The position numbers and the translations under genes are program-made. A stretch of DNA of 64,000 bases from an uncultured Clostridia bacterium (lineage in GTDB: Bacteria > Bacillota > Clostridia > Oscillospirales > CAG-272), in assembly GCA_947630625.1 (NCBI GenBank), contig CANRIL010000002.1, positions 1-64,000 on the forward strand, read 5' to 3'. Each line of letters opens with the position of its first letter. Position 1 is the stretch's first letter. This document shows positions 1-64,000 of the stretch, piece by piece. The notes under the pieces are model-generated. The model was not told where the DNA came from. It saw only the letters and a program-made list of their open reading frames with translations, and ran no database searches.

Positions 1-2
1 AC

Positions 3-1709
3 ATACTCTCTACGCTCTGGTGCCGGAAATGCCGGATGTTTGAAACGCTCGCCGTTTTGCCGGAAGCTGATTTTTGCCTTCACAACGAAGCGCAGCCGCG
101 CCTTATCCCGTATAAGGAATCAAATTCCTACAACTATTTTTCGATGGGGGTCCCGCCGGTGACGGACGAATACCGGGAGGCGTTCCGCTTCCTTTCAGAC
201 GCTGAGGAATTCCCCGTTTTCCCGTACTACACGGCGAGCCAGCGCGACAACCGCGAGGTTCCCGGCAGCAACAACTTTTCAAACATCAATTTCACCGTGC
301 AGGCACACGCCTACGAAGCCGCGCTCCGCACCTACGACCGTGAGCACAAGTACGTCACCCCGGAAATGCTCGCCGCGATGACGGAATGGTGCGCGTGGTG
401 CGTCTTTCCCGACGGCGGCGATGTCCGCTTCCCGAACAACAGCGAATTTTTCAATGCCGACAACGCCTCCGACCCTTGCGGGAAGGGCGACTTTTACCGG
501 TCGTGGATATACCACAACGTCTTAGGCAACTACATATATATCTTCATCGAGGACATGGCGGGGCTTCGTCCCCGCGCTGACTCCAAAATCGAACTTGACC
601 CGATAGATTTCGGCTACGGCCATTTCGCGGTGGACAACCTACTTTATCACGGAAGGGATGTCGCCGTCGTCAACAACGTCGACGGAACATATCCGGGCAT
701 GCCGCGCGGGTACTCGTTGTTTATCGACGGCGCGCTCGCGCTGGCGCTGCGTGAACCGTGCCGCGCCGTTTACGATCCCGAATCGGGAGCCGTTGAAACG
801 GACGGCGAGGTGCTCTTCTCGTCCCCGTCCGGCGCGCTCCCGTCGGCGCTCGATACATCCGTCGACCCGGAAACGAAGGAGCTTTTAAAGCTCGCCGGAC
901 TCACAGACGAAAGCCTTTCTACCGGCGCGCGCGTCACGGCGACGTATACGCCAAAAGCGGCGCGGGAGGCGATGTGGGAGGAAAAGCACCGTTCCGACGG
1001 CGAGGACTCCTCCTCGCTCGCCGTAAACGAATGCGCCCCCGACCCTGCCGCGGTCACGGACGGAAAAACTGTTTCCGCCCCCTTCTGGGGAAACGACGGC
1101 AGCGTGAACGACACCGATTCGCTGACGCTCACATTAGATAAAGAGCAGACGTTTGACACGCTCGCGATCTGGTTTTACGACGACAGGCAGCCGTGCGGCT
1201 ACTCGTATCCGGAGAGATATCTGATCGAATATTATCGCGACGGATGGCAAAGCGTCACGACGCGTTCACAGACGCCCCGCCTTATGTGCGCGGGCAGAAA
1301 CGAAAGCCGCTTTGACGCGGTCACCTCCGACCGCGTCCGCATCACGGTAAAGAACAGGTCCGGACACTATACGGCGATAACCGAGGCGCGGCTGATGTAT
1401 GAGGGGACGCCGCGGCGCGCGGTGATGAATCACGGTCCCGACATGTACGCTCACAGCCGAAACGCAGGCGGACTCAAAGCTGTTTTGTCAGTTGAGGTCG
1501 TCGACGACGGCATGCCTTTTGACCGAGAGCTTTCATACGTCTGGCACGTCGAGGGCGCGCCCGAAGGCGCCGAATTTACGATAGAAAACGCCGAGGCGGC
1601 AGAGACGACGATGACAGTGTCACGCCCCGGGCGTTACCGCGTAAACCTGCACTGCACGGACGGCGAGATTCGCCGCTGCTGCACACACGAAATCGAAATA
1701 ACCGAATAA
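3..1709 (+). CDS. glycoside-hydrolase-like protein with discoidin-like and Ig/PKD-like C-terminal domains (5' end uncertain)
   Basis: The frame is open from the window edge, with an in-frame ATG at 36, so the N-terminus may lie outside the window. The first ~230 residues (motifs YNYFSMG, FPVFPYYTA, SNNFSNINF) resemble the helical barrel of MGH1-like glycoside hydrolases. About residues 350-450 look like an F5/8-type C (discoidin) carbohydrate-binding fold (TFDTLAIWFYDDRQP, DRVRITVKN), and the last ~90 resemble an Ig/PKD beta-sandwich (SYVWHVEGAP, PGRYRVNLHC). This suggests a carbohydrate-active enzyme; substrate unknown. Another frame reads HTLYALVPEMPDV and then stops at 43, overlapping the ATG, so either an upstream gene ends here or the gene is frameshifted. 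Domain assignment is by pattern only. Confidence 0.5.
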   Translation: MLSTLWCRKCRMFETLAVLPEADFCLHNEAQPRLIPYKESNSYNYFSMGVPPVTDEYREAFRFLSDAEEFPVFPYYTASQRDNREVPGSNNFSNINFTVQAHAYEAALRTYDREHKYVTPEMLAAMTEWCAWCVFPDGGDVRFPNNSEFFNADNASDPCGKGDFYRSWIYHNVLGNYIYIFIEDMAGLRPRADSKIELDPIDFGYGHFAVDNLLYHGRDVAVVNNVDGTYPGMPRGYSLFIDGALALALREPCRAVYDPESGAVETDGEVLFSSPSGALPSALDTSVDPETKELLKLAGLTDESLSTGARVTATYTPKAAREAMWEEKHRSDGEDSSSLAVNECAPDPAAVTDGKTVSAPFWGNDGSVNDTDSLTLTLDKEQTFDTLAIWFYDDRQPCGYSYPERYLIEYYRDGWQSVTTRSQTPRLMCAGRNESRFDAVTSDRVRITVKNRSGHYTAITEARLMYEGTPRRAVMNHGPDMYAHSRNAGGLKAVLSVEVVDDGMPFDRELSYVWHVEGAPEGAEFTIENAEAAETTMTVSRPGRYRVNLHCTDGEIRRCCTHEIEITE

Positions 1710-1731
1710 ACAAAAAGGACAAAAGCCAACG

Positions 1732-2469
1732 ATGAACGAGCTTGCGGAACTTATAAAAAAGCACGCGCCCGCGGTCTTTTTCGGAGGCGCGGGCGTCTCA
1801 ACGGAGAGCGGCATACCTGATTTCCGCTCGGCGGACGGCATTTATTCGAAAAAATACGGCGAGCTGTCGCCGGAGGACATAATCAGCGGTACGTTTTTTG
1901 CCCGCGAGCCGGAGACGTTTTTCGAATATTACCGCGCGCACCTCGTCTACCCGGACGCGAAGCCGAACCGCGCGCACAAGGCGCTCGCCGCGCTTGAGGC
2001 AGCCGGATATCTTGACTGCGTCATAACGCAGAACATAGACAGCCTTCACACAAAGGCGGGTTCAAAGCGTGTTTACGAGCTGCACGGTACCGTAGAGCGC
2101 AACTACTGCTTGCGCTGCGGCCGCCGCTATGACATAAGCCGCGTGACGGAAACGGACGGCGTGCCCCGCTGCGAGTGCGGCGGAATCGTTCGCCCGGACG
2201 TGACGCTTTACGATGAAATGCTGCCGGAGGGCGTATTCGAAGCGGCAGCCTCGCGCGTCTCCCGCGCCGGGATCATGATAGTCGGCGGCACCTCGCTCGC
2301 GGTCTATCCCGCCGCCTCGCTCGTCAGATATTTCTGCGGTGACGCGCTTGTCGTCATCAACTATACTCCGACCCCGGCGGACAGACTCGCGACGCTCGTC
2401 ATACATGATTCCGTCGGCAAAGCGCTCGACGACGCCGCAAAAGAGCTGCTGGGCAGCTCGTACACATAA
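1732..2469 (+). CDS. NAD-dependent protein deacylase, Sir2 family (sirtuin)
   Basis: This 245-residue protein has the standard sirtuin core: GAGVS (residues 19-23), GIPDFRS (27-33), QNIDSLH (100-106) and catalytic His118 in ELHG. It removes acyl groups from protein lysines, consuming NAD and releasing nicotinamide and O-acyl-ADP-ribose. Zinc ligands are probably C126, C129, C147 and C149; the second pair is C-x-C rather than the usual C-x2-C, a small oddity. It is cytoplasmic, with no signal peptide. It follows the upstream gene by 22 nt and precedes the M24 peptidase by 25 nt, so the genes are probably co-transcribed. Family assignment is firm; acyl preference cannot be told. Confidence 0.93.
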   Translation: MNELAELIKKHAPAVFFGGAGVSTESGIPDFRSADGIYSKKYGELSPEDIISGTFFAREPETFFEYYRAHLVYPDAKPNRAHKALAALEAAGYLDCVITQNIDSLHTKAGSKRVYELHGTVERNYCLRCGRRYDISRVTETDGVPRCECGGIVRPDVTLYDEMLPEGVFEAAASRVSRAGIMIVGGTSLAVYPAASLVRYFCGDALVVINYTPTPADRLATLVIHDSVGKALDDAAKELLGSSYT

Positions 2470-2494
2470 ACGCATAAAAACGGAAAGGAAGCTT

Positions 2495-3721
2495 ATGAAC
2501 GCATCATTTTACACGAAAAACAGACATACCCTGTATGAGTCGCTGCCCGAAGACACGGTGCTCTGCGTCTATGCCGGTGGAGCCATACGCAAAACGGCAG
2601 ACGAGGACTACCCCGTCTACACGGACACAAATTTTCTCTACCTTACCGGCATAGAGCAGGCGGAATCAGTCCTCTTCGCGGTCAGGCACAACGGCGAAAC
2701 GAAGGAAACGCTCTTCACCCTGCCGCCCGATTTCATAAAAGAACGCTGGACTGGAAAGCGCATCAAGCCGGACGCGGCTTCCGCCGTTTCCGGCATCGCC
2801 GATATCAGATCGACCGACGAGCTTGACGCGGCGATCAAGGATGCGAGCGGCTTCTGCCGCTGTCTTGCCCTCGACATCGACGACATGGGCAACAATAACC
2901 CGACGCGGCTCGCATTTCAGGGGAGGGTCAGCGAGCTTGCCCCCGCGCTCACGCTCCACGACATCCGCCCGCAGCTCCGCCGACAGCGCACCGTCAAGGC
3001 TCCGTGCGAGATCGACGCCATGCGCCGTGCGGAATCACTCACGACCGAGGGCATAACGGCAATGATGCTCGCCTCGGCTCCGGGAATGTACGAATACCAG
3101 TATAAGGCGGTGTGGGATCACACGCTTTTGATGAAGGGCTGCCGCGAGCCCGCGTTCCCGTCCATAATCTCGGCGGGTGAGAACAATTTCTGCATACATT
3201 ACTACGACTACCGCGGACAGGCTCGCGACGGAGACATGATTTTGAACGATGTCGGCGCGAAATACGACCACATGCACACGGACGTATCCCGCGGCTGGCC
3301 TTGCAATGGCAAATTTTCGGAGCGCCAGCGCGCGCTGTACGAGTGCGCGTACAAAACTTCGAACCACATGTTTGAAACGCTCCGCCCCGGGCTTCCGATG
3401 AAGTTTGTCGACAAAGAAATCCACCGCTATTGCGGCGGGCTGCTCTGCGAGCTCGGACTACTCGACAGCCCGGAAAACGAGTCCCGCTATATGTGGCACG
3501 GCGGCTCGCATCATGTCGGCTTCGACACGCACGACATGGTAGACGCCTCCGGCGATATCGCGCCCGGCTGGGTGTTCTGCGTCGATGTCGGAATTTACGT
3601 CCCGGAATGGGGGATCGGCTTCCGCCTCGAGGACAACTGCCTCATCACCGAGGACGGCTGCGAAAATCTCTCAATAAAAACCCCGCGCTCGATAGACGAT
3701 ATCGAGGCAGTCATGATGTAA
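2495..3721 (+). CDS. Xaa-Pro aminopeptidase, M24B (aminopeptidase P) family
   Basis: This 408-residue protein has an N-terminal aminopeptidase-P domain (YTDTNFLYLTGIEQ) and a C-terminal pita-bread metallopeptidase domain. Metal ligands are visible in order: Asp in ILNDVGAKYD, Asp in MHTDVSRG, His in GGSHHVGFDTHD, Glu in CVDVGIYVPE and Glu in RLEDNCLITEDG. It cleaves N-terminal residues that precede proline, using two metal ions, in the cytoplasm. The ATG at 2495 is chosen because GGAAAGGA lies just upstream; the longer frame from 2339 overlaps the sirtuin and adds non-homologous sequence. It is probably the last gene of the sirtuin transcript, since a strong hairpin follows. Confidence 0.92.
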   Translation: MNASFYTKNRHTLYESLPEDTVLCVYAGGAIRKTADEDYPVYTDTNFLYLTGIEQAESVLFAVRHNGETKETLFTLPPDFIKERWTGKRIKPDAASAVSGIADIRSTDELDAAIKDASGFCRCLALDIDDMGNNNPTRLAFQGRVSELAPALTLHDIRPQLRRQRTVKAPCEIDAMRRAESLTTEGITAMMLASAPGMYEYQYKAVWDHTLLMKGCREPAFPSIISAGENNFCIHYYDYRGQARDGDMILNDVGAKYDHMHTDVSRGWPCNGKFSERQRALYECAYKTSNHMFETLRPGLPMKFVDKEIHRYCGGLLCELGLLDSPENESRYMWHGGSHHVGFDTHDMVDASGDIAPGWVFCVDVGIYVPEWGIGFRLEDNCLITEDGCENLSIKTPRSIDDIEAVMM

Positions 3722-3802
3722 GGTCAAACGCCGCGCGGAACGATCATTCCTTTGATCGCCGCGCCCGTTATGCTGCCGAAACGGCAAAACATGAATAAAT
3801 AT

Positions 3803-3840
3803 AGGACGCCGACATCCGACCGGCGTCCTTCTTCTGTTTT
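3803..3840 (+). terminator. intrinsic terminator after the M24 peptidase
   Basis: AGGACGCCG (3803-3811) pairs with CGGCGTCCT (3821-3829) across a 9-nt loop. The T-rich run TCTTCTGTTTT follows on the plus strand. Confidence 0.75.
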
Positions 3841-3913
3841 GCCTCCGAGTACGCTCGCCAGCGGCGCGAGCTTAAAATCAACTTAAAACGGGGAAAACGC
3901 ATTTGCAGCGAAA

Positions 3914-5707
3914 TCATCCGAGCGAGCAGAGATACTTCTCCACATTTAGATAGCGCACATTTTCCGATTCCGCGTCCTCGCCGCGATAGATCACATATCT
4001 GCCCGTGATCTTTCCGAATCGGTGCTCCGTCATGGCGCACTTTTCGGGGTCGACCAGAAAGCGGTACTGCGCGGGAACGATCTCCTTGCTGTGCTTCACC
4101 TCATAAATCTCGCAAGAGAGCGCCTTCGGGTCGAAAACGACCATATCAAATTCGCCCACGGCAAACTGAAGCTTGAACACCTCGCTGTGCGGTTTTGCAA
4201 GCTTCGTCTCCAAAAGGACGATATCCTCCATCATTCGCCCCATTACCTCGCTTTGAAGCCGTTCGATCACGCGTGTCCTGTCAACAAGAGAAAGCAGGCT
4301 GAATTTTTCGTCGAGAAGCATATTTCCGATCACAGCGTATGCCTGTGAATAGCGAAGCCCCGGCTGCGTTATGACCGTGATGCTCCCCCTTGCGTTTACA
4401 TCCGGCAAAAAACAAAGATCGACATTTGCAACAAGATCAAGCAGCATCAGATATTCCTTTATCTCCGCCATATGGCTTTCATCAACATCGACCGTCTGCT
4501 CCTCCTCTTTCAGAATATCGAGCGCCTGCATGATGCCGAATGTGACCGCGTCAAGATCCAGATGCTCCTTGATATCGAGCGGGCTATAGCGGTCGTGGAG
4601 CATATTGCGGGCGGTAATCGAGATGTCCGTAGATTCAAATGTTTTTTTCACAACGTCGACCGTAAAACTGTGGTTGATATTTTCAACCACGCGGTTGATC
4701 ACATTCGTCAGCTCGCCTTTCAGGTAAAGCTCCGATAGTCCGCGGAAATGACCGCCGTTTTGATAAAATTTAAGCGAATGCTGAATGTTTTTCGCGATCG
4801 CCGTATCAATATACTCGCTTGACCGCTTCGGGTTCGCGAAGGTGGAGTCCTCGTTATAATTGACGCCGCTAATGCTCATCGTGCCGCCGTAACGGATATA
4901 TTCGTCTATTCCGTGAATGCCGAGCACGGATTCAAATTCGCGGTACGGAATAAAAGTTGTATGCAGCGTGATACATCTGTCGTAAAGCTGGTCGCTGCCC
5001 GCAAAAATAAAGCCGAGCGAATCAGTGCCGGTCAGCACGATTTTCATCCCGCCGCCGGCATATATATCCGAAAAGAGCGCCGCACCTTCAATAAAATCGC
5101 TAAGCAGTGTAACTTCATCGATGAAAACATATCGAAATCCCTCGCTTTCAAGTGAGTCGAGAGCCGCATTGATGTCGGAGATCGTATCTCCTGCCTTCAC
5201 CTGAATAAACGCCGCTTTTGCAAATTCCTCATCCGGAAGCTCCGCCAGTATCTGCTTCGCCATCGTCGTTTTCCCCGTGCGGCGCAGCCCGTAGAGAATG
5301 AAAACCTTATCCTGCGCTTCCCCGAAGATATAGTCCCGCAGTTTTGAAATACATGCTCTTTTTTTATATTTTTTCGTCTGTTCGACGAGGGCGGCAAGCT
5401 GCGCGCCGGTGCGAACAGTCACTCTGAAAGAACTGCCGAGCGTAGCTCTGCCGACGCCCGTTCTCGGTTTCGGCAGCTCTCTTTTCAGCTCTTTTAATTC
5501 CCTCTCAAGTTCCCTGCGCTTTCCGATCAGGCCGCGCAGCGTGTCCGCCTCTTCGGCACGGACATATTTTTCAACACGCTTTTTATCCCGATAAATGCGA
5601 TGATAAAAATACGTATTGCCCCTGACCTTTTTTGTTGTAAGACTGCCCTCCGGCAACGCTGATATCTGCGCCTCGAGCTCAGCGATCCTCTTTTCTATAT
5701 CGTTCAT
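3914..5707 (-). CDS. AAA ATPase with C-terminal nuclease-like domain (AAA_14/DUF4143 or DUF234-like)
   Basis: This 597-residue protein starts with a coiled coil and a basic segment (residues 1-80, including GSLTTKKVRGNTYFYHR). A P-loop ATPase follows, with Walker A GLRRTGKT (140-147), Walker B FIDE (195-198) and sensor-like VLTGTDS. A winged-helix-like middle leads to a C-terminal segment with GEFDMVVFDP and EVKHSKE, which fits a PD-(D/E)xK nuclease fold. Such ATPases are common, usually solitary, and of unclear role. The ATG at 5707 has GAGGTG 6 nt upstream. A TTG at 5737 in the same frame overlaps the -10 box and cannot be on the mRNA. It is monocistronic and divergent from its neighbours. 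Confidence 0.82.
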   Translation of the reverse strand: MNDIEKRIAELEAQISALPEGSLTTKKVRGNTYFYHRIYRDKKRVEKYVRAEEADTLRGLIGKRRELERELKELKRELPKPRTGVGRATLGSSFRVTVRTGAQLAALVEQTKKYKKRACISKLRDYIFGEAQDKVFILYGLRRTGKTTMAKQILAELPDEEFAKAAFIQVKAGDTISDINAALDSLESEGFRYVFIDEVTLLSDFIEGAALFSDIYAGGGMKIVLTGTDSLGFIFAGSDQLYDRCITLHTTFIPYREFESVLGIHGIDEYIRYGGTMSISGVNYNEDSTFANPKRSSEYIDTAIAKNIQHSLKFYQNGGHFRGLSELYLKGELTNVINRVVENINHSFTVDVVKKTFESTDISITARNMLHDRYSPLDIKEHLDLDAVTFGIMQALDILKEEEQTVDVDESHMAEIKEYLMLLDLVANVDLCFLPDVNARGSITVITQPGLRYSQAYAVIGNMLLDEKFSLLSLVDRTRVIERLQSEVMGRMMEDIVLLETKLAKPHSEVFKLQFAVGEFDMVVFDPKALSCEIYEVKHSKEIVPAQYRFLVDPEKCAMTEHRFGKITGRYVIYRGEDAESENVRYLNVEKYLCSLG

Positions 5708-5736
5708 CCGGAACACCTCGCACTTTGTTATACCCA

Positions 5737-5765
5737 ATTATACCCCTTTTGCTTCTCGGCGTCAA
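5737..5765 (-). promoter_or_regulatory. sigma-A promoter of the AAA ATPase gene
   Basis: On the minus strand TTGACG (5765-5760), a 17-nt spacer and TATAAT (5742-5737) precede the ATG at 5707. The position rules out the upstream TTG as a start codon. Confidence 0.85.
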
Positions 5766-5841
5766 GGGGATATTAGGTATATCAAATATTTTTTATATTT
5801 GATATAAAGAACGGTCGCCTCGCTTTTGCCTTCGCGGGCGC

Positions 5842-5890
5842 AAAAAAACGCAAGTGGCGCGGCATGAAACCGCGCCCCTTGCGTTTTATT
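5842..5890 (-). terminator. intrinsic terminator after the two-domain lipoprotein
   Basis: Read on the minus strand, AACGCAAG pairs with CTTGCGTT, with an inner GGCGCGG/CCGCGCC stem, followed by a run of T (complement of the A7 at 5842-5848). Confidence 0.75.
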
Positions 5891-5907
5891 TATTCAGTCA
5901 CAGTTGA

Positions 5908-7296
5908 TCAATACCAGTGAACCTGAACGAAATCGTCGTGGAAGTATGCGAACACGCTCTCGGGTGTCATAACAAGCTTGACTTCCTGCCATTCGCCCGT
6001 CACGAGTCCGACATCGGCGTTGTTCTGCACATTCGTTTTGTTGCCGCCGGTTATGATCTGCATTCCTGCCTGACCTGACCAGCCGCCGAGGTTAAAGCAT
6101 ATATAATCCTTGCCCTCGCCGGTCGATGTGTCCATCGTGGCTTCATTCCAGTCCCAGACGCACGGATAGCCTTCGCTTCCGGACACCTTATATCCACGGT
6201 ATGAGAACGTGAATCCGGTGCAGTTCTCGGGAAGCCCCGCGTCAAACAGTGCGACGGAGCCGTGTACTCCGGAATTCTTGTAATGGAGCACGTGGTTCCC
6301 GTCGACCTCGATTATCTCCCAGTCGGAGGTGTTGGCGATCGACCAGTTGCCGCCGTTGCGCAGACCGAACTTTGCCGTTTCAAGGAACTTGCCGTCCTCG
6401 AAATCCTGCCGGTAGAGCTCCTTGCCGTCCGGATCGGTGACTACGATGTCGTCAATATAGAACTCGGTGTTCCACTGACCGATGCCGAGCAGACCGGAAT
6501 ACGTATGGTTAGCGGGTTTTTCGGCGATATGAAACATCTCAACAGCGTCGACAAACACGACGATGTTATTCTCGGAGATATTGAAGGAAGCTGTCGTCCA
6601 TACGCCCGCGGTCACGCTTACGGCAAGCTTGCCGAGGTTCGTCTCCTTGCCGTCCTTTATCTCGTCAAGGACGACGCCTGTTTCGTCCGACGTGGTGATC
6701 GTGAGGCGATAATAGTTTTTCTCATCCTTTACGCAGAAGTAGACCTTCGCCTCGCCGCCGTCCTCAATACTATAGGAAACAGAGAAACGTCCTCTTCCCC
6801 ATTCGGGATTGCCGAACGTAAGGATCGAGTCGTCGCTGCCGCTGTACTTGAGCCTGTTGTTGTCGGCAGATTTCTCATCAGGAACGAGCGTCCAGTCGGA
6901 GAGCGTGCCGCCGTACGTGGAGAAAATGTTCTCCGGGAGCTCTTTGATGTCGTCGAAATTGTTGTTCAGCGCATTCTTAGAGCTGACCTTTACGGTGATC
7001 GAATCATAAAGGACCTTGCTTCCGCCGAGACCTGCCTTGCCGTAGTAGACATCCTTCTCGTCGCGCTTGTAGTTGTCATAAAATTCCACCGGGAGTCCGT
7101 CCTCGTTCGTCGCGGGACCTCCCTGTGTTTCTTCGGGAGCCTTCGTCCCGTCATCCTTCGATCCGCCGGGATCGTTTGTCGACTGATCGCCGGAGGTGCC
7201 GGGTGCCGGTGTTTTTTCGTTATTGCACGCGGAAAGCGCGAAGCATGACATAACGAACACAGCCGCCAGGAAAATTGCAAGTAGTCTTCTCTTCAT
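5908..7296 (-). CDS. secreted lipoprotein with two tandem concanavalin-like domains
   Basis: This 462-residue protein has a basic start, a hydrophobic stretch and lipobox LSAC (Cys near residue 24), then a Gly/Thr/Pro/Asp-rich linker to about residue 70, so it is predicted to be an outer-surface lipoprotein. Two related beta-sandwich domains follow. The first (about 100-285) has SDWTLVPD, FSVSYSIEDGG, VTAGVWTTASF and YIDDIVV; the second (about 290-462) has the parallel SDWEIIEVDG, FTFSYRGY, VTGEWQEVKL. They resemble LamG/DUF1080-type carbohydrate-binding folds. The second copy stops at the strand where the first continues about 30 residues, so it may be trimmed. Monocistronic, with its own promoter and terminator. 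Ligand unknown. Confidence 0.75.
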   Translation of the reverse strand: MKRRLLAIFLAAVFVMSCFALSACNNEKTPAPGTSGDQSTNDPGGSKDDGTKAPEETQGGPATNEDGLPVEFYDNYKRDEKDVYYGKAGLGGSKVLYDSITVKVSSKNALNNNFDDIKELPENIFSTYGGTLSDWTLVPDEKSADNNRLKYSGSDDSILTFGNPEWGRGRFSVSYSIEDGGEAKVYFCVKDEKNYYRLTITTSDETGVVLDEIKDGKETNLGKLAVSVTAGVWTTASFNISENNIVVFVDAVEMFHIAEKPANHTYSGLLGIGQWNTEFYIDDIVVTDPDGKELYRQDFEDGKFLETAKFGLRNGGNWSIANTSDWEIIEVDGNHVLHYKNSGVHGSVALFDAGLPENCTGFTFSYRGYKVSGSEGYPCVWDWNEATMDTSTGEGKDYICFNLGGWSGQAGMQIITGGNKTNVQNNADVGLVTGEWQEVKLVMTPESVFAYFHDDFVQVHWY

Positions 7297-7383
7297 GTCT
7301 GATAGTAGCCTTTCTTTTGACTTTTTTTGCCACGCGGCCGTTCTCCTCCAAAGACACGCCGCCCTCGGTTGTTTAACGTTTAT

Positions 7384-7412
7384 ATTTTATCATCGATTGT
7401 CGAAAATGTCAA
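7384..7412 (-). promoter_or_regulatory. sigma-A promoter of the lipoprotein gene
   Basis: Minus strand: TTGACA (7412-7407), 17-nt spacer, TAAAAT (7389-7384), about 90 nt before the ATG. Confidence 0.8.
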
Positions 7413-7501
7413 TACATAATCGTCAATTCTTATATATTATATCAAAATTGTTGATATATCATGTTCTGGAGCCGGATTTGAGCTGCAAAATCATATCGAT
7501 C

Positions 7502-8365
7502 CTAAGCATGACGCCTCATCCGCTTCGCCCGGCGCGACAGGAGCTTGTTGACCTCGGCTCCGAGCAGGAGAATATACATTATCATATAAAGCCACAGCAT
7601 CAAAATCATGATCGCGGCGAGGCTGCCGTAAATGCGCGGCATATCCGAAAAATCAGATATGAAGATCGAGAATATATACGAATAAAGCGTCCAGCCGGAG
7701 GCGGCGAGCGCGGCTCCCGGAAGGTGCGAACGCAGACGCTCGATCCCCGACGACAGCGGCGTGAACGTGCCGTACAGAAGCGTGAAAAACAGCGTCAGCG
7801 CGAACATGCTGAACACCGGCGACATCCCGACAGCTAAGTCGAAAATATTCCCCGCCACCGGAAACCGCGCCCCGATCAGCTCCGAAAGTTCGTCCCCGAA
7901 CACGAGAAAGACGAGCACCGCGACGATGATCAGTATAAACGCCGCCGTAAACGATATGCCGTATATCGCTTCCGAAATCGGCGAGCCGCCGTCCTCGTTC
8001 CAAACGGAACGGACGCCGCGCCGAACGGCGCGCACCCCGCGAGACGCGCCCCATAACACGGCGACTGCCGAAAGGGACAGCGGAGCCGGAGCCGGATACA
8101 CGCTGAACGACATGAACTCAGACTCGATATAGTCGCCGATTATGCCCGGAACGAGCTCCGCGAGCCGGAGGATATAGTCGGAAACGAAATCGGGGATGAC
8201 GAGCCGCGCGATCGTTACGGTCAAGGTCACGAGCGGGAGCGCGGAGAGGATGAGGAAAAACGCCGACTCCGCGGCGTACGTCCCTATCCTGTCGCGCTTC
8301 ATCTCGTCCGTGAGCGAACGTATTGCCGTATACGTCCGCCCAAACGATAAAACCTTCGACCTCAC
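7502..8365 (-). CDS. YihY/BrkB family inner-membrane protein
   Basis: This 287-residue polytopic protein has about six hydrophobic segments. Family signs are the N-terminal basic helix with RIGTYAAESAFFLILSALP, the acidic extracellular piece LVPGIIGDYIESEF, and the C-terminal pair YGSLAAIMILMLWLYM and LLGAEVN. Members are integral membrane proteins, once called ribonuclease BN in error; transport roles are proposed but not settled. The start is GTG at 8365, preceded by GGGGGTGATATTAC. It stands alone, convergent with nothing and divergent from the 8652 gene. Confidence 0.88.
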   Translation of the reverse strand: MRSKVLSFGRTYTAIRSLTDEMKRDRIGTYAAESAFFLILSALPLVTLTVTIARLVIPDFVSDYILRLAELVPGIIGDYIESEFMSFSVYPAPAPLSLSAVAVLWGASRGVRAVRRGVRSVWNEDGGSPISEAIYGISFTAAFILIIVAVLVFLVFGDELSELIGARFPVAGNIFDLAVGMSPVFSMFALTLFFTLLYGTFTPLSSGIERLRSHLPGAALAASGWTLYSYIFSIFISDFSDMPRIYGSLAAIMILMLWLYMIMYILLLGAEVNKLLSRRAKRMRRHA

Positions 8366-8556
8366 GTAATATCACCCCCTTCCCCGGTATTTCGCGTTCT
8401 CATTCTCCGCCGCGCGCATATAAATTATAATGCCGCAAACGGCGATTATATGCCTCGCAGGCCGAATTATCTGTTATTTTGATGATATAATGGTATATTT
8501 TGATATGCGAAATCAAAAAAACTGCGTTTTTTTCATACAAAATCTCTTCAATCGTA

Positions 8557-8585
8557 TTGTATAATTTATCCCGGACGATTATAAT
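8557..8585 (+). promoter_or_regulatory. sigma-A promoter of the membrane protein/TelA pair
   Basis: TTGTAT (8557-8562), 17-nt spacer, TATAAT (8580-8585) on the plus strand, about 65 nt before the ATG at 8652. The remaining AT-rich DNA from 8366 to 8650 shows nothing else I can support. Confidence 0.65.
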
Positions 8586-8651
8586 TATACTATCAGATGT
8601 TATAAAGCGGCGCCGGAGGGGCAGCATAAGCTCAGGCGTCCACGGAGGAAT

Positions 8652-9536
8652 ATGAAAAACAGCAGACTGATATATACATGTGCGCTTATGGTTTCTGTCA
8701 TCGCCGCGCTCGGCCTTTCATCGGTACGCGTACTCGCGCTGCTCATGGAATTTGATTCTTCCGCATCGTATTACAATCACGATGCGGTCATGCCGATGGC
8801 GTTCATCTGCGGCGCCGTCATCGCGCTCATAATTTCGGCGCTCTTTATCGTGCTGCTGCGCGGCGAGTTCTCCCGCGTCGACCCGACCGAGGAATCGTCA
8901 TCCGTCATTTTCGTTTCGGCGCTCGTCAGCTTCATCATGGTCGGCGCAACGGTGTTTTCGTTCGTCCTCGGCACGTCGCCGCTCTCGTTTGCGGGCATAG
9001 TCACCGCGCTGCTCGCGATCGCCGCCGCCGCATATTTCCTGCTCGGGATCGCAATGCCGCTGCGCTCGGATACCGCGATCGTCATTTTGTCTGTCGTCGA
9101 GCTTGTGTGGATGTGCATGACGATATTCAGCATCCATACGGCGAGCGGGATCAATATAAACAATCCGAACAAGACCCTTCTGCTTGTCGCCCTCTCCGCC
9201 GCCGCCTTCTTCTTCCTCGTCGAAGGCCGCTTCCGCGTCGGCAGCGGAAAGGCGAAGCGCGCGATCTATGTCTTTCTCGGACTCGCCTCGATCATACTGC
9301 TCGGGCTTTACTCGCTGCCGAATGCTGTTCTGATCCTGCTCGGCGCTTATCCCGACAATTACGACATATGCAGAGAGCTCATCGTGCTCGCGATATTCAT
9401 TTACGTTCTCATCCGCATGTGCGTCGTCTCCGGCATGGTGGGCGATGATTACGAGGACGAAGACGAGGATGAAGACGCCGACATGAAGCAGAACGTCCCC
9501 GCGTACAAAGGCGCGCCCCGTTCCGGGCGCAGATGA
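8652..9536 (+). CDS. polytopic membrane protein of unknown function
   Basis: This 294-residue protein has about seven or eight hydrophobic segments (for example LALLMEF, FICGAVIALIISALFIVLL, FIMVGATVFSFVLG, IFLYVLIRM-like near the C-terminus). It ends in a soluble tail with an Asp/Glu run (DDYEDEDEDEDAD) and a basic end. I do not recognise a family. GGAGGAAT lies directly before the ATG. A tellurite-resistance-type TelA gene follows 36 nt downstream, so the two are probably one transcript and may act together at the envelope; this is inferred from neighbourhood only. Confidence 0.7.
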   Translation: MKNSRLIYTCALMVSVIAALGLSSVRVLALLMEFDSSASYYNHDAVMPMAFICGAVIALIISALFIVLLRGEFSRVDPTEESSSVIFVSALVSFIMVGATVFSFVLGTSPLSFAGIVTALLAIAAAAYFLLGIAMPLRSDTAIVILSVVELVWMCMTIFSIHTASGININNPNKTLLLVALSAAAFFFLVEGRFRVGSGKAKRAIYVFLGLASIILLGLYSLPNAVLILLGAYPDNYDICRELIVLAIFIYVLIRMCVVSGMVGDDYEDEDEDEDADMKQNVPAYKGAPRSGRR

Positions 9537-9572
9537 GCGCAATATAAATAAAACATAAGGAGAAATTGAATC

Positions 9573-10775
9573 ATGGACGACACCAGCAAGTATACCGATC
9601 TTCCGACCCCGACACTGTCGCTCGGCGGAGAAGCCGTCGCGGCTGCCCCCGAGCTGTCGCTCCCGACAGACGAGAGCCAGGCGCAGACGCCGCCCGCGGA
9701 AGTTGAAATCGACGACAGCATGCTGACCGATGAGGAAAAACGTCAGGTCGAGGAATTCTCCGAAAAGATAGACATAACGGACAGCGCCGTCATAATGCAG
9801 TATGGCGCGCCCGCACAGACAAAAGTCTCCCAGTTCTCCGACACGGCGCTTGAAAAAGTGCGCACGAAAGACCTCGGTCAGATCGGCGACGCGATAACGA
9901 GCCTTGTCGTCGAGCTGAAGGGGCTTTCCGTCGACGAGGCGGAGGACAAGGGATTTTTCGGGCTTTTCAAAAAGACCGGCAACAAAGTCGCCGCGCTCAA
10001 GGCGAAATACGACAAGGCGGAGGTCAACGTCGACAAGATATGCGACGCGCTGCGCGAGCATCAGATCCAGCTTCTCAAGGATATCGCGACGCTCGACAGG
10101 CTCTACGCCGTCAACCTCACATACCAGAAGGAGCTGACGATGTACATCATCGCCGGCAAACGCAGGCTGAAGCGCGAGCGCGAAACGACGCTCGTCGAGC
10201 TGACCGAAAAGGCGAAGGCTTCCGGACTCGCTGAGGACGCGCAGGCTGCCCGCGATTTCTCCGACCTCTGCGACAGATTTGAAAAGAAGCTCTACGACCT
10301 CGAACTGACGCGCATGATCTCGATCCAGATGGCTCCCCAGATACGTCTGATACAGAACAGCGACACGATGATGGTCGAGAAGATACAGTCGACCCTCGCC
10401 AACACGATCCCTCTCTGGAAGAGCCAGATGGTGATCGCGCTCGGCCTCTCGCACGCGTCCCAGGCGATGGAGGCGCAGCGCGAAGTTTCCGAGGTGACGA
10501 ACGAGCTCTTGAAGAAGAACGCCGACGCGCTCAAGACGAGCACGGTCGAGGTCGCGCGCGAATCGGAGCGCGGCATCGTCGACATGGAGACGATAGCGCA
10601 TACGAATCAGCAGCTCGTCTCAACGCTTGAGGAAGTCATCCGCATACAGGACGAGGGCAAGACGAAGCGCCGCGAATCCGAGGCGGAGCTTGCCCGTATC
10701 GAGTCGGAGCTCAAAAAGAAACTGCTTGAAATACACGACATCAAGCCCGCGGGCGAGGACGCGCCGCAGACTTGA
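9573..10775 (+). CDS. toxic anion resistance protein, TelA family
   Basis: This 400-residue cytoplasmic protein matches TelA: a disordered acidic N-terminus (about 1-60), then a long alpha-helical body with ITDSAVIMQYG, TKVSQFSDTAL, GFFGLFKKTGNKV, DKICDALREHQIQLLKDI and a C-terminal amphipathic helix rich in Glu/Lys. Family members are linked to tellurite or other envelope stress and to cell-surface stress operons; the biochemical activity is unknown. AAGGAGAAATTGAATC precedes the ATG. It is paired with the membrane protein just upstream, which could be its anchor. Confidence 0.88.
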   Translation: MDDTSKYTDLPTPTLSLGGEAVAAAPELSLPTDESQAQTPPAEVEIDDSMLTDEEKRQVEEFSEKIDITDSAVIMQYGAPAQTKVSQFSDTALEKVRTKDLGQIGDAITSLVVELKGLSVDEAEDKGFFGLFKKTGNKVAALKAKYDKAEVNVDKICDALREHQIQLLKDIATLDRLYAVNLTYQKELTMYIIAGKRRLKRERETTLVELTEKAKASGLAEDAQAARDFSDLCDRFEKKLYDLELTRMISIQMAPQIRLIQNSDTMMVEKIQSTLANTIPLWKSQMVIALGLSHASQAMEAQREVSEVTNELLKKNADALKTSTVEVARESERGIVDMETIAHTNQQLVSTLEEVIRIQDEGKTKRRESEAELARIESELKKKLLEIHDIKPAGEDAPQT

Positions 10776-10807
10776 GGCAATCAATAAAATAATACCGGAA
10801 GAGGTGT

Positions 10808-10839
10808 GCGGGGGAGAACGTCGTTGACGGCTCCCCCGC
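10808..10839 (+). promoter_or_regulatory. hairpin between Shine-Dalgarno and start codon of the ABC-F gene
   Basis: GCGGGGGAG (10808-10816) pairs with CTCCCCCGC (10831-10839). The best Shine-Dalgarno, GAGGTG at 10801-10806, lies just before it and the ATG at 10849 nine nt after it. No T run follows, so it is not a canonical terminator. Folding would bring GAGGTG to about 10 nt from the ATG. Confidence 0.55.
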
Positions 10840-10848
10840 CAAAAGCAA

Positions 10849-12792
10849 ATGACGATTCTCACGGCTGACTCGCTTTCGCTCTCATACGGGGCGAAGGTGA
10901 TAATCGAAAACATAAGCTTTACAATAAACGAAGGCGACAAGCTCGGAATTGTCGGCGTGAACGGCAGCGGAAAAACGACGCTGCTTTCAATGATCTCAGG
11001 CGACATCAAGCCGGACACGGGCGGCGTCTACATCGCGCACGGCAAAACAATCGGCATACTTCGGCAGAACGAGGCGTTTTCCCGCGTGCCCGGCTGCCCC
11101 GACACCGTGCTCGGGCAGATGTACGGCGCTTTCCCGCGCCTGCTCGAAATCGAAGAGCGGCTGTCCGTGCTCGAACGCATGATAACGGTCCTGCCGCCCG
11201 GTGGCTACGGCTGCATGAACGCGCTGCGCGAGCACGACGAGCTGACCGCCGAATACCGCGACGGCGGCGGCCTCTACTACCGCGCACGCTGCGTCTCCGT
11301 GCTCTCGAAGCTCGGCTTTGACGAGAGCTTCCACGACCTGCCGACAGGCGCGCTCTCCGGCGGCCAGCGCACGAGGCTCGCCCTCGTCCGCCTGATCCTT
11401 TCCGAACCCGACATCCTGATACTCGACGAGCCGACGAACCACCTCGACATAGATTCGCTCAACTGGCTCGAAAGCTTTCTTTCGACGTACAAAAAGACGG
11501 TCATGGTAGTCTCCCACGACCGCTGGTTTCTCGACCATGTCACAAACAAAACGCTCGAGATCGAGCACAAAAAGGGCAAGCTGTATCCGGCGGCATATTC
11601 GGGTTACGTCGAGCTCAAGCGCCGCGAGCGCGAATCTCAGGAGCGCGAATGGCAGGCGCAGCAGCGCGACATAAAACATCAGCTCGATATAATCGAGCAG
11701 CAGCGCCGGTGGGGGCAGGAACGCAACTTCGTCACGATCAAGAGCCGCGAACGGTACCTCGCGCACATGACGCTCGTCAATCGCCCGGACGCGCTGCCGA
11801 AATCCATAAAATTCCGGCTCGAAGCGGCGGGGCGCAGCGGGAACGAGGTCCTTGACGTGCGCGGGCTCTCGATGTCGTTCGGCGGCAGCGCGCTGTTTTC
11901 CGACCTGTCGTTTTCGGTGCGCCGCCTTGACCGGCTCTTCATCCTCGGTCCCAACGGGTGCGGCAAATCGACTCTCATCAAGCTTCTGACCGGAAACCTT
12001 GACCCTGTATCCGGCGTCGTCGAATACGGCTACAACGTCGATGTCGGCTATTACGATCAGGAAAATCAGAACCTTACCGAGACGAACACTGTCATAGAAG
12101 AGCTCTGGGGCGAATACCCGTCATTGACGCAGACCGAGGTGCGCGGTGCGCTCGCACGCTTTCTGTTTGTCGGCGACGATATAGAAAAGCCCGTCTCCGT
12201 GCTCTCCGGCGGCGAGCGCGCGCGGCTGACGTTCTGTAAGCTCATTTTGTCGCGCGTAAATCTGCTCATCCTCGACGAACCGACGAATCACCTTGACATA
12301 AAATCGCGTGAAGCGCTCGAAGAAGCGCTCTCCGAATTTGAAGGGACCGTAATCGCAGTTTCGCATGACAGGTATTTTATAGACAAGCTCGCGACACGTA
12401 TACTCCCGCTCGAAAAGACTGATTCAAAAGTCTTTGAGGGCACATACGCCGAATACGCTGCGCGCCTTGAAGCGTCAGCGCCGGAGGCCGAAGCCGCGCC
12501 CGAATCCTCTATGTCGACGAACAAGGAGCGGTACCTTCAGGCAAAGAAGGAGGCCTCGGAGATACGAAAACGGCAGCGCGAGCTCGAACGCGTCACCGCG
12601 GAGGCGGAGCGCGCGGAAGCGGAGCTCATCGCCGTCGAAGAGGAGCTGTTCGGAGATGCCGCCAGCGACTACATCCGCGCCACCGAGCTCTCCGACAAAA
12701 AGGTCGAGCTTGAAAACGCGATATACGACCTTTACGCCCGGGAAGAAGAGCTGACCGCCGAACTGAAAGAGCTCGGCGCGCTGCCCGAATAG
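10849..12792 (+). CDS. ABC-F family ATP-binding protein
   Basis: This 647-residue protein has two ABC ATPase domains and no membrane segment. Domain 1: Walker A GVNGSGKTT, signature LSGGQRTRLALVR, Walker B ILILDEPTNHLD. Domain 2: GPNGCGKST, LSGGERARLTFCK, LLILDEPTNHLD. The charged linker between them (ERESQEREWQAQQRD) is the ribosome P-site tRNA-interaction motif region of ABC-F proteins, and a coiled coil closes the C-terminus (residues ~560-645). ABC-F proteins bind the ribosomal E site and adjust translation or displace antibiotics; which applies here cannot be told. ATG 10849 is the first possible start after an in-frame stop at 10825. The unusual leader hairpin suggests translational control. 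Confidence 0.92.
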   Translation: MTILTADSLSLSYGAKVIIENISFTINEGDKLGIVGVNGSGKTTLLSMISGDIKPDTGGVYIAHGKTIGILRQNEAFSRVPGCPDTVLGQMYGAFPRLLEIEERLSVLERMITVLPPGGYGCMNALREHDELTAEYRDGGGLYYRARCVSVLSKLGFDESFHDLPTGALSGGQRTRLALVRLILSEPDILILDEPTNHLDIDSLNWLESFLSTYKKTVMVVSHDRWFLDHVTNKTLEIEHKKGKLYPAAYSGYVELKRRERESQEREWQAQQRDIKHQLDIIEQQRRWGQERNFVTIKSRERYLAHMTLVNRPDALPKSIKFRLEAAGRSGNEVLDVRGLSMSFGGSALFSDLSFSVRRLDRLFILGPNGCGKSTLIKLLTGNLDPVSGVVEYGYNVDVGYYDQENQNLTETNTVIEELWGEYPSLTQTEVRGALARFLFVGDDIEKPVSVLSGGERARLTFCKLILSRVNLLILDEPTNHLDIKSREALEEALSEFEGTVIAVSHDRYFIDKLATRILPLEKTDSKVFEGTYAEYAARLEASAPEAEAAPESSMSTNKERYLQAKKEASEIRKRQRELERVTAEAERAEAELIAVEEELFGDAASDYIRATELSDKKVELENAIYDLYAREEELTAELKELGALPE

Positions 12793-12840
12793 ACCGAATG
12801 ACTCCGGTTCCCGCCGACAAATCAGAATTTAACGAAAAAG

Positions 12841-12870
12841 AAAGCTCCGGCGGCGCCGGAGCTTTTCATT
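12841..12870. terminator. bidirectional terminator between convergent ABC-F and YbjN genes
   Basis: AAAGCTCCGGC (12841-12851) pairs with GCCGGAGCTTT (12855-12865). A T run follows on the plus strand and A residues precede the stem, giving a T run on the other strand. Confidence 0.8.
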
Positions 12871-12879
12871 TAATTCATC

Positions 12880-13353
12880 TTACATGCTTGCGATGAAGTC
12901 GGTTACATTGATCAGCCCCTTGTCGATCGCAAGGAACTTGTCGTTATACATGTCAACGACCGCGCAGGAGCAGTCTATCATGTACTGGAAGAGACCTTCG
13001 CCGATCGTGCTTTCATGGAACGACGCCGTCAGTCTGAACATTACGGAGCCGGTCTGAACATCGTAGTCAAAGCTGCCGTCGGCGAGAACATACGTAGCGG
13101 CGCACGTAGCGAGCGCGCCTTCCATGCGCTTTTCCTCGCTGAACTTGAACGGCATGGGGGACATGAGCCTCACAAGCTGCCTCTGTATATCGACAATGAG
13201 CAGCATCTTCATCGGGATGTCTTCTCCGCTCACGCCGAAGTGAACGATAAGATTTTGGTCATCCTTTTCATAGTGCCAGTGTCTCGCATCGATAGCGTCG
13301 CAGAGCGTTCCGTATACTTTTTTCGCAAGGGCAAGTTTGCTTTCGTCTGTCAT
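12880..13353 (-). CDS. YbjN domain protein (first of two paralogues, promoter-distal)
   Basis: This 157-residue soluble protein has the YbjN fold pattern: N-terminal helix (LALAKKVYGTLCDAI), HWHYEKDDQNLIVHFGVSG, then SPMPFKFSEEKRMEGAL and GSFDYDV. Members resemble type III secretion chaperones and are labelled sensory transduction regulators, without a defined activity. It lies 24 nt downstream of a close paralogue on the same strand, with AAAGGAAG before its ATG, so the two form an operon. The pair probably arose by tandem duplication and could form a heterodimer. Confidence 0.82.
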   Translation of the reverse strand: MTDESKLALAKKVYGTLCDAIDARHWHYEKDDQNLIVHFGVSGEDIPMKMLLIVDIQRQLVRLMSPMPFKFSEEKRMEGALATCAATYVLADGSFDYDVQTGSVMFRLTASFHESTIGEGLFQYMIDCSCAVVDMYNDKFLAIDKGLINVTDFIASM

Positions 13354-13377
13354 GATATCATACTTCCTTTCGTTTCG

Positions 13378-13848
13378 TTAATTCTGAAGAAATTTCTCAA
13401 CAGGCATAAGCCCCTTGCAGAGCATCAGGAACTTATCGTTGTATTCGTCGATCGTGCCGCATGAGCAGAAGAGCATATACTCAAACGCCGTTTCGCTGAG
13501 TGTGCTCTCAATAAAGCTCGTCGTCATACGGAAGAGGATATTTCCGTGCATCACATCATAGTCAAAGCTGCCGTCAACGAGGCGGTTGTTGACAATGCTG
13601 ACCGCGAGCGCCATGTCGAGGCGCTTTTCCTCGGGGACATTAAAAGGCATAAACGACAAAAGCATGACAAGCTTTTTGTCCGGGTCTACCTTTATGTTGA
13701 TATCCAGCGGGAGGTCGTCACCCTGTGCGCCGCACTTGATCGTATAATTCTCGTCGTCCCTGTTGTAATGCCAGTCGTGTCCGTCAAGCATTTTGCACAG
13801 TGTGGCAAATGTTTCCTTTGCCAGTCTTACGTCCTTTTCGTCTGCCAT
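13378..13848 (-). CDS. YbjN domain protein (second paralogue, promoter-proximal)
   Basis: This 156-residue protein aligns along its full length with the downstream gene: DWHYNRDDENYTIKCGAQG, SFMPFNVPEEKRLDMAL, GSFDYDVMHGNILFR, CSCGTIDEYNDKFL. The ATG at 13848 is chosen because AAGGAG lies 8 nt upstream; a longer in-frame reading to 13947 crosses the promoter. Function is unknown beyond the YbjN family. Position suggests it is translated first from the shared promoter. Confidence 0.82.
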   Translation of the reverse strand: MADEKDVRLAKETFATLCKMLDGHDWHYNRDDENYTIKCGAQGDDLPLDINIKVDPDKKLVMLLSFMPFNVPEEKRLDMALAVSIVNNRLVDGSFDYDVMHGNILFRMTTSFIESTLSETAFEYMLFCSCGTIDEYNDKFLMLCKGLMPVEKFLQN

Positions 13849-13933
13849 GTTTCGTTTCTCCTTATCTCTTTCGCATCGTCGTTTTCTCCCCGGTAAACGA
13901 CCGCGGATGAACGCTCTTGATATTGCTGTTTTT

Positions 13934-13963
13934 ATTGTATCACACAAAACAGCGCATTGTCAA
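13934..13963 (-). promoter_or_regulatory. sigma-A promoter of the YbjN pair
   Basis: Minus strand: TTGACA (13963-13958), 18-nt spacer, TACAAT (13939-13934), about 85 nt before the ATG at 13848. Confidence 0.75.
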
Positions 13964-14049
13964 TATTTCTTTTTGCATCTTTCAAAGTTCTTAATAAAAT
14001 GTCACACTTTTGCGTCCACCGCTGATGAAAAACAAACGCCTGAAAGCGG

Positions 14050-14080
14050 AAAAAGACCGCGCCACAAGACCCGGTCTGCT
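14050..14080 (-). terminator. terminator after rpmF
   Basis: Minus strand: AGACCG (14077-14072) pairs with CGGTCT (14059-14054), followed by TTTTTCC. The loop is 12 nt. Confidence 0.6.
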
Positions 14081-14121
14081 GTTTTCCTCTTTCCCGCGCG
14101 CGGCGCCAACGCCGCCGCTCC

Positions 14122-14313
14122 TTACTTCTTCTCTTCCGCCTTGCTGATTACCTCGGCACCGTTATAGTGACCGCATGCCTTGCATACACGGTGACTCAGA
14201 ACGAATTCGCCGCAGTTCTTGCACTTTGACATGTCCGGAGCGTCGAGTCTGCTGTTGTTCGCACGTCTCATATCTCTGCGGGATTTGGATACTTTCCTCT
14301 TCGGTACAGCCAT
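14122..14313 (-). CDS. rpmF: 50S ribosomal protein L32
   Basis: This 63-residue protein has the L32 start [18 protein letters not shown] and a zinc ribbon with C31-x2-C and C-x2-C pairs (CKNCGEF, CKACGHY). It is a late-assembling large-subunit protein. It sits downstream of the DUF177 gene, the usual bacterial arrangement. AAGGAGG lies before the ATG. The zinc-binding form is intact. Confidence 0.97.
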
Positions 14314-14398
14314 GATGTTACCTCCTTTATGATCCGCCGCCGTCCGCGGCGCTTTTTCAGTTAATTTCTATATCTCAATTGTGATCCTGAGCGATTTT

Positions 14399-14953
14399 TC
14401 AATTCTCGCCGTGCCCGTCTTCGTCCGGGATTTCCTCGAGCAGCCGCGCGATCGCATCCCATCTCGGGTCGGTCCTCTCGGCTTCCTTTTCCTCGCAGTC
14501 ACAGTCGCCCTCGTTTTTGTTCTGTCCGCATATGGGGCAGACTCCGCGGCAATCCTCGCGGCAGAGAATCTGCGGCGGGAACGCGAGCATAAGTTCTTCG
14601 GCGACCTCGGCGTCAAGGTCAAGCTTTCCCTCGACCGCGATGAAATAATCGTCGCTGTTCTCGTCGGCGACGATGCCCTCCTCGGCAACCATGCGCTCAA
14701 GCCGGCACGACACGACGCCCTCCGCCTTGCCCCCGCACCTGTCGCAGAGCGCCGTATAATCGGCGTCCGCTTCAAGCGTCAGATAAAGGCATGAGCCGGA
14801 ATCGGATATGTTTCCCTTAACCCTGATAGGCGAGGTGAACGTCACCTCGGCGGGCGGGCGGGGCATATCGTCTTCACCGCCGCAGTCGATCTCATAAGCA
14901 AACGGGAGAGAACGAACCTTGCCCGAGAGCAGCGCATTTATATCGAGCTTCAT
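14399..14953 (-). CDS. DUF177 (YceD) protein
   Basis: This 184-residue protein matches DUF177: N-terminal MKLDINALLSGK, central C-x2-C in ALCDRCGG, then DLDAEVAEELMLAFP and a C-terminal Cys cluster (CREDCRGVCPICGQN, CDCEEKE). Family members are linked to 23S rRNA/ribosome biogenesis and nearly always precede rpmF, as here. GGAGGTG stands 6 nt before the ATG at 14953, which fixes the start over the longer reading to 14986. Confidence 0.92.
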   Translation of the reverse strand: MKLDINALLSGKVRSLPFAYEIDCGGEDDMPRPPAEVTFTSPIRVKGNISDSGSCLYLTLEADADYTALCDRCGGKAEGVVSCRLERMVAEEGIVADENSDDYFIAVEGKLDLDAEVAEELMLAFPPQILCREDCRGVCPICGQNKNEGDCDCEEKEAERTDPRWDAIARLLEEIPDEDGHGEN

Positions 14954-14991
14954 GGGCACACCTCCGCCGTTCATTCGGAACAGCAAGGGCT

Positions 14992-15020
14992 ATTATATAA
15001 CACCTGCGCCGTTTTGTCAA
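14992..15020 (-). promoter_or_regulatory. sigma-A promoter of DUF177-rpmF
   Basis: Minus strand: TTGACA (15020-15015), 17-nt spacer, TATAAT (14997-14992). Perfect consensus, about 40 nt before the ATG. Confidence 0.88.
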
Positions 15021-15116
15021 TAGCCATCTCGCAAAATAAGGAGATTTTTCATTCGATTTTTTGCTGAAATTGAAAATAACATCATGCTCTGTCACATCAT
15101 ACACGCTCCGCGGCAG

Positions 15117-15145
15117 TTGACACGGCGGCACATTTTTGATATAAT
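15117..15145 (+). promoter_or_regulatory. sigma-A promoter of holB-ricT
   Basis: Plus strand: TTGACA (15117-15122), 17-nt spacer, TATAAT (15140-15145), with the ATG at 15184. It diverges from the DUF177-rpmF promoter. Confidence 0.88.
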
Positions 15146-15183
15146 AGTTTCCGTGAAAAAATCGCTTTTCGGGGGGCTGTCAG

Positions 15184-16215
15184 ATGGCGGATCAAACGGC
15201 GCGCGCGGATTTTGCGTCCGTTCCGGGAAATGATGAGCTGAAACGCCGGCTCGCCCGGAGCATAAGGGAAAACACGCTCGGGCACGCATACGTCCTTGAA
15301 GGCTCCGGGATCATCCTGCCGTTTGCGAAAGAGATCGCGAAGGCGGCTTTATGCCTGGGGAGCGGTCCGATCCCGTGCGGCGAGTGCGACGCGTGCCGCA
15401 AAATAGACGCGGGCACGCATCCCGATGTCACGTTTATCTCACGCGGCGACCGCGCCTCGATCGGAGTTGACACGATCCGTTCCGTCCGCGCCGAGGCGTA
15501 TATAATCCCGTCCGAGGCGGAGCGCAAAATATACGTGATCGAGGACGCCGACACGATGACGGCGGAGGCGCAGAACGCCTTTCTTCTGACGCTTGAGGAG
15601 CCGCCCGAATACGTGCTCTACCTCCTTCTCTGCCGAAATTCCGACAACCTGCTTGAAACGGTGCGCTCCCGCGCGCCGTCGCTCAGATGCCGCCCCTGCA
15701 CGCCGGACGAGCTCGGCGAATACGTGCTCCGCACAATCGGCGCAAAGGCGCGCACGCTGCGCGACCGCGACCCGGACGCGTGGGAAGAGCTGATTCTGAT
15801 ATCCGACGGCGACCCGGCGCTAGCAGCATCCCTGCTTGAGAGCGGGGCGCTCACGAAGAAAATCGAGACAAAGCGGCAGGCGCTCTCGCTGCTGCTCGGC
15901 GCGCTTTCGCGCGACGATGACACAGTCGTCACCGTGTCCGGCATGAAAAAGCTCCGGCGCGACGACGCGCTTGAACTCATAACCTGCATGAGGGGCGCTC
16001 TGCGGGACATGCTCATATCAAAAAAGACGAACGCCGCCGGGACATGCTTTTTCCCGTCCGCCGACGACGCGGTGAACGCCGCGCAGTCATATCCGGCGCG
16101 GCGGCTCGCGGTCGCGCTCGACGCCGTGAGCGAATGCGGCGCTCTCATTGAAAGAAACGCCGCAGTAACGACATCGCTTTTGTCAATGACGATAAAAATA
16201 AGGAACTCGCAGTAA
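15184..16215 (+). CDS. holB: DNA polymerase III delta-prime subunit
   Basis: This 343-residue clamp-loader subunit has an AAA+ fold with zinc module CGECDACRKIDAGTHPDV, the delta-prime hallmark. LLTLEEPPEYV and the SRAPS-like RSRAPSLRC (sensor/SRC region) follow. As usual for delta-prime, the Walker A site is not intact (LEGSGIILPFAK). It helps load the beta clamp onto primed DNA. The next gene is ricT, 17 nt away; holB beside the PSP1 protein is a conserved Bacillota arrangement. Confidence 0.9.
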   Translation: MADQTARADFASVPGNDELKRRLARSIRENTLGHAYVLEGSGIILPFAKEIAKAALCLGSGPIPCGECDACRKIDAGTHPDVTFISRGDRASIGVDTIRSVRAEAYIIPSEAERKIYVIEDADTMTAEAQNAFLLTLEEPPEYVLYLLLCRNSDNLLETVRSRAPSLRCRPCTPDELGEYVLRTIGAKARTLRDRDPDAWEELILISDGDPALAASLLESGALTKKIETKRQALSLLLGALSRDDDTVVTVSGMKKLRRDDALELITCMRGALRDMLISKKTNAAGTCFFPSADDAVNAAQSYPARRLAVALDAVSECGALIERNAAVTTSLLSMTIKIRNSQ

Positions 16216-16232
16216 CTGCGGAAAGGATAAAT

Positions 16233-17522
16233 ATGTCTGAAAATACAAACGGCGCCCCGCGCGAGCAGGGGCAGAACAGCGGCGGGCACAACAGCGCCGC
16301 CAAACGGCATCGCCGCACGGCGCCGCGCCGCGACGAAAAGCGCGCGCCCACGGATGCGGAGATGCGTGAACAGCCGCAGCAGAGCGCGCAGAACAATAAC
16401 CAGAACCAGCAGCGCCGGCATAACGGCGGCAACAGGAACCGCCGCGGCCGCCAGTCTTCTCCCGCGCGCGCCCTCTCGCCTAACGTCATAACAACGGACA
16501 GAGACGACGCGCAGAAAGAAGCAGCGCCGTATCAGCCTCCCGTTCCCGAGGACAGGAGCCGATATTTACAGATACCCGACCACTGGTTTGAGCCGGAGGC
16601 GCCCTCTCTTCCCGCCGAGCCGCAGGAGATGGTCGATATCGTAGGCGTCAGGTTCAAGGATTCAGGGAAAATATATTATTTTGCGCCGATGGATTACGTG
16701 TGCAGCGAGGGGATGGATGTCATCGTTGAAACTGCGCGCGGCATCGAATACGGCACGGTAACGATTCCGAACAGGAAGGAGCCGCAGTCGTCGCTCGTCG
16801 CCCCGCTGCGCCCCGTCGTCCGCATCGCGACGGACGCCGACCGCGAGCGCCACGAAAAGAACGCCGAGCGGGAGGAAGAGGCGATGCGCATCTGCGCCCG
16901 CAAGATCGAGGAGCGCGGGCTCGGTATGAAGCTCGTCGAGGCGGAATACACGTTTGACAACAGCAAGCTGACGTTTTATTTCTCGGCAGAGGGACGCGTC
17001 GATTTCCGCGAGCTTGTCAAGGACCTCGCATCCGTCTTCCGCACGCGCATAGAGCTGCGCCAGATAGGTATCCGCGACGAGGCAAAGCTGCTCGGCGGGC
17101 TCGGCATCTGCGGCCGTCCGTTCTGCTGCAACACCTTCCTCTATGACTTCAACCAGGTTTCGATAAAGATGGCGAAGGAACAGAGCCTATCGCTCAATTC
17201 CGCCAAGATTTCCGGCACGTGCGGCCGCCTGATGTGCTGCCTCCGCTACGAAAGCGAGACTTACGAGGAAGAGGGCAAGCGCACGCCGCGCGTTGACAGC
17301 ATCGTCAAGACGCCGGACGGCGTGGGCTTTGTGATCGAATCTCAGACGCTGACCGGCATAATCAAGGTGAAGCTCGGCGATGCCGACGACGCCGCGATCA
17401 AGCAGTTCAGCCGCGACGAGGTGACGGTGATAGGCCGCCGCAGCCGCGGTCAGCGTCCCGCCGACACCGCCGACAGTGCCGACGCCGCCGACCAAGACCT
17501 CGCCGCCGTCAGCGATTCTTAA
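16233..17522 (+). CDS. ricT: PSP1 domain protein, RicT/YaaT-like
   Basis: This 429-residue protein has a disordered first ~105 residues rich in Gln, Asn, Arg and Gly (QNNNQNQQRRHNGGN). The PSP1 core follows, with FAPMDYVCSEGMDVIVET and the conserved cysteines in CGRPFCCNTFL and CGRLMCCLRYE, which bind Fe-S clusters in RicT. In Bacillus, RicT works with RicA and RicF in mRNA maturation through RNase Y and in sporulation. GGAAAGGAT precedes the ATG. The long polar N-terminus is unusual; Bacillus RicT lacks one. Confidence 0.9.
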   Translation: MSENTNGAPREQGQNSGGHNSAAKRHRRTAPRRDEKRAPTDAEMREQPQQSAQNNNQNQQRRHNGGNRNRRGRQSSPARALSPNVITTDRDDAQKEAAPYQPPVPEDRSRYLQIPDHWFEPEAPSLPAEPQEMVDIVGVRFKDSGKIYYFAPMDYVCSEGMDVIVETARGIEYGTVTIPNRKEPQSSLVAPLRPVVRIATDADRERHEKNAEREEEAMRICARKIEERGLGMKLVEAEYTFDNSKLTFYFSAEGRVDFRELVKDLASVFRTRIELRQIGIRDEAKLLGGLGICGRPFCCNTFLYDFNQVSIKMAKEQSLSLNSAKISGTCGRLMCCLRYESETYEEEGKRTPRVDSIVKTPDGVGFVIESQTLTGIIKVKLGDADDAAIKQFSRDEVTVIGRRSRGQRPADTADSADAADQDLAAVSDS

Positions 17523-17585
17523 CTACGCATACGTAAGAAAAACCGTACCTTGTAAAAAAAATCGTATCATTCTTTAAAAAAGGGC

Positions 17586-17613
17586 TTGAAATATTCACGT
17601 TTTGTGATAGAAT
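17586..17613 (+). promoter_or_regulatory. sigma-A promoter of the ferredoxin gene
   Basis: TTGAAA (17586-17591), 16-nt spacer, TAGAAT (17608-17613), 55 nt before the ATG. Confidence 0.7.
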
Positions 17614-17668
17614 AGGATTACGGCGCGGTGTTACGTGCCGCAATATCTCGTAATGGAGGATAAGAACG

Positions 17669-17845
17669 ATGGCATATAAGATCGACAAGGAAAAGTGCCT
17701 CGGCTGCGGCGCCTGCGCCGAAGAATGCCCCGTTGAGGCTATCTCCGCGGACGAAGACGGCAAGTACGTTATCGACCCCGAGAAGTGCATCGAATGCGGC
17801 GCCTGCGCCGGCGTCTGCCCCGTTGAGGCTCCTGAGCAGAAGTAA
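17669..17845 (+). CDS. 2[4Fe-4S] ferredoxin
   Basis: A 58-residue protein with the two clostridial cluster motifs C-x2-C-x2-C-x3-CP: CLGCGACAEECP (residues 10-21) and CIECGACAGVCP (40-51). The two halves are a near-repeat, as expected for this fold. It is a low-potential electron carrier for anaerobic metabolism. GGAGG at 17656-17660 precedes the ATG. It is monocistronic, with its own promoter and a following hairpin. Confidence 0.95.
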   Translation: MAYKIDKEKCLGCGACAEECPVEAISADEDGKYVIDPEKCIECGACAGVCPVEAPEQK

Positions 17846-17883
17846 TCTATCAGGTTAAAGTGCGTAGTACATAAGCCAAAAGG

Positions 17884-17916
17884 ACTGCCGCAGGTCATCC
17901 GATCTGCGGCAGTTCT
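17884..17916 (+). terminator. hairpin after the ferredoxin gene
   Basis: ACTGCCGCAG (17884-17893) pairs with CTGCGGCAGT (17904-17913), followed by TCT only. The stem is strong but the T run weak. Confidence 0.5.
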
Positions 17917-17945
17917 GATGAATAAACAAAACGGGAGGTGTGGCG

Positions 17946-18707
17946 GTGTCCGATTACAGACTTGACAGGATAAACGACAACATCACGCTTTTGCAGTCGA
18001 CTCGCGGGCTTACCTTCACAACGGACGCTTACCTGCTCTCCGCCTTCGTCCGCCGCCCAGTCGGCCGCTTCGGCAGGATCGCCGAGCTCGGCGCGGGAAC
18101 GGGCGCAGTCTCGCTGCTGCTCGCGGCGCGCGGGCGCGCGGCTCACATCACCGCGATCGAGGTGCAGGAGCTTTTCTACAATATAATGAAGGAAAACATC
18201 GCAAATAACGGGTTTTCCGACGTTATAAAGCCCGTGCTCGGCGACGTGCGCGAAATGAACGAATCTATCCTCGGCGGCACGTTTGACGCCGTATTCGCCA
18301 ACCCGCCGTATCTGCGCGCCGGCTCCGGATTCGACAGCGCGCACGACGAGGCGAACATCGCCCGCCGTGAGATATTCGGCAGCATCGTCGATTTCTGCGA
18401 TGCCGCCGCGAGGCTCTGCCGTCAGGGCGGCGTGTTTTATCTCGTGTACCGCCCGGAGCGGCTCGCGGAGCTGTTTTCCGCTTTGCGCTCCGCCGGATTT
18501 GAGCCGAAGCAGCTGACGCTGCTTTTCCCCGACGCCGAAAGCGCCCCCTCGCTGATCTTCTGCGCGGCGCGCCGCGGCGGGAAGCCGGGAGGGCTCCGCA
18601 TAACGTCCCCGCTCATCATCTATGAGTCCGGCAGCCGAAACGAAACAGAAACCTTCCGCAGGATATATGAAACGGGGATGTTCCCCGAGGAGTTTAATAT
18701 AAAATGA
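17946..18707 (+). CDS. TrmN6-like tRNA/DNA N6-adenine methyltransferase
   Basis: This protein of about 253 residues has a class I SAM-binding fold: AELGAGTGAVSLLLA (motif I), acidic AIEVQE, and the catalytic NPPY in FANPPYLRAGSG, typical of N6-adenine methylation of tRNA1(Val) A37. I prefer GTG at 17946, since GGGAGG at 17933-17938 stands 7 nt before it; the GTG at 17940 overlaps that site. It overlaps rsmI by 4 nt (ATGA), so translation is coupled. The pairing of this methyltransferase with rsmI is common in Bacillota. Confidence 0.88.
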   Translation: MSDYRLDRINDNITLLQSTRGLTFTTDAYLLSAFVRRPVGRFGRIAELGAGTGAVSLLLAARGRAAHITAIEVQELFYNIMKENIANNGFSDVIKPVLGDVREMNESILGGTFDAVFANPPYLRAGSGFDSAHDEANIARREIFGSIVDFCDAAARLCRQGGVFYLVYRPERLAELFSALRSAGFEPKQLTLLFPDAESAPSLIFCAARRGGKPGGLRITSPLIIYESGSRNETETFRRIYETGMFPEEFNIK

Positions 18708-19570
18708 CAGACATTTCCGAAACCGAAAAAAACCGCGTCATAGGCGGCACACTTTATCTCGTCGCCACGCCGATAGGCAACATGGCGGATATTTCCGCGC
18801 GCGCCGTCAAGGTCCTGTCCGAGGTCGATTTCATTGCCGCCGAGGACACGCGGCACACGGGACTGCTGCTCTCCTCGCTCGGAATTTCGCGCCCGATGAC
18901 GAGCTACTACAAGGACAACATGGCGGAATCGGGTCCGCGCATAATCGCCCGACTTAAATCAGGCGAATCGTGCGCGCTGTGCACGGACGCTGGAATGCCC
19001 GCGATAAGCGACCCCGGCGAAGACCTCGTCCGCCTCGCCGCAGACGCCGGGATACCCGTGACCTGCATCCCCGGCGCAAGCGCGGTCACGACCGCGCTTG
19101 CCCTGTCAGCCGCGGACACGCGTTCGTTCGTCTTTGTCGGCTTTCTGCCTACCGACGGGAAACCGCGCGCCGAGGCGCTGGCAGAGCTCGCCTCCGAAAA
19201 GCGCACGACCGTCATATATGAAGCGCCGCACCGGCTTTGCCGCACGCTTGACGACCTCGTCTCCGTCTGCGGCCCCGACCGCGGGCTCGCCGTCTGCCGT
19301 GAGCTCACGAAGCTTAACGAAGAGGTGCTGCGCACAACGACAGGCGAGGCATCGTCGATCGTCAAATCCGTAACTCCGCGCGGCGAATACGTTCTCGTAC
19401 TCCACGGCGCGCCCGTCAAAAACACTGCCGAGGACTGGCTCGGGATGACCGTGCAGGAGCACGTCGCCATGTACGAGGCGGGCGGGATGGCGCGCATGGA
19501 CGCGATCAAAGCCGTCGCGCGCGACCGCCGCGTCGGGAAGGGCGAAATATACCGCCAGCTCATAAAGTGA
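18704..19570 (+). CDS. rsmI: 16S rRNA (cytidine-1402-2'-O)-methyltransferase
   Basis: This 288-residue protein has the tetrapyrrole-methylase fold: LYLVATPIGNMADIS near the N-terminus, AAEDTRHTGLLLSSLGI, CTDAGMPAISDPGEDLV and IPGASAVTTALALSA. It methylates C1402 in the decoding centre of 16S rRNA. The start overlaps the preceding stop (ATGA). It is convergent with the TIR-SecA gene, with a nested hairpin between them. Confidence 0.95.
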   Translation: MTDISETEKNRVIGGTLYLVATPIGNMADISARAVKVLSEVDFIAAEDTRHTGLLLSSLGISRPMTSYYKDNMAESGPRIIARLKSGESCALCTDAGMPAISDPGEDLVRLAADAGIPVTCIPGASAVTTALALSAADTRSFVFVGFLPTDGKPRAEALAELASEKRTTVIYEAPHRLCRTLDDLVSVCGPDRGLAVCRELTKLNEEVLRTTTGEASSIVKSVTPRGEYVLVLHGAPVKNTAEDWLGMTVQEHVAMYEAGGMARMDAIKAVARDRRVGKGEIYRQLIK

Positions 19571-19622
19571 GGCGGCAGAGGCCGGACGGTTTTCCCGTCC
19601 GTATCAAAGCCTCAGCCGCCCC
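19571..19622. terminator. nested hairpin between rsmI and the TIR-SecA gene
   Basis: An outer 12-bp stem with one mismatch (GGCGGCAGAGGC near 19571, GCCTCAGCCGCC to 19620) encloses an inner GGACGG/CCGTCC hairpin. It can serve convergent genes, though no long T run follows on either side. Confidence 0.5.
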
Positions 19623-19640
19623 GACATTTTCATGAGTCGG

Positions 19641-19745
19641 TCTTTTTTACTTGCGTGCGCGCCGTCGGGATGCGCAGCGCGACACGGCGATTTTAGTCGC
19701 CGTCATTCATCTTTTTTACTTGCGTGCGCGCCGTCGGGATGCGCA
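19641..19745. repeat. 36-bp perfect direct repeat at the 3' end of the TIR-SecA gene
   Basis: Copies lie at 19641-19676 and 19710-19745, offset by 69 bp. The second copy is coding and gives the peptide RIPTARTQVKK near the protein end. The first lies after the TAA stop but, since 69 is a multiple of three, it stays in frame and would encode the same peptide again before a TGA. Confidence 0.9.
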
Positions 19746-22700
19746 CCCTGAACAGCGATACCGCGGCGTCTCTCAGAAGACGCCTTTTTTCCGCTTCAAG
19801 ACTGCGCTCGACGGTGCGCTCCGTAAATTTTCCGTCTGCGCACAGCTTCTTTTCAAATTCGATAAACGACGCCCAGGCGGAGAGCAGCGCGGAGCAGTAA
19901 GCGGTTTTCAGCTCCGGCATGTCGTTATAATTCTCGGTTTTGTACCTTGCGGTGATATCGGCGCGCAGCGCCTTCAAAATCGCCGCCGAGGAAGCCTTTG
20001 CGCCCCTCTCGAATTTGAACCCGAATTTATCACAATATTTCTTGTAAATATAATTCATCAAAGGCGAGCAAACGTCGAAACTGTTTTTTTGTTTGCGCGA
20101 GAATTCCGCAAGCGTCTCGTCGTCCTTCGCCCACATGATGAGCACGTCGTCGACCGTCAGCCTGTCACGGCGGATGTCAAATTTTCTCCCGATAAAGTCC
20201 GCCCTCGCCTTTTCGATGTGCGAAAGCTCGCTGTTTCTTTTTCTTATGTCGGCAAATTTGGCGTCGTGCAGCTTCTGCCGCGCGGACTTGAGGCTCTTTT
20301 CGAGAATTTTGCCGTCCATCACTTTCGATTCAACATCATCGAACAACCGCTCGATCCACTCGATCATCTCAGGCGATATCAGCCGCCTGAGCGCATCGTC
20401 GTTGACCGACCTATATACAATGCTCTCGCCAACGTCTCCCTGCCGCCCGCTTCTGCCGCGAAGCTGCTGCTCCGTCCGCATTTCCTCGAAAAAGCTCGTC
20501 CCGATCACGGCAAGCCCTCCGGCGGCGATGACGGCGGCGCGTTCCTTTTCGGCGAACATCCTGTTTTTCTCAAGTATGCTCCTGTATTTTTTGAACACCT
20601 CCGCCTTTTCCCCGTCCATACCGTCTGACATCTTCGAATATATGAAGCTGTCGATGTCCGATATGTCGACCTCGAGCGCGGCGAGCTCGCGCTTCGTCAT
20701 AAGCTCCGGATTGCCGCCGAGCTTTATGTCGACTCCGCGGTTCGCTATCGCCGTGGTGATGAGGACGGAATCGGTGACTCCCGCGTTTGAGAGGATATCG
20801 GAGGACTCGTCGACGTTGTTCGCGTTCAAAAGCCTGTGCTTTATGCCTTTTTGGGAGCAGAGCCTTGAATACCGCTCCGATTCCTCGATGCTGCCCGTCA
20901 TTATAAGGATCGGCTGATGCCGTCTGTGCCTTTCGGCGATGTCGGCGAGGATCGCCTCCTCCTTCGCGAACCTGTCAATGTATATCGGTGACTGCGTATC
21001 CTTTCTGACGCACGGAAACATCGGCGGGATCGAAACATATTCAAGGCCGTAAATTTCCTCAAATTCACGCCGGAAGCTGACCGCCGTCGCCGTCGTGCCG
21101 CATACATGCGCGAATCTCCCGCATATATCCCGCAGGCACGCCTTATTTCTCACGGTGCTGCTGCGCGAAAGCGCCCTCTCTGCCTCCGCCGTGTCAAGCT
21201 CATTTATGCGGCAGAGAAAATACCGCCACGACGGAGAAATATCGTTGTAAACTCCCCGCTCGCGGTCCTCCACAACGGGCTTTCCGTCCTTTATGTAGTA
21301 GTCCTTGCCCTTTACATTGTGCAGGCACGTCAGCGCGATACGCACGAGCTGTTCCGCCTCGCGGATCTCCCCCGCTGCCGTTACGTCGCTGTACGACACG
21401 CCGAACACGCTCTCGATGATCTTTACGATCTCCGGGGTGAAGCTGAGCGTCGCGCCGCCGTCTATGTAACTGTCCGCGTCATCTTCCGCCATAAGCGCGG
21501 CGCGATATGCCATCTGATGGCGCGCCACCGCGGAATTGTCGCCGTTTTTATTTTCAGCCGATACGACTGTGTATTCCTGGCTCGCCGAATCGACGAGCAC
21601 GCTGTCCGCCTCGTCAATTATAATGCTGTCGGTGCGGATCACGCATCTGTCGGATGTCAGCGAGATCTCGCTTTGCAGAATGGCGAAGATCAGGCTCGCT
21701 ATGTCCGCGTAGAGCACGTCCGGCTGAACATACGACTTATCTATCTTTTTGTTGTCGTCAATGCAGCCGACGCTGACGCCGAGCAGTTCAAAAACACCGT
21801 GCATCCAGCTGAAATTCCGCCTTGTCAGATACTTCGAGGCGTCCGCAACGACGACCTTGCGCCCGCATACGTATTCATAAAACGCGGTCAGAACGATCGT
21901 GTATGTCTTCCCCTCTCCATTCATTATCTCGGCGATTTTCCCGTCCGCCATCGCGGCGGCGCCCGCGTACTGAACGTAGTGGTGCCTGTATCCGAGGGCG
22001 CGCATACCCGCCTCGCTCACGAGCGCGAACGATTCCGGCATAAGCGACAGCGGCGGCTCCCTTTTTGATCTGGCGCGCAGCGACGACGCCGCCTCCGCAA
22101 GCTCGGAGTCCGTCATACCGGAAAAATCAAACCGTGACGCCTGCGACGCTATGCGCTCGTATTTTTTCGTGTTCCCGCCGTTGTTCTCTTTCAGAAATTC
22201 GCGGTAGTAGCTCGTGTACTGTTCCTGATCGCCGCCGGCGCTGAAGGCGAGTTTTTCACGGTTTGCCGCCATCTCCCTTATGCTCTCAAGCATATCGAGC
22301 GTGCCGCTCTGTTCGCCGCCGCACGCGGAGCGATAAACGTCCGCGCGGCCTTTGCCGAGCTCCTTTTCTATAAACTCGGCAGCCTCTTCGAACATTCCGC
22401 CGTTTATATATGCGTCGACAATGTTTTTCGCCGCCTCTACCGCTTCGTCGGCGTGCGCCTCGTTCTCTCCCGTTCCGGCGCCCTCCGCAAACTTCCTCTC
22501 CGCCTCCCTCGGCTTTCCCGCGAGCGCAAGGTCGGAGGCGAACTTCAGCGTCCAAAGCTTTTTCGCGTTCAGCACCTCGACGCGGCTCTTGAATTCCCCC
22601 TCAAACGCGCGCATGCCGGAGGCGAATAGCCTGCCATACGCGGCAAACAGCTCGTCCCCCCTGTCGCCGAGAGAGCTGAGCATATCGATATACATCATAA

Positions 22701-25104
22701 GGACGGTCACGTGCCACGCGCAGTCCGATTTAATTGAAAGCGCCCTTGAGCACAGCATCGCCGCCGCGCGCGGATTGCCCGCGCGCCTTACCATGCCGAC
22801 AAGCATGATCACTATGCTGTCGATGATCTCCATAGTGTCGTCGTCGGGAGCGCTGTCGATCGCGAGCTCCAGAAGCCGGTCGAGATGATCCGTCATTCCC
22901 GCGTAGTTCCGCTTTGAAAACATCTCAAGAATTTCGCACGCCTCAAACCATATTTCCTGCTCGTCCCCGGCCTCGCCGTCGGGATCGAGCTCCCCGTCCG
23001 CCTCGCTGCATACCATCGACCGGATGCTTTCGGCGATTTCAAGAATTGACCTTCCGGAGTCGGCGAAGCTGTCGATTTCCGGCGCGTATCCGGCGGCGGC
23101 GCTTATGTCGCCGATCATGTACAGCATCCTGTTCCGCTCGCTCGCCGCGATCCGCGCAAGCGGCAAAATGAACGACCTTACGTATTCTTCCGCTTTCAGC
23201 TTAAAATACGCTTCCGAGAACTCGTCCATCTCATATTCCGGCACGTTTTCGTCAAATTCGTCGATTTCGTTATCGTCGTCGATGCCGAAGTCAAAATTCC
23301 CGTCCGAATTTTCCCCGCCGTTCCCGCCGTTCCCGCCGTCCCCGGCGTAAGCGTTTTTGATATTGTCGACGATCCCGTTTATAAAGTCCTCGTCAAGCCG
23401 CTTCTTTTCACACACGCCTCTGTCGTCAAAGCTGCCGATAATTTCAAGCAGGCGCTTTTCTTCGTCAAACGATTCGCCGTCGCTTATATATCTTCCGACG
23501 AGCTCCGTCATCTCGGCATATTCGGGCGGCAGCCCGGCCGCGGTGAAGAAGTATTCGAGCTTGCGAAGGACGGAGAACAAAAGCGTCGAATTGTCCCCGT
23601 AGTTGACGAAAAAGGAGCTGTGGCTGCCAAAATAGTCGATGCACGAGATCATTATATGATACGCGTCCGGGAATCTTTTCAGCACGATCCCCGCGATCAG
23701 CGGCTCCGTTGAGACAGTCCTGCGCCTTTTATCTATGTCGAGCCAGCGGTGGCGTTCGAGCGTCACAACAGCCGACCAATCTTCAACGCCGCAGTCCTGC
23801 AGTATGCGCCTGAAATCCTTTTCCGGTATCTCCGGTACCGCCATGAGCGACGCCGCGACAAGCACCGTAAGCTCGTCGGACGTAAGCCCCTCAAGGTCGA
23901 TCAGGGATTCGATCTGACCCATTATGCGTTCTTCGAGCCTCGTGCCTTCCGCGCCCTTCATTGACAAATACTTCGGCAGCTCGTCCGGCATGACGCCGAA
24001 ATCGCGCGAAAGCACCGCCGCCGTCAGCTCGACCGTCTTTGTATGCCCGCCGATGCGCGAGAAAAATGAGATCAGCGGCTCGCGGAGCGTTTCCTTTTCA
24101 TCGTCGTCCGCGTAATTGTAATAATGATAAAACAGTTCGAGCAGATGCTCGTCCGCCATCCTGCCGAGATTTATGACCGGGAAGCGGTCGGACAGATAAA
24201 CGGGCGTCTCCTGCATGAGCAGCAGGAATCTGCATTTAAGCCCTGTCATCATATCGTAAAGGTCGTCGTCCGGCTCGTTGTCCTCTGAAACGTTCGTCAC
24301 GACGATCATCGTCCTCTCGTCGAGCTTTGAAAGCTCGCGTATCTTCTGCATCATAAGCGAGCTGCCGGAACTGTTTTCAAACCTTTTCTCGTTTATATTC
24401 TGAAACCGCAGATTGAACGTGAAAAAATCGGAAAGGTCGCCGCCGCAGTTGTCTACGAGCACGATCGAATCATACTTGTCGCGGTAGAGTTCCGCGCATT
24501 TTCTGGCTATGCTGCGCTTTCCGAAGCCGAACAGCTCCTTGATTATGACGACGTTCGATCTTTCAAATCCGATTGCCAGCTGTTCAAGCGCCGAGTCGCG
24601 GCTGTGCTCGACGAAAAAGCCCGCCTTGACAAGCTCAACGCCGTCGATCTTCGGGGTGTTTGCCTCAAACGGCTTTTCGGGATTTCCCTCTTTTCTCAGC
24701 CTGAGAAGCTTCTTTGTGCGCTCGACGATCGTGTCAATGCCGCCGGAGCCCTCCCGGCGCTGAACAAAACTGCCTGTATATGAGATATGGTTGAGCTGAA
24801 GCTCAAAATCCGGAGTATACGGCTCGTCGGTCAGCTTGTAAACGAGTATGTTGAGTTTGCCTTCTCCCTCGAGCTCTCTTGCCTTTATGACCTCGTTTTT
24901 GACATACCCCTTCTGCATCGAAGCCTTGCTTATTATAACAATAAATACCTGGCACCGCTTGATGTTTTCAATGCACTCGCGTGAAAAATCGGATACGCAC
25001 TCAACGTCCGAGTCCCAGCATCCGATCCCCTCAGCCCTGAGCCTTTCGACGATTTCATCCTTCACATAGCGGTCGGCGCTTGTCCAGCTAACAAATACTT
25101 CCAT
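19693..25104 (-). CDS. TIR-STAND-helical repeat-SecA motor fusion protein
   Basis: This 1803-residue protein has no signal or membrane segment. Residues 1-115 are a TIR domain (MEVFVSWTSADRYVKDEI, ISKASM, probable NADase Glu71 in YVKNEV). About 160-480 resembles an NB-ARC/STAND ATPase with altered Walker A GFGKRS (193-198) and non-acidic Walker B MIVVTNV. About 480-980 is helical, TPR-like, with a Gly/Asn/acidic linker at 588-625. From ~985 it follows SecA: GEGKT (1063-1067), DEAD (1164-1167), CGTTAT, NRGVDIKLGGN (1455-1465), LRGRSGRQGD (1548-1557), then a scaffold-like helix; the C-terminal zinc tail of SecA is missing. GGGGGAG precedes the ATG. I know no characterised protein with this order; role unknown, NAD signalling or defence is a guess. 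Confidence 0.88.
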   Translation of the reverse strand: MEVFVSWTSADRYVKDEIVERLRAEGIGCWDSDVECVSDFSRECIENIKRCQVFIVIISKASMQKGYVKNEVIKARELEGEGKLNILVYKLTDEPYTPDFELQLNHISYTGSFVQRREGSGGIDTIVERTKKLLRLRKEGNPEKPFEANTPKIDGVELVKAGFFVEHSRDSALEQLAIGFERSNVVIIKELFGFGKRSIARKCAELYRDKYDSIVLVDNCGGDLSDFFTFNLRFQNINEKRFENSSGSSLMMQKIRELSKLDERTMIVVTNVSEDNEPDDDLYDMMTGLKCRFLLLMQETPVYLSDRFPVINLGRMADEHLLELFYHYYNYADDDEKETLREPLISFFSRIGGHTKTVELTAAVLSRDFGVMPDELPKYLSMKGAEGTRLEERIMGQIESLIDLEGLTSDELTVLVAASLMAVPEIPEKDFRRILQDCGVEDWSAVVTLERHRWLDIDKRRRTVSTEPLIAGIVLKRFPDAYHIMISCIDYFGSHSSFFVNYGDNSTLLFSVLRKLEYFFTAAGLPPEYAEMTELVGRYISDGESFDEEKRLLEIIGSFDDRGVCEKKRLDEDFINGIVDNIKNAYAGDGGNGGNGGENSDGNFDFGIDDDNEIDEFDENVPEYEMDEFSEAYFKLKAEEYVRSFILPLARIAASERNRMLYMIGDISAAAGYAPEIDSFADSGRSILEIAESIRSMVCSEADGELDPDGEAGDEQEIWFEACEILEMFSKRNYAGMTDHLDRLLELAIDSAPDDDTMEIIDSIVIMLVGMVRRAGNPRAAAMLCSRALSIKSDCAWHVTVLMMYIDMLSSLGDRGDELFAAYGRLFASGMRAFEGEFKSRVEVLNAKKLWTLKFASDLALAGKPREAERKFAEGAGTGENEAHADEAVEAAKNIVDAYINGGMFEEAAEFIEKELGKGRADVYRSACGGEQSGTLDMLESIREMAANREKLAFSAGGDQEQYTSYYREFLKENNGGNTKKYERIASQASRFDFSGMTDSELAEAASSLRARSKREPPLSLMPESFALVSEAGMRALGYRHHYVQYAGAAAMADGKIAEIMNGEGKTYTIVLTAFYEYVCGRKVVVADASKYLTRRNFSWMHGVFELLGVSVGCIDDNKKIDKSYVQPDVLYADIASLIFAILQSEISLTSDRCVIRTDSIIIDEADSVLVDSASQEYTVVSAENKNGDNSAVARHQMAYRAALMAEDDADSYIDGGATLSFTPEIVKIIESVFGVSYSDVTAAGEIREAEQLVRIALTCLHNVKGKDYYIKDGKPVVEDRERGVYNDISPSWRYFLCRINELDTAEAERALSRSSTVRNKACLRDICGRFAHVCGTTATAVSFRREFEEIYGLEYVSIPPMFPCVRKDTQSPIYIDRFAKEEAILADIAERHRRHQPILIMTGSIEESERYSRLCSQKGIKHRLLNANNVDESSDILSNAGVTDSVLITTAIANRGVDIKLGGNPELMTKRELAALEVDISDIDSFIYSKMSDGMDGEKAEVFKKYRSILEKNRMFAEKERAAVIAAGGLAVIGTSFFEEMRTEQQLRGRSGRQGDVGESIVYRSVNDDALRRLISPEMIEWIERLFDDVESKVMDGKILEKSLKSARQKLHDAKFADIRKRNSELSHIEKARADFIGRKFDIRRDRLTVDDVLIMWAKDDETLAEFSRKQKNSFDVCSPLMNYIYKKYCDKFGFKFERGAKASSAAILKALRADITARYKTENYNDMPELKTAYCSALLSAWASFIEFEKKLCADGKFTERTVERSLEAEKRRLLRDAAVSLFRVRIPTARTQVKKMNDGD

Positions 25105-25140
25105 ATTACTTCTCCCCCGCAGCACTCATTTACACCTGAC

Positions 25141-25169
25141 AGTATATCACAATTTATTCGGTTTGTCTA
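25141..25169 (-). promoter_or_regulatory. sigma-A promoter of the TIR-STAND-SecA gene
   Basis: Minus strand: TAGACA (25169-25164), 17-nt spacer, TATACT (25146-25141), with TGA directly before it as an extended -10. It is about 36 nt before the ATG and separate from the acpP transcript. Confidence 0.7.
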
Positions 25170-25212
25170 TAAGCCCCTCATTTATAACGTGCGGCGCAAA
25201 AAAATACGACAA

Positions 25213-25256
25213 AGCGCGCGGGGCAGCATCTGACATTTTGCCCCGCGCGTTTTTTG
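25213..25256. terminator. terminator after acpP
   Basis: CGCGCGGGGC (25215-25224) pairs with GCCCCGCGCG (25240-25249) across 15 nt. T6 follows on the plus strand; on the acpP strand CTTTGTCGTATTTTTTT follows, so it can work both ways. Confidence 0.7.
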
Positions 25257-25275
25257 ATATGTGATATGGATCCTC

Positions 25276-25503
25276 TCAGCCGGCAAGATTTTCGAGATAA
25301 TCCGCAACGTCGCCGACGGTGACGAGCTTTGCGAGATCTTCCTCCGCCATTTCGACATCGAACTTCTCCTCGCAGATCATCACAAGGTCTGCAAGCTCGA
25401 TAGAATTGATGTCAAGGTCGGCGACAAGCTCCGCCGACGGTGTGATGAGCCGCTCGTCTATCTGGAGCTCATCGATCAGAACCTGCTTTATCTGTTCGTA
25501 CAT
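25276..25503 (-). CDS. acyl carrier protein
   Basis: A 75-residue acidic four-helix protein. The phosphopantetheine serine is Ser34 in DLDINSIEL, replacing the more common DSLD. The C-terminal TVGDVADYLE helix is typical. It carries acyl chains as thioesters in fatty acid or related synthesis; the divergent serine motif and lack of fab genes nearby leave open a specialised role. GGAGGAATAAACTG precedes the ATG. The TIR-SecA gene is next downstream but a terminator and a new promoter separate them. Confidence 0.93.
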   Translation of the reverse strand: MYEQIKQVLIDELQIDERLITPSAELVADLDINSIELADLVMICEEKFDVEMAEEDLAKLVTVGDVADYLENLAG

Positions 25504-25548
25504 CAGTTTATTCCTCCGCGTATATTGCTTGGCGATTTATATGTTTTC

Positions 25549-25577
25549 ATTATATTGTATGCGTATGAGATTGTCAA
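25549..25577 (-). promoter_or_regulatory. sigma-A promoter of acpP
   Basis: Minus strand: TTGACA (25577-25572), 17-nt spacer, TATAAT (25554-25549). Full consensus. Confidence 0.88.
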
Positions 25578-25646
25578 TATATAAGTATAAACGTAAACAA
25601 AAAAATGTGAAAAAAGTCGCGTCTGCCAGCGAAAAGCTTCATTCTC

Positions 25647-25675
25647 TTGACTCCGCCGCCGATAAGGTGTATAAT
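25647..25675 (+). promoter_or_regulatory. sigma-A promoter of the 25714 gene
   Basis: TTGACT (25647-25652), 17-nt spacer, TATAAT (25670-25675), 38 nt before the GTG start. Confidence 0.82.
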
Positions 25676-25713
25676 CAGATCGTAACATCAGACGATAATG
25701 GGAGGACGTTTTT

Positions 25714-26388
25714 GTGAACGAAGAAAAGAAACGCGGCGACCGCTCGGCGCAGAAGCGCGGCATAATAATCGCGTTTGCCGTGATGCTCTCGATCATACTT
25801 ATATGGTACGTCATTATTCCGGGCGTGGGCGCCCTCATCAAAAAAATACAAACGCAGGACGACGACAAAAAAATCACGAGCGATTATATGGACCACCTCG
25901 TCAGCCACCTCTTCTATCCGGCAAATTATAACGAAGATGTCTTCGCGGACGAGGAATACATGAAAAAGGACCGCTCGATCGCATACACGAACGGCGCGGA
26001 CACGAACTATATCACCGAGGAAAACGCCGCCGAATTCGGCCCCGTGCTCGTCTTTTTCTGCCAATACTTCGACACGGTCATAAACGGGCGGTACAAGGAA
26101 TACGACTCGTACTTCACCGACTTCTACTTTGAAAATCAGCAGAATAAAGAAAAATTCACGCCACAGAAGCTATATTCGATCAAAATAGAAAATCTCGGCT
26201 CGCACGAAGACGGGACGACTGTCATACATAACTATACGGTCGAATTCAAGATAATGAAGAATAACGGCACGTTCCGCAACGACATCGACAGCGATTCCGC
26301 GAGAAAGGTCGTATATGAGGTAATTGAGTCCCGCGACGGCACCGTCCTCATCAACTATATCGGCGTCGGTCTGCGCGAGAGCGACTGA
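25714..26388 (+). CDS. membrane-anchored protein of unknown function
   Basis: This 224-residue protein has a basic cytoplasmic start, one transmembrane helix (about residues 17-42, IIIAFAVMLSIILIWYVIIP) and an extracytoplasmic domain rich in Tyr, Asp and Asn. The latter's alpha-beta pattern (FFCQYFDTVINGRYKEYDSYF, then strands ending VVYEVIE and VLINYIGVG) could be an NTF2-like fold. No family recognised. The start is GTG, with GGGAGG 8 nt upstream. It is alone between a strong promoter and a terminator. Confidence 0.72.
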   Translation: MNEEKKRGDRSAQKRGIIIAFAVMLSIILIWYVIIPGVGALIKKIQTQDDDKKITSDYMDHLVSHLFYPANYNEDVFADEEYMKKDRSIAYTNGADTNYITEENAAEFGPVLVFFCQYFDTVINGRYKEYDSYFTDFYFENQQNKEKFTPQKLYSIKIENLGSHEDGTTVIHNYTVEFKIMKNNGTFRNDIDSDSARKVVYEVIESRDGTVLINYIGVGLRESD

Positions 26389-26396
26389 GCCAATTA

Positions 26397-26425
26397 AAAA
26401 ATCCCCCTTACGGGGGATTTTTTTC
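26397..26425. terminator. bidirectional terminator between convergent genes
   Basis: AATCCCCC pairs with GGGGGATT across TTAC (about 26399-26418), with A6 before and T7 after. Confidence 0.85.
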
Positions 26426-26910
26426 TAAGCGGAAGGATTTCTCTTCCGCCTTGTTTTGCCCGTCATGCTCTCGACCACGAGCTTGAAAACGGCTGTTTTT
26501 TGCATCACTGCCTTGTTTATCGGAAACGGATCAGCGTAATAATGTCTCATAAGTATAGAGAGCGCCTCATATTTTTCTTCGTCCGGGACGATCTCGATGT
26601 GCCCGCGCCCGATCACGCTCTGATATTCCATCGTGCAGACCCCGCTTTCGGTATCCGCCAGAAGGTTGTGCCCGCAGTCCATCTCAAAGCTCGCCCTGTT
26701 GTCCTTTGCGATCAGGTCGATTTTCGTTCCTTCGTCAGCGCCGTGAAAATAGAGCTCTACCGTGCCGGAGCCCGTGACTTTGACGCCGAAATTAAGCGGC
26801 ACGATATAGGGATATTCCGCGTCGTTCAGCGCGAGCCTGCAAACGTCGCACCTCTCGATTATAGCGAGGATATCCGAAAACTCCCTTACCTCCCTGTCGC
26901 CTCGCCTCAT
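26425..26910 (-). CDS. NimA-like FMN-binding split-barrel protein (pyridoxamine 5'-phosphate oxidase superfamily)
   Basis: This 161-residue protein has the split-barrel order CRLALNDAEYPYIVPLNFG, ELYFHGADEGTKIDLI and SVIGRGHIEIV, followed by a helix ending near GKTRRK. NimA relatives bind FMN or haem and are associated with nitroimidazole reduction; others have unknown substrates. ATG 26910 is chosen because GGGAGG stands 8 nt upstream; a longer in-frame start at 26934 would place that site inside the gene. Promoter not obvious. Confidence 0.85.
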   Translation of the reverse strand: MRRGDREVREFSDILAIIERCDVCRLALNDAEYPYIVPLNFGVKVTGSGTVELYFHGADEGTKIDLIAKDNRASFEMDCGHNLLADTESGVCTMEYQSVIGRGHIEIVPDEEKYEALSILMRHYYADPFPINKAVMQKTAVFKLVVESMTGKTRRKRNPSA

Positions 26911-26976
26911 GATATTTTCCTCCCGAATAAGCATTTTTTCGCGCGGACAGAAATTGTCCGCACCTCTTTTGCGGCG

Positions 26977-27657
26977 CTATATCTCGGCCGAATCGCCCTC
27001 GTTCAGAAGCGGTATGATCCGGTCGCGGTACGGCTTTGATATCTCGGACCCGATAAACGCGGTCACATATTCTCCGACGCCCCAGAAGTGCATCGGGAAC
27101 GCGTGCTTTATGTCGAGCGTACGCATCGCGTAGTCGAAGCCGAGCCCGCCGCTCTCCTCCTGCCTCGGGTCAAGCGGGAGAAACGCCGCGTCGATCGCCG
27201 TTCCGCGCAGCTTTTCGAGCTCTCTGCAAAACCGTATTTCCATGCCGCGGTTTTGTTCTGCCGTCGCGCCGTCCCATGTCCAAAGGTGAAGGTCGCCCGC
27301 GTGATATACCGTCTTCCCGTCGACCTCGACAAGATAGGCGACGCCGCAGTCCGTGGAGCGCAGCGTCCTGACCCGAACTCCGCCGACTTCAAATTCGTCG
27401 TTAGGTCCCGCGACCGTCACCGCCGCCTCCGGCGGCGCTCCCCATACATCGCGCGAGAGAACATAATATGTTTCCGGTCTTGAGGCATATCTGAAGATCG
27501 CCCTGTTATAGTGATCCTCATGATGGTGGCTGACGAAAAACACCGTCGTCACCCCGTCGTCGCTTATTTCGAGATTGCCTTTGAAATAGTCGAATACGAG
27601 CCTGTGCGCCGCCGTCGTGACGACAAACCCGCTGTGGAATATGTATTCTGCCTTCAT
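26977..27657 (-). CDS. MBL-fold metallo-hydrolase
   Basis: This 226-residue protein has the metallo-beta-lactamase metal motif HHHEDH in FFVSHHHEDHYN, a further ligand in YHAGDLHLW, and a late FLPLDPR and HAFPMHFWG. The short size and layout resemble UlaG-like or beta-lactamase superfamily-2 hydrolases of unknown substrate. The ATG at 27657 lies 25 nt after the endonuclease IV stop, with only weak GGTGG upstream; a longer reading to 27738 overlaps that gene. Probably co-transcribed with nfo. Confidence 0.85.
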   Translation of the reverse strand: MKAEYIFHSGFVVTTAAHRLVFDYFKGNLEISDDGVTTVFFVSHHHEDHYNRAIFRYASRPETYYVLSRDVWGAPPEAAVTVAGPNDEFEVGGVRVRTLRSTDCGVAYLVEVDGKTVYHAGDLHLWTWDGATAEQNRGMEIRFCRELEKLRGTAIDAAFLPLDPRQEESGGLGFDYAMRTLDIKHAFPMHFWGVGEYVTAFIGSEISKPYRDRIIPLLNEGDSAEI

Positions 27658-27682
27658 ATCGATGCCACCACGCAGCGCGGCG

Positions 27683-28549
27683 TCAGTCTTCTTTATAAAG
27701 CGAACGCAGAAGCGCGATCTCTTTTCTGTACCCCTCAAGGTCGTTCGGCGTCTCGAGGCAGAACGGCAGATGGCGAAGGCGGGGATTATTTATTATACGG
27801 GCGATCCCTTCAAGTCCGAGCGAGCCCGAACCGATAACCTCATGTCTGTCCTTGTGCGCGCCGAGCGGGTTTTTGCTGTCGTTCAGGTGAATGGCGCGCA
27901 GACGCGAAAGCCCGATCACGCGATCAAATTCATCGAGCACGCCGTCCGTATCGTTCGCGATGTCGTATCCGCCGTCGCTGACATGGCACGTGTCAAGGCA
28001 GACGCCGATCATCCCCGCAAGCTCAGGACGCGCGCCCTCCGCCGCATCGATTATCGCGCGCACCTCTTCAAACGTCGCGCCTATCTCTGATCCCTTTCCC
28101 GACATCGTCTCGATCAGAACGACCGTCTTCTGTTCCGGGTACATGACAGTGTCAAGGCACTTCGCCGTATACGCGATGCCGATCTCGGTACCTTGTCCCG
28201 TATGCGTGCCGGGGTGGAAATTATAAAGCGTTCCCGGAAAATTTTCAAGCCGCTCGATATCCTCCCGCATCGAACGAATGGCGAAATCACGAACCTCCGG
28301 CTTGGCGGAGCACGGGTTGACCGTATACGCCGCGTGCGCTATCGTATGCGAAAACGGAATGCCTGCCTCCGCCGCTATTTTGTGCGCCTCGGCGACATCC
28401 GCCGGATCGAGCGGCTTCGCCTCGCCCCCACGAGGGTTGCGCGTGAAATACTGCATAGTGCTGCCATCTATGTTTATCGCCTCGCGAAACATCGCCGCGT
28501 AGCCGCCGGATATGGACATATGCGCGCCGATAAGAAGTCCGTTGCCCAT
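27683..28549 (-). CDS. nfo: deoxyribonuclease IV (AP endonuclease)
   Basis: This 288-residue TIM-barrel enzyme carries endonuclease IV motifs: IGAHMSISGGY at the start, STMQYFTRNPRG, NFHPGTHTGQG, VLIETMSGKGSE, CLDTCHVSDGGYD, IHLNDSKNPLGAHKDRHEVIG-type region and CLETPND. The His, Glu and Asp residues bind three zinc ions. It cuts DNA 5' to abasic sites in base-excision repair. GGAGAAAACATAAA precedes the ATG. The MBL hydrolase follows directly. Confidence 0.96.
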   Translation of the reverse strand: MGNGLLIGAHMSISGGYAAMFREAINIDGSTMQYFTRNPRGGEAKPLDPADVAEAHKIAAEAGIPFSHTIAHAAYTVNPCSAKPEVRDFAIRSMREDIERLENFPGTLYNFHPGTHTGQGTEIGIAYTAKCLDTVMYPEQKTVVLIETMSGKGSEIGATFEEVRAIIDAAEGARPELAGMIGVCLDTCHVSDGGYDIANDTDGVLDEFDRVIGLSRLRAIHLNDSKNPLGAHKDRHEVIGSGSLGLEGIARIINNPRLRHLPFCLETPNDLEGYRKEIALLRSLYKED

Positions 28550-28681
28550 TTTATGTTTTCTCCTTTATAAGTTTTAAGCCTCTTTTGAATGCTGCCAGAT
28601 ATGTATCCGCTCCGTTTTTCTTCGGAAATATTATATTGCATTTCGCCCGTCTTGTCAACATCGCGCCATGTCTGAAACGCC

Positions 28682-28709
28682 CGGGGGAGCTTCCCCGAAA
28701 GCTCCCCCG
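28682..28709. other. GC-rich hairpin without T run
   Basis: CGGGGGAGCTT (28682-28692) pairs with AAGCTCCCCCG (28699-28709). It lies downstream of the aldehyde dehydrogenase gene but no T run follows on either strand. It shares the CGGGGGAG core with hairpins at 10808, 35256 and 56511. Confidence 0.6.
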
Positions 28710-28768
28710 CGATGATATTCTCATATCCGTCGGCAAAAAACGATTATACGCACCGCGTTTTTTACCGT

Positions 28769-30148
28769 CTATTTCAGAAAGAACTTTACGAGCGCGCCGC
28801 CTAATTTACCGAACGGCTGGTATCTCATCGGGAAGTCGATCAAAGTCCCCTTGTCGACGATGCTCTTTCTGTGCGAAAACGTGTCAAATCCCGCCTTCCC
28901 ATGATACGCGCCGATCCCCGATTCGCCGAAGCCGCCGAACGGCAGATACGGCGTCGCTAAATGTACGACCGTGTCGTTCACGCAGCCGCCCCCGAAGCCG
29001 AGCTCCGTCGTGTAATGCCTGATACGCCGCTTGTCGGACGAAAAAACGTACAGCGCGAGCGGGCATTTGTGCCTGCGCACAAAGCTTATTGCCTCGTCTT
29101 CACCCTCGCAGTCGATGATCGGCAGCAAAGGACCGAATATCTCCTCGCCCATCACACAGTCTTCCTCGGTCACGCCCACCATGACGGTCGGCTCGATTTT
29201 AAGCGCCTCCGCGTCGCACCCGCCGCCGATGACTACCTTATCCCGGTCGATCAGCCCGCAGACGCGGGTGAAATGTTTTCTGTTTATTATCTTCCCGTAA
29301 CCGGGATTTTCGAGCGGGCTTTCCCCGAACTGCTTTCTTATCTGCCGCCCGATCTCACCTACGAGCGCGTCACGCACCGACGGGTGGCAAAGCACATAGT
29401 CCGGCGCGACGCACGTCTGTCCGAGATTTAAAAATTTGCCCCACACGATCCGCCTTGCCGCGAGCGGGATGTTCGCCGTCTCGTCGATTATAACGGGGCT
29501 CTTGCCGCCGAGCTCCAGCGTCACGGGCGTCATGCGCGCCGCCGCCTTCTCATATACGAGTCTGCCGACGGAAGGGCTGCCGGTAAAAAATATAAAGTCG
29601 AAATCGGCGTCAAGCAGCGCCGCGTTTTCCTCCCTGCCGCCCTCGACGACGGCGACATGCTCCGGCGGAAACACGCTCTCTATGACGCGCTTTATCGCCG
29701 CGCTCGACGCTTCCGAATATGAGCTCGTCTTCAAAACGACCGTGTTTCCCGCCGCCACGGCGTCGATCACGGGGTCAAACGACAGCAGCACGGGATAATT
29801 CCACGGGCTCATGACGAGCGAAACGCCGCGCGGCGACGGCAGAATATAGCTTTTCGCCACGCAGTTGAAAAGCGGCGTTTTCACCCTTTCCGGCCTCGCG
29901 AACCGCCCGACGTGCGATATCATATACGACAGCTCCGAAAGCGACAGCCCCGTTTCGCACATGTAGCTCTCGTCTTCGCTCTTGCCAAGGTCATCGTGCA
30001 GCGCCGCATGCAGCGCCGGAATATCGTTTCTTATCGCTTCCCGAAGTTCTTTCAGCTTCCGCTTTCTTTCCCCCACGTCAAGCGTTTTCCCGGAGAGAAA
30101 ATATTCGCGCTGCGCCGAGACGATTTTTGCCGCCTCCTCATTCGTCAC
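28769..30148 (-). CDS. aldehyde dehydrogenase family protein
   Basis: This 459-residue protein has the ALDH motifs SPWNYPVLLSFDPV, FFTGSPSVGRLV, catalytic Glu in TLELGGKSP, catalytic Cys in NLGQTCVAPDYV and EEIFGPLLP. The length and C-terminal hydrophobic-basic end (RYQPFGKLGGALVKFFLK) match the class 3/AlkH-YwdH group, whose tail can associate with membrane; it oxidises medium or long aldehydes with NAD(P). The start is GTG at 30148. A MarR gene lies 129 nt upstream on the same strand and may control it. Confidence 0.94.
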   Translation of the reverse strand: MTNEEAAKIVSAQREYFLSGKTLDVGERKRKLKELREAIRNDIPALHAALHDDLGKSEDESYMCETGLSLSELSYMISHVGRFARPERVKTPLFNCVAKSYILPSPRGVSLVMSPWNYPVLLSFDPVIDAVAAGNTVVLKTSSYSEASSAAIKRVIESVFPPEHVAVVEGGREENAALLDADFDFIFFTGSPSVGRLVYEKAAARMTPVTLELGGKSPVIIDETANIPLAARRIVWGKFLNLGQTCVAPDYVLCHPSVRDALVGEIGRQIRKQFGESPLENPGYGKIINRKHFTRVCGLIDRDKVVIGGGCDAEALKIEPTVMVGVTEEDCVMGEEIFGPLLPIIDCEGEDEAISFVRRHKCPLALYVFSSDKRRIRHYTTELGFGGGCVNDTVVHLATPYLPFGGFGESGIGAYHGKAGFDTFSHRKSIVDKGTLIDFPMRYQPFGKLGGALVKFFLK

Positions 30149-30277
30149 AAAGTCTCACCGTCCCCCGTCTTTTTCAAAAGCAAGAAATAAAGCGCCGCCC
30201 GTCAACGCGGTCGGCGCATATCCGGCAAAAGCGCGAAATATGACCGAAGATCGCACTATATCCACCGTAAAACGCGT

Positions 30278-30748
30278 TCAAAACGGCTCGTCGATATTTT
30301 TCCCGCGCTCTTTGGCAAGCTTCTCGTAATAATTTTCAAGCCTTGCGCATATCGCCGAAAGCGACCTGTACATCGCCTCGCGGTCCTCCTCCGGCAGCTC
30401 GCCGCCCGCGATGTCGACATAGTTATCCGCGCGCGCCCTTATGAAGTCCGCAATTTTCTTGCCCTCGCCCGTGAGCTGTACCTTCGAATTGTATTTCTTT
30501 GAATCGTAGCAAATGTATCCGCGCTCGCGCAGCGTTCCGAGCGCCCGCGATATCGCCGCCTTGTCCTCAAGCGTCAGCCTGGCAAGCTCGCTCGCCGTCA
30601 GCCCGTCCCGGCTCTCGTCGATGTAGTAAATGCACATGACGTGCACCGCGCGCAGCTTGAATTCCTCCATTTCGAGGAGCTTGACCTTAGTTATGATCTT
30701 ATTCAGTCTCAAAATGGAGATTACAAAATTCTCGAACCTGTTTTCCAT
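30278..30748 (-). CDS. MarR family transcriptional regulator
   Basis: This 156-residue protein has the MarR winged helix: LRAVHVMCIYYIDES, TASELARLTLEDKAAISRALGTL (recognition region), then the wing RGYICYDSKKYNSKVQLT and a C-terminal dimer helix. The ATG at 30748 has GAGGAG 7 nt upstream; the frame is open further up but crosses the promoter. A perfect palindrome at the transcription start suggests autorepression. The downstream aldehyde dehydrogenase is a possible target. Ligand unknown. Confidence 0.92.
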   Translation of the reverse strand: MENRFENFVISILRLNKIITKVKLLEMEEFKLRAVHVMCIYYIDESRDGLTASELARLTLEDKAAISRALGTLRERGYICYDSKKYNSKVQLTGEGKKIADFIRARADNYVDIAGGELPEEDREAMYRSLSAICARLENYYEKLAKERGKNIDEPF

Positions 30749-30765
30749 CGTATGCTCCTCTCTGA

Positions 30766-30779
30766 GTTGATTTATCAAC
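30766..30779. promoter_or_regulatory. palindromic operator, probably for MarR autorepression
   Basis: GTTGATTTATCAAC is a perfect 14-bp palindrome, 6 nt downstream of the -10 box at 30786, covering the expected start of transcription. Confidence 0.65.
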
Positions 30780-30785
30780 AAGAAT

Positions 30786-30814
30786 ATTATACTCCGTTTG
30801 AGCCGAAATGTCAA
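30786..30814 (-). promoter_or_regulatory. consensus sigma-A promoter of the marR gene
   Basis: Minus strand: TTGACA (30814-30809), 17-nt spacer, TATAAT (30791-30786). Exact consensus, which fits a repressed promoter. Confidence 0.88.
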
Positions 30815-30879
30815 CAAAAATTGAAAAAAAGATGCGCTGCCGGTGAAATTCTCCGACAGCGCGTGTTCGTGTTCAGTTT

Positions 30880-31908
30880 TCAGCCGAGCTGCTCCGTCCT
30901 TGAACGGGAGATGTTGATCGCTCCCTCGGGCAGCATATGGATATTGTCGAGCGACTTCCCCGTCCCGAGCGCGACGCACGAAACCGCCTTGTCGGCGACG
31001 CGCGTGTTTATGCCCGTCACGTTCGTGATGAGGTAATCGAGCCCATAGAGAAGACTTCCGCCGCCCGTCATGACGATGCCGTTCGCGACGATGTCCCCTA
31101 TCAGTTCCGGCGGCGTCCGCTCGATAACGGACGTTACCGCATCCACGATCGCCGTTATAGGCTCGTCAAGCGCCTCGATCATTTCATCAGACCAGACCCT
31201 TATCATGCGCGGCAGACCCTGTATCAGGCACCGACCCTTAACGTCTATATACTTCCGCTCCTCGCGCGTCCACACGGAACCAATCGCGATCTTGATCGCC
31301 TCCGCGGTGCGCTCGCCTATAAGCACGTTGTATTTTTTGCGCACGTAGCGTATGATCGCCTCGTCAAATTTGTCTCCCGCGACCTTGATCGACTCGGACA
31401 CCACGACGCCGCCGAGCGAAATGACCGCGATATCCGTCGTTCCGCCGCCGATGTCGATCACCATATTGCCGTTTGGAACGGAAATATCGAGCCCCGCGCC
31501 GATCGCGGCGGCGACAGGCTCCTCTATCAGCACCGTCTTTTTCGCGCCCGCCTGCTTCGCGGCGTCGACGACAGCCCTCTCCTCGACCTCCGTGATCCCG
31601 CTCGGGACGCAGATCATGACGTTCGGCTTGAAAATAATAGGCCCGCTCGCCTGTCTGATGAAGTGCTGTATCATCCGAAGCGTGATCTCATACTGGCTTA
31701 TAACGCCGTCCCTCAGCGGGCGTATTGCCACGATATTGCCCGGCGTGCGCCCCAGCATCTGCTGCGCCTCGCGGCCTACCTTCAGTATTCTGTCCGTATT
31801 TTTATCTATTGCCACGACCGACGGCTCCTTAAGGACGATGCCCTTGCCCTTGACATAGACAAGAACTGTCGCCGTGCCGAGGTCTATCCCTATATCCCTC
31901 TGAAACAT
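30880..31908 (-). CDS. MreB/Mbl rod-shape actin homologue
   Basis: This 342-residue actin-fold protein has GIDLGTATVLVYVKGKG (phosphate 1), IEEPVAAAIGAG (connect 1), DIGGGTTDIAVI (phosphate 2) and GIVMTGGGSLLYGL (adenosine). It forms filaments guiding lateral wall synthesis. The lack of adjacent mreC/mreD suggests an Mbl/MreBH-type copy. GGTTTTACATA precedes the ATG, with a weak Shine-Dalgarno AAGAGG further up. The leader from its promoter holds a terminator-like hairpin. Confidence 0.93.
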   Translation of the reverse strand: MFQRDIGIDLGTATVLVYVKGKGIVLKEPSVVAIDKNTDRILKVGREAQQMLGRTPGNIVAIRPLRDGVISQYEITLRMIQHFIRQASGPIIFKPNVMICVPSGITEVEERAVVDAAKQAGAKKTVLIEEPVAAAIGAGLDISVPNGNMVIDIGGGTTDIAVISLGGVVVSESIKVAGDKFDEAIIRYVRKKYNVLIGERTAEAIKIAIGSVWTREERKYIDVKGRCLIQGLPRMIRVWSDEMIEALDEPITAIVDAVTSVIERTPPELIGDIVANGIVMTGGGSLLYGLDYLITNVTGINTRVADKAVSCVALGTGKSLDNIHMLPEGAINISRSRTEQLG

Positions 31909-31955
31909 TATGTAAAACCTCTTATCCCGCGCTGACGCGGTCCGCGAAATATATC

Positions 31956-31988
31956 AAAAAGCGTCTATTTTTGTTTTTCGACAGACGC
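31956..31988 (-). promoter_or_regulatory. terminator-like hairpin in the mreB-type leader
   Basis: Minus strand: GCGTCT (31988-31983) pairs with AGACGC (31966-31961), then TTTTTG. It lies after the promoter at 32005-32033 and before the ATG at 31908, so it could attenuate. The stem is short (6 bp, 16-nt loop). Confidence 0.4.
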
Positions 31989-32004
31989 ATGAAATCTATA
32001 TATG

Positions 32005-32033
32005 ATTATATATGAAATCAGCCTTCATTGCAA
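32005..32033 (-). promoter_or_regulatory. sigma-A promoter of the mreB-type gene
   Basis: Minus strand: TTGCAA (32033-32028), 17-nt spacer, TATAAT (32010-32005). Confidence 0.7.
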
Positions 32034-32062
32034 TACCCTAAAGGGACGCCAATTCCGACCAT

Positions 32063-32905
32063 TTATTTTTCGCCGCCTCCGCCCGCGTCCACGTTCCGGG
32101 GCGAATGTCTTCCCGTCTTCGCGAGCGCGAAAACCGCGATCTGCGCGGCTCCGGCATCGTGTGCAAGCGTGACGCACGCGCCGAGCGTCGCCCCGCTCGT
32201 GATTATATCGTCGAGTATGATGACGTTTTTTCCGGTGAGCGCGGCGCCGTCTTTAAGCATTATAGACTCGGAGGCGCTGTGCTCGCGCTCGTAAAGTCCG
32301 CGCTTTTTCTGCTCGCCGCGCGCGATGTTTGCAAACGCATCCGCGAACGCGCAGCCGCAGTATTTCGCCGTCAGCTCCGTTATCGCCTTCATGTGGTCGC
32401 CGCCGTATTTGCGGATATTCTTCGCTCCCCTCGGCGCAAATGTCAGCACCACGTCCGTCGGCGCACCGCCGAAAACGCCCGAGATCGCTATTCTTTTTGA
32501 CAAAAGGTGCGCGGCAAAATTGACCGAATCTCGGTTTTCCGTCCCTTTCAGCGAATATATGAACTGCGACGCCGCCGAATCGCGGTGTCCCTTTTCATAT
32601 GTGAAGCACGCGAACGCGCGCCTTATCCCCGCCGCCCGCAGCGCGTCCGGCGCACATTCACACGCATACGCGCGCCTCCCGCACCGCCTGCATACGGTAT
32701 CGCATGACTTTTTAAAATCCTCGGCGCAGCTGTCGCAGAAAACCTGCCTCAGATCCGCGTCCGGATCGTCAAGCAATATATACTCCGACGTGGGCTTCCC
32801 CTTCGGCTTTGACTTCCGGCAGCAGACGCAGCGGGCGGGATAAAGATATTCCGCCGCCGCGCGAGGCAGAAAGCTGAATATCGTTTTCCCCGACATACGT
32901 CCCAT
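32063..32905 (-). CDS. ComF family phosphoribosyltransferase-like protein
   Basis: This 280-residue protein starts with a double zinc ribbon (CVCCRKS, FCDSCAED, CRRCGRRAYACEC) and ends in a type I phosphoribosyltransferase domain with the PRPP loop VIILDDIITSGAT and FAPRGAKNIRKYGGDHM. ComF/GntX proteins act in natural competence, handling incoming single-stranded DNA, and are common in non-competent bacteria too. It lies 26 nt after recD2 on the same strand, so the two are probably co-transcribed, both with DNA-processing roles. Confidence 0.92.
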   Translation of the reverse strand: MGRMSGKTIFSFLPRAAAEYLYPARCVCCRKSKPKGKPTSEYILLDDPDADLRQVFCDSCAEDFKKSCDTVCRRCGRRAYACECAPDALRAAGIRRAFACFTYEKGHRDSAASQFIYSLKGTENRDSVNFAAHLLSKRIAISGVFGGAPTDVVLTFAPRGAKNIRKYGGDHMKAITELTAKYCGCAFADAFANIARGEQKKRGLYEREHSASESIMLKDGAALTGKNVIILDDIITSGATLGACVTLAHDAGAAQIAVFALAKTGRHSPRNVDAGGGGEK

Positions 32906-32931
32906 CTCAACTACCCCTTTACCACTTCGTA

Positions 32932-35187
32932 TTACTTCGCGTCATTTCCCGCGAATTCGCGCCTTATCCGCGCGGCGAGCCCCGTAAATTTTTTGTTGTC
33001 CGAGACGGAATCTACCATTTTGCGGATGATGTCCTCCCTGCCGACGATTATCACCATTCGCGAGGCGCGCGTTATCGCCGTATAAAGCATATGCCGCGTC
33101 AGAAGATTGTCGGAGCAGCCGTAGGCGGGGATTATGACGGCGGGATATTCGCTGCCCTGGCTTTTGTGCACCGTTATCGCGAACGCGTGCTCAAGCTCAT
33201 CGAGCAGTGAAAAATCATAAAATACGCGCCGCTCGTCGAACAGTATCACCATTCTTTCATGCTCCGGCTCGATCCGCTCTATGATGCCAATGTCGCCGTT
33301 GAAGACGCCGATCCCGTCCGGCTCGTCCTCCATCCCGACCGGGACCGCGCCGTCGCGGTACCATTCGAGCTTATAATTGTTGCGCGTCTGCATGACGCGG
33401 TCGCCCTCGCGGAACACGATATCGCGGGATTTATGCTCCCGCTTCCCGGCTTCCGGCGGATTCAGCTCCGCCTGGAGCGCCGCGTTGAGCGAATCAGTGC
33501 CCGCCATTCCCTTGCGGGACGGCGTTATGACCTGTATCCCCTTCGCGAACTCTTCCCCGTAAGCCGCCGGCAGCCTTTTCGAGCAGAGCTCCACGACCGT
33601 ATCCCTGATGCTGACATCGTATCGCCGCGGAAGAAAGAAAAAGTCGCTTTTTTTCTCCGTCAGTACCGGATACTCGCCTCTGTTTATCATGGAAGCGTTC
33701 GTGATGATCGCGCTTTCCTTCGCCTGCCGGAAAATCTCGGTCAGGCAGACAGTGTGCAGCATGCCGGAGCTGATTATGTCCCAAAGCACATTCCCCGCGC
33801 CGACGGACGGGAGCTGATTCGAATCCCCGATCAAAATCAGGCGTGAGCCCGGCTTGATGGCGCGCAGCAGCGCCTGCATCAGCATTATGTCTATCATTGA
33901 AGACTCGTCGACGATTACTACATCCGCGTCGAGCCTGTTGTTTTCATTTCTCGTGAAGCGCGGGTAAGCGCTGTCGTTGTACTCCATCTCGAGCAGGCGG
34001 TGTATCGTCCGCGCCTCCTCGCCCGTCGCCTCGCTCATGCGCTTCGCGGCGCGTCCCGTGGGCGCCGCAAGCTCGATATTTTGCTGTCCCATGTTGCGGA
34101 ATATCTCGATAAGCCCGCGGACAACTGTCGTCTTGCCCGTTCCCGGGCTGCCGGTCAGCACCATGACGCCGCCCCTCAGCGCATCCATGATCGCGTGCCG
34201 CTGCGCCTCGGCGTATTCGATATTGTACCGCAGTTCAAGAAGCTTGATGAACCGCTCGGCATCGCCCTCTCCGATTGCCGGACACATCCTGTCGAGCACG
34301 CGCAGCCGCCTTGCCACCTCGCACTCCGCCTTGTAATACGTGTCAAGATAGCACGCCTCGCACTCGTCCACGTTTTCGATATATACCTTGTGCGTCTCCA
34401 CCATGTGGGAAAGCGCGTCCCCGACCTTATCCTCCGGCACGGAAAGCAGCTCCGCGACGCCGGACAAAACCCGATGCTTCGGCAGATATACGTGCCCGTT
34501 GGCAGACGCGTTGAACGTCAGCAAATATACGACGGCGCCCTCGATCCGCTCCGCGCTGTCGCTCGGAACGCCGAGGGACAGCGCTATCTCGTCCGCCTTC
34601 GCGAACCCGACGCCGTGTATCTCTCCGCACAGCCGGTAAGGGTTCTTCTTTATCAGGTCGACGGCGGCGGAGCCCCATTCTTTATATATTTTCATCGAAG
34701 TCGCGGGACCGAAATATTCACGGCAGAACATCATGACGCAGCGCGACCCCGTATGCTCGATGAAGCTGTCGTGTATGGTCTGCGCGCGCCGCTTTGAAAT
34801 TCCGTCGATCTCCGTCAGCCAGTCGGGGTGGTGCTCGATCACGTCAAACGCGTCCTCGCCGTACGTGTCGACGATGCGCTTCGCCGTTACGGGGCCGACG
34901 CCCTGGATCGCGCCGGACGAAAGATATCGCTGTATCTCGACAGCCCCGACGGGCAGACACACCTCCGCGCTCTCGACCCGGAACTGCCGCCCGAAATTCG
35001 CGTGCGTCGTCCACTGACCGTATAGCCTGACCGCCTCGCCCTCGTCGACGTGCGGCATGATCCCAACGGCGGTGACAAAATCGCCGTCGTCCGCTTCAAC
35101 GTCGCAGACGGTATATCCCGAATCGTCGTTTCTGTATACTATATTTTCAACGACGCCGCTGATCGTTATCGGTTGTTTACCGTCCAT
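32932..35187 (-). CDS. recD2: RecD2-type ATP-dependent DNA helicase
   Basis: This 751-residue SF1B helicase has an N-terminal OB-like region, tandem helix-hairpin-helix segments (GAIQGVGPVTAKRIV, IHGVGFAKADEI), Walker A LTGSPGTGKTTV, AAPTGRAAKRM (motif Ia), VIVDESSMID (motif II), LIGDSNQLPSVGAG (III) and AITVHKSQGSEYPAV with YTAITRAS (V-VI). It is the RecD-like form found without RecBC, and unwinds 5'-3'. The ATG at 35187 has AAAGGAG 8 nt upstream; the longer reading to 35244 has none. comF follows. Confidence 0.95.
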   Translation of the reverse strand: MDGKQPITISGVVENIVYRNDDSGYTVCDVEADDGDFVTAVGIMPHVDEGEAVRLYGQWTTHANFGRQFRVESAEVCLPVGAVEIQRYLSSGAIQGVGPVTAKRIVDTYGEDAFDVIEHHPDWLTEIDGISKRRAQTIHDSFIEHTGSRCVMMFCREYFGPATSMKIYKEWGSAAVDLIKKNPYRLCGEIHGVGFAKADEIALSLGVPSDSAERIEGAVVYLLTFNASANGHVYLPKHRVLSGVAELLSVPEDKVGDALSHMVETHKVYIENVDECEACYLDTYYKAECEVARRLRVLDRMCPAIGEGDAERFIKLLELRYNIEYAEAQRHAIMDALRGGVMVLTGSPGTGKTTVVRGLIEIFRNMGQQNIELAAPTGRAAKRMSEATGEEARTIHRLLEMEYNDSAYPRFTRNENNRLDADVVIVDESSMIDIMLMQALLRAIKPGSRLILIGDSNQLPSVGAGNVLWDIISSGMLHTVCLTEIFRQAKESAIITNASMINRGEYPVLTEKKSDFFFLPRRYDVSIRDTVVELCSKRLPAAYGEEFAKGIQVITPSRKGMAGTDSLNAALQAELNPPEAGKREHKSRDIVFREGDRVMQTRNNYKLEWYRDGAVPVGMEDEPDGIGVFNGDIGIIERIEPEHERMVILFDERRVFYDFSLLDELEHAFAITVHKSQGSEYPAVIIPAYGCSDNLLTRHMLYTAITRASRMVIIVGREDIIRKMVDSVSDNKKFTGLAARIRREFAGNDAK

Positions 35188-35255
35188 CTGTAAGCTCCTT
35201 TCGTGCAAAATCTGTTCCCGCGAGCGCGCATTATTGCGCCGCACCTTTATCCGTT

Positions 35256-35291
35256 CGGGGGAGGCGCCAAATTATTCCGGCTCCTCCCCCG
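35256..35291. other. GC-rich hairpin between metK and recD2
   Basis: CGGGGGAGG (35256-35264) pairs with CCTCCCCCG (35283-35291). The T run (ATTTTTTATTT) follows on the plus strand, opposite to the direction of both flanking genes, so it is not a normal terminator for metK. Confidence 0.6.
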
Positions 35292-35329
35292 CGGATTTTT
35301 TATTTACTCTTTTGTTTTTGTTTCCCTGT

Positions 35330-36520
35330 TTATTTGCCGAAAGCGGCCCTCAGCTCGTCGGCAAGGTCAAGCGCCTCCCACGAAACGCCCAGATCCTCGC
35401 GCCCCATGTGCCCGTATGACGCAAGCGCGCGGTAGATCGGACGGCGCAGGTCAAATTTTTCGATGAGCGCCGCGGGACGAAGATCAACGTGCTCTAAAAT
35501 GTATTCGCTGAGCTCGTCCTCGTCGACCGTCGCCGTGCCAAACGTGTCGATGCGGACCGACACCGGGCGCGCAACTCCGATCGCATACGCTATCTGTATC
35601 TCGCACTTGCGCGCAAGTCCTGCCGCGACAATGTTTTTCGCAACGTATCTCGCGGCGTATGTCGCCGTTCTGTCGACCTTCGTCGGGTCCTTGCCGGAGA
35701 ATGCGCCGCCGCCGTGGCGCGCGTATCCGCCGTATGTGTCGACGATTATCTTTCTGCCCGTGAGCCCACTGTCGCCCGCGGGACCGCCGATCACGAATCT
35801 GCCCGTCGGATTTACGAATATTTTGGTGTCCGCATCCATAAGCGCGGGGTCGATAACAGGCCCTATCACGTGCTTTATAACGTCCTCGCGGATAACGTCA
35901 AGCGAAACCTCCGGCGAATGCTGCGTCGAGACAACGATCGCCTCGATGCGCGAGGGCCTGTCGTTCTCGTCGTATTCGACCGTGACCTGAGATTTCCCGT
36001 CTGGACGCAGATAAGGAAGCGTTCCGTCCTTTCTGACCTCTGCCAGACGCTTTGAAAGCTTGTGCGCCAATGAGATCGGGAGCGGCATAAATTCGGGCGT
36101 CTCGTCGCACGCGAATCCGAACATCATGCCCTGATCGCCCGCGCCCGTGTCGTATTTGTCCGTTATCTCCCCCGCCTTCGCCTCGGCGGACTTGTCCACG
36201 CCGAGGGCGATGTCCGGGCTCTGCTCGTGTATCGAGCTCACGACCGCGCACGTGTCGCAGTCAAAGCCGTATTTGGCGCGGTCGTAACCGATGTCACGCA
36301 CAACGTCGCGCACTATGCTCTGGATATCGACGTACCCCTTCGTCGTCACCTCGCCGATGACCATGACAAAACCTGTCGTGCAGAATGTTTCAACGGCGGA
36401 ACGGCTCTGCGGGTCCTGCCGCAGCAGCTCGTCAAGTATCGCGTCCGAGATCTGGTCTGAGATCTTATCGGGATGTCCCTCCGTCACAGACTCGGAGGTA
36501 AAAAGCTTTTTCTTTTTCAT
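35330..36520 (-). CDS. metK: S-adenosylmethionine synthetase
   Basis: This 396-residue enzyme has the MetK signatures [60 protein letters not shown] and [15 protein letters not shown]. It makes SAM from methionine and ATP. AGGAGATACTGTT precedes the ATG. The upstream membrane gene ends 24 nt before, so there is no room for a SAM riboswitch at the start codon; expression may come from the promoter at 37138-37166. Confidence 0.97.
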
Positions 36521-36544
36521 AACAGTATCTCCTAATCGGAAAAA

Positions 36545-37003
36545 TTAAGCGAGGAACGACAGAAAGCCGAGAAATCCGTAAGATATCCCGCTCATGATGA
36601 ATCCGGCAAGCAGAACGCCCGCAAAGACGGAGACGATCGCATACCCGAACTTCATGTCAAGAAGCGCCGCTATCAGCGAGCCTGTCCACGCGCCCGTCCC
36701 GGGCAGCGGAATGCCGACGAACAGCGCGAGCCCGAACGTCGCGAACTTTGTCACCTTGTCGGAGCGCTTGCTGCCGTGCTCCTCCACAAAGTTTGCTATC
36801 GGCGCGAGCTTCGGGAACCGCTTCATAAATGAAAGTATCTTTTTGATGAACAATATTATGAACGGCACCGGCAGCATGTTGCCGAGCACGCTCAAAAGAA
36901 AGCACGCCGGAAACGGTAGTCCGAGCAGCGCCCCAAGCGGGATGGAACCGCGGATCTCGATAAACGGAACCATTGATACAAAAAACACGTATATATAATT
37001 CAT
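36545..37003 (-). CDS. small multidrug export protein family (COG2426)
   Basis: This 152-residue protein has about four hydrophobic helices with the family pieces PFIEIRGSIPLGALLGLP and LFVGIPLPGTGAWTGSLIAALL, plus the soluble loop FVEEHGSKRSDKV. The family name rests on limited evidence; the substrate is unknown. It is upstream of metK by 24 nt and probably co-transcribed. Confidence 0.88.
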   Translation of the reverse strand: MNYIYVFFVSMVPFIEIRGSIPLGALLGLPFPACFLLSVLGNMLPVPFIILFIKKILSFMKRFPKLAPIANFVEEHGSKRSDKVTKFATFGLALFVGIPLPGTGAWTGSLIAALLDMKFGYAIVSVFAGVLLAGFIMSGISYGFLGFLSFLA

Positions 37004-37137
37004 TAATTCTCTCCGGGATAAAATTATATCGCATAAAACCCCATCGGGATCATCCGCCGACGGCTGGGAAAAGCAAGTTTAGAATGCCGCGCCACACAAA
37101 AATTTTTCGGGCGGACGTTTCGCGCACTGGCGAATCA

Positions 37138-37166
37138 ATTTTACCACAATAAACGTCCGGTGGCAA
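37138..37166 (-). promoter_or_regulatory. sigma-A promoter of the small exporter-metK transcript
   Basis: Minus strand: TTGCCA (37166-37161), 17-nt spacer, TAAAAT (37143-37138), with a leader of about 130 nt that has no riboswitch fold I can recognise. Confidence 0.65.
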
Positions 37167-37251
37167 TAGTATTCTTTTCTGTTTCGGCATAAAAACACGT
37201 CCGCGCGCGAATTATATAAAGAGAAATACAAGGAAGCGAGGAAAAAGCCAT

Positions 37252-37941
37252 ATGCCCACCGTCATGATACGGACATTTATAATATACGTCATCCTCGAAT
37301 TGTCGATGAAATTTATGGGCAAACGCCAGATCGGCGAATTTCAGCTCTCCGAGCTTGTGACGACGCTGCTTTTGTCCGAGCTCGCCGCGCTGCCCATCTC
37401 CGACCCGGACATACCGCTTCTCTATATGGCAGCGCCCGTCGCGCTGATAATATCGCTTGAAGTCATAACGTCGTTTCTCTCGGTCAAAAACGGCATTTTC
37501 CGCCGCCTGTTCGCCGGGAAACCGAGCGTTCTCATCAGCCGCGGAGTCCTAAATCAGCGCGAGCTGCGCAGGCTTCGCATAAGCTGCGCCGAACTGCTCG
37601 GACAGATTCGAAAGAAGGGTTACGGCGACATCTCCGAAATAAATTATGCAATCGTCGAAGACGACGGACAGCTCTCCGTCTTCCCGAAGGTGGACAGCCG
37701 CCCGCCGAATATCGGAGAATTCACCGACGTTGCGGTCGGGGCGACACCGCCCGACAGCGGCATCGCGCACGCGCTCATAATCGACGGCAAGCTGATAGAG
37801 GATAACCTTTCATGCTCGCACAAATCACACGCGTTCGTAGAGCATCAGCTCCGAATGGCTAAATGCACGGTCAAGGACGTGCTGCTGCTTCTGTGCGACG
37901 ACACCGACAAGGTAACTCTGATCAAAAAGGAGAATATATGA
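37252..37941 (+). CDS. DUF421 (YetF-like) membrane protein
   Basis: This 229-residue protein has about three N-terminal transmembrane helices and a cytoplasmic domain. Conserved pieces are GKRQIGEFQLSELVTTLLLSE, GKPSVLISRGVLNQRELRRLRIS and NYAIVEDDGQLSVFPK. The family is abundant in spore formers, where YetF relatives are linked to the spore membrane. Its stop overlaps the next start (ATGA), and DUF421-DUF4363 pairs recur in Clostridia, suggesting a joint complex. Confidence 0.92.
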   Translation: MPTVMIRTFIIYVILELSMKFMGKRQIGEFQLSELVTTLLLSELAALPISDPDIPLLYMAAPVALIISLEVITSFLSVKNGIFRRLFAGKPSVLISRGVLNQRELRRLRISCAELLGQIRKKGYGDISEINYAIVEDDGQLSVFPKVDSRPPNIGEFTDVAVGATPPDSGIAHALIIDGKLIEDNLSCSHKSHAFVEHQLRMAKCTVKDVLLLLCDDTDKVTLIKKENI

Positions 37942-38309
37942 AATCCTTTCTCATCGCGATAATTCTCATCATCGCCATCGTCGCCGTGACCGTAATATGT
38001 GCCGTCACGACGGACGAATACGCCGACCGCATGATTTCGGCAACTGCCGAAGCAATAAAGGCACCCGCCGAAAACCGCTATTACGCCGTTCGCGAAATCG
38101 CATTGATCTGGGAGGAGGCGAAGCCGACCGTCTGCGTCACCGTTCACCGCAAGGAGGCGACGAGGACGGAAACGCTCATCTCCGCGCTGTCCGAGCTCTG
38201 CGAGCGCGAACACACGGACACCGAATATTACGGCATATGCCGCCAGCTCGAAGAAGAGCTCAACCACATCCGCGAACTCGGCATCCCGTCCTGGCAGAAT
38301 ATCATGTAA
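37938..38309 (+). CDS. DUF4363 protein
   Basis: This 123-residue protein has an N-terminal membrane helix (FLIAIILIIAIVAVTVICAV) and a helical extracytoplasmic domain (ENRYYAVREIALIWEEAKPTV). It is the usual partner of DUF421, and the two genes share an ATGA overlap with AAAAAGGAG upstream. Function unknown; the layout suggests an accessory subunit. Confidence 0.86.
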   Translation: MKSFLIAIILIIAIVAVTVICAVTTDEYADRMISATAEAIKAPAENRYYAVREIALIWEEAKPTVCVTVHRKEATRTETLISALSELCEREHTDTEYYGICRQLEEELNHIRELGIPSWQNIM

Positions 38310-38399
38310 AATTCGTGCCGCAAGATCGCGCAAATGATAAAGCCGCGAAATACAGTCTCTCTTTCACGAATTCTATGAGTTCTCTTCTCTGAATTTCTA

Positions 38400-39077
38400 T
38401 TATCTGAACTCTTTGCCGTCCGCGTCAAATATGCCGGTGCGCGTGATAAAGTAACCGTCTGCCCCCGGCGCGATATCGTCATCGCCCAATGACAGCGCGC
38501 GCCTCGCCGCGGTCACGACGTATTCCGGATTTAGATAATGTTCAGGGTCTGCCGCCAGCCGCGCTTTTATGAAGAGCTCTTCATCCCGCATCTCGCAGCC
38601 GAGCGACGCTATGAACTCGCGTATGTCGCATTCCTGCTCCCCGGATTTTGTCCGCTTCGTGAGGACAACCGGCTCGTTTGTCATATTTCCGACGATCTCC
38701 GCCGCGCCGTCCGGCAAAAGCCGGTGGTGGATCACTATTTCATATTCCGCATACGCGATATCGCGGAACTTGCGCTCGGGCACGTAAACTTCCCTTATCG
38801 GCAGCTCCTTCGGAGCCTCGCGGCGCAGCCGCTCAAGAATGAGCATCGTGTCCGCCTCGCCGTATACTTTTATGTCAAAAAGTTCGCTGACGCTTTCCGT
38901 CCCGACCGAGAGCGGCAGCGCGAACGTCAGCTTCGGGTGAGGGTTAAATCCTTCCGTATAATAAACGCCGATATCAGCTCTTACGAGCATCCGCGAAACG
39001 GTGCGCATCAGGTCAAGGTGTGAAATGAACGACAGCGACCCCACCTTCGAAAACGCGACGCGCACGGGAGATGTCAT
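38400..39077 (-). CDS. TIGR03936 (DUF2344) radical-SAM-associated protein
   Basis: This protein of about 225 residues has the N-terminal signature VRVAFSKVGSLSFISHLDLMRTV and YTEGFNPHPKLTFALPLSVGTES. It always accompanies the TIGR03960 radical-SAM protein, here encoded directly upstream. A GTG at 39083 would overlap that stop (GTGA); I use the ATG at 39077, which best fits family length. Role unknown; the pair is often next to rplU-rpmA or RNase G genes, which are absent here. Confidence 0.88.
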   Translation of the reverse strand: MTSPVRVAFSKVGSLSFISHLDLMRTVSRMLVRADIGVYYTEGFNPHPKLTFALPLSVGTESVSELFDIKVYGEADTMLILERLRREAPKELPIREVYVPERKFRDIAYAEYEIVIHHRLLPDGAAEIVGNMTNEPVVLTKRTKSGEQECDIREFIASLGCEMRDEELFIKARLAADPEHYLNPEYVVTAARRALSLGDDDIAPGADGYFITRTGIFDADGKEFR

Positions 39078-39079
39078 TC

Positions 39080-40942
39080 TCACTTCTCTCTCATCATTCG
39101 GCACAGCGTTTCACCTCCGTATACAACCGCCCCGCATCCGGAACAGCCCTCGCGGCAGTTCTTTGACGGGCGGCTCTCTTTAGCAGCCGCGTATTCGCGC
39201 AGCAGAAACTTTTTTGTCACCCCGATGTCGATCACGTCCCACGGCAATATCTCATCCGCCGCGCGCTCGCGCCTCGTATAAAAATCGGGGTCGATCCCCA
39301 CGGCGTCAAACGCCGCCTGCCACCTCTCCATCGAGAAATGTTCATCCCACGCGTCAAAGCATGCACCGAGCCGCCGCATCTCTGACATCACGGCGCCGAG
39401 CCGTCTGTCCCCGCGCGCAAGCACCGCTTCAATGAAGGATACCTCAGAATCGTGGAAATTATACTTGATCCGCCTGTCCTTAATATTGTCGGCGATCAGG
39501 CGCTGGCGGCGGACAAATTCTTCCTTACTTATCTGTTCAGCCCACTGAAACGGCGTAAACGGCTTCGGGATGAAGCACGCCGTCGAGATCGTGACCTGCG
39601 GCGGCCGCTTTTTGTTGCGCCCCTCGGTCTTGTAATATTCATCTATCACCTTTGACGCGAGCTTCGGGATACCGAGAACGTCCTCGTCAGTCTCCGTCGG
39701 CAGGCCGATCATAAAATACAGCTTGACCTGAGATTTTCCCGCCTCAAACGCGATGTGGACAGCGTTCAGTATGTCCTCCTCGCGGACGTTTTTGTTTATC
39801 GCGTCGCGCAGCCTCTGCGTCCCCGCCTCCGGCGCAAACGTCAGCCCGGACGAGCGAACGCCGCTTATCTTCGCCATCAGCTCGCGCGTGAAGCTGTCGG
39901 CGCGAAGCGACGGCAGCGAGAGCGAAATATTGTTGTCGTTCGTCCATTTTATAAGCTCGTCCGTCAGCCTGTCGACACAGGTGTAATCGTCGATCGCGAG
40001 CGAGGTCAGCGAAATTTCGTCATATCCCGTATTCCTGTACATCTCCTCCGCCTGGCGGCACAGCGTCTCCACGCTTCTGTCCCTGACCGGGCGGTATACC
40101 ATCCCCGCCTGACAAAATCTGCACCCGCGTATGCAGCCGCGGAACACCTCAAGCATTATCCTGTCATGCACGACCTCAGTATACGGCATGACGGGCGATG
40201 TCGGAAAATATGCGTGGTCGAAGTCCTCAACGATGCGCTTTTTAACCTTCACCGGAACGCGCGCGTCGATCGGCTCAAAGCGCGATATCGCGCCGTCCTC
40301 GCCGTATGCGACCCGATACAGCGACGGGACATAGAATCCCTCAAGCTCGGTCGCGGCGGCGAACAAAAACGCGCGGCGGCTGTATGTTCCGTCTGCCTTC
40401 ATCTTTATATAAAGCCTCGAAAGCTCCGGCAGAGCCTCCTCGCCCTCGCCTATAGAGAAAATATCAAAGAAATCCGCCATCGGCTCCGCGTTGTAAGCGC
40501 AAGGGCCGCCGCCGATCACGATAGGATCATCCTCCCCGCGCTCGTCCGCGCGCTCCGGGATATTTCCAAGTTCGAGCATCAAGAGCACGTTCGTGAAGCA
40601 CATCTCATACTGAAGCGTAAACGCCACGATGTCAAATTCCGAGATCGCGTCCCCGCTTTCGTGCGCCGTCAGCGGGATATTGTACTCCCGCATCCGCTCC
40701 TGCATGTCGACCCACGGCGTATATACGCGCTCGCACCAAACGTCAGGCTCGCGGTTCAGCGCGCCGTACAGTATCCTGACGCCGAGATTCGACATTCCGA
40801 TCTCGTAAGTGTCCGGAAAACAGAACGCCCATCTGCATTTAACGGCGCTTTTGTCCTTTATGACCTCGCCGCGCTCCCCGCCCGTGTATCTCGCCGGTTT
40901 TGAGACACTGCGCAGTATGGAGCCGTACTTTTTATAATCCAT
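39080..40942 (-). CDS. TIGR03960 B12-binding-domain/radical SAM protein
   Basis: This 620-residue protein has an N-terminal B12-binding-like region (FCFPDTYEIGMSNLGVRILY, IGGGPCAYNAEP, IFSIGEGEEALPEL) and a radical-SAM core with the cluster motif CIRGCRFCQ, followed by GYDEISLTSLAIDDY, FAPEAGTQRLRD and LYFMIGLPTETDED. It resembles MiaB/methylthiotransferase-like enzymes that act on RNA. A C-terminal cysteine cluster CREGCSGCG may bind a second metal centre. Substrate unknown. Confidence 0.93.
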   Translation of the reverse strand: MDYKKYGSILRSVSKPARYTGGERGEVIKDKSAVKCRWAFCFPDTYEIGMSNLGVRILYGALNREPDVWCERVYTPWVDMQERMREYNIPLTAHESGDAISEFDIVAFTLQYEMCFTNVLLMLELGNIPERADERGEDDPIVIGGGPCAYNAEPMADFFDIFSIGEGEEALPELSRLYIKMKADGTYSRRAFLFAAATELEGFYVPSLYRVAYGEDGAISRFEPIDARVPVKVKKRIVEDFDHAYFPTSPVMPYTEVVHDRIMLEVFRGCIRGCRFCQAGMVYRPVRDRSVETLCRQAEEMYRNTGYDEISLTSLAIDDYTCVDRLTDELIKWTNDNNISLSLPSLRADSFTRELMAKISGVRSSGLTFAPEAGTQRLRDAINKNVREEDILNAVHIAFEAGKSQVKLYFMIGLPTETDEDVLGIPKLASKVIDEYYKTEGRNKKRPPQVTISTACFIPKPFTPFQWAEQISKEEFVRRQRLIADNIKDRRIKYNFHDSEVSFIEAVLARGDRRLGAVMSEMRRLGACFDAWDEHFSMERWQAAFDAVGIDPDFYTRRERAADEILPWDVIDIGVTKKFLLREYAAAKESRPSKNCREGCSGCGAVVYGGETLCRMMREK

Positions 40943-40966
40943 ATTTGTTCCTTTCTCTGTTATATA

Positions 40967-40995
40967 GGGAGAAGTCCCGTACAGGACTTCCCCCT
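40967..40995 (-). terminator. hairpin between the 41021 gene and the radical-SAM pair
   Basis: Minus strand: GGGGAAGTCC pairs with GGACTTC/TCCC across GTAC, followed by TATATAAC. The T run is poor, so termination may be partial. Confidence 0.45.
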
Positions 40996-41020
40996 ACAGA
41001 TACTATATTATGTCAAAACG

Positions 41021-43423
41021 TCACGACACTATCATTCTCGACACAATGAGCATCGGGATGATCCAGAAAAGCTGATAGAGCGAGATGAACAGCGGCGAAA
41101 GCCCGATCGCGGAGAACAGCACCGACAGCGCCGAGATTATCAGGCTGACGAACAGCGAGATAATCACGAGCATCGTATTCACGCTGCGCGCGTGGAGCAC
41201 CTTTTCGCAGAGGGTGACGGTCTGGAGCAGCGTCTTCGGCGAATCGGTCGAAACGAGCCCGCTGACAGACGTGTCCGCGACGATCGTCCTGTCGTCAAGC
41301 GATTTGCAGCGGATGACGCGGACGGGATATTTTTTAAGTCGTACCTGTCTGCCGAGGAATTCTTCGGTGACGTTCGGGTCAAACGTCTTGATCCCGATGA
41401 ACATTCCGCTCTTGTCGAGCTGCTTGAGCGTAAATTCAAAGTCGGTGTCGACATTATACTGTATCAGCATGCGCGAAACGAACTTGCCGTTTTCGACCAT
41501 ATACATGACGGAAATGTTGTCGCCGAAGTCGTCGTTTTTGTGCTCTTCGAGCGGCCGTGGTATGTGAATGCCCGTTTCGGCGATCGCGTCGATCGAGCCG
41601 AACATCACATTTTTGCCTTCGACCGTCACATCGAGCAGCCCCGGCAGGCAGCGCTCCACGGTCACGTCGTCCGAGTGACCGATGTCGCGCGTCGCAAGGT
41701 CAAACACATCGGAAAGGGGTCCGCCGACAGTGCAGAACACACTCGCCGCCGTATAAAGCACGCGATCGATCCTGTTGTTGCCGAATACGTTGATGCCGCG
41801 CACGGTGACGCCCGTTGAGGGGAACACGTTTTTGTCGTCGAATGATATGATCGCCGCGTCAGCGTATTCCTCAACGGAGCTTTCGCCGACGATCGTGCAG
41901 TCGTCCTCGTTTGCCTTTTGGACCGCGCGGTAGAGCGGGTCGGAGAACATATAAAATACAGATATCGGCAGGCACGTCAGCGCGACGGACGCAGCCGCGT
42001 GCAGGCCGTTATATAGCGTCTCGACACCGCTGTAGCTGTAAGCGAAGAACGCCGCCGATACGACGAGAACAGCGGGAATTATGAAGCCGATGAATTTTCT
42101 TCCGCCCGCGTACCTGTTCGTGCGGAGGAAATAATCGCCGACAAAATCAGCTCCCTCGACCTTGAGGACGCTTATGTCCTCGGCCTTGTCGTCCTCGTCC
42201 ATCAGATCAGAGAACGCCTCATGTTCGAGGTGCGACTCCGCCATGGAAAGGCTCGCGAGCGCGCACTTCTTTTTCTTCGACGATATGATCCCAAAGCTCA
42301 TTATCTCGCGGCGAAGGTTGATCAGCTCATAAACATAAAGGAGCAGGAATCCAACCGCCACGGGCAGATTGAACGTTTCGGGCCCCGTCTCTCCGAACGA
42401 ATCACAGAACGAGATCGCCGCTGAATATATAACGTCGAAAAGCAGCGCAAAGCACGCGACGCATTCCGGCGTCGGCTTGCCGCGGAAGAAATTTTTAAAT
42501 CCGTTAAAGAGCGATTTCCAGGCGAACGCGGCGGTTATGAGCGCCAGCTGGAGCCCCGCCATTATATAAACGACCGGGTACGTCAGCTTGTCAAACGGCC
42601 CCGAAAGGGTGAACCCGAACATCGGACCGCACTCAAGCATGAAAAGCGCAAGCGTCAAAAGCGCAGCTCCCAAAAGCTTGAGCTTCGAGGCGCGGTAACT
42701 GCTCTGATACCTTTCCGCGATCTCGCGCGTCTGCGTCGGCGTCGTGTATTCGTATTCGAGCTCCGCGCGCTCGCGGTTGACGGAAACTGTTTTGTCAAGC
42801 TCCGTCTGCTGCTTCGACGCAAATCTGTTGGCGCGTTCCTCGCCGACCGTGCTTTCAAGCTCATCGTCCATCCCGAGGGCGAGAAGAATGTTCATGTCAA
42901 AATCGTCGAGCTTTTCAAAATTCTCGTCCGTCTCGCCTGAACCGTCATGTTCCTCCGGCGCGGCAAAACCCTTATAAGGGTCGTCGCCTTCCCCGCCGTA
43001 TTCCGCAAACATCGACGCGTCCGGCTCGGATCTCTCCCCGTTCACGTCAGAATTTTCCCCCTGAACGCTGCCCGAACTCTCGGTTTCGTCGGCGCCGCTT
43101 TGCGCGGAAGGCGTCTCGTAGATGCCGGTCGGATAATCATCGGGACCGTCTGCGGCAACGCCGTTCGGCTCAAAATCCTCGATCCTATCATAAACAGCGG
43201 ACTCCCCGCCCGCCTCGTCGCGCGGACGTGCGCCGTCTGTGTCGCGCCTCGACGCCGTGCGGCGGCGATGGCGCTGTTGTCCCTTGTCCTCCGCGGGCTG
43301 CGCCGGGTCGGGAACGTTTGATGCCTCCACGACTTGTGCGCCGTCTTCGGGACCTTCATCAGGCAGATATTTGCTTAGAAGCTCATTTATGTCGACTTGG
43401 CTGTCGTGTCTTTCTTCGCTCAT
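41021..43423 (-). CDS. degenerate P-type-ATPase-like membrane protein
   Basis: This 800-residue protein has a disordered acidic N-terminus (1-170), then hydrophobic segments near 248-268, 282-302, 323-342, 354-370, 443-465 and 470-492. ALTCLPISVFYMFSDPLYRA (481-500) sits where P1B pumps have CPC; VEEYADAAIISFDDKNVFP (517-535) aligns with the stretch holding DKTGT, now DKNVF. Later VEGKNVMFGS (601-610) and GMFIGIKTFDPN (673-684) match the N- and P-domain positions, with TGD lost, and two helices close it (750-798). The phosphorylation motif is broken, so I infer a non-pumping pseudoenzyme. It lies 57 nt after rlmB. Confidence 0.68.
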   Translation of the reverse strand: MSEERHDSQVDINELLSKYLPDEGPEDGAQVVEASNVPDPAQPAEDKGQQRHRRRTASRRDTDGARPRDEAGGESAVYDRIEDFEPNGVAADGPDDYPTGIYETPSAQSGADETESSGSVQGENSDVNGERSEPDASMFAEYGGEGDDPYKGFAAPEEHDGSGETDENFEKLDDFDMNILLALGMDDELESTVGEERANRFASKQQTELDKTVSVNRERAELEYEYTTPTQTREIAERYQSSYRASKLKLLGAALLTLALFMLECGPMFGFTLSGPFDKLTYPVVYIMAGLQLALITAAFAWKSLFNGFKNFFRGKPTPECVACFALLFDVIYSAAISFCDSFGETGPETFNLPVAVGFLLLYVYELINLRREIMSFGIISSKKKKCALASLSMAESHLEHEAFSDLMDEDDKAEDISVLKVEGADFVGDYFLRTNRYAGGRKFIGFIIPAVLVVSAAFFAYSYSGVETLYNGLHAAASVALTCLPISVFYMFSDPLYRAVQKANEDDCTIVGESSVEEYADAAIISFDDKNVFPSTGVTVRGINVFGNNRIDRVLYTAASVFCTVGGPLSDVFDLATRDIGHSDDVTVERCLPGLLDVTVEGKNVMFGSIDAIAETGIHIPRPLEEHKNDDFGDNISVMYMVENGKFVSRMLIQYNVDTDFEFTLKQLDKSGMFIGIKTFDPNVTEEFLGRQVRLKKYPVRVIRCKSLDDRTIVADTSVSGLVSTDSPKTLLQTVTLCEKVLHARSVNTMLVIISLFVSLIISALSVLFSAIGLSPLFISLYQLFWIIPMLIVSRMIVS

Positions 43424-43480
43424 ATTCTGACCATCCTTTTTTGATTGATTCGATTCCCCGTATGGATCGGAATTATCTCT

Positions 43481-44269
43481 TCATAATGCACGTGATCTCT
43501 GCTGGCGCGCGGCCTCCGTCAGAAGAACGGCGGCGGCGCACGAAACGTTGAGTGAATTCACCTTGCCGTACATCGGGATCGACGCCGTAAAATCGCTTCT
43601 CTCCCGCAGAAGACGGCTGACTCCGTCCCCTTCGCTGCCGAAAATGATCGCCGAGGGCGATTTAAAATCGCATTCATAATACGGCGTGCCGCCTGCCTCG
43701 GCGGCAAATACCCAGACTCCGCGCTGTTGAAGCGCGCCAACCGTGTCGGCGAGATTTGTCACCCTGACCACGGTCACGTGTTCGACCGCGCCCGCCGACG
43801 ATTTTGTCACGACCGGCGTGACGCCGGAGCTGTGCCGCTTCGGTATTATGAGCCCGTGCGCGCCGGAGCAGTCAACGCAGCGGATCAGCGCGCCGAGATT
43901 CTGCGGGTCTGTAACGCCGTCCGCGATCGCGATCAGCGGCAGCTCGCCCCTGCTTTCGGCCTTTTCGAAAATGTCATCAAGCGTGCCATATTCGCATGCG
44001 GACGCGATCGCGACGATCCCCTGATGATTCGCGCCGCCCGCCATCGTATCAAGGCGGGAGCTCTCGACCTCGATAACCGGTATCCCGCGCTTCTTCGCCG
44101 TGGCGATAAGCTCCGTGATGCTGCCCTCGCGCTCGCCGCGCTTGACGAAGAGCTTGTCCGTGTCCCTGCCCGACCTGAGCAGCTCGCGGACAGCGTTCCG
44201 CCCGATGACCGCGCCGGAATCGACGCCGCTCGCCGTGCCGCGGCGTTCTCTTTCATTGTCTGCCGCCAT
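43481..44269 (-). CDS. rlmB: 23S rRNA (guanosine-2251-2'-O)-methyltransferase, SpoU family
   Basis: This 262-residue enzyme has an N-terminal L7Ae-like substrate domain (IGRNAVRELLRSG) and the SPOUT core DGVTDPQNLGALIRCVDCSG, IIFGSEGDGVSRLL and IPMYGKVNSLNVSCAAAVLL. It methylates the peptidyl-transferase-loop guanosine using SAM and a deep trefoil knot. Gap to the next gene is 57 nt, so both are probably one transcript. Confidence 0.93.
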   Translation of the reverse strand: MAADNERERRGTASGVDSGAVIGRNAVRELLRSGRDTDKLFVKRGEREGSITELIATAKKRGIPVIEVESSRLDTMAGGANHQGIVAIASACEYGTLDDIFEKAESRGELPLIAIADGVTDPQNLGALIRCVDCSGAHGLIIPKRHSSGVTPVVTKSSAGAVEHVTVVRVTNLADTVGALQQRGVWVFAAEAGGTPYYECDFKSPSAIIFGSEGDGVSRLLRERSDFTASIPMYGKVNSLNVSCAAAVLLTEAARQQRSRAL

Positions 44270-44429
44270 ATTATCCCTTATCCGACTGCGCGATATCCGC
44301 CCGCCGAACAGTCGGCATCCGCAAGAATATAAACAGCCTATTATAATTCATTATAAAGATATTATATCACAATCATCATCGTTTGTATATATTTTTGCCG
44401 CGAAATTCTCAATAAAATCGAATAGATAA

Positions 44430-44470
44430 GCTTATAAAAGCGGCCGCAGCCGTAGAATTTACGGCTGCGG
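44430..44470 (-). terminator. terminator after the ABC exporter operon
   Basis: CCGCAGCCGT (44444-44453) pairs with ACGGCTGCGG (44461-44470) across AGAATTT; on the minus strand CCGCTTTTATAAG follows. The element GCCGCAGC(C)GTAGAATTT recurs at 44521-44537. Confidence 0.65.
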
Positions 44471-44541
44471 TCAGGCTTCCCTCTAAAAATTAAGCTGCGT
44501 TTACTTTGAGAAAAAGAACCGCCGCAGCGTAGAATTTGATT

Positions 44542-46443
44542 TTACAACTTCCCCGTCTTCGCTCCTTCGGTGTAATACTGCGCCTGCGCGAACCAAAGCG
44601 CACTATATTTTCCGTCCGCATCGGCGACAAGCTCATCGTGACTGCCCATTTGAACAATGCTGCCGCGGTCGAACACCGTGATCGTGTCGCAGAAGCGGCA
44701 CGACGACAGACGGTGGCTGATGAAAACAGTCGTCTTGTTTTCGGCGATCCTGTTGAAATTCTCGTAGACCTCGGCTTCCGCTATCGGGTCGAGCGCCGCC
44801 GTCGGCTCGTCAAGGATCACAAACGGCGCGTCCTTGTAAAGCGCCCGCGCGAGCGCGACCTTCTGCCGTTCGCCGCCGGAAAGGTCAATGCCCTCGGAAT
44901 CATAGTCACGCCCAATCGCGAAATCGAGCGCATTTACGCCTTTTTCCGCCGCCTCCGCGTCGAGCTTTTCGAGCTTTTCGCCCATACCGGCGCGGATGAG
45001 GCAGCCGCGCGCCTTTTTTTCATCATATCCGAACGACGCGGACACGTTATCTCCTATCGAAAAATCGAACAGCGTGTAATCCTGAAAAACAACGGAAAAC
45101 AGCGCCATATATTCATCGTACCGATAGCGGGTGATGTCTATGCCGTTAAGCAAAATCTTGCCCTCGGTCGGGTCGTATAGACGGCAGAGAAGCTTGATAA
45201 ACGTTGTCTTTCCTGAGCCGTTTTCGCCGACGATCGCAAGCTTTTCGCCGATCCTGAATTTCATGCTGACGTGACGCAGCGCGTAATTTTCCGTGCGCGG
45301 ATACTTAAAGCTGACATCGCGAAACTCGATCTCGTAGTCGAGGTCGTCCCGCTTCTCGACGGCGAGCGTGCCCTTGTACATATCGTTCGGCATATCGAGA
45401 TATTTATAAAACTGAACGAGAAAGCGGTTGTTCTGCCGCAGCGCGCCGATATCTATCGCAAGTCCCGACACAGCGCCGATAAAGCGACCTATCGTCCCCT
45501 GATAAAGGACAAAGCTGCCTATTCCGAACACGCCGATGAACGATTTCGCGGCGACAAATATGAACAGCGCAGCATCGAGCGCCGCGTTCAACATTACCGT
45601 ATACGCTCCGTATTTTATAGACGCCCGGTTTAGATTTTCGATGAATTTCGGACGAAGGTTATGTTTACGCATTTCCTCCATAACGATGCGGTTCAGTCCG
45701 AAAATGATCATATCTGCGCCCCACAGTCGGTTATATGTGAAAAGGCGGACATTAAGATTTGCTGCGTCAGAAATAGCTTCGAGTTCTTTTTTAACTCTCA
45801 CGCCCTCGATACGCAGAGACAGCGCAGCATTCAAGATGATGAGTGCCGCGATAATGAGCGCCGACGCGGGCGAGTTTATAAATCCGAGAAATCCCGAAAA
45901 ATTGCCCGCCGCCGTCATCGTGAACATTGAAACGGTCAATGCTGTCGAGAATACGATATTGATAATGCGTTCCGCTATCCACGGAAAAGACCGGTAAACG
46001 TGCATCATTCCGCCGCCGAAGGCGTTCTGATCCGCAAATATCCTCGAGCGCAGAAGGATCACGTCCGGGTCCTCGATGTGCTCATACTGAAAGTCGTTCT
46101 GCGCATGCAAAAGAAATTCCTCGTGCTTTTTTTCTTTATATGCTGTGGCGACGTTCTTTTTGCTGTTCAGCAAGCGCGATATGACCGAAAGCGCGAATCC
46201 TCCGCCCACCGTTATCGCGACTAAAACGATGAGCCTGTGAACATCGCACCCGCCCGCAAGCTCGTTTATTATCGACGCCGACATATAAAGGTTAAAATAC
46301 GGGGCGACGGAATCAAAAAGCAGCGGGCATATACTTATAAACCAAAAGTGAGGCTGTATCTCATTCCATATTTTCACCGCGCGCCATATAAGAGCCGCAT
46401 CTTCACGCAGCGTGCGTTTTTCCGGATCAAATCGCCGTTTCAT
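44542..46443 (-). CDS. ABC exporter subunit (fused permease and ATPase), second of a pair
   Basis: This 633-residue half-transporter has about six membrane helices in residues 30-330, then an ATPase with Walker A GENGSGKTT, signature LSGGERQKVALA, Walker B FVILDEPTAALD and H-loop FISHRLS. The ATG at 46443 overlaps the upstream ABC gene by 17 nt, with AAGGAGG nearby, so translation is coupled and the two probably form a heterodimer. Substrate unknown; the LytTR regulator upstream suggests peptide, bacteriocin or antibiotic export. Both ATPase sites look intact. Confidence 0.92.
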   Translation of the reverse strand: MKRRFDPEKRTLREDAALIWRAVKIWNEIQPHFWFISICPLLFDSVAPYFNLYMSASIINELAGGCDVHRLIVLVAITVGGGFALSVISRLLNSKKNVATAYKEKKHEEFLLHAQNDFQYEHIEDPDVILLRSRIFADQNAFGGGMMHVYRSFPWIAERIINIVFSTALTVSMFTMTAAGNFSGFLGFINSPASALIIAALIILNAALSLRIEGVRVKKELEAISDAANLNVRLFTYNRLWGADMIIFGLNRIVMEEMRKHNLRPKFIENLNRASIKYGAYTVMLNAALDAALFIFVAAKSFIGVFGIGSFVLYQGTIGRFIGAVSGLAIDIGALRQNNRFLVQFYKYLDMPNDMYKGTLAVEKRDDLDYEIEFRDVSFKYPRTENYALRHVSMKFRIGEKLAIVGENGSGKTTFIKLLCRLYDPTEGKILLNGIDITRYRYDEYMALFSVVFQDYTLFDFSIGDNVSASFGYDEKKARGCLIRAGMGEKLEKLDAEAAEKGVNALDFAIGRDYDSEGIDLSGGERQKVALARALYKDAPFVILDEPTAALDPIAEAEVYENFNRIAENKTTVFISHRLSSCRFCDTITVFDRGSIVQMGSHDELVADADGKYSALWFAQAQYYTEGAKTGKL

Positions 46444-48277
46444 TTTTCTCCGCCTCCTTATAATATTTGCTCTGTATGTCAAAAAGCTCACGGTATTTGC
46501 CGTTTGCCGCCATCAGCTCGTCGTGCGTGCCGACCTCTGCGATGACCGCGCCGTCGAGAAAGAAGATCCGGTCGCAGAAGCGCGTTGAGGCGAGCCGGTG
46601 CGAAATAAAGACAGACGTGGCATGCTCCGCTATCTCGTTATAGCGGCGGTACATCCTGTCCTCCGCTATCGGGTCGAGCGCCGCCGTCGGCTCGTCGAGA
46701 ATGATGCAGAGCGGATTTTTGTAAAGCAGTCTCGCGAGCAGCAGCTTCTGTGCCTCGCCGCCCGAAAGCTCAATGCCGTCGCGGTTTATCTCGCGGTTCA
46801 GCATCGTTTCGACGCCGCGCGGCAGCGACGCTACCTCCTCCGACAGCCCTGCGATCTCGATGCAGCGCGCGAGCCTTTCCCGGTCGATCTCCTCATCCGT
46901 CATCGCCGAGGCGATGTTGCGCGCGATCGAGACGGGCAGGAGGTTATAGTTCTGCGGGACAAAGCCGAAAAGCGAATACATCTCGTCGCGGTTATACTCA
47001 AAGAGCGTATGCCCGTCTATTAAGACCTCGCCCTCGTCAGGCAGGAGCAGTCCGCACATCATCATCGTGAGCGTCGTTTTGCCCGCTCCGTTCAGACCGA
47101 CAAGGGCTATCTTTTCCCCTGCCCCGATTTTGAAGGATATATTGTCAAGCACCTTTCCTTCACCCATCGGATACTTATATGAGACGTTTCTGAATTCTAT
47201 CGAAAACGGAGAGGTGGGGATCGGTATGCCTTCGCCTCGGTTAAGACACCCTTTCAGCTCCGTACATTCTCTGAAATCGGACACCTGCATCGCGCCATCG
47301 CGCACGCTTCCGACAGTCGAGAGTATACCGCCCATAACATCCGACATCGACGTTATCGCGGAGAAATAGAGGACGAACGACGCGGCATCGACGTTTCCGT
47401 TCACGGCGCTGTAAATGAGAAACGCATACGCGGCGGCGTCGCGCACAAGAGTGACTGAAAAGCGGACGAAAAAGGGCAAATGTCCGCGCCGCTGGAGTTT
47501 TTTCTCTTCGTCATATGCGAGCGAGAGTATGCGGGAGAAGCGTTTGTGAAGTTCGTCCTTCATGCCGTAAAGCCTTATATCCTTCGCAAACTTCAAATTG
47601 TTCGATATTTCCACCGAAGTGTAGTCTATTTTCTTGTAGATCGCATAGCGCGCGTCCCGGTCAGCGTAGTTTTTGTTTCGCACAAACGCGGACATGCTGT
47701 AATTGACAGCGCACCCGACCGCGATCAGGAGTATTATTGCGGGATGGAGCAGAGATATGACGGAACCGAACAGGAGGAAATTCAGAAGCTCGGAGAGCAT
47801 ATTTGAAAAATCCATCGGGAAATGTGCCCCCGCCGAGTGATTGCTGGCACGGTCGGAGCGCTCGTATATTTTCTGAACCTCTGGGTCAAGATCGAGGTAC
47901 CAGTCGCGGTCGCGGAGGTTTAAGAACTCGATGTACTTCATCCGAAGAGCGATATACGGTTCTGCGTTGCTCATCATAGCGGACAGGACGTTATTGCAGA
48001 GATCGAAGAGCAGTCTTGACGCTATGATCCCGATTATGACGAGCGCAACGGTCGAAAATGATCCGGCAGTCTCGAGCGAGCGCAGTATAAGCGTCGGCGT
48101 CCACAGCGCTATCACCGAGAGAATGAGCGACACCGGCACGGTGAGGATACCTGTCCACGCGAGCGACCGCTCCGTCTGCCACAGGAGCCTGTATATGTAG
48201 CCGACGCATGACATCATCCCGTACTTCGGTCTGCGCTCCGGTTCTTTTTGTTTCTTTGCTTTCTTATTCTCAGCCAT
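46427..48277 (-). CDS. ABC exporter subunit (fused permease and ATPase), first of a pair
   Basis: This 616-residue half-transporter has a basic start, about six transmembrane helices in residues 35-320, and an ATPase with Walker A GLNGAGKTT, signature LSGGEAQKLLLA, Walker B IILDEPTAALDP and H-loop FISHRLA. It is followed by a homologous subunit with a 17-nt overlap. The promoter region upstream has an extended -10 without a good -35 and a direct repeat suited to the LytTR regulator, so the pair is probably induced by the neighbouring two-component system. Confidence 0.92.
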   Translation of the reverse strand: MAENKKAKKQKEPERRPKYGMMSCVGYIYRLLWQTERSLAWTGILTVPVSLILSVIALWTPTLILRSLETAGSFSTVALVIIGIIASRLLFDLCNNVLSAMMSNAEPYIALRMKYIEFLNLRDRDWYLDLDPEVQKIYERSDRASNHSAGAHFPMDFSNMLSELLNFLLFGSVISLLHPAIILLIAVGCAVNYSMSAFVRNKNYADRDARYAIYKKIDYTSVEISNNLKFAKDIRLYGMKDELHKRFSRILSLAYDEEKKLQRRGHLPFFVRFSVTLVRDAAAYAFLIYSAVNGNVDAASFVLYFSAITSMSDVMGGILSTVGSVRDGAMQVSDFRECTELKGCLNRGEGIPIPTSPFSIEFRNVSYKYPMGEGKVLDNISFKIGAGEKIALVGLNGAGKTTLTMMMCGLLLPDEGEVLIDGHTLFEYNRDEMYSLFGFVPQNYNLLPVSIARNIASAMTDEEIDRERLARCIEIAGLSEEVASLPRGVETMLNREINRDGIELSGGEAQKLLLARLLYKNPLCIILDEPTAALDPIAEDRMYRRYNEIAEHATSVFISHRLASTRFCDRIFFLDGAVIAEVGTHDELMAANGKYRELFDIQSKYYKEAEKNETAI

Positions 48278-48321
48278 CGGTCTATCATACCTTTCACGTT
48301 GTATGCGGCTTCACTTGTCAC

Positions 48322-48387
48322 ATCATATCACATCCGCGAGAAAAAATGCGCGCTTCGTGAACGAAACGTTGTTTTCGGTGAACGAAA
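48322..48387 (-). promoter_or_regulatory. LytTR-type operator and activator-dependent promoter of the ABC exporter pair
   Basis: GTGAACGAAA occurs at 48357-48366 and 48378-48387 (21 bp apart, two helical turns), read as TTTCGTTCAC on the gene strand. Downstream is an extended -10 TGA-TATGAT (TATGAT 48327-48322) with no recognisable -35. The repeats sit at roughly -42 to -72. Confidence 0.65.
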
Positions 48388-48390
48388 TGC

Positions 48391-48442
48391 AAAAAACAGT
48401 TCTGACCAGAACATGGGGAAAACCTCCCCAAAGGTTTTCCCC
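48391..48442 (-). terminator. double-hairpin terminator after the sensor kinase
   Basis: Minus strand: GGGGAAAACCT/AGGTTTTCCCC (48442-48415), then GTTCT/AGAAC around GGTC followed by TGTTTTTT (48412-48391). It ends the regulator-kinase transcript just before the exporter promoter. Confidence 0.72.
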
Positions 48443-48453
48443 ACAAAAATCCC

Positions 48454-49110
48454 TCATGTCAGCGGTATCAAAATCTCCGCCGTGAAGCCGCCGTCCTCGC
48501 TGTCGGCGGAGATCATTCCGCCGTATTTTTTCACCACGCTGCCGACGCGGTGAAGTCCGAAGCCGTGATCCGCGCCCTTTGACGATTCGAATCCCTCTCC
48601 GCTTTTCCTGCGCTTTTTGCCTGCGGCGTTAGTGAATGAAAGGTATAGCTGCGTATTTTTGCGCCCGATATAGACGCGGATGAACCGATCCTCTATCGGC
48701 AACCTGTCGTTTTCCTCGATCGCGTTGTCGAGAAGATTGCCTATTATGACGCACATATCAACGTCGGACACATGCGTCCCCTCCGGGATGCTCGCCTTGA
48801 CGTTTACGGGTATAGAGTGCTGTGCGGCGATATTCAGCTTGCCGTTCAGCACCGCGTCGACCATGACGCGCCCGGTCTTGACCGTCGTGTCGACGTTCGT
48901 CAGGTCGTCGTTCAGCTCGCGCAGGTATGCGTTCACCTCGTCATATTTGCCGAGCGCCATAGACGCCAAAAGCGCCTGTATGTGGTTGTGATAATCGTGC
49001 CGCCAGCCGCGCATTTTGCGGTACATGGATTCTACCTCGTCGCAGTATTTGCGCAAAAGCTCGCTCTGGTACGACTCGATGCGTTTGTCTATCAATTTGT
49101 TCAAAAACAT
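48454..49110 (-). CDS. GHKL-type histidine kinase without a membrane sensor domain
   Basis: This 218-residue protein starts straight into the dimerisation helix. The H-box is RHDYHNH (residues 37-43, probable phospho-His38), the N-box NLLDNAIEE, and the G-box GFGLHRVGSVVKKYGG. AgrC/LytS-type kinases normally have six or so membrane helices first; none are present. The ATG at 49110 has GGTGGAGATA upstream, 11 nt after the regulator stop; the longer frame overlaps the regulator. It probably senses an intracellular cue or needs a partner protein. Confidence 0.85.
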   Translation of the reverse strand: MFLNKLIDKRIESYQSELLRKYCDEVESMYRKMRGWRHDYHNHIQALLASMALGKYDEVNAYLRELNDDLTNVDTTVKTGRVMVDAVLNGKLNIAAQHSIPVNVKASIPEGTHVSDVDMCVIIGNLLDNAIEENDRLPIEDRFIRVYIGRKNTQLYLSFTNAAGKKRRKSGEGFESSKGADHGFGLHRVGSVVKKYGGMISADSEDGGFTAEILIPLT

Positions 49111-49121
49111 TATCTCCACCC

Positions 49122-49823
49122 TCAGAATAAACGTATCATCTCTTTGCCTATCGCCTCCGCCGTCCCGCGCCTGATTGGGACATCGACGCCGTTTTTCAGC
49201 GTGACGGCGTCCTTTTTTATGCGCGAGACATAGTATAGATTCACGATAAACGAGCGCTGGCACCTGTAAAAATATTCGTCAAGACTGACCGCAACGTCGG
49301 ACAGCGGCATTTTCATGCGATAGTCGCCGTCTTTGGCGTGTATCAGCACGTACTGCTTCTGCGCCTCGATGTAGTATATATCCGAAAGCTGCACGAATCT
49401 GACCTCGCCGTCACATGCGACGGCAAGCGTTTTTTCAGCCTTTGAGATGTTGTCCGCGGCGCGGTCGAGAACGGAGCACAGCTTTTCGTATGAAACTGGC
49501 TTCATAAGATAGTGGAGCGCCGCGACCTCGTAGCCTTCGGCTATGTAGTCATAATATCCCGTGATGAAGACGATCTCAACTGTATCACACCGATGGCGCA
49601 GCCGCTTCGCCAGCTCAACTCCGTCCATCCCGCCCATTTCGATGTCCAATAGCAGTATATCGCACCCGCAGACATCGCCGCAGTGCGCAAGAAAGCTCTC
49701 GGCGGACGGGAACTCCGTTATATGTACGCCGCACCCGGCAGCATCCGCCCAGCGCGAAGTCAGCGACGCAATGTATCGCCTGTCCGCCTCCGAGTCGTCG
49801 ACGATCGCGATCTTGTATACCAT
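49122..49823 (-). CDS. LytTR-family response regulator
   Basis: This 233-residue protein has a receiver domain (acidic pair Asp9-Asp10, phospho-acceptor Asp60 in ILLLDIEMGG, Lys in LMKPVSYEKL) and a C-terminal LytTR DNA-binding domain (DIYYIEAQKQYVLIH, FYRCQRSFIVNLYYVSRI, VPIRRG). LytTR proteins bind direct repeats near 21 bp apart, and such a repeat lies at 48357-48387 before the ABC genes. It forms an operon with the kinase. Confidence 0.95.
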   Translation of the reverse strand: MVYKIAIVDDSEADRRYIASLTSRWADAAGCGVHITEFPSAESFLAHCGDVCGCDILLLDIEMGGMDGVELAKRLRHRCDTVEIVFITGYYDYIAEGYEVAALHYLMKPVSYEKLCSVLDRAADNISKAEKTLAVACDGEVRFVQLSDIYYIEAQKQYVLIHAKDGDYRMKMPLSDVAVSLDEYFYRCQRSFIVNLYYVSRIKKDAVTLKNGVDVPIRRGTAEAIGKEMIRLF

Positions 49824-49954
49824 CCTGAAAGCCTCTCCCCTTTTAAATAAGCTTTACACATATGAGTATACCACAAAAGCCGGGACATTTCCATTATAAA
49901 AATATGCTGACGTAAAGTGCGCGACATGTTCAGATTGACGCTTTTCTATATACG

Positions 49955-49993
49955 CAAATGAACTGCCGGAGATCATACAATCCCGGCAGTTCA
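49955..49993 (-). terminator. hairpin after the zinc-ribbon gene
   Basis: TGAACTGCCGG (49959-49969) pairs with CCGGCAGTTCA (49983-49993); on the minus strand ATTTGCGT follows. The stem is strong, the T run weak. Confidence 0.5.
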
Positions 49994-50024
49994 CTGCGCG
50001 ATTCTCTTATATTATCTTAAACTA

Positions 50025-50279
50025 TTACTGTCTCTTTCTCTTCGCATAGCACTCGTTGCAGTAAACGGGTCTGTCGCCGGAAGGCTCGAAATTTACCTTG
50101 CACGGCTTACCGCATTCAGCGCAAACGGCATCATATTTGCCCTTTCTCGCGTCTTTGCAGGCCTTGCAATGCTTAGGCTCGTGCATAAGTCCCTTTTCAG
50201 CGTAAAATTCCTGCTCTCCCGCAGAGAACGTGAATTCCTTCCCGCAAGTTACGCATACAAGCGTCTTGTCTTCGTACAT
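50025..50279 (-). CDS. double zinc-ribbon protein
   Basis: This 84-residue protein has four C-x2-C knuckles: CVTCGKEF, CKACKDAR, CAECGKPC and CNECYAKR. The first half (YEDKTLVCVTCGKEFTFSAG) is the zf-trcl type found in clostridia; the second (DRPVYCNECYAKRKRQ) matches the CxxC_CxxC zinc finger, so the two are joined. It may bind nucleic acid or act as a zinc sensor; function unknown. GAGG precedes the ATG at 50279. Confidence 0.85.
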   Translation of the reverse strand: MYEDKTLVCVTCGKEFTFSAGEQEFYAEKGLMHEPKHCKACKDARKGKYDAVCAECGKPCKVNFEPSGDRPVYCNECYAKRKRQ

Positions 50280-50410
50280 GTGTTTTTCCTCGCTTCGAAT
50301 ATGTATTTTTTGCGCCCAGGGCGGAGTCACACCGCCGTCTTTGCGGTAAGCACTGCTTTTCTGTTAAGCTATATGGGCATATTATATAACGGCGTATGCC
50401 GGTATATTTT

Positions 50411-50986
50411 TCAGTGAAAAAGCTTTTGCAACTTTGAGCGCATCCTGTAAATGGCATTTTCAGCCGTCTTGACGCTCACGCCGAGTTGATGAGCGATCTC
50501 AGTCGGCCTTGCGCCGTCTGTGTAAAGGTTGAAGACCTCGTATTCAAGCGGGGACAGGACTTCCTTTATCCTGCGGTCAAGTTCTCTCTCGTGTTCGGTG
50601 CGCAGAAGCGAAAGCGAAGGGTCGTCCTCATCTGATTCAAAAAGCGTCTCCTCCGTAAGCTCGACCGTCGCCGATTCCTCATCTGTTCTGTGACGGCGCA
50701 GAAGGGAGGTCATGCGGTTTTTCATACAGATCTTGGCGTAAAGCCCGAATGAAATTTCGCTGTCAAGATCGTATGACATCGCCGCCTGGTAAAGCTTTAT
50801 CGCCGCTTCCTGACGCAGCTCGTCTTCGTCGATCTCAGCCGACTGCGGCAGATACGACATCGTACTGCGGACAAGCGAGCCGATCAGCGGCGCGTACATT
50901 CGCAGAAGCTCCGCGCACGCGTCGTCATCGCCGAGGCGAACAGCCATAAGCAGCTTTCTTTGTTCTTTGTTGTTGTATGAGCACAT
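50411..50986 (-). CDS. RNA polymerase sigma-70 family sigma factor
   Basis: This 191-residue factor has region 2 (ELLRMYAPLIGSLVRS, ELRQEAAIKLYQAAMSYD, FGLYAKICMKNRMTSLLRR) and region 4 (LSPLEYEVFNLYTDGARPTEIAHQLGVSVKTAENAIYRMRSKL). No anti-sigma partner is adjacent. The layout resembles SigH-like factors, but subgroup and regulon cannot be set from sequence. Confidence 0.9.
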   Translation of the reverse strand: MCSYNNKEQRKLLMAVRLGDDDACAELLRMYAPLIGSLVRSTMSYLPQSAEIDEDELRQEAAIKLYQAAMSYDLDSEISFGLYAKICMKNRMTSLLRRHRTDEESATVELTEETLFESDEDDPSLSLLRTEHERELDRRIKEVLSPLEYEVFNLYTDGARPTEIAHQLGVSVKTAENAIYRMRSKLQKLFH

Positions 50987-51113
50987 AGTTAAATCAGAGA
51001 AACCCGAATAATCGCCAATCCGTCAATATTTGCGGCCGTCCCGACCGAAATCGACCGCGCCATGACGCCGCATATATTTAAAACTTCATGATTTATTTTA
51101 GCTTCTTACGGAC

Positions 51114-51141
51114 ATTATACCACAATTTCATGAGATGTCAA
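51114..51141 (-). promoter_or_regulatory. sigma-A promoter of the sigma factor gene
   Basis: Minus strand: TTGACA (51141-51136), 16-nt spacer, TATAAT (51119-51114), with TGG before the -10 (extended -10). The leader is about 130 nt. Confidence 0.78.
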
Positions 51142-51202
51142 CATAATTTACTCAAAATGTTCAATTTTTTTGAAAAATATAGGCGTAAAACAGTCACCTT
51201 TT

Positions 51203-51754
51203 TCAGAAAAGAAGATTCGCGTCTCCAAGGAGAAGCGCGAGCGCTCCGCGGAAAATGGCTTCCGGGCGTTCATGGAAATTCTTTTTTATATTATCTGCAC
51301 GAAGCTTCGAATCGACCTTCACCGTGATCGAGCACGTCTTTCTGCCGTGTTCAAGTATTTCACACGTGACGCTGTAGCCGCCGCCCTCGGCGTCCGGCAC
51401 GTCCACGCATTCGTACACGAGCTCCGCCCCGCGCCTCTTAAACGACAGAAGCCGCAGCGCGCTTTTGAGGCTCCTGTCGCGTATCTCGGAAAAAATATCC
51501 GGCGAGAGATTTTCCGCGACGTTTATTCCCTTTTGCGTTATCCTGTACTGCGGCTCGCCGTCGCCGTCAACTTTTTCGATATGACCGGCGTCGAGCAGCT
51601 CTCCAAAGCATTCCGCGAAATCGAAGTAACCGACGTATCCGTCGCCCGTCGCGATATCGTTTATTGTCTCAAAATCAAGCGGCGCGTCTATGTTCCAGAG
51701 AAGATAGAGCACGAACACCTTTACATAGTTCTTGTCCCGCGAATTAGACTGCAT
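51203..51754 (-). CDS. DUF4364 protein
   Basis: This 183-residue soluble protein matches the clostridial DUF4364 family: NYVKVFVLYLLWNIDAPLDFETIND, GYFDFAECFGELLDAGHIE and YRITQKGINVAENL form a winged-helix-like N-terminal half. The second half is an alpha-beta domain (EILEHGRKTCSITVKV). A transcription-regulator role is likely but unproven. ATG 51754 has AAAGGA upstream; the longer frame overlaps the neighbouring terminator. Confidence 0.85.
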   Translation of the reverse strand: MQSNSRDKNYVKVFVLYLLWNIDAPLDFETINDIATGDGYVGYFDFAECFGELLDAGHIEKVDGDGEPQYRITQKGINVAENLSPDIFSEIRDRSLKSALRLLSFKRRGAELVYECVDVPDAEGGGYSVTCEILEHGRKTCSITVKVDSKLRADNIKKNFHERPEAIFRGALALLLGDANLLF

Positions 51755-51774
51755 ATGTTCCTTTCGTTTTTCGC

Positions 51775-51823
51775 CTTTAAAATCGGGAGGTGAAGGGACT
51801 AAAGTCCCTTCACCTCCGGGAAT
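51775..51823 (-). terminator. terminator after the OppA-like gene
   Basis: Minus strand: GGAGGTGAAGGGAC pairs with GTCCCTTCACCTCC around TTTA (51817-51786), followed by CGATTTTAAAG. Confidence 0.75.
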
Positions 51824-51852
51824 GATCACTGTTCGTATTCGACACCGGAGCG

Positions 51853-53640
51853 TCAGGATGTGTATCCCATCGCCTGTTTCCAAGCGTAATAGTCCTTCAT
51901 CTTGACACGGTTGAAGTTCGTGATGTTGTAGAAGTCGGTCGAGAATCCGCTGACTACCGTGCTGTCAGTAGCGTATGCGCTCTGGTTGAAGATGATCGGC
52001 ATTACGGGCATATCCTCCATCAGGAGCTTTTCAGCGTCGTGGAGCTTCTCAACTCTCTTAGCCGAATCCGTTTCCGCAAACGCTTCCTCTATGAGCTTGT
52101 CATATTCTTCGCTTGCGTAGCCGGTGATGTGACCGTAAACGGGGTAATCGTTTTCAACGTCGTTCATGTTGGCGCCGTTGCCGGAGAACGGAACTGCGAA
52201 CGGAGCGAGCGCGGAGAATGCTTCCTCGGAGAGCATCTGATAATCTATCGCGAGAACATCCCAGCTCTTGTCCTGAGCCTTCTCTACCGTGTAATAATTT
52301 TCAAACGTGTCGTCGAAGATCGTCTTGTCAAGCTCGTTTTCCTTGGGCTCGATCGCGAGCGCCGTCGTGCTGAAGCCGAGTTCAGCCCAGACATCCTTCA
52401 CGTAGTTGGCGATAGCTTCGCTGACCTCGTCGCCCGCTCTATACGCGATCCTGATGACGCCGGTCGAAACTCCGGCCTCGGAGAGAAGCTTCTTAGCTTC
52501 GTCCACATTTGCCTTCGTGTCGATCAGATTGCCGCCAGCCTCTCTGAACGATGTCTTGGTTGAACCGTTCGTAACCTTATACGGCACAAATCCCGTCGCG
52601 GGCTTTGCGAATACAACGATATCGTTGGCGATATGCTCACGGTCGATCGCAAGGGAGAGCGCGCGTCTGACTCTTGCGTCCTTGAAGAGGTCGTTGTTGA
52701 GGTTGAAGTAGTATGTATGCGTCGACATCATATCCTCGACGTTCGCGCTGTCCTTGTAGTTCTGACGCATATCGAGCGGAATCTCATTTGTGTAGAACGT
52801 TCTGTCGTTGGCTGTCGCCGCGGTCAGACCGGTAACATAGGAGGCGAGACTCTTCGAATAATCTGTTTCAAGCCTATAGGGGATAACATACTTATCCGCG
52901 TACTTGTCGTTTTCCTTGTCGAGGAAGTAATAGTTGGAGCGCTCGAGACGGAGAAGACCGTTGAACTCAACATACTTGAGTGTGAAAGGACCGCTCGTTG
53001 TGATCGTACCGGACTTCTTCGCCCAGTCTTCAGACTTGCCGACAACGGACTCGCGCAGCGGAACAAGCGCAGGGCTCGAGAGGTTGCGCAGGAACTGGTT
53101 ATAATCTATCTTATGCTCAAACTGGACCTCAACGACATACGTTTCAGGCGCGGTCGCACCGAAGTCGCTTATCGACTTGATGCCTTCCTTAACGTCGCGG
53201 GCGTTCTTTATATCATAAAGCAGGCATGCGGCCTCGCTCTGGAAAGTCGCCTTGATAATGCGCTTCCACGCGTAAACAACGTCACTTGCCGTGATGTCAA
53301 CACCGTCGCTCCACTTGCTGTGCTTGAGCGTTATTCTCATCTTATACTCTTTGAGCACTTCGTTCTCGATAATTTCTGTCTTATCGATCAGCGTGTTCTG
53401 GAGCTTGCCGTTCTCGTCAATGTCGGTCAGACCGACATAGAGCAGGTCAAGGATCTTGATGTTGGCATCATTGAGATAGGGCTTCGCGGGGTCGAAGTTG
53501 AACATCTGCGTGCCGAGATACATTGGGATGACGGCGCCCTTGTCGAGCTCACCGTCTTCGGTCTTCTCAAGCGTCGTGCATCCGGCGAAAACAGCCGTCA
53601 GCATGACGGCACACAGAATAAGAGCCACTGCGCGTTTCAT
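51853..53640 (-). CDS. peptide ABC transporter substrate-binding lipoprotein (OppA-like, family 5)
   Basis: This 595-residue protein has a signal peptide with lipobox VFAGC (Cys21), then the SBP_bac_5 fold: GTQMFNFDPAKPYLNDANIK, RITLKHSKWSDGVDITASDVVYAWKRI, ARVRRALSLAIDREHIAND and the late hinge region. It binds oligopeptides at the cell surface. No permease or ATPase genes are adjacent, so it is an orphan here or its transporter lies elsewhere. ATG 53640 follows AAAGGAGG. Confidence 0.93.
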   Translation of the reverse strand: MKRAVALILCAVMLTAVFAGCTTLEKTEDGELDKGAVIPMYLGTQMFNFDPAKPYLNDANIKILDLLYVGLTDIDENGKLQNTLIDKTEIIENEVLKEYKMRITLKHSKWSDGVDITASDVVYAWKRIIKATFQSEAACLLYDIKNARDVKEGIKSISDFGATAPETYVVEVQFEHKIDYNQFLRNLSSPALVPLRESVVGKSEDWAKKSGTITTSGPFTLKYVEFNGLLRLERSNYYFLDKENDKYADKYVIPYRLETDYSKSLASYVTGLTAATANDRTFYTNEIPLDMRQNYKDSANVEDMMSTHTYYFNLNNDLFKDARVRRALSLAIDREHIANDIVVFAKPATGFVPYKVTNGSTKTSFREAGGNLIDTKANVDEAKKLLSEAGVSTGVIRIAYRAGDEVSEAIANYVKDVWAELGFSTTALAIEPKENELDKTIFDDTFENYYTVEKAQDKSWDVLAIDYQMLSEEAFSALAPFAVPFSGNGANMNDVENDYPVYGHITGYASEEYDKLIEEAFAETDSAKRVEKLHDAEKLLMEDMPVMPIIFNQSAYATDSTVVSGFSTDFYNITNFNRVKMKDYYAWKQAMGYTS

Positions 53641-53737
53641 AATACGGTTTATCCTCCTTTTATGCTTCCGGCATAAATTAATGATTAAAGATCTCGTCAT
53701 CGCCGCGCTGTTCGGGCGGAGATACTAACCTCAACAT

Positions 53738-53766
53738 ATTATATCATCAAAAACGAATTTAATCAA
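53738..53766 (-). promoter_or_regulatory. sigma-A promoter of the OppA-like gene
   Basis: Minus strand: TTGATT (53766-53761), 17-nt spacer, TATAAT (53743-53738), about 95 nt before the ATG. The rest of the 326-bp divergent region (53641-53966) holds the gpr promoter and AT-rich DNA with no other feature seen. Confidence 0.78.
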
Positions 53767-53891
53767 TAAAATCTTTACATAAGATTGCAAGTTTCAGATG
53801 TCTGCACAATTATATCGTATTTTTTTGTGCAATTTTCACAACAAAATCGACCCTCAAAAATGGATCCCCAATTCAGAGGCGATGCCTTTTC

Positions 53892-53921
53892 GTATATTAT
53901 ATCACGTTTCGGGGAAAACAG
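53892..53921 (+). promoter_or_regulatory. candidate forespore (sigma-F/sigma-G) promoter of gpr
   Basis: GTATA (53892-53896), 15-nt spacer, GGGAAAACAG (53912-53921). This meets most positions of the Bacillus sigma-F consensus (GYWTA-N15-GGNRANAHTR); gpr is a known forespore gene there. Confidence 0.5.
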
Positions 53922-53966
53922 TAAAGAGAAACATGGAGTTTTTATTATCAAAACGGAGAGTTTGCT

Positions 53967-54872
53967 TTGCAGAACGTTGAATCCATATCATACAGACGAA
54001 CCGATCTTGCCGTTGAGGCGGAGATAGACAGAGAGAACGCAAAGGGCGTGCACTTTGACGAATACGAGCGCGATTCGGTGCCGGTGTCGGTCATGACGGT
54101 CGATGAGGGCGATGGAGAGCGCGCCGCCGGCAGACCGGCGGGGACATACGTGACCGTAACGGCGAAAAAGCCGTGGCTCTGGGACGACGACCGCCGCGAC
54201 AACCTTGTCACGCTCCTTTCGGACCTGATCTCGGATGCGGTCACGTCATCGTCGGGAGAAAAAATTCGCCCCGACCTGCCGATTCTGATCTGCGGGCTCG
54301 GAAACCGCGCCATGACCGCGGACGCGGTCGGCCCCAAGACCGCCGACGGTGTCACCGTCACCTCCCAGCTTGCGGAGGAACGCCGCGACCTCTATGACGC
54401 GCTCGGCTGCTGCCGCGTTTCCGCGACGGCTCCCGGAGTCGCCGCCGCAACGGGGATCGACGCCGCCGACGTTGTCAGGGGCATTACGGAAACGATCAGG
54501 CCCGCCGTCATAATCCTCATTGACGCGCTCGCCGCGCGTTCGTGTTCGCGCCTCGCCTCGACGATCCAGATCGCCGACAGCGGGATCAGTCCCGGCTCCG
54601 GCATCGGCAACCGCAGGCGCGCGCTCACTAAAGCCTCGCTCGGCACCCCCGTCGTCACCGTCGGCGTCCCGACTATCGTTGATTCTTCGACGCTTGTCTA
54701 TGACGCGCTTGAAGCCGGAGGGGTCAGCCTCGGTTCCGACGCGGACGAGCTGCGCCGCGTGCTTGAAGAGGGGCGCAGCTTTTTCGTCACGCCCAACGAC
54801 AGCGACGTTGTGACGGAGGAAATGGCGCGCCTCATCTCCGACGCTCTAAACCGCATGTGCGGCACCGATTAA
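53967..54872 (+). CDS. gpr: germination protease GPR
   Basis: This 301-residue protein is the spore protease that degrades small acid-soluble proteins during germination. Seen: start region RRTDLAVEAEI, CGLGNRAMTADAVGPKTADG, APGVAAATGIDAADVV and ISPGSGIGNRR, characteristic of family A25. It starts with TTG at 53967, GGAGAG 6 nt upstream. It is made as a zymogen; the short N-terminal prosequence here ends near the RTDLAVE region. spoIIP follows 87 nt on, the usual pairing. It marks the organism as spore-forming. Confidence 0.95.
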   Translation: MQNVESISYRRTDLAVEAEIDRENAKGVHFDEYERDSVPVSVMTVDEGDGERAAGRPAGTYVTVTAKKPWLWDDDRRDNLVTLLSDLISDAVTSSSGEKIRPDLPILICGLGNRAMTADAVGPKTADGVTVTSQLAEERRDLYDALGCCRVSATAPGVAAATGIDAADVVRGITETIRPAVIILIDALAARSCSRLASTIQIADSGISPGSGIGNRRRALTKASLGTPVVTVGVPTIVDSSTLVYDALEAGGVSLGSDADELRRVLEEGRSFFVTPNDSDVVTEEMARLISDALNRMCGTD

Positions 54873-54882
54873 CCCCCGCACC

Positions 54883-54911
54883 GCATATTCCGCGCTTCCT
54901 TATCGTATATA
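54883..54911 (+). promoter_or_regulatory. possible sigma-E promoter of spoIIP
   Basis: GCATATT (54883-54889), 14-nt spacer, CGTATATA (54904-54911). The -35 fits well; the -10 matches about half of CATACAAT. Bacillus spoIIP is sigma-E dependent. Confidence 0.35.
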
Positions 54912-54959
54912 TTGGACAGAAGGACAAGTCAAACGGAAAGGAAGCGCGAATAAGCGAAC

Positions 54960-56471
54960 ATGACAAAAGATATCTTCATAGAGAATCTGCCGGGATTTGT
55001 CCCCGGCGATCACAGCTCCCCGCCCGCCGGGGGCGGGAACGATGAGGAGCCGCAGAGCGGCGCGCAGGGCGGCACGCAAGGCGGCGCGCAAGGCGGCACG
55101 CTTTGGGGCACTCCAAACGATCCGCAAATTAATCCGCCAAGCAGTCCGCCAAACGATCCGCCGCCCCCCGGCGACCCGAGCGCCCCGCTCAATCTCGGCC
55201 GGAACATCGAGCTTTTGCCGCCCGCGCATGAAGGCAGCGCCGCTGAAGAGAAAGATTACGCGCTTGACGCAACTTCAAATCAGGCAGACAAAGGACAGCG
55301 CAAAAGAAAGCTCACCCGCAAAATTGCGCGCAGAATTGCGCTCCGAGCACTTGCCGCGGCGTGCGCGGGAGTTTTTATGCTTTCTATGTATACGGAAATT
55401 TCGTCGTACATCTCCGCCGTCAAGCCTGACAGCATCGCGGACGGGATCGCGATCCTCGCCTTTGGCGGGAAATACGCGAGCAAAGAAGCGCCCCCGAGGC
55501 CGAACAACAGCGTCGACCGTCCGCATAACGACAACGAATACGTTCACCTCGACGACGGAAGCTCTAATTCCGGCGGAGGGAACGGCGGCGGGCACGCCGA
55601 CACATCAACGGACACGACCGCTGACAGCGGAAACGAACCGAGCGAAACAACGCCGCCGGAGGACGGCGAACGGTTTCCGATCGTCGTCCGCGACCTTTCC
55701 ACAAACGCTGAGCGCGGGCTCACGTGCAGCAATCAGACCGACTACGAATTAGACCTCGATCAATTTGCCGACAGCGCCTTCACGCTCCCGCCGCTTGCCG
55801 ACATACTGGCGCGGTATCCGGCGGACAAAGACGCCCCCGTTGTGCTCATCGTCCACACGCACGGCACCGAATGTTACGCCGAGGAGGGATCCGATTCATA
55901 CAGCAAAAAGGACAACAGCCGCTCAACGGACACATCAAAAAACGTCGTCGCCGTAGGCGAGGTGATCGCTGAATACTTTAAGAGCCGCGGCATACCGACA
56001 ATACACTGCACCGAGATGTTTGACCGGGAATCCTACACCGAAGCATACGAAAAATCGTCCGCCGCCGTTCGGGAATACCTCGCGATCTATCCGAGCATAC
56101 AGTACATATTTGACGTTCACCGGGACTCGATAATCAGCTCCGACCTGACAAAATACCGTCCGGCGACCGAGATTGACGGCGTCTCCACGGCGCAGGTCAT
56201 GTGCGTCGTCGGCACAGACGCGGGCGGCTCAAACCACAAAAACTGGCGCGACAACCTTACGTTTGCCGCTCATCTTCAGGTACGCCTCTGGAATAGATGC
56301 CAAACCCTTCCGCGCCGCCTCTCAATTCGTTCGGCGTCGTTCTATCAAAAATATACGCCCGGCTCTCTTCTGCTTGAGATCGGTTCCTGCGGAAACACGC
56401 TCTCGGAAGCGAAGGCGGCCGCCCTGATCGTTGCCGAGGAGCTGTCTGAGATCATAATCAACGGCGAATAA
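54960..56471 (+). CDS. spoIIP: stage II sporulation protein P
   Basis: This 503-residue protein has an unusually long cytoplasmic N-terminus (1-120, Gly/Gln then Pro/Asn rich), one transmembrane helix (~127-146), a Ser/Gly/Asp linker, and the SpoIIP catalytic domain: LIVHTHGTECY, FDVHRDSI, VVGTDAGGSNH and LLLEIGSCGNT. The histidine/glutamate zinc ligands are present. With SpoIID and SpoIIM it is the amidase-endopeptidase that thins septal peptidoglycan during engulfment. AAAGGAAG stands ~17 nt before the ATG, which follows an in-frame stop. Confidence 0.93.
   Translation: MTKDIFIENLPGFVPGDHSSPPAGGGNDEEPQSGAQGGTQGGAQGGTLWGTPNDPQINPPSSPPNDPPPPGDPSAPLNLGRNIELLPPAHEGSAAEEKDYALDATSNQADKGQRKRKLTRKIARRIALRALAAACAGVFMLSMYTEISSYISAVKPDSIADGIAILAFGGKYASKEAPPRPNNSVDRPHNDNEYVHLDDGSSNSGGGNGGGHADTSTDTTADSGNEPSETTPPEDGERFPIVVRDLSTNAERGLTCSNQTDYELDLDQFADSAFTLPPLADILARYPADKDAPVVLIVHTHGTECYAEEGSDSYSKKDNSRSTDTSKNVVAVGEVIAEYFKSRGIPTIHCTEMFDRESYTEAYEKSSAAVREYLAIYPSIQYIFDVHRDSIISSDLTKYRPATEIDGVSTAQVMCVVGTDAGGSNHKNWRDNLTFAAHLQVRLWNRCQTLPRRLSIRSASFYQKYTPGSLLLEIGSCGNTLSEAKAAALIVAEELSEIIINGE
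55056..55103 (+). repeat. four 12-bp tandem repeats inside spoIIP
   Basis: Units such as GGCGGCACGCAA and GGCGGCGCGCAA encode SGAQ-GGTQ-GGAQ-GGTL in the N-terminal extension. Copy number may vary between strains. Confidence 0.85.
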
Positions 56472-56501
56472 ACCGCCGCCCTCATTTTCAGTCAGCCAGC
56501 C

Positions 56502-56549
56502 AAAAAAATACGCGGGGGAAGCAGCTTTTAAAAAGCGTCTTCCCCCGCG
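56502..56549 (-). terminator. terminator of the ribosomal-protein operon
   Basis: CGCGGGGGAA (56511-56520) pairs with TTCCCCCGCG (56540-56549); on the minus strand TATTTTTTTGG follows. Confidence 0.85.
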
Positions 56550-56570
56550 GTATTATTTACTTAAAGCACC

Positions 56571-56915
56571 TCAGTCAACGAGCTTTATGAGCGCCATTTC
56601 AGCAGCGTCGCCGCGTCTCGGTCCAAGCTTATAGATCTGCGTATATCCGCCTGTTCTGTTCTCGTACTTGGGTCCGATTTCAGAAAAGAGCTTCGATACC
56701 ACGTCTTCTTCGGTTATATAAGCGAGTGCCGCTCTGCGGTTTGCAAGCGTGTTCGTCTTCCCGAGCGTTATCATCTTCTCGGCGAGGGCGCGAACTTCCT
56801 TCGCGCGCGTCAGCGTCGTTTCGATAGAACCGTTCTTGAGAAGATACGTCACCATACCGCGCAGCATAGCCGTTCTGTGATCGGTAGGTCTGCCAAGCTT
56901 TCTTGTTCCGGGCAT
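56571..56915 (-). CDS. rplQ: 50S ribosomal protein L17
   Basis: This 114-residue protein has L17 signatures: [45 protein letters not shown] and [25 protein letters not shown]. It is the last gene of the ribosomal operon, 51 nt after rpoA, as in most bacteria, with AAGGAGG before the ATG. Confidence 0.97.
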
Positions 56916-56966
56916 TTCCGTATTACCTCCTTCGATAGTTTAAGGTCAAATCTGCGTTTTCGAAGA

Positions 56967-57941
56967 TTACTCTTCTTCCTTCTTGAGGTCGAGCCCCAGA
57001 GAATGCAGCTTCTGTTCTACTTCTTCAAGCGATTTCTTTCCGAGATTGCGGACCTTTATCATTTCGTCCTCGGTCTTGTTGATAAGATCCTCGACCGTGT
57101 CTATCCCCGCGCGCTTCAGACAGTTGAAGCTGCGCACGGACAGGTCAAGCTCCTCAATGGTCATCTCAAGAACTTTCTCTTTCATAGTCTCTTCTCTTTC
57201 GACCATTATCTCCGCATTCCTCGCCTCGTCTGAGAGGTTCACGAACAGGTTGAGATGCTCGTTGAGTATCTTGGCGCCAAGAGAAACCGCTTCTTTTGCC
57301 GATATTGTACCGTTTGTCTCGACTTCGAGCGTCAGTCTGTCATAATCCGTGATGTTGCCGACACGCGTGTCGTCGACTGTGTAGTTCACGTTGTAAACGG
57401 GCGTGTAGATCGAATCGGTATAAATTATGCCGACGGGGGCTGACACGCCGGATGAAAGACCAGCGGTGTGATTCTGCTTGTTCTTCTCCTGCGAAACGTA
57501 TCCGCGTCCGTAATCGAACGTGATCTCCATGCAGAAGCGGGCATTTTCACAGACGGTGGCGATGTGAAGATCAGGGTTGAGGATCTCAATATCGACATCT
57601 TCCTTGATATCGCCGGCAGTGACATCGCACGGACCGGTCACATCAATGGTAACTGTCTTCGGGCTCTGCGAATGAAGCTTCGCCACGATGCCCTTGATAT
57701 TGAGAACGATCTCTGTCACGTCCTCACGGACGCCGCTTATCGTCGAAATCTCGTGCAGAACGCCGTCGATCTTGATTGAAGAAACGGCGTAGCCGGGAAG
57801 GCTCGACAAAAGGACGCGGCGAAGCGAATTTCCGAGCGTCACACCGTAGCCTCGCTCGAGCGGCTCAACGATGAAACGGCCCTTTGTGCCGTCCTCGCTG
57901 ATGAGTTCGGTCATTATATTCGGCTTTTCTATTTCGATCAT
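56967..57941 (-). CDS. rpoA: RNA polymerase alpha subunit
   Basis: This 324-residue protein has the N-terminal assembly domain ([35 protein letters not shown]-type start, [17 protein letters not shown]) and C-terminal domain with [20 protein letters not shown]. The ATG at 57941 has GGAGGG 7 nt upstream; the ATG at 57956 is within that site. It lies after a 137-nt gap from rpsD that contains a GTCCGG/CCGGAC hairpin. Confidence 0.97.
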
Positions 57942-58078
57942 TCCATAACCCTCCATTGTTCAATTTTATGATAATCGTTTGACATTGTCCGGACCGTGCC
58001 GGACGGGATTATACATCAAATTGATATATACCGCGCCGAACGGGAGCCGCCTGGCGGCGGTAATATCGGAGCATGTTA

Positions 58079-58705
58079 TTACTTGGAATAGAGCTCGACG
58101 ATGAGCTGCTCGTTGAAATCGAAGTCGATGTCCTCACGTGCGGGCGCGGAGACGACCTTCGCCACCACATTCGTGCGGTCTACATCAAGCCACTTCGGGA
58201 TAACGGCAGTCTGCATGCGCTCAATGAGCTCCTTGATCTTCGAGGACTCGCGGCTCGCCTCACGAAGCGTGATCACGTCGCCCGGCTTGACGAGCATGGA
58301 CGGGATATTGACCTTTTTCCCGTTGAGACGGAAATGAGCGTGGAGCACGAGCTGACGCGCTTCCTTGTGGCTGGACGCCATGCCCATTCTGTAAACGACG
58401 TTGTCAAGGCGCGTCTCAAGGATCGCGAGCAGATTCTCACCTGTGATGCCCGGCTTCTTCTCAGCTGCGACATAGTACTTCTTGAACTGCTTCTCAAGTA
58501 CGCCGTAGTAACGTCTTGCCGTCTGCTTCTCACGGAGCTGACGACCGTATTCTTCTACCTTCTTGCGGGAGGTACCGTGCTGACCGGGGGCGCTGTTTCT
58601 CTTTACGACTGCGCACTTATCCGACATGCAGCGGTCGCCCTTGAGGAAGAGCTTCTTGCCTTCTCTGCGGCAAAGGCGGCACGAAGGTCCTGTGTATCTT
58701 GCCAT
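58079..58705 (-). CDS. rpsD: 30S ribosomal protein S4
   Basis: This 208-residue primary rRNA-binding protein has [18 protein letters not shown], the zinc-capable C9-x2-C with further C near 26, and the S4 RNA-binding fold [26 protein letters not shown]. It also acts as a translational repressor of this operon in other bacteria. AGGAGATAACTAAAG precedes the ATG. Confidence 0.97.
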
Positions 58706-58729
58706 CTTTAGTTATCTCCTCTCTGAATA

Positions 58730-59125
58730 TTAAACACGTCTGCGTTTCGGCGGTCTGCATCCGTTGTGCGGGATGGGTGTCACGTCCTTGATGAGCGTGA
58801 TCTGAAGCCCTGCTGCCGCGAGCGAACGGATAGCTGCTTCACGTCCCGAACCGGGACCGCGAACGTACACCTCAACCGTGCGGAGGCCGTGATCCATAGC
58901 GAGCTTGGCTGCGTGCTCCGCCGCCATCTGAGCTGCAAAAGGCGTCGACTTTCTCGAACCCTTGAAGCCCATCTCGCCGGACGATGCCCACGAGATCGTG
59001 TTGCCCTGCAGATCGGTCAGCGTTACGATCGTGTTGTTGAAGGTAGAGCTGATATGAGCGGCGCCTGATTCAATATTCTTGCGTTCGCGGCGCTTCTTAA
59101 TAACCTTTTTGGTTGTCTTTGCCAT
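58730..59125 (-). CDS. rpsK: 30S ribosomal protein S11
   Basis: This 131-residue protein shows [41 protein letters not shown] and the C-terminal [18 protein letters not shown]. It forms part of the platform near the E site. It lies 18 nt after rpsM in the usual order. Confidence 0.97.
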
Positions 59126-59143
59126 GACTTTACTCCTTTACCC

Positions 59144-59512
59144 TTACTTCTTCTTATTCGCGATCGTCTTGGCGGGACCTTTTCTCGTTCTCGCGTTTGT
59201 CTTTGTGCGCTGTCCTCTTACGGGCAGCCCCTTACGATGTCTGATTCCGCGGTAGCAGTTGATCTCGACGAGGCGCTTGATGTTGAGAGCCACGTCGCGG
59301 CGGAGGTCGCCCTCTACAACGTAGTGATTCTCGATCTCGTCACGGAGCTTCGCGATCTCATCCTCGGTCAGGTCCTTCGCACGCGTATCGGGATTGATGT
59401 TTGTCTTCTCGCATATCGCCGCCGCACTCGTGTGCCCTATACCGTAGATATAGGTGAGAGCGTACTCAATGCGCTTCTGGTTGGGGATGTCTACACCAGC
59501 AATACGAGCCAT
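59144..59512 (-). CDS. rpsM: 30S ribosomal protein S13
   Basis: This 122-residue protein has [25 protein letters not shown], the helix-turn region [32 protein letters not shown]-type tail and a basic C-terminus. It sits at the head and contacts L5. It follows rpmJ. Confidence 0.97.
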
Positions 59513-59546
59513 TTAGTTTATCACCTCTCTTATTGTTCGCAGCGTC

Positions 59547-59660
59547 TCAGCCCTGTCTCTGCTTGTGCTTCGGGTTTTCGCAGATGACCATGACGCGCCC
59601 TTTTCTTTTGATGATCTTGCACTTTTCGCACATCTTCTTTACGGAAGGTCTTACTTTCAT
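59547..59660 (-). CDS. rpmJ: 50S ribosomal protein L36
   Basis: A 37-residue protein read from the ATG at 59660 to TGA at 59547: [17 protein letters not shown], then [19 protein letters not shown]. The zinc ligands C11, C14, C27 and H32 are all present, so this is the zinc-binding (C+) form. It lies between infA and rpsM as usual. Confidence 0.96.
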
Positions 59661-59687
59661 TTTGTCTTCACCTTTCCCTGATTGTGT

Positions 59688-59906
59688 TTATTTGTTGCGC
59701 CAGGTTATGCGCCCTTTGGTGAGGTCGTAAACCGAAACCTCTACCTTGACGCTGTCGCCGGGCGTGATTCGGATATAGTTCATGCGGAGCTTTCCGGAAA
59801 TCTTCGCGGTAACTATGTGATCGTTCGGGAGTTTGACTTTGAACGTCGCGTTCGGCAGAGCCTCTATCACCGTTCCTTCAAACTCGATTACATCATCCTT
59901 CGGCAA
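59688..59906 (-). CDS. infA: translation initiation factor IF-1
   Basis: This 72-residue OB-fold protein has [40 protein letters not shown] and [13 protein letters not shown]. It blocks the A site during initiation. It follows the KOW protein by 2 nt and precedes rpmJ, in the Clostridia order. Confidence 0.97.
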
Positions 59907-59908
59907 TG

Positions 59909-60244
59909 CTATTCTCCTTTCGGCGTTTCCTCTTTGTTTGCACGCGCGACGGCGCGCCTGATATCACCGTCTGTGTATCCGCCCGCATCTATCAGCAGAG
60001 AAAGCTCTTTGTCAGTGCCAAGCACGGTCAGGTGCTTTTGGCTCTTGAGCTTCGGGTCTGCGAGCCGCCGATGTGAACCATCGGCGATATACACTCTTTC
60101 GTCAGCCGGCGAGCCGCCGACTATGACGAAAATTCTGCCGGCCTCGCGCCCCATCGTCGCCCTGACGACCGTTCCTGTCAGTGCGGACGGGACTACGACC
60201 TTCGGCGCCCGGTCCTTGTGCTTTTTACGTCCGCCCACGCTCAC
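59909..60244 (-). CDS. KOW-domain RNA-binding protein (L14e-like)
   Basis: This 111-residue protein has a basic start, then [23 protein letters not shown], a KOW/SH3-like beta barrel related to ribosomal L14e/L6e/L27e, and a helical acidic tail. Such proteins lie between map and infA in Clostridia and are thought to act at ribosomes, but the function is unproven. The GTG start at 60244 overlaps the map stop (GTGA). Confidence 0.86.
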
Positions 60245-60993
60245 TCCACCTTCGTGAGGAGCTCGGGCCCGTTTTCCGTGATCGCGATCGAATGCTCATA
60301 GTGAGCCGACAGCGACCCGTCCTTTGTCTTGACCGTCCAACCGTCGGGCAGTTCGTAAACCTCGTACGTGCCGGCGTTCACCATCGGTTCGACGGCGATC
60401 GTCATGCCCCGGAGCAGACGCACGCCATGTCCCGCCGTGCCGAAGTTCGGCACCTCGGGGTCCTCGTGCAGCTCGGCTCCGACGCCGTGGCCTACATAGC
60501 GGCGGACTACGCTGTACCCGTGAGCGCGGACGTGCGAATCGACCGCATGACCGATATCGCCGATGCGGGCGCCTTCATGAATAACAGCGAGCGCCTTATA
60601 GAAGCTTTCCTCCGTTACGCGGATCAGGTCGGCGGCCTCATCTGAAACTTTGCCGACCGGGAACGTCCTTGCGCTGTCTCCGTTATAGCCGCGGTAACAG
60701 GCGCCAACGTCGATCTTGACAATGTCGCCCTCAAGGAGCACGCGCTTATGAGACGGAATACCGTGGATGACCTCGTCGTTCACGCTTACACACGCGGACG
60801 CCGGGAAACCGCCGTACCCGAGAAATGTCGGTCTTGCGCCGCATTTCTCGATGTACGTTCTGATCCTTTTGTCGATGTCCGCTGTCGTGACACCGGGTTT
60901 TATGATCTCCCCGGCAGCGAGTATCGCCTCGCCGGTGATCTTTCCGGCATCACGCATCAGCGAAAGCTGAACTGAATTTTTAAGATGGATCAT
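60241..60993 (-). CDS. map: methionine aminopeptidase, type I
   Basis: This 250-residue enzyme has the pita-bread metal ligands: Asp in VKIDVGACYRGYNGDSARTF, Asp 11 residues later, His in YVGHGVGAELHEDPEVP, Glu in IAVEPMV and Glu in HYEHSIAITE. It removes N-terminal methionine from new proteins. Between adk and the KOW protein, with which it overlaps by 4 nt. Confidence 0.96.
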   Translation of the reverse strand: MIHLKNSVQLSLMRDAGKITGEAILAAGEIIKPGVTTADIDKRIRTYIEKCGARPTFLGYGGFPASACVSVNDEVIHGIPSHKRVLLEGDIVKIDVGACYRGYNGDSARTFPVGKVSDEAADLIRVTEESFYKALAVIHEGARIGDIGHAVDSHVRAHGYSVVRRYVGHGVGAELHEDPEVPNFGTAGHGVRLLRGMTIAVEPMVNAGTYEVYELPDGWTVKTKDGSLSAHYEHSIAITENGPELLTKVE

Positions 60994-61008
60994 AAAGGGG
61001 TCTTTTCC

Positions 61009-61662
61009 TTAAAGGCATGCTTCGATCACACCGACGGTGAGCGCCGTCGTGTCTTCGAGCTTTTCCTGTCCGATGACGACACGGAGCAGTCCCTTCTCTT
61101 CGTAGTACGCGCGGAGGGGCTCCGTTTCACTGTGATACGTTTCAAGTCTGTGCTTCACTACCTCGGGATCATCGTCGCGGCGGCAGATGAGCTCGCCTCC
61201 GCACGCGTCGCAGTGCTCGTTATCCTTGGTCGGATTGTAGACCGTGTGATAAGTTGCCCCGCAGTCGCGGCAGACGCGTCTGCCCGACATGCGCGTGATG
61301 ATCCTCTCGTCCTCGACTTCGATGTCGATGACGGCCGTGAGACCGATGCCGGTCTCGTCGAACGCCCTTGCCTGAGCAAGCGTTCTCGGAAAGCCGTCAA
61401 GGATGAAGCCGTTTTTGCAGTCGTCCTCCGCGAGCCTCGACTTTATGATACCGACTATCACCTCATCCGGCACAAGTGCGCCCGATTCAACGTAGCCGGC
61501 TGCCAGAACGCCGAGTTCGGTTTTGGCGGCGATCGCTTCACGGAGTATCGCGCCTGTCGAAATGGTCGGTATGCCGTACCTTTCGGACGCGATTTCAGCC
61601 TGCGTTCCCTTGCCTGCGCCGGGAGCGCCGAAGAACATGAGTTTCAATGCCTTTTCGCTCAT
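61009..61662 (-). CDS. adk: adenylate kinase
   Basis: This 217-residue P-loop enzyme has LMFFGAPGAGKGTQ, STGAILREAI, ILDGFPRTLAQA and a long LID with zinc cysteines (CRDCGATYH, CDACGGEL). It converts AMP and ATP to two ADP. The ATG at 61662 follows AAAGGA; the gap to secY is 13 nt. A longer in-frame reading overlaps secY and is not used. Confidence 0.96.
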   Translation of the reverse strand: MSEKALKLMFFGAPGAGKGTQAEIASERYGIPTISTGAILREAIAAKTELGVLAAGYVESGALVPDEVIVGIIKSRLAEDDCKNGFILDGFPRTLAQARAFDETGIGLTAVIDIEVEDERIITRMSGRRVCRDCGATYHTVYNPTKDNEHCDACGGELICRRDDDPEVVKHRLETYHSETEPLRAYYEEKGLLRVVIGQEKLEDTTALTVGVIEACL

Positions 61663-61675
61663 AATATAACGTCCT

Positions 61676-62971
61676 TTACTCGAGGAAGCCGCGATATCCG
61701 CGAATGGACATCTGCGCTTCGATCTCTCTTGCAGTTTCGAGCGCAACGCCGACAACGATCAGGAGCGACGTACCGCCGAATGCAATACCGGAGAACGCAT
61801 TATTCGACGCGAGGTTCGCGATGATCGGGAGTATAGCCACGACCGAAAGGAACAGCGAGCCGATAAGCGTTATCTTATTGAGGACTTTTGTTATATACTC
61901 TGCCGTCGGTTTGCCCGGACGGAAACCGGGGATCGAACCGCCGTTATTCTTCAGGTTGTTCGCAACTTCAAGCGGGTTGAACGAGATCAGCACGTAGAAG
62001 TAACCGAACGCGATGATGAATACGAAGAGTATAAGCGGGTAAAACCAGGATTCGGACGAAAGGAACGTCACGAATCCGTTCCAGAACGATCCCTGCTTCG
62101 GCGGGAAAATAAGCGCCAGTGTCGCCGGGATCGCGAGGATCGAGTTTGCGAATATGACCGGCATAACGCCCGACATATTCAGCTTGAGGGGCAGATTCGA
62201 GCTCTGACCGCCGTACATCTTGCGGCCGACAACACGCTTCGCATAGACGACGGGGAGACGCCTTTCGCTCTCCGTTACGTATACGACGAAGTATATCATC
62301 AGAAGCGCAACGATGATCGCGATGATCGGAACTATAACGCCCCAGACGGTGCCGCTCGACACCATTGTGATGATCGTGTTCACGACACCTGCGCCGCCGG
62401 CGACGATGTTCGCGAAGAGGATTATCGAGATGCCGTTTCCGACGCCGTTCTCGTTGATCTTTTCACCGAGCCACATGACGAGGGACGAACCCGCGCAGTA
62501 GCAGGCGATGATGATGACTGCTGCAAACCAGTTGTTTGTCGTGAGCATGCTCTGGTTCCTCATGAGCATGTAGTAGCCGTAGCTCGTGATGAGCGCAAGC
62601 GCGACCGTGACATAACGCGTGATCTGCGCGATCTTCTTCTGACCTTCCTCGCCGTCCTTCTGCATCTTTTCAAGTGCAGGGATAGCGACGGTCAGAAGCT
62701 GCATAACGATGGATGATGTGATATACGGCGAGATACCGAGCGCAAACAGTGACGCTCTCTCGAATGCGCCGCCCGACAGAATGTTCAGATACTGGAACAT
62801 CGAGCCGCCCGTCTGATACATATAGAGGCTCAGGATGTTCGCGTTCACGAACGGAAGCGGGATCGCGACGCCTATGCGGTATATCAGTATGATCGAAAGT
62901 GTGAACAGGATCTTACGGCGAAGATCGGGGAGCTTAAACGCGTTTACTATCGGTGTAAACCAGCTTTTCAC
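61676..62971 (-). CDS. secY: preprotein translocase subunit SecY
   Basis: This 431-residue channel protein has ten membrane helices with family motifs IPLPFVNANIL, GISPYITSSIVMQLLT, NGISIILFANIV, GVMPVIFANSIL and LSVVAILPII. The start is GTG at 62971 (VKSWFTPIVNAFKLP), one nt after the rplO stop, with GAGGTG 7 nt upstream. It is the channel for the housekeeping Sec system, distinct from the SecA-like motor at 19.7-25.1 kb. Confidence 0.96.
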   Translation of the reverse strand: MKSWFTPIVNAFKLPDLRRKILFTLSIILIYRIGVAIPLPFVNANILSLYMYQTGGSMFQYLNILSGGAFERASLFALGISPYITSSIVMQLLTVAIPALEKMQKDGEEGQKKIAQITRYVTVALALITSYGYYMLMRNQSMLTTNNWFAAVIIIACYCAGSSLVMWLGEKINENGVGNGISIILFANIVAGGAGVVNTIITMVSSGTVWGVIVPIIAIIVALLMIYFVVYVTESERRLPVVYAKRVVGRKMYGGQSSNLPLKLNMSGVMPVIFANSILAIPATLALIFPPKQGSFWNGFVTFLSSESWFYPLILFVFIIAFGYFYVLISFNPLEVANNLKNNGGSIPGFRPGKPTAEYITKVLNKITLIGSLFLSVVAILPIIANLASNNAFSGIAFGGTSLLIVVGVALETAREIEAQMSIRGYRGFLE

Positions 62972-62972
62972 T

Positions 62973-63413
62973 TCAAGCCACCTCGGTCTTTCCACCGGCA
63001 GCCTCGATCTTCTCTTTAGCTGCACCAGAGAAGACCTTGGCGATAACGGTTAGTTTCTTTGTGATCTCCCCGTTGCCCAGTACCTTAAGGCCGTCCTGCG
63101 GCTTGCGCACTATTCTCTTTTCGAGAAGCGCGTTCATGTCGACTGTGGCGCCGTCTTCGAAAACGTTCAAATCGCTGACATTGACGACAGCATACTGCTT
63201 CGCAAAGCGGTTATAGAAACCTCTCTTCGGCAGCTTTCTGTATAACGGAAGCTGTCCGCCTTCAAATCCGGGTCTTACGCCGCCGCCTGAGCGGGCATTC
63301 TGACCCTTGTGGCCTTTGCCGGCCGTCTTGCCATTGCCAGTTCCGGTGCCTCTGCCTTTGCGCCATGCCTTGCGGGCTGAACCGGGGGCAGGTGAAAGTT
63401 CATAAAGCTTCAT
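62973..63413 (-). CDS. rplO: 50S ribosomal protein L15
   Basis: This 146-residue protein has [38 protein letters not shown] and [18 protein letters not shown]. It is a late-assembly protein of the large subunit. secY follows by one nt. Confidence 0.97.
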
Positions 63414-63452
63414 GGTTCTTCCTCCTTACAAGTTATTGTGCGTCACAAACGC

Positions 63453-63632
63453 TTACGCCTTTTCCACCTTGACGAGGTGGGAAAGAACCTTGACCTTGCC
63501 GGCAGTAGCGGCATTATCATCAAGAACTATGCTGTCGCCGATCTTGCGGAAGCCGAGCGATGCGGCCGTCGCGCGCTGATTCGGAGTCGAGCGGATGAGG
63601 CTTTTTGTAAGTGTGATCTTTACTTTTTCCAT
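63453..63632 (-). CDS. rpmD: 50S ribosomal protein L30
   Basis: This 59-residue protein reads MEKVKITLTKSLIRSTPNQ, then RATAASLGFRKIGDSIVLDD and HLVKVEKA. ATG 63632 fits the GGGGGT upstream better than the ATG at 63638. It lies between rpsE and rplO as usual. Confidence 0.95.
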   Translation of the reverse strand: MEKVKITLTKSLIRSTPNQRATAASLGFRKIGDSIVLDDNAATAGKVKVLSHLVKVEKA

Positions 63633-63645
63633 GATCATACCCCCA

Positions 63646-64000
63646 TCAGCCCTTCAGAGCGTCGACGGAGACGCCGCGGCTCTTCGCCACTGCCTCTGCC
63701 GTGCGGAGCTCACGCAGTCCCTCGAACGTCGCCTTGACGACGTTTACGGGGTTGTTGCTGCGCAGGCACTTTGCCCTGATATTCTTTATGCCCGCAAGCT
63801 CAAGAACGGCTCTGACCGTCTTGCCCGCGATGATACCTGTACCGGGAGCCGCCGGCTTCAGAAGGACTCTGCCTGCTCCGAACTCGCCGATGACCTCGTG
63901 CGGTATCGTCGTATCCTTCATGGATACGGTTATCATATTCTTTTTAGCGTCCTCGACTGCCTTGCGGATAGCCTCCGGCACCTCAGCCGCTTTGCCGAGA
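63646..64000 (-). CDS. rpsE: 30S ribosomal protein S5 (partial, N-terminus outside window)
   Basis: The reading runs off the window edge; 118 residues are seen. [51 protein letters not shown] and [17 protein letters not shown] are S5 hallmarks. It takes part in decoding fidelity. It is the first visible gene of the operon. Confidence 0.96.

Follow-up and report, generated by a model that had tools for sequence, protein, structure and literature searches.

A family of Clostridia proteins combines a TIR domain, a degenerate STAND module and a SecA motor in a single chain

Introduction

TIR-NLRs, such as RPP1 and Roq1 of plants, and bacterial TIR-NB-ARC-TPR STAND proteins are the closest described systems to the protein presented here. 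The C-terminal modules of NLRs occupy the sensor position. Avs (AVAST) STAND anti-phage receptors are large single proteins with a sensor half, and use a working STAND ATPase together with repeat sensors. All examined TIR NADases require a conserved glutamate (PMC10022894). The ATPase of the preprotein translocase is SecA or SecA2. The loop of its preprotein-crosslinking domain (PPXD), conserved in all SecA proteins including SecA2, couples substrate passage to ATP hydrolysis (PMC7503281). Giant actinobacterial polymorphic toxins carry a SecA-like domain, which was proposed to aid their secretion (PMC8195603).

The 64,000-nucleotide stretch of Clostridia DNA analysed here (the window) encodes a protein that resembles TIR-NLRs and bacterial TIR-NB-ARC-TPR proteins in the order of TIR, NB-ARC, winged helix and helical repeats, in the catalytic glutamate, and in profile and fold matches. 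The protein and its homologs differ from them in lacking the NB-ARC catalytic motifs and leucine-rich repeats, and in carrying a SecA motor behind the helical repeats. They share with SecA and SecA2 the whole fold, Walker A and B, motif V and the GRxxRQG arginines; however, their PPXD and coupling loop have diverged, and SecA is placed behind a TIR-STAND assembly. The profile and fold matches to Avs4 and Avs5 are weak, Avs proteins contain no SecA, and PADLOC gave no Avs match. The actinobacterial toxins are likewise conflict-type proteins with a built-in SecA-like ATPase, but they are secreted, contain GT4, HTH and MFS parts, and none has TIR-STAND. Openly available papers, few preprints among them, that mention both "SecA" and "TIR domain" contained no description of a TIR-STAND-SecA protein. 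Thus, as the initial annotation had held, we found no described precedent for the architecture in the literature or in PADLOC. The TIR-STAND kind of receptor is already known, and the SecA module is the surprising part.

Gene and domain organization

The gene occupies the minus strand of the window and is divided as follows.

19693..25104, minus strand: whole gene of the TIR, pseudo-STAND, helical and SecA protein, 1803 residues (open frame; five other distinct full-length homologs)
25141..25169, minus strand: promoter-like site TAGACA-17-TG.TATACT (10 of 12 consensus positions, extended -10; a consensus match only)
25111..25118, minus strand: Shine-Dalgarno-like GGGGGAGA (from the sequence)
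24691..25104, minus strand: TIR domain, residues 1-138 (Pfam TIR_2; profile matches to the TIRs of Cat1, Roq1 and RPP1)
24892..24894, minus strand: codon of putative catalytic Glu71 (invariance of N70-E71; alignment to Roq1 Glu86)
23950..24627, minus strand: degenerate NB-ARC/STAND NTPase module, approximately residues 160-385 (homology to the intact NB-ARC of relatives; NLR fold match)
23665..23949, minus strand: winged-helix-like region, residues 386-480 (predicted structure; fold match across the NLR core)
22225..23664, minus strand: variable helical-repeat region with acidic linkers, residues 481-960 (all-helical prediction, partly of low confidence; 20% mean pairwise identity)
19696..22152, minus strand: SecA homology, residues 985-1803 (Pfam, fold)
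21541..22152, minus strand: first part of SecA NBD1, with Walker A GEGKT at 21904-21918 and the DEAD box (Walker A invariant; DEAD in five of six, DEID in L042)
21130..21540, minus strand: position of the diverged PPXD (3 of 58 housekeeping-invariant columns kept; about 26-27% identity among fusions)
20335..21129, minus strand: end of NBD1 and NBD2, with motif V RGxDIxLGG and the GRxxRQG arginines (conserved in six of six; Pfam P-loop_SecA)
19696..20334, minus strand: helical scaffold, wing and two-helix-finger-like region, residues 1591-1803 (predicted long helix and hairpin; SecA fold match; 2 of 52 invariant columns kept)
19571..25275, no strand: insertion between convergent rsmI and acpP (sister-species comparison; the interval is about 0.1 kb and empty there)

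The coordinates of the gene agree with the initial annotation. The reading frame starts with ATG at 25104, ends with a stop codon at 19693-19695, and is unbroken by internal stops; its longest possible start is a GTG at 25125. Counted from the ATG, the motif positions given previously are also correct (Glu71, GEGKT at 1063, DEAD at 1164, CGTTAT at 1335, NRGVDIKLGGN at 1455 and LRGRSGRQGD at 1548). Pfam places TIR_2 (E=1.5e-12), SecA_DEAD (2.4e-45) and the SecA P-loop domain (P-loop_SecA, 2.1e-50) on this single frame, and the NB-ARC, SecA_PP_bind and SecA_SW models do not match the window protein. The proposed order of TIR, STAND-like, helical and SecA parts is borne out by Pfam for the TIR and SecA, and by relatives and fold for the NB-ARC, whose homology was recognized because of these rather than Pfam.

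The third-position GC content of the gene is 0.72, equal in both halves, and lies within the range of its neighbors (0.69-0.80), so that composition lends no support to a recent foreign origin. A perfect 36-nucleotide direct repeat is present at 19641-19676 and 19710-19745 of the window, 69 nucleotides apart. One copy encodes the C-terminal tail of the protein and the other lies directly past the stop codon, so that the repeat reads as a recent duplication of the 3' end of the gene.

TIR domain

Pfam TIR_2 matches all family members. The TIR is the most conserved region among the fusions, with a mean pairwise identity of 0.54. In the PDB, the family profile finds Cat1 and also Roq1, the latter across both TIR and NB-ARC. 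Residues N70-E71 show no variation among the seven family members, and the relative G248 has them too. Position count along the family-profile alignment pairs Glu71 with Glu86, the catalytic residue of Roq1. The earlier suggestion that Glu71 is the catalytic glutamate is consistent with this invariance and alignment, and the protein may possess Glu71-dependent NADase activity.

Degenerate STAND module

The N-terminal and SecA halves were modeled separately with AF2 from alignments of five to six sequences (pTM 0.40 and 0.44). The model of the N-terminal half (pLDDT 68) is most similar in Foldseek to the plant TIR-NLR RPP1 (3e-9), followed by the STAND-TPR protein 6mfv, Apaf-1, CED-4, Roq1 and Avs4. 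Together with homology to relatives with intact motifs, this identifies an NB-ARC fold followed by a winged helix and repeats. The NB-ARC-like module of the initial annotation therefore holds as a fold, but not as a working STAND ATPase, since its motifs are degenerate, which had gone unnoticed.

The P-loop of the six fusions reads GFGK[RK] followed by S, T or A (or GFGRKS), the Walker B aspartate is missing at the aligned position, and glutamine replaces the sensor arginine. Every fusion has lost all three features of a nucleotide switch, the Walker A Thr/Ser, the Walker B aspartate and the sensor arginine. The relatives compared, TIR-NB-ARC-TPR proteins of approximately 800-830 residues and other STAND proteins, lack SecA and have intact Walker A GK[ST], hhhhDN and sensor-position arginine in all 14 cases examined. 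Because of the degenerate motifs, the STAND ATPase of the fusions is probably not a working nucleotide switch. NB-ARC decay can also occur without SecA, as shown by the GVGRRS P-loop of 9m0n, a structurally characterized TIR-TPR protein that has no SecA. Another Clostridia genome (L148, 353-6936) encodes three TIR genes in a row, two of them TIR-NB-ARC-TPR relatives and one TIR-Sel1.

SecA half

A SecA fold past residue 980 had been set beforehand as a test of the initial annotation. Foldseek aligns the C-terminal 838 residues with SecA structures over their whole length (E=1e-36, 860 columns, TM 0.60), including the scaffold, wing and finger-like helices. The domain order NBD1-PPXD-NBD2-HSD/HWD/2HF is preserved over the full length, with subdomain limits taken from secondary structure. 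The motor motifs Walker A GEGKT, CG.xAT, RGxDIxLGG and GRxxRQG, the last with its arginine fingers, are invariant in all six fusions; in the Walker B box, L042 has DEID and the five others have DEAD.

The SecA halves of the five other fusions are 32-45% identical to that of the window protein, and the mean identity of the fusions to ordinary SecA is 26%. The 36 housekeeping SecAs compared have 341 invariant columns; 72 of these are retained in every fusion, and 123 have disappeared from all of them. The columns kept by all are scarce in the PPXD (3/58) and in the C-terminal helices (2/52). All six fusions have lost residues of the PPXD loop (the V-D-E-x-T-G-R-x-M region) and of the G-L-H-Q-A-I-E-A-K-E stem, and thus none has a PPXD with conserved coupling loop and stem. 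Pfam SecA_PP_bind and SecA_SW match no family member. The NCBIfam SecA and SecA2 models all match the window protein, but far below their cut-offs (354 versus 800 bits for SecA). Pairwise identity among the fusions is 0.46-0.48 in the SecA nucleotide-binding domains, 0.27 in the PPXD, 0.24 in the C-terminal helices, and lowest in the helical region, at 0.20. The ratio of PPXD to motor identity is about 0.55 in the fusions versus about 0.9 in housekeeping SecA, a contrast that is only moderately strong because the fusions are more divergent overall. The SecA part, as judged from these alignments, keeps the motor and not the translocase-specific surfaces. It was initially described as a near-complete SecA motor, and that description stands for the motor and needs correction for the diverged PPXD and its coupling loop.

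One fusion (G011; locus L034, identical to L044, 3644-8944) has retained a SEC-C zinc motif at its C terminus (PCPCGSGLKYKNCC; Pfam 6.5e-8), a sign of descent from an ordinary SecA. A separate ordinary SecA is present in the window genome (G000:C25, a 908-residue open frame) and in each of the five other fusion genomes. A 725-residue frame on the same contig as the gene (G000:C2:155575-155769) has a weak SecA_DEAD match and is probably another helicase. The SecA half (window 19696-22209) strongly matches phrog_32805, of unknown function (2.6e-73); a SecA-like family therefore exists among phage or prophage proteins.

Distribution and genomic context

Homologs were sought with the N-terminal half as query, sidestepping the flood of ordinary SecA matches. 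Six distinct full-length fusions have the same four-part order; those beyond the window, from Oscillospiraceae and other Clostridia MAGs, are 1728-1767 residues long (G211, 1737; G011, JAEEJH010000040.1, 1767; three named Oscillospiraceae MAGs, 1763, 1751 and 1728). The family is rare and is carried by about seven genomes. An order-level search of 394 genomes returned three positives: the window, G211 and one SecA-less relative. The best two candidates per genome for the SecA profile in 391 class-level genomes yielded no more fusions, and the window was the sole fusion among 349 phylum-level genomes searched for the NGEGKTY pattern. The fusion thus recurs in independent assemblies as six full-length open frames, which rules out an assembly join, the alternative left open by the initial annotation.

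The seventh member, L045 (2479-5127), is 882 residues long and ends naturally just before the start of SecA, followed by a terminator-like hairpin and a T-run. No SecA remnant or split-off SecA gene was found on its contig, and its genome contains ordinary SecA only in fragments. The NB-ARC motifs of L045 are degenerate like those of the fusions. The N-terminal tree places L045 within the fusions, together with G211 (97/93 support), and SecA was therefore probably lost from it.

In the two closest sister species, G116 and G929 (RsmI 76% identical), only about 0.1 kb separates the convergent rsmI and acpP, between which the gene lies in the window. The neighbors of the other fusions are ordinary, metabolic genes at sites unrelated between genomes: ABC/FtsX and AraC-type, sugar kinase and SDR, LRR and aldose epimerase, APH-like, and mandelate racemase. 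From the differing neighbors and the empty sister sites, we conclude that the gene stands alone, has entered different sites and has no constant partner; its own promoter, proposed earlier, corresponds to the promoter-like site listed above. The window site has no clear target-site duplication. The proposed anti-phage role gained no support: neighbors are metabolic, no defence-island genes were found at the fusion loci examined, PADLOC gave no convincing match to a known system, and the family has no match in phage records, plasmid records or viral contigs. The NGEGKTY signature occurs in 42 stretches of viral contigs, none of them SecA.

Discussion

We put at even chances the explanation that this single gene encodes not an exporter but a TIR-NLR-like intracellular receptor, in which the ATP-driven engine was swapped from STAND to SecA. 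A TIR/NB-ARC/helical-repeat STAND protein would have gained a SecA module at its C terminus; in the SecA-bearing clade the NB-ARC catalytic motifs would then have decayed while the SecA motor stayed constrained. NB-ARC decay and SecA gain would constitute one event in one clade, and their link is a correlation with n=1. The SecA-less L045, whose NB-ARC is nevertheless degenerate, implies that a form without SecA can persist, unless it is a pseudogene in that MAG.

At rest, the TIRs would be kept apart by the SecA motor together with the helical repeats. A trigger, most likely a polypeptide, would be bound by the variable PPXD and helical surfaces and change the ATP state of the motor, upon which the TIRs would join. 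The joined TIRs may cleave NAD+ in a Glu71-dependent manner, or produce a cADPR-type signal, and stop the cell, for defence or suicide. An effector and an engine with variable ligand-facing parts are expected to show high identity in the TIR and SecA nucleotide-binding domains and low identity in the helical region, PPXD and C-terminal helices, as is the case. The promoter-like site, the one-gene insertion and the separate ordinary SecA in each of the six fusion genomes also count for the receptor; the lack of defence-island neighbors and the few sequences behind the AF2 models count against it. We hold at just under an even chance the narrower proposal that a translocase motor has become the ATPase that regulates an immune receptor, with a dead STAND switch and a SecA DEAD motor, freed from SecYEG, that would sense or pull a polypeptide and gate the TIR NADase. 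We hypothesize, as did the initial annotation, that the SecA part threads or remodels a polypeptide.

The complete SecA fold, the separate normal SecA available to be guarded, and the C-terminal, NLR sensor-like position of the module would also suit an integrated decoy, which mimics essential SecA, baits invader proteins attacking SecA or Sec export, and trips the TIR by its fold and not by ATP hydrolysis. We consider such a decoy unlikely, as it should retain the surfaces visible to an attacker, but the PPXD and C-terminal surfaces diverged most and the buried ATPase motifs were kept; moreover, one literature search gave no known SecA-targeting phage protein. Somewhat less probable still is a TIR-tagged SecA paralog that works at SecYEG in specialized export or senses jammed export. 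Homology to SecA across all domains, the SEC-C motif of one member and the secretion role read from the giant toxins (PMC8195603) speak for it. However, the 123 housekeeping-invariant columns kept by no fusion include residues of the PPXD loop, the universal coupler of substrate to ATPase in SecA (PMC7503281), and of the stem; in addition, the fusion leaves the N terminus of SecA buried, and the SecA_PP_bind and SecA_SW models match no member.

We assign a similarly low probability to the TIR acting only as an assembly or scaffold domain of a non-lethal, ATP-dependent remodeler with a housekeeping or stress role. A lone gene amid metabolic genes would be in keeping with such a protein, but the catalytic glutamate is invariant across deep divergence, and the patchy distribution (three of 394 genomes, one of them with the SecA-less relative) and empty sites argue against housekeeping. 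All named members are MAG contigs, yet an assembly artefact or a decayed, functionless fusion is hardly credible: separate assemblies yield six distinct full-length frames, each at its own locus, which conserve their motifs and have no internal stops, and third-position GC is like that of the neighbors in both halves.

Across all of life, NLR-like receptors are assumed to rely on their STAND ATPase. In the receptor with a swapped engine, that ATPase has seemingly been replaced by an unrelated one known mainly from export. If this is true, the family would represent a new class of engine for NLR-like receptors and the first non-secretory job for SecA. It would also provide a clean natural test of the role of the nucleotide switch in TIR receptors, and would mean that the peptide-handling motor of SecA is separable from the membrane channel and usable for sensing.
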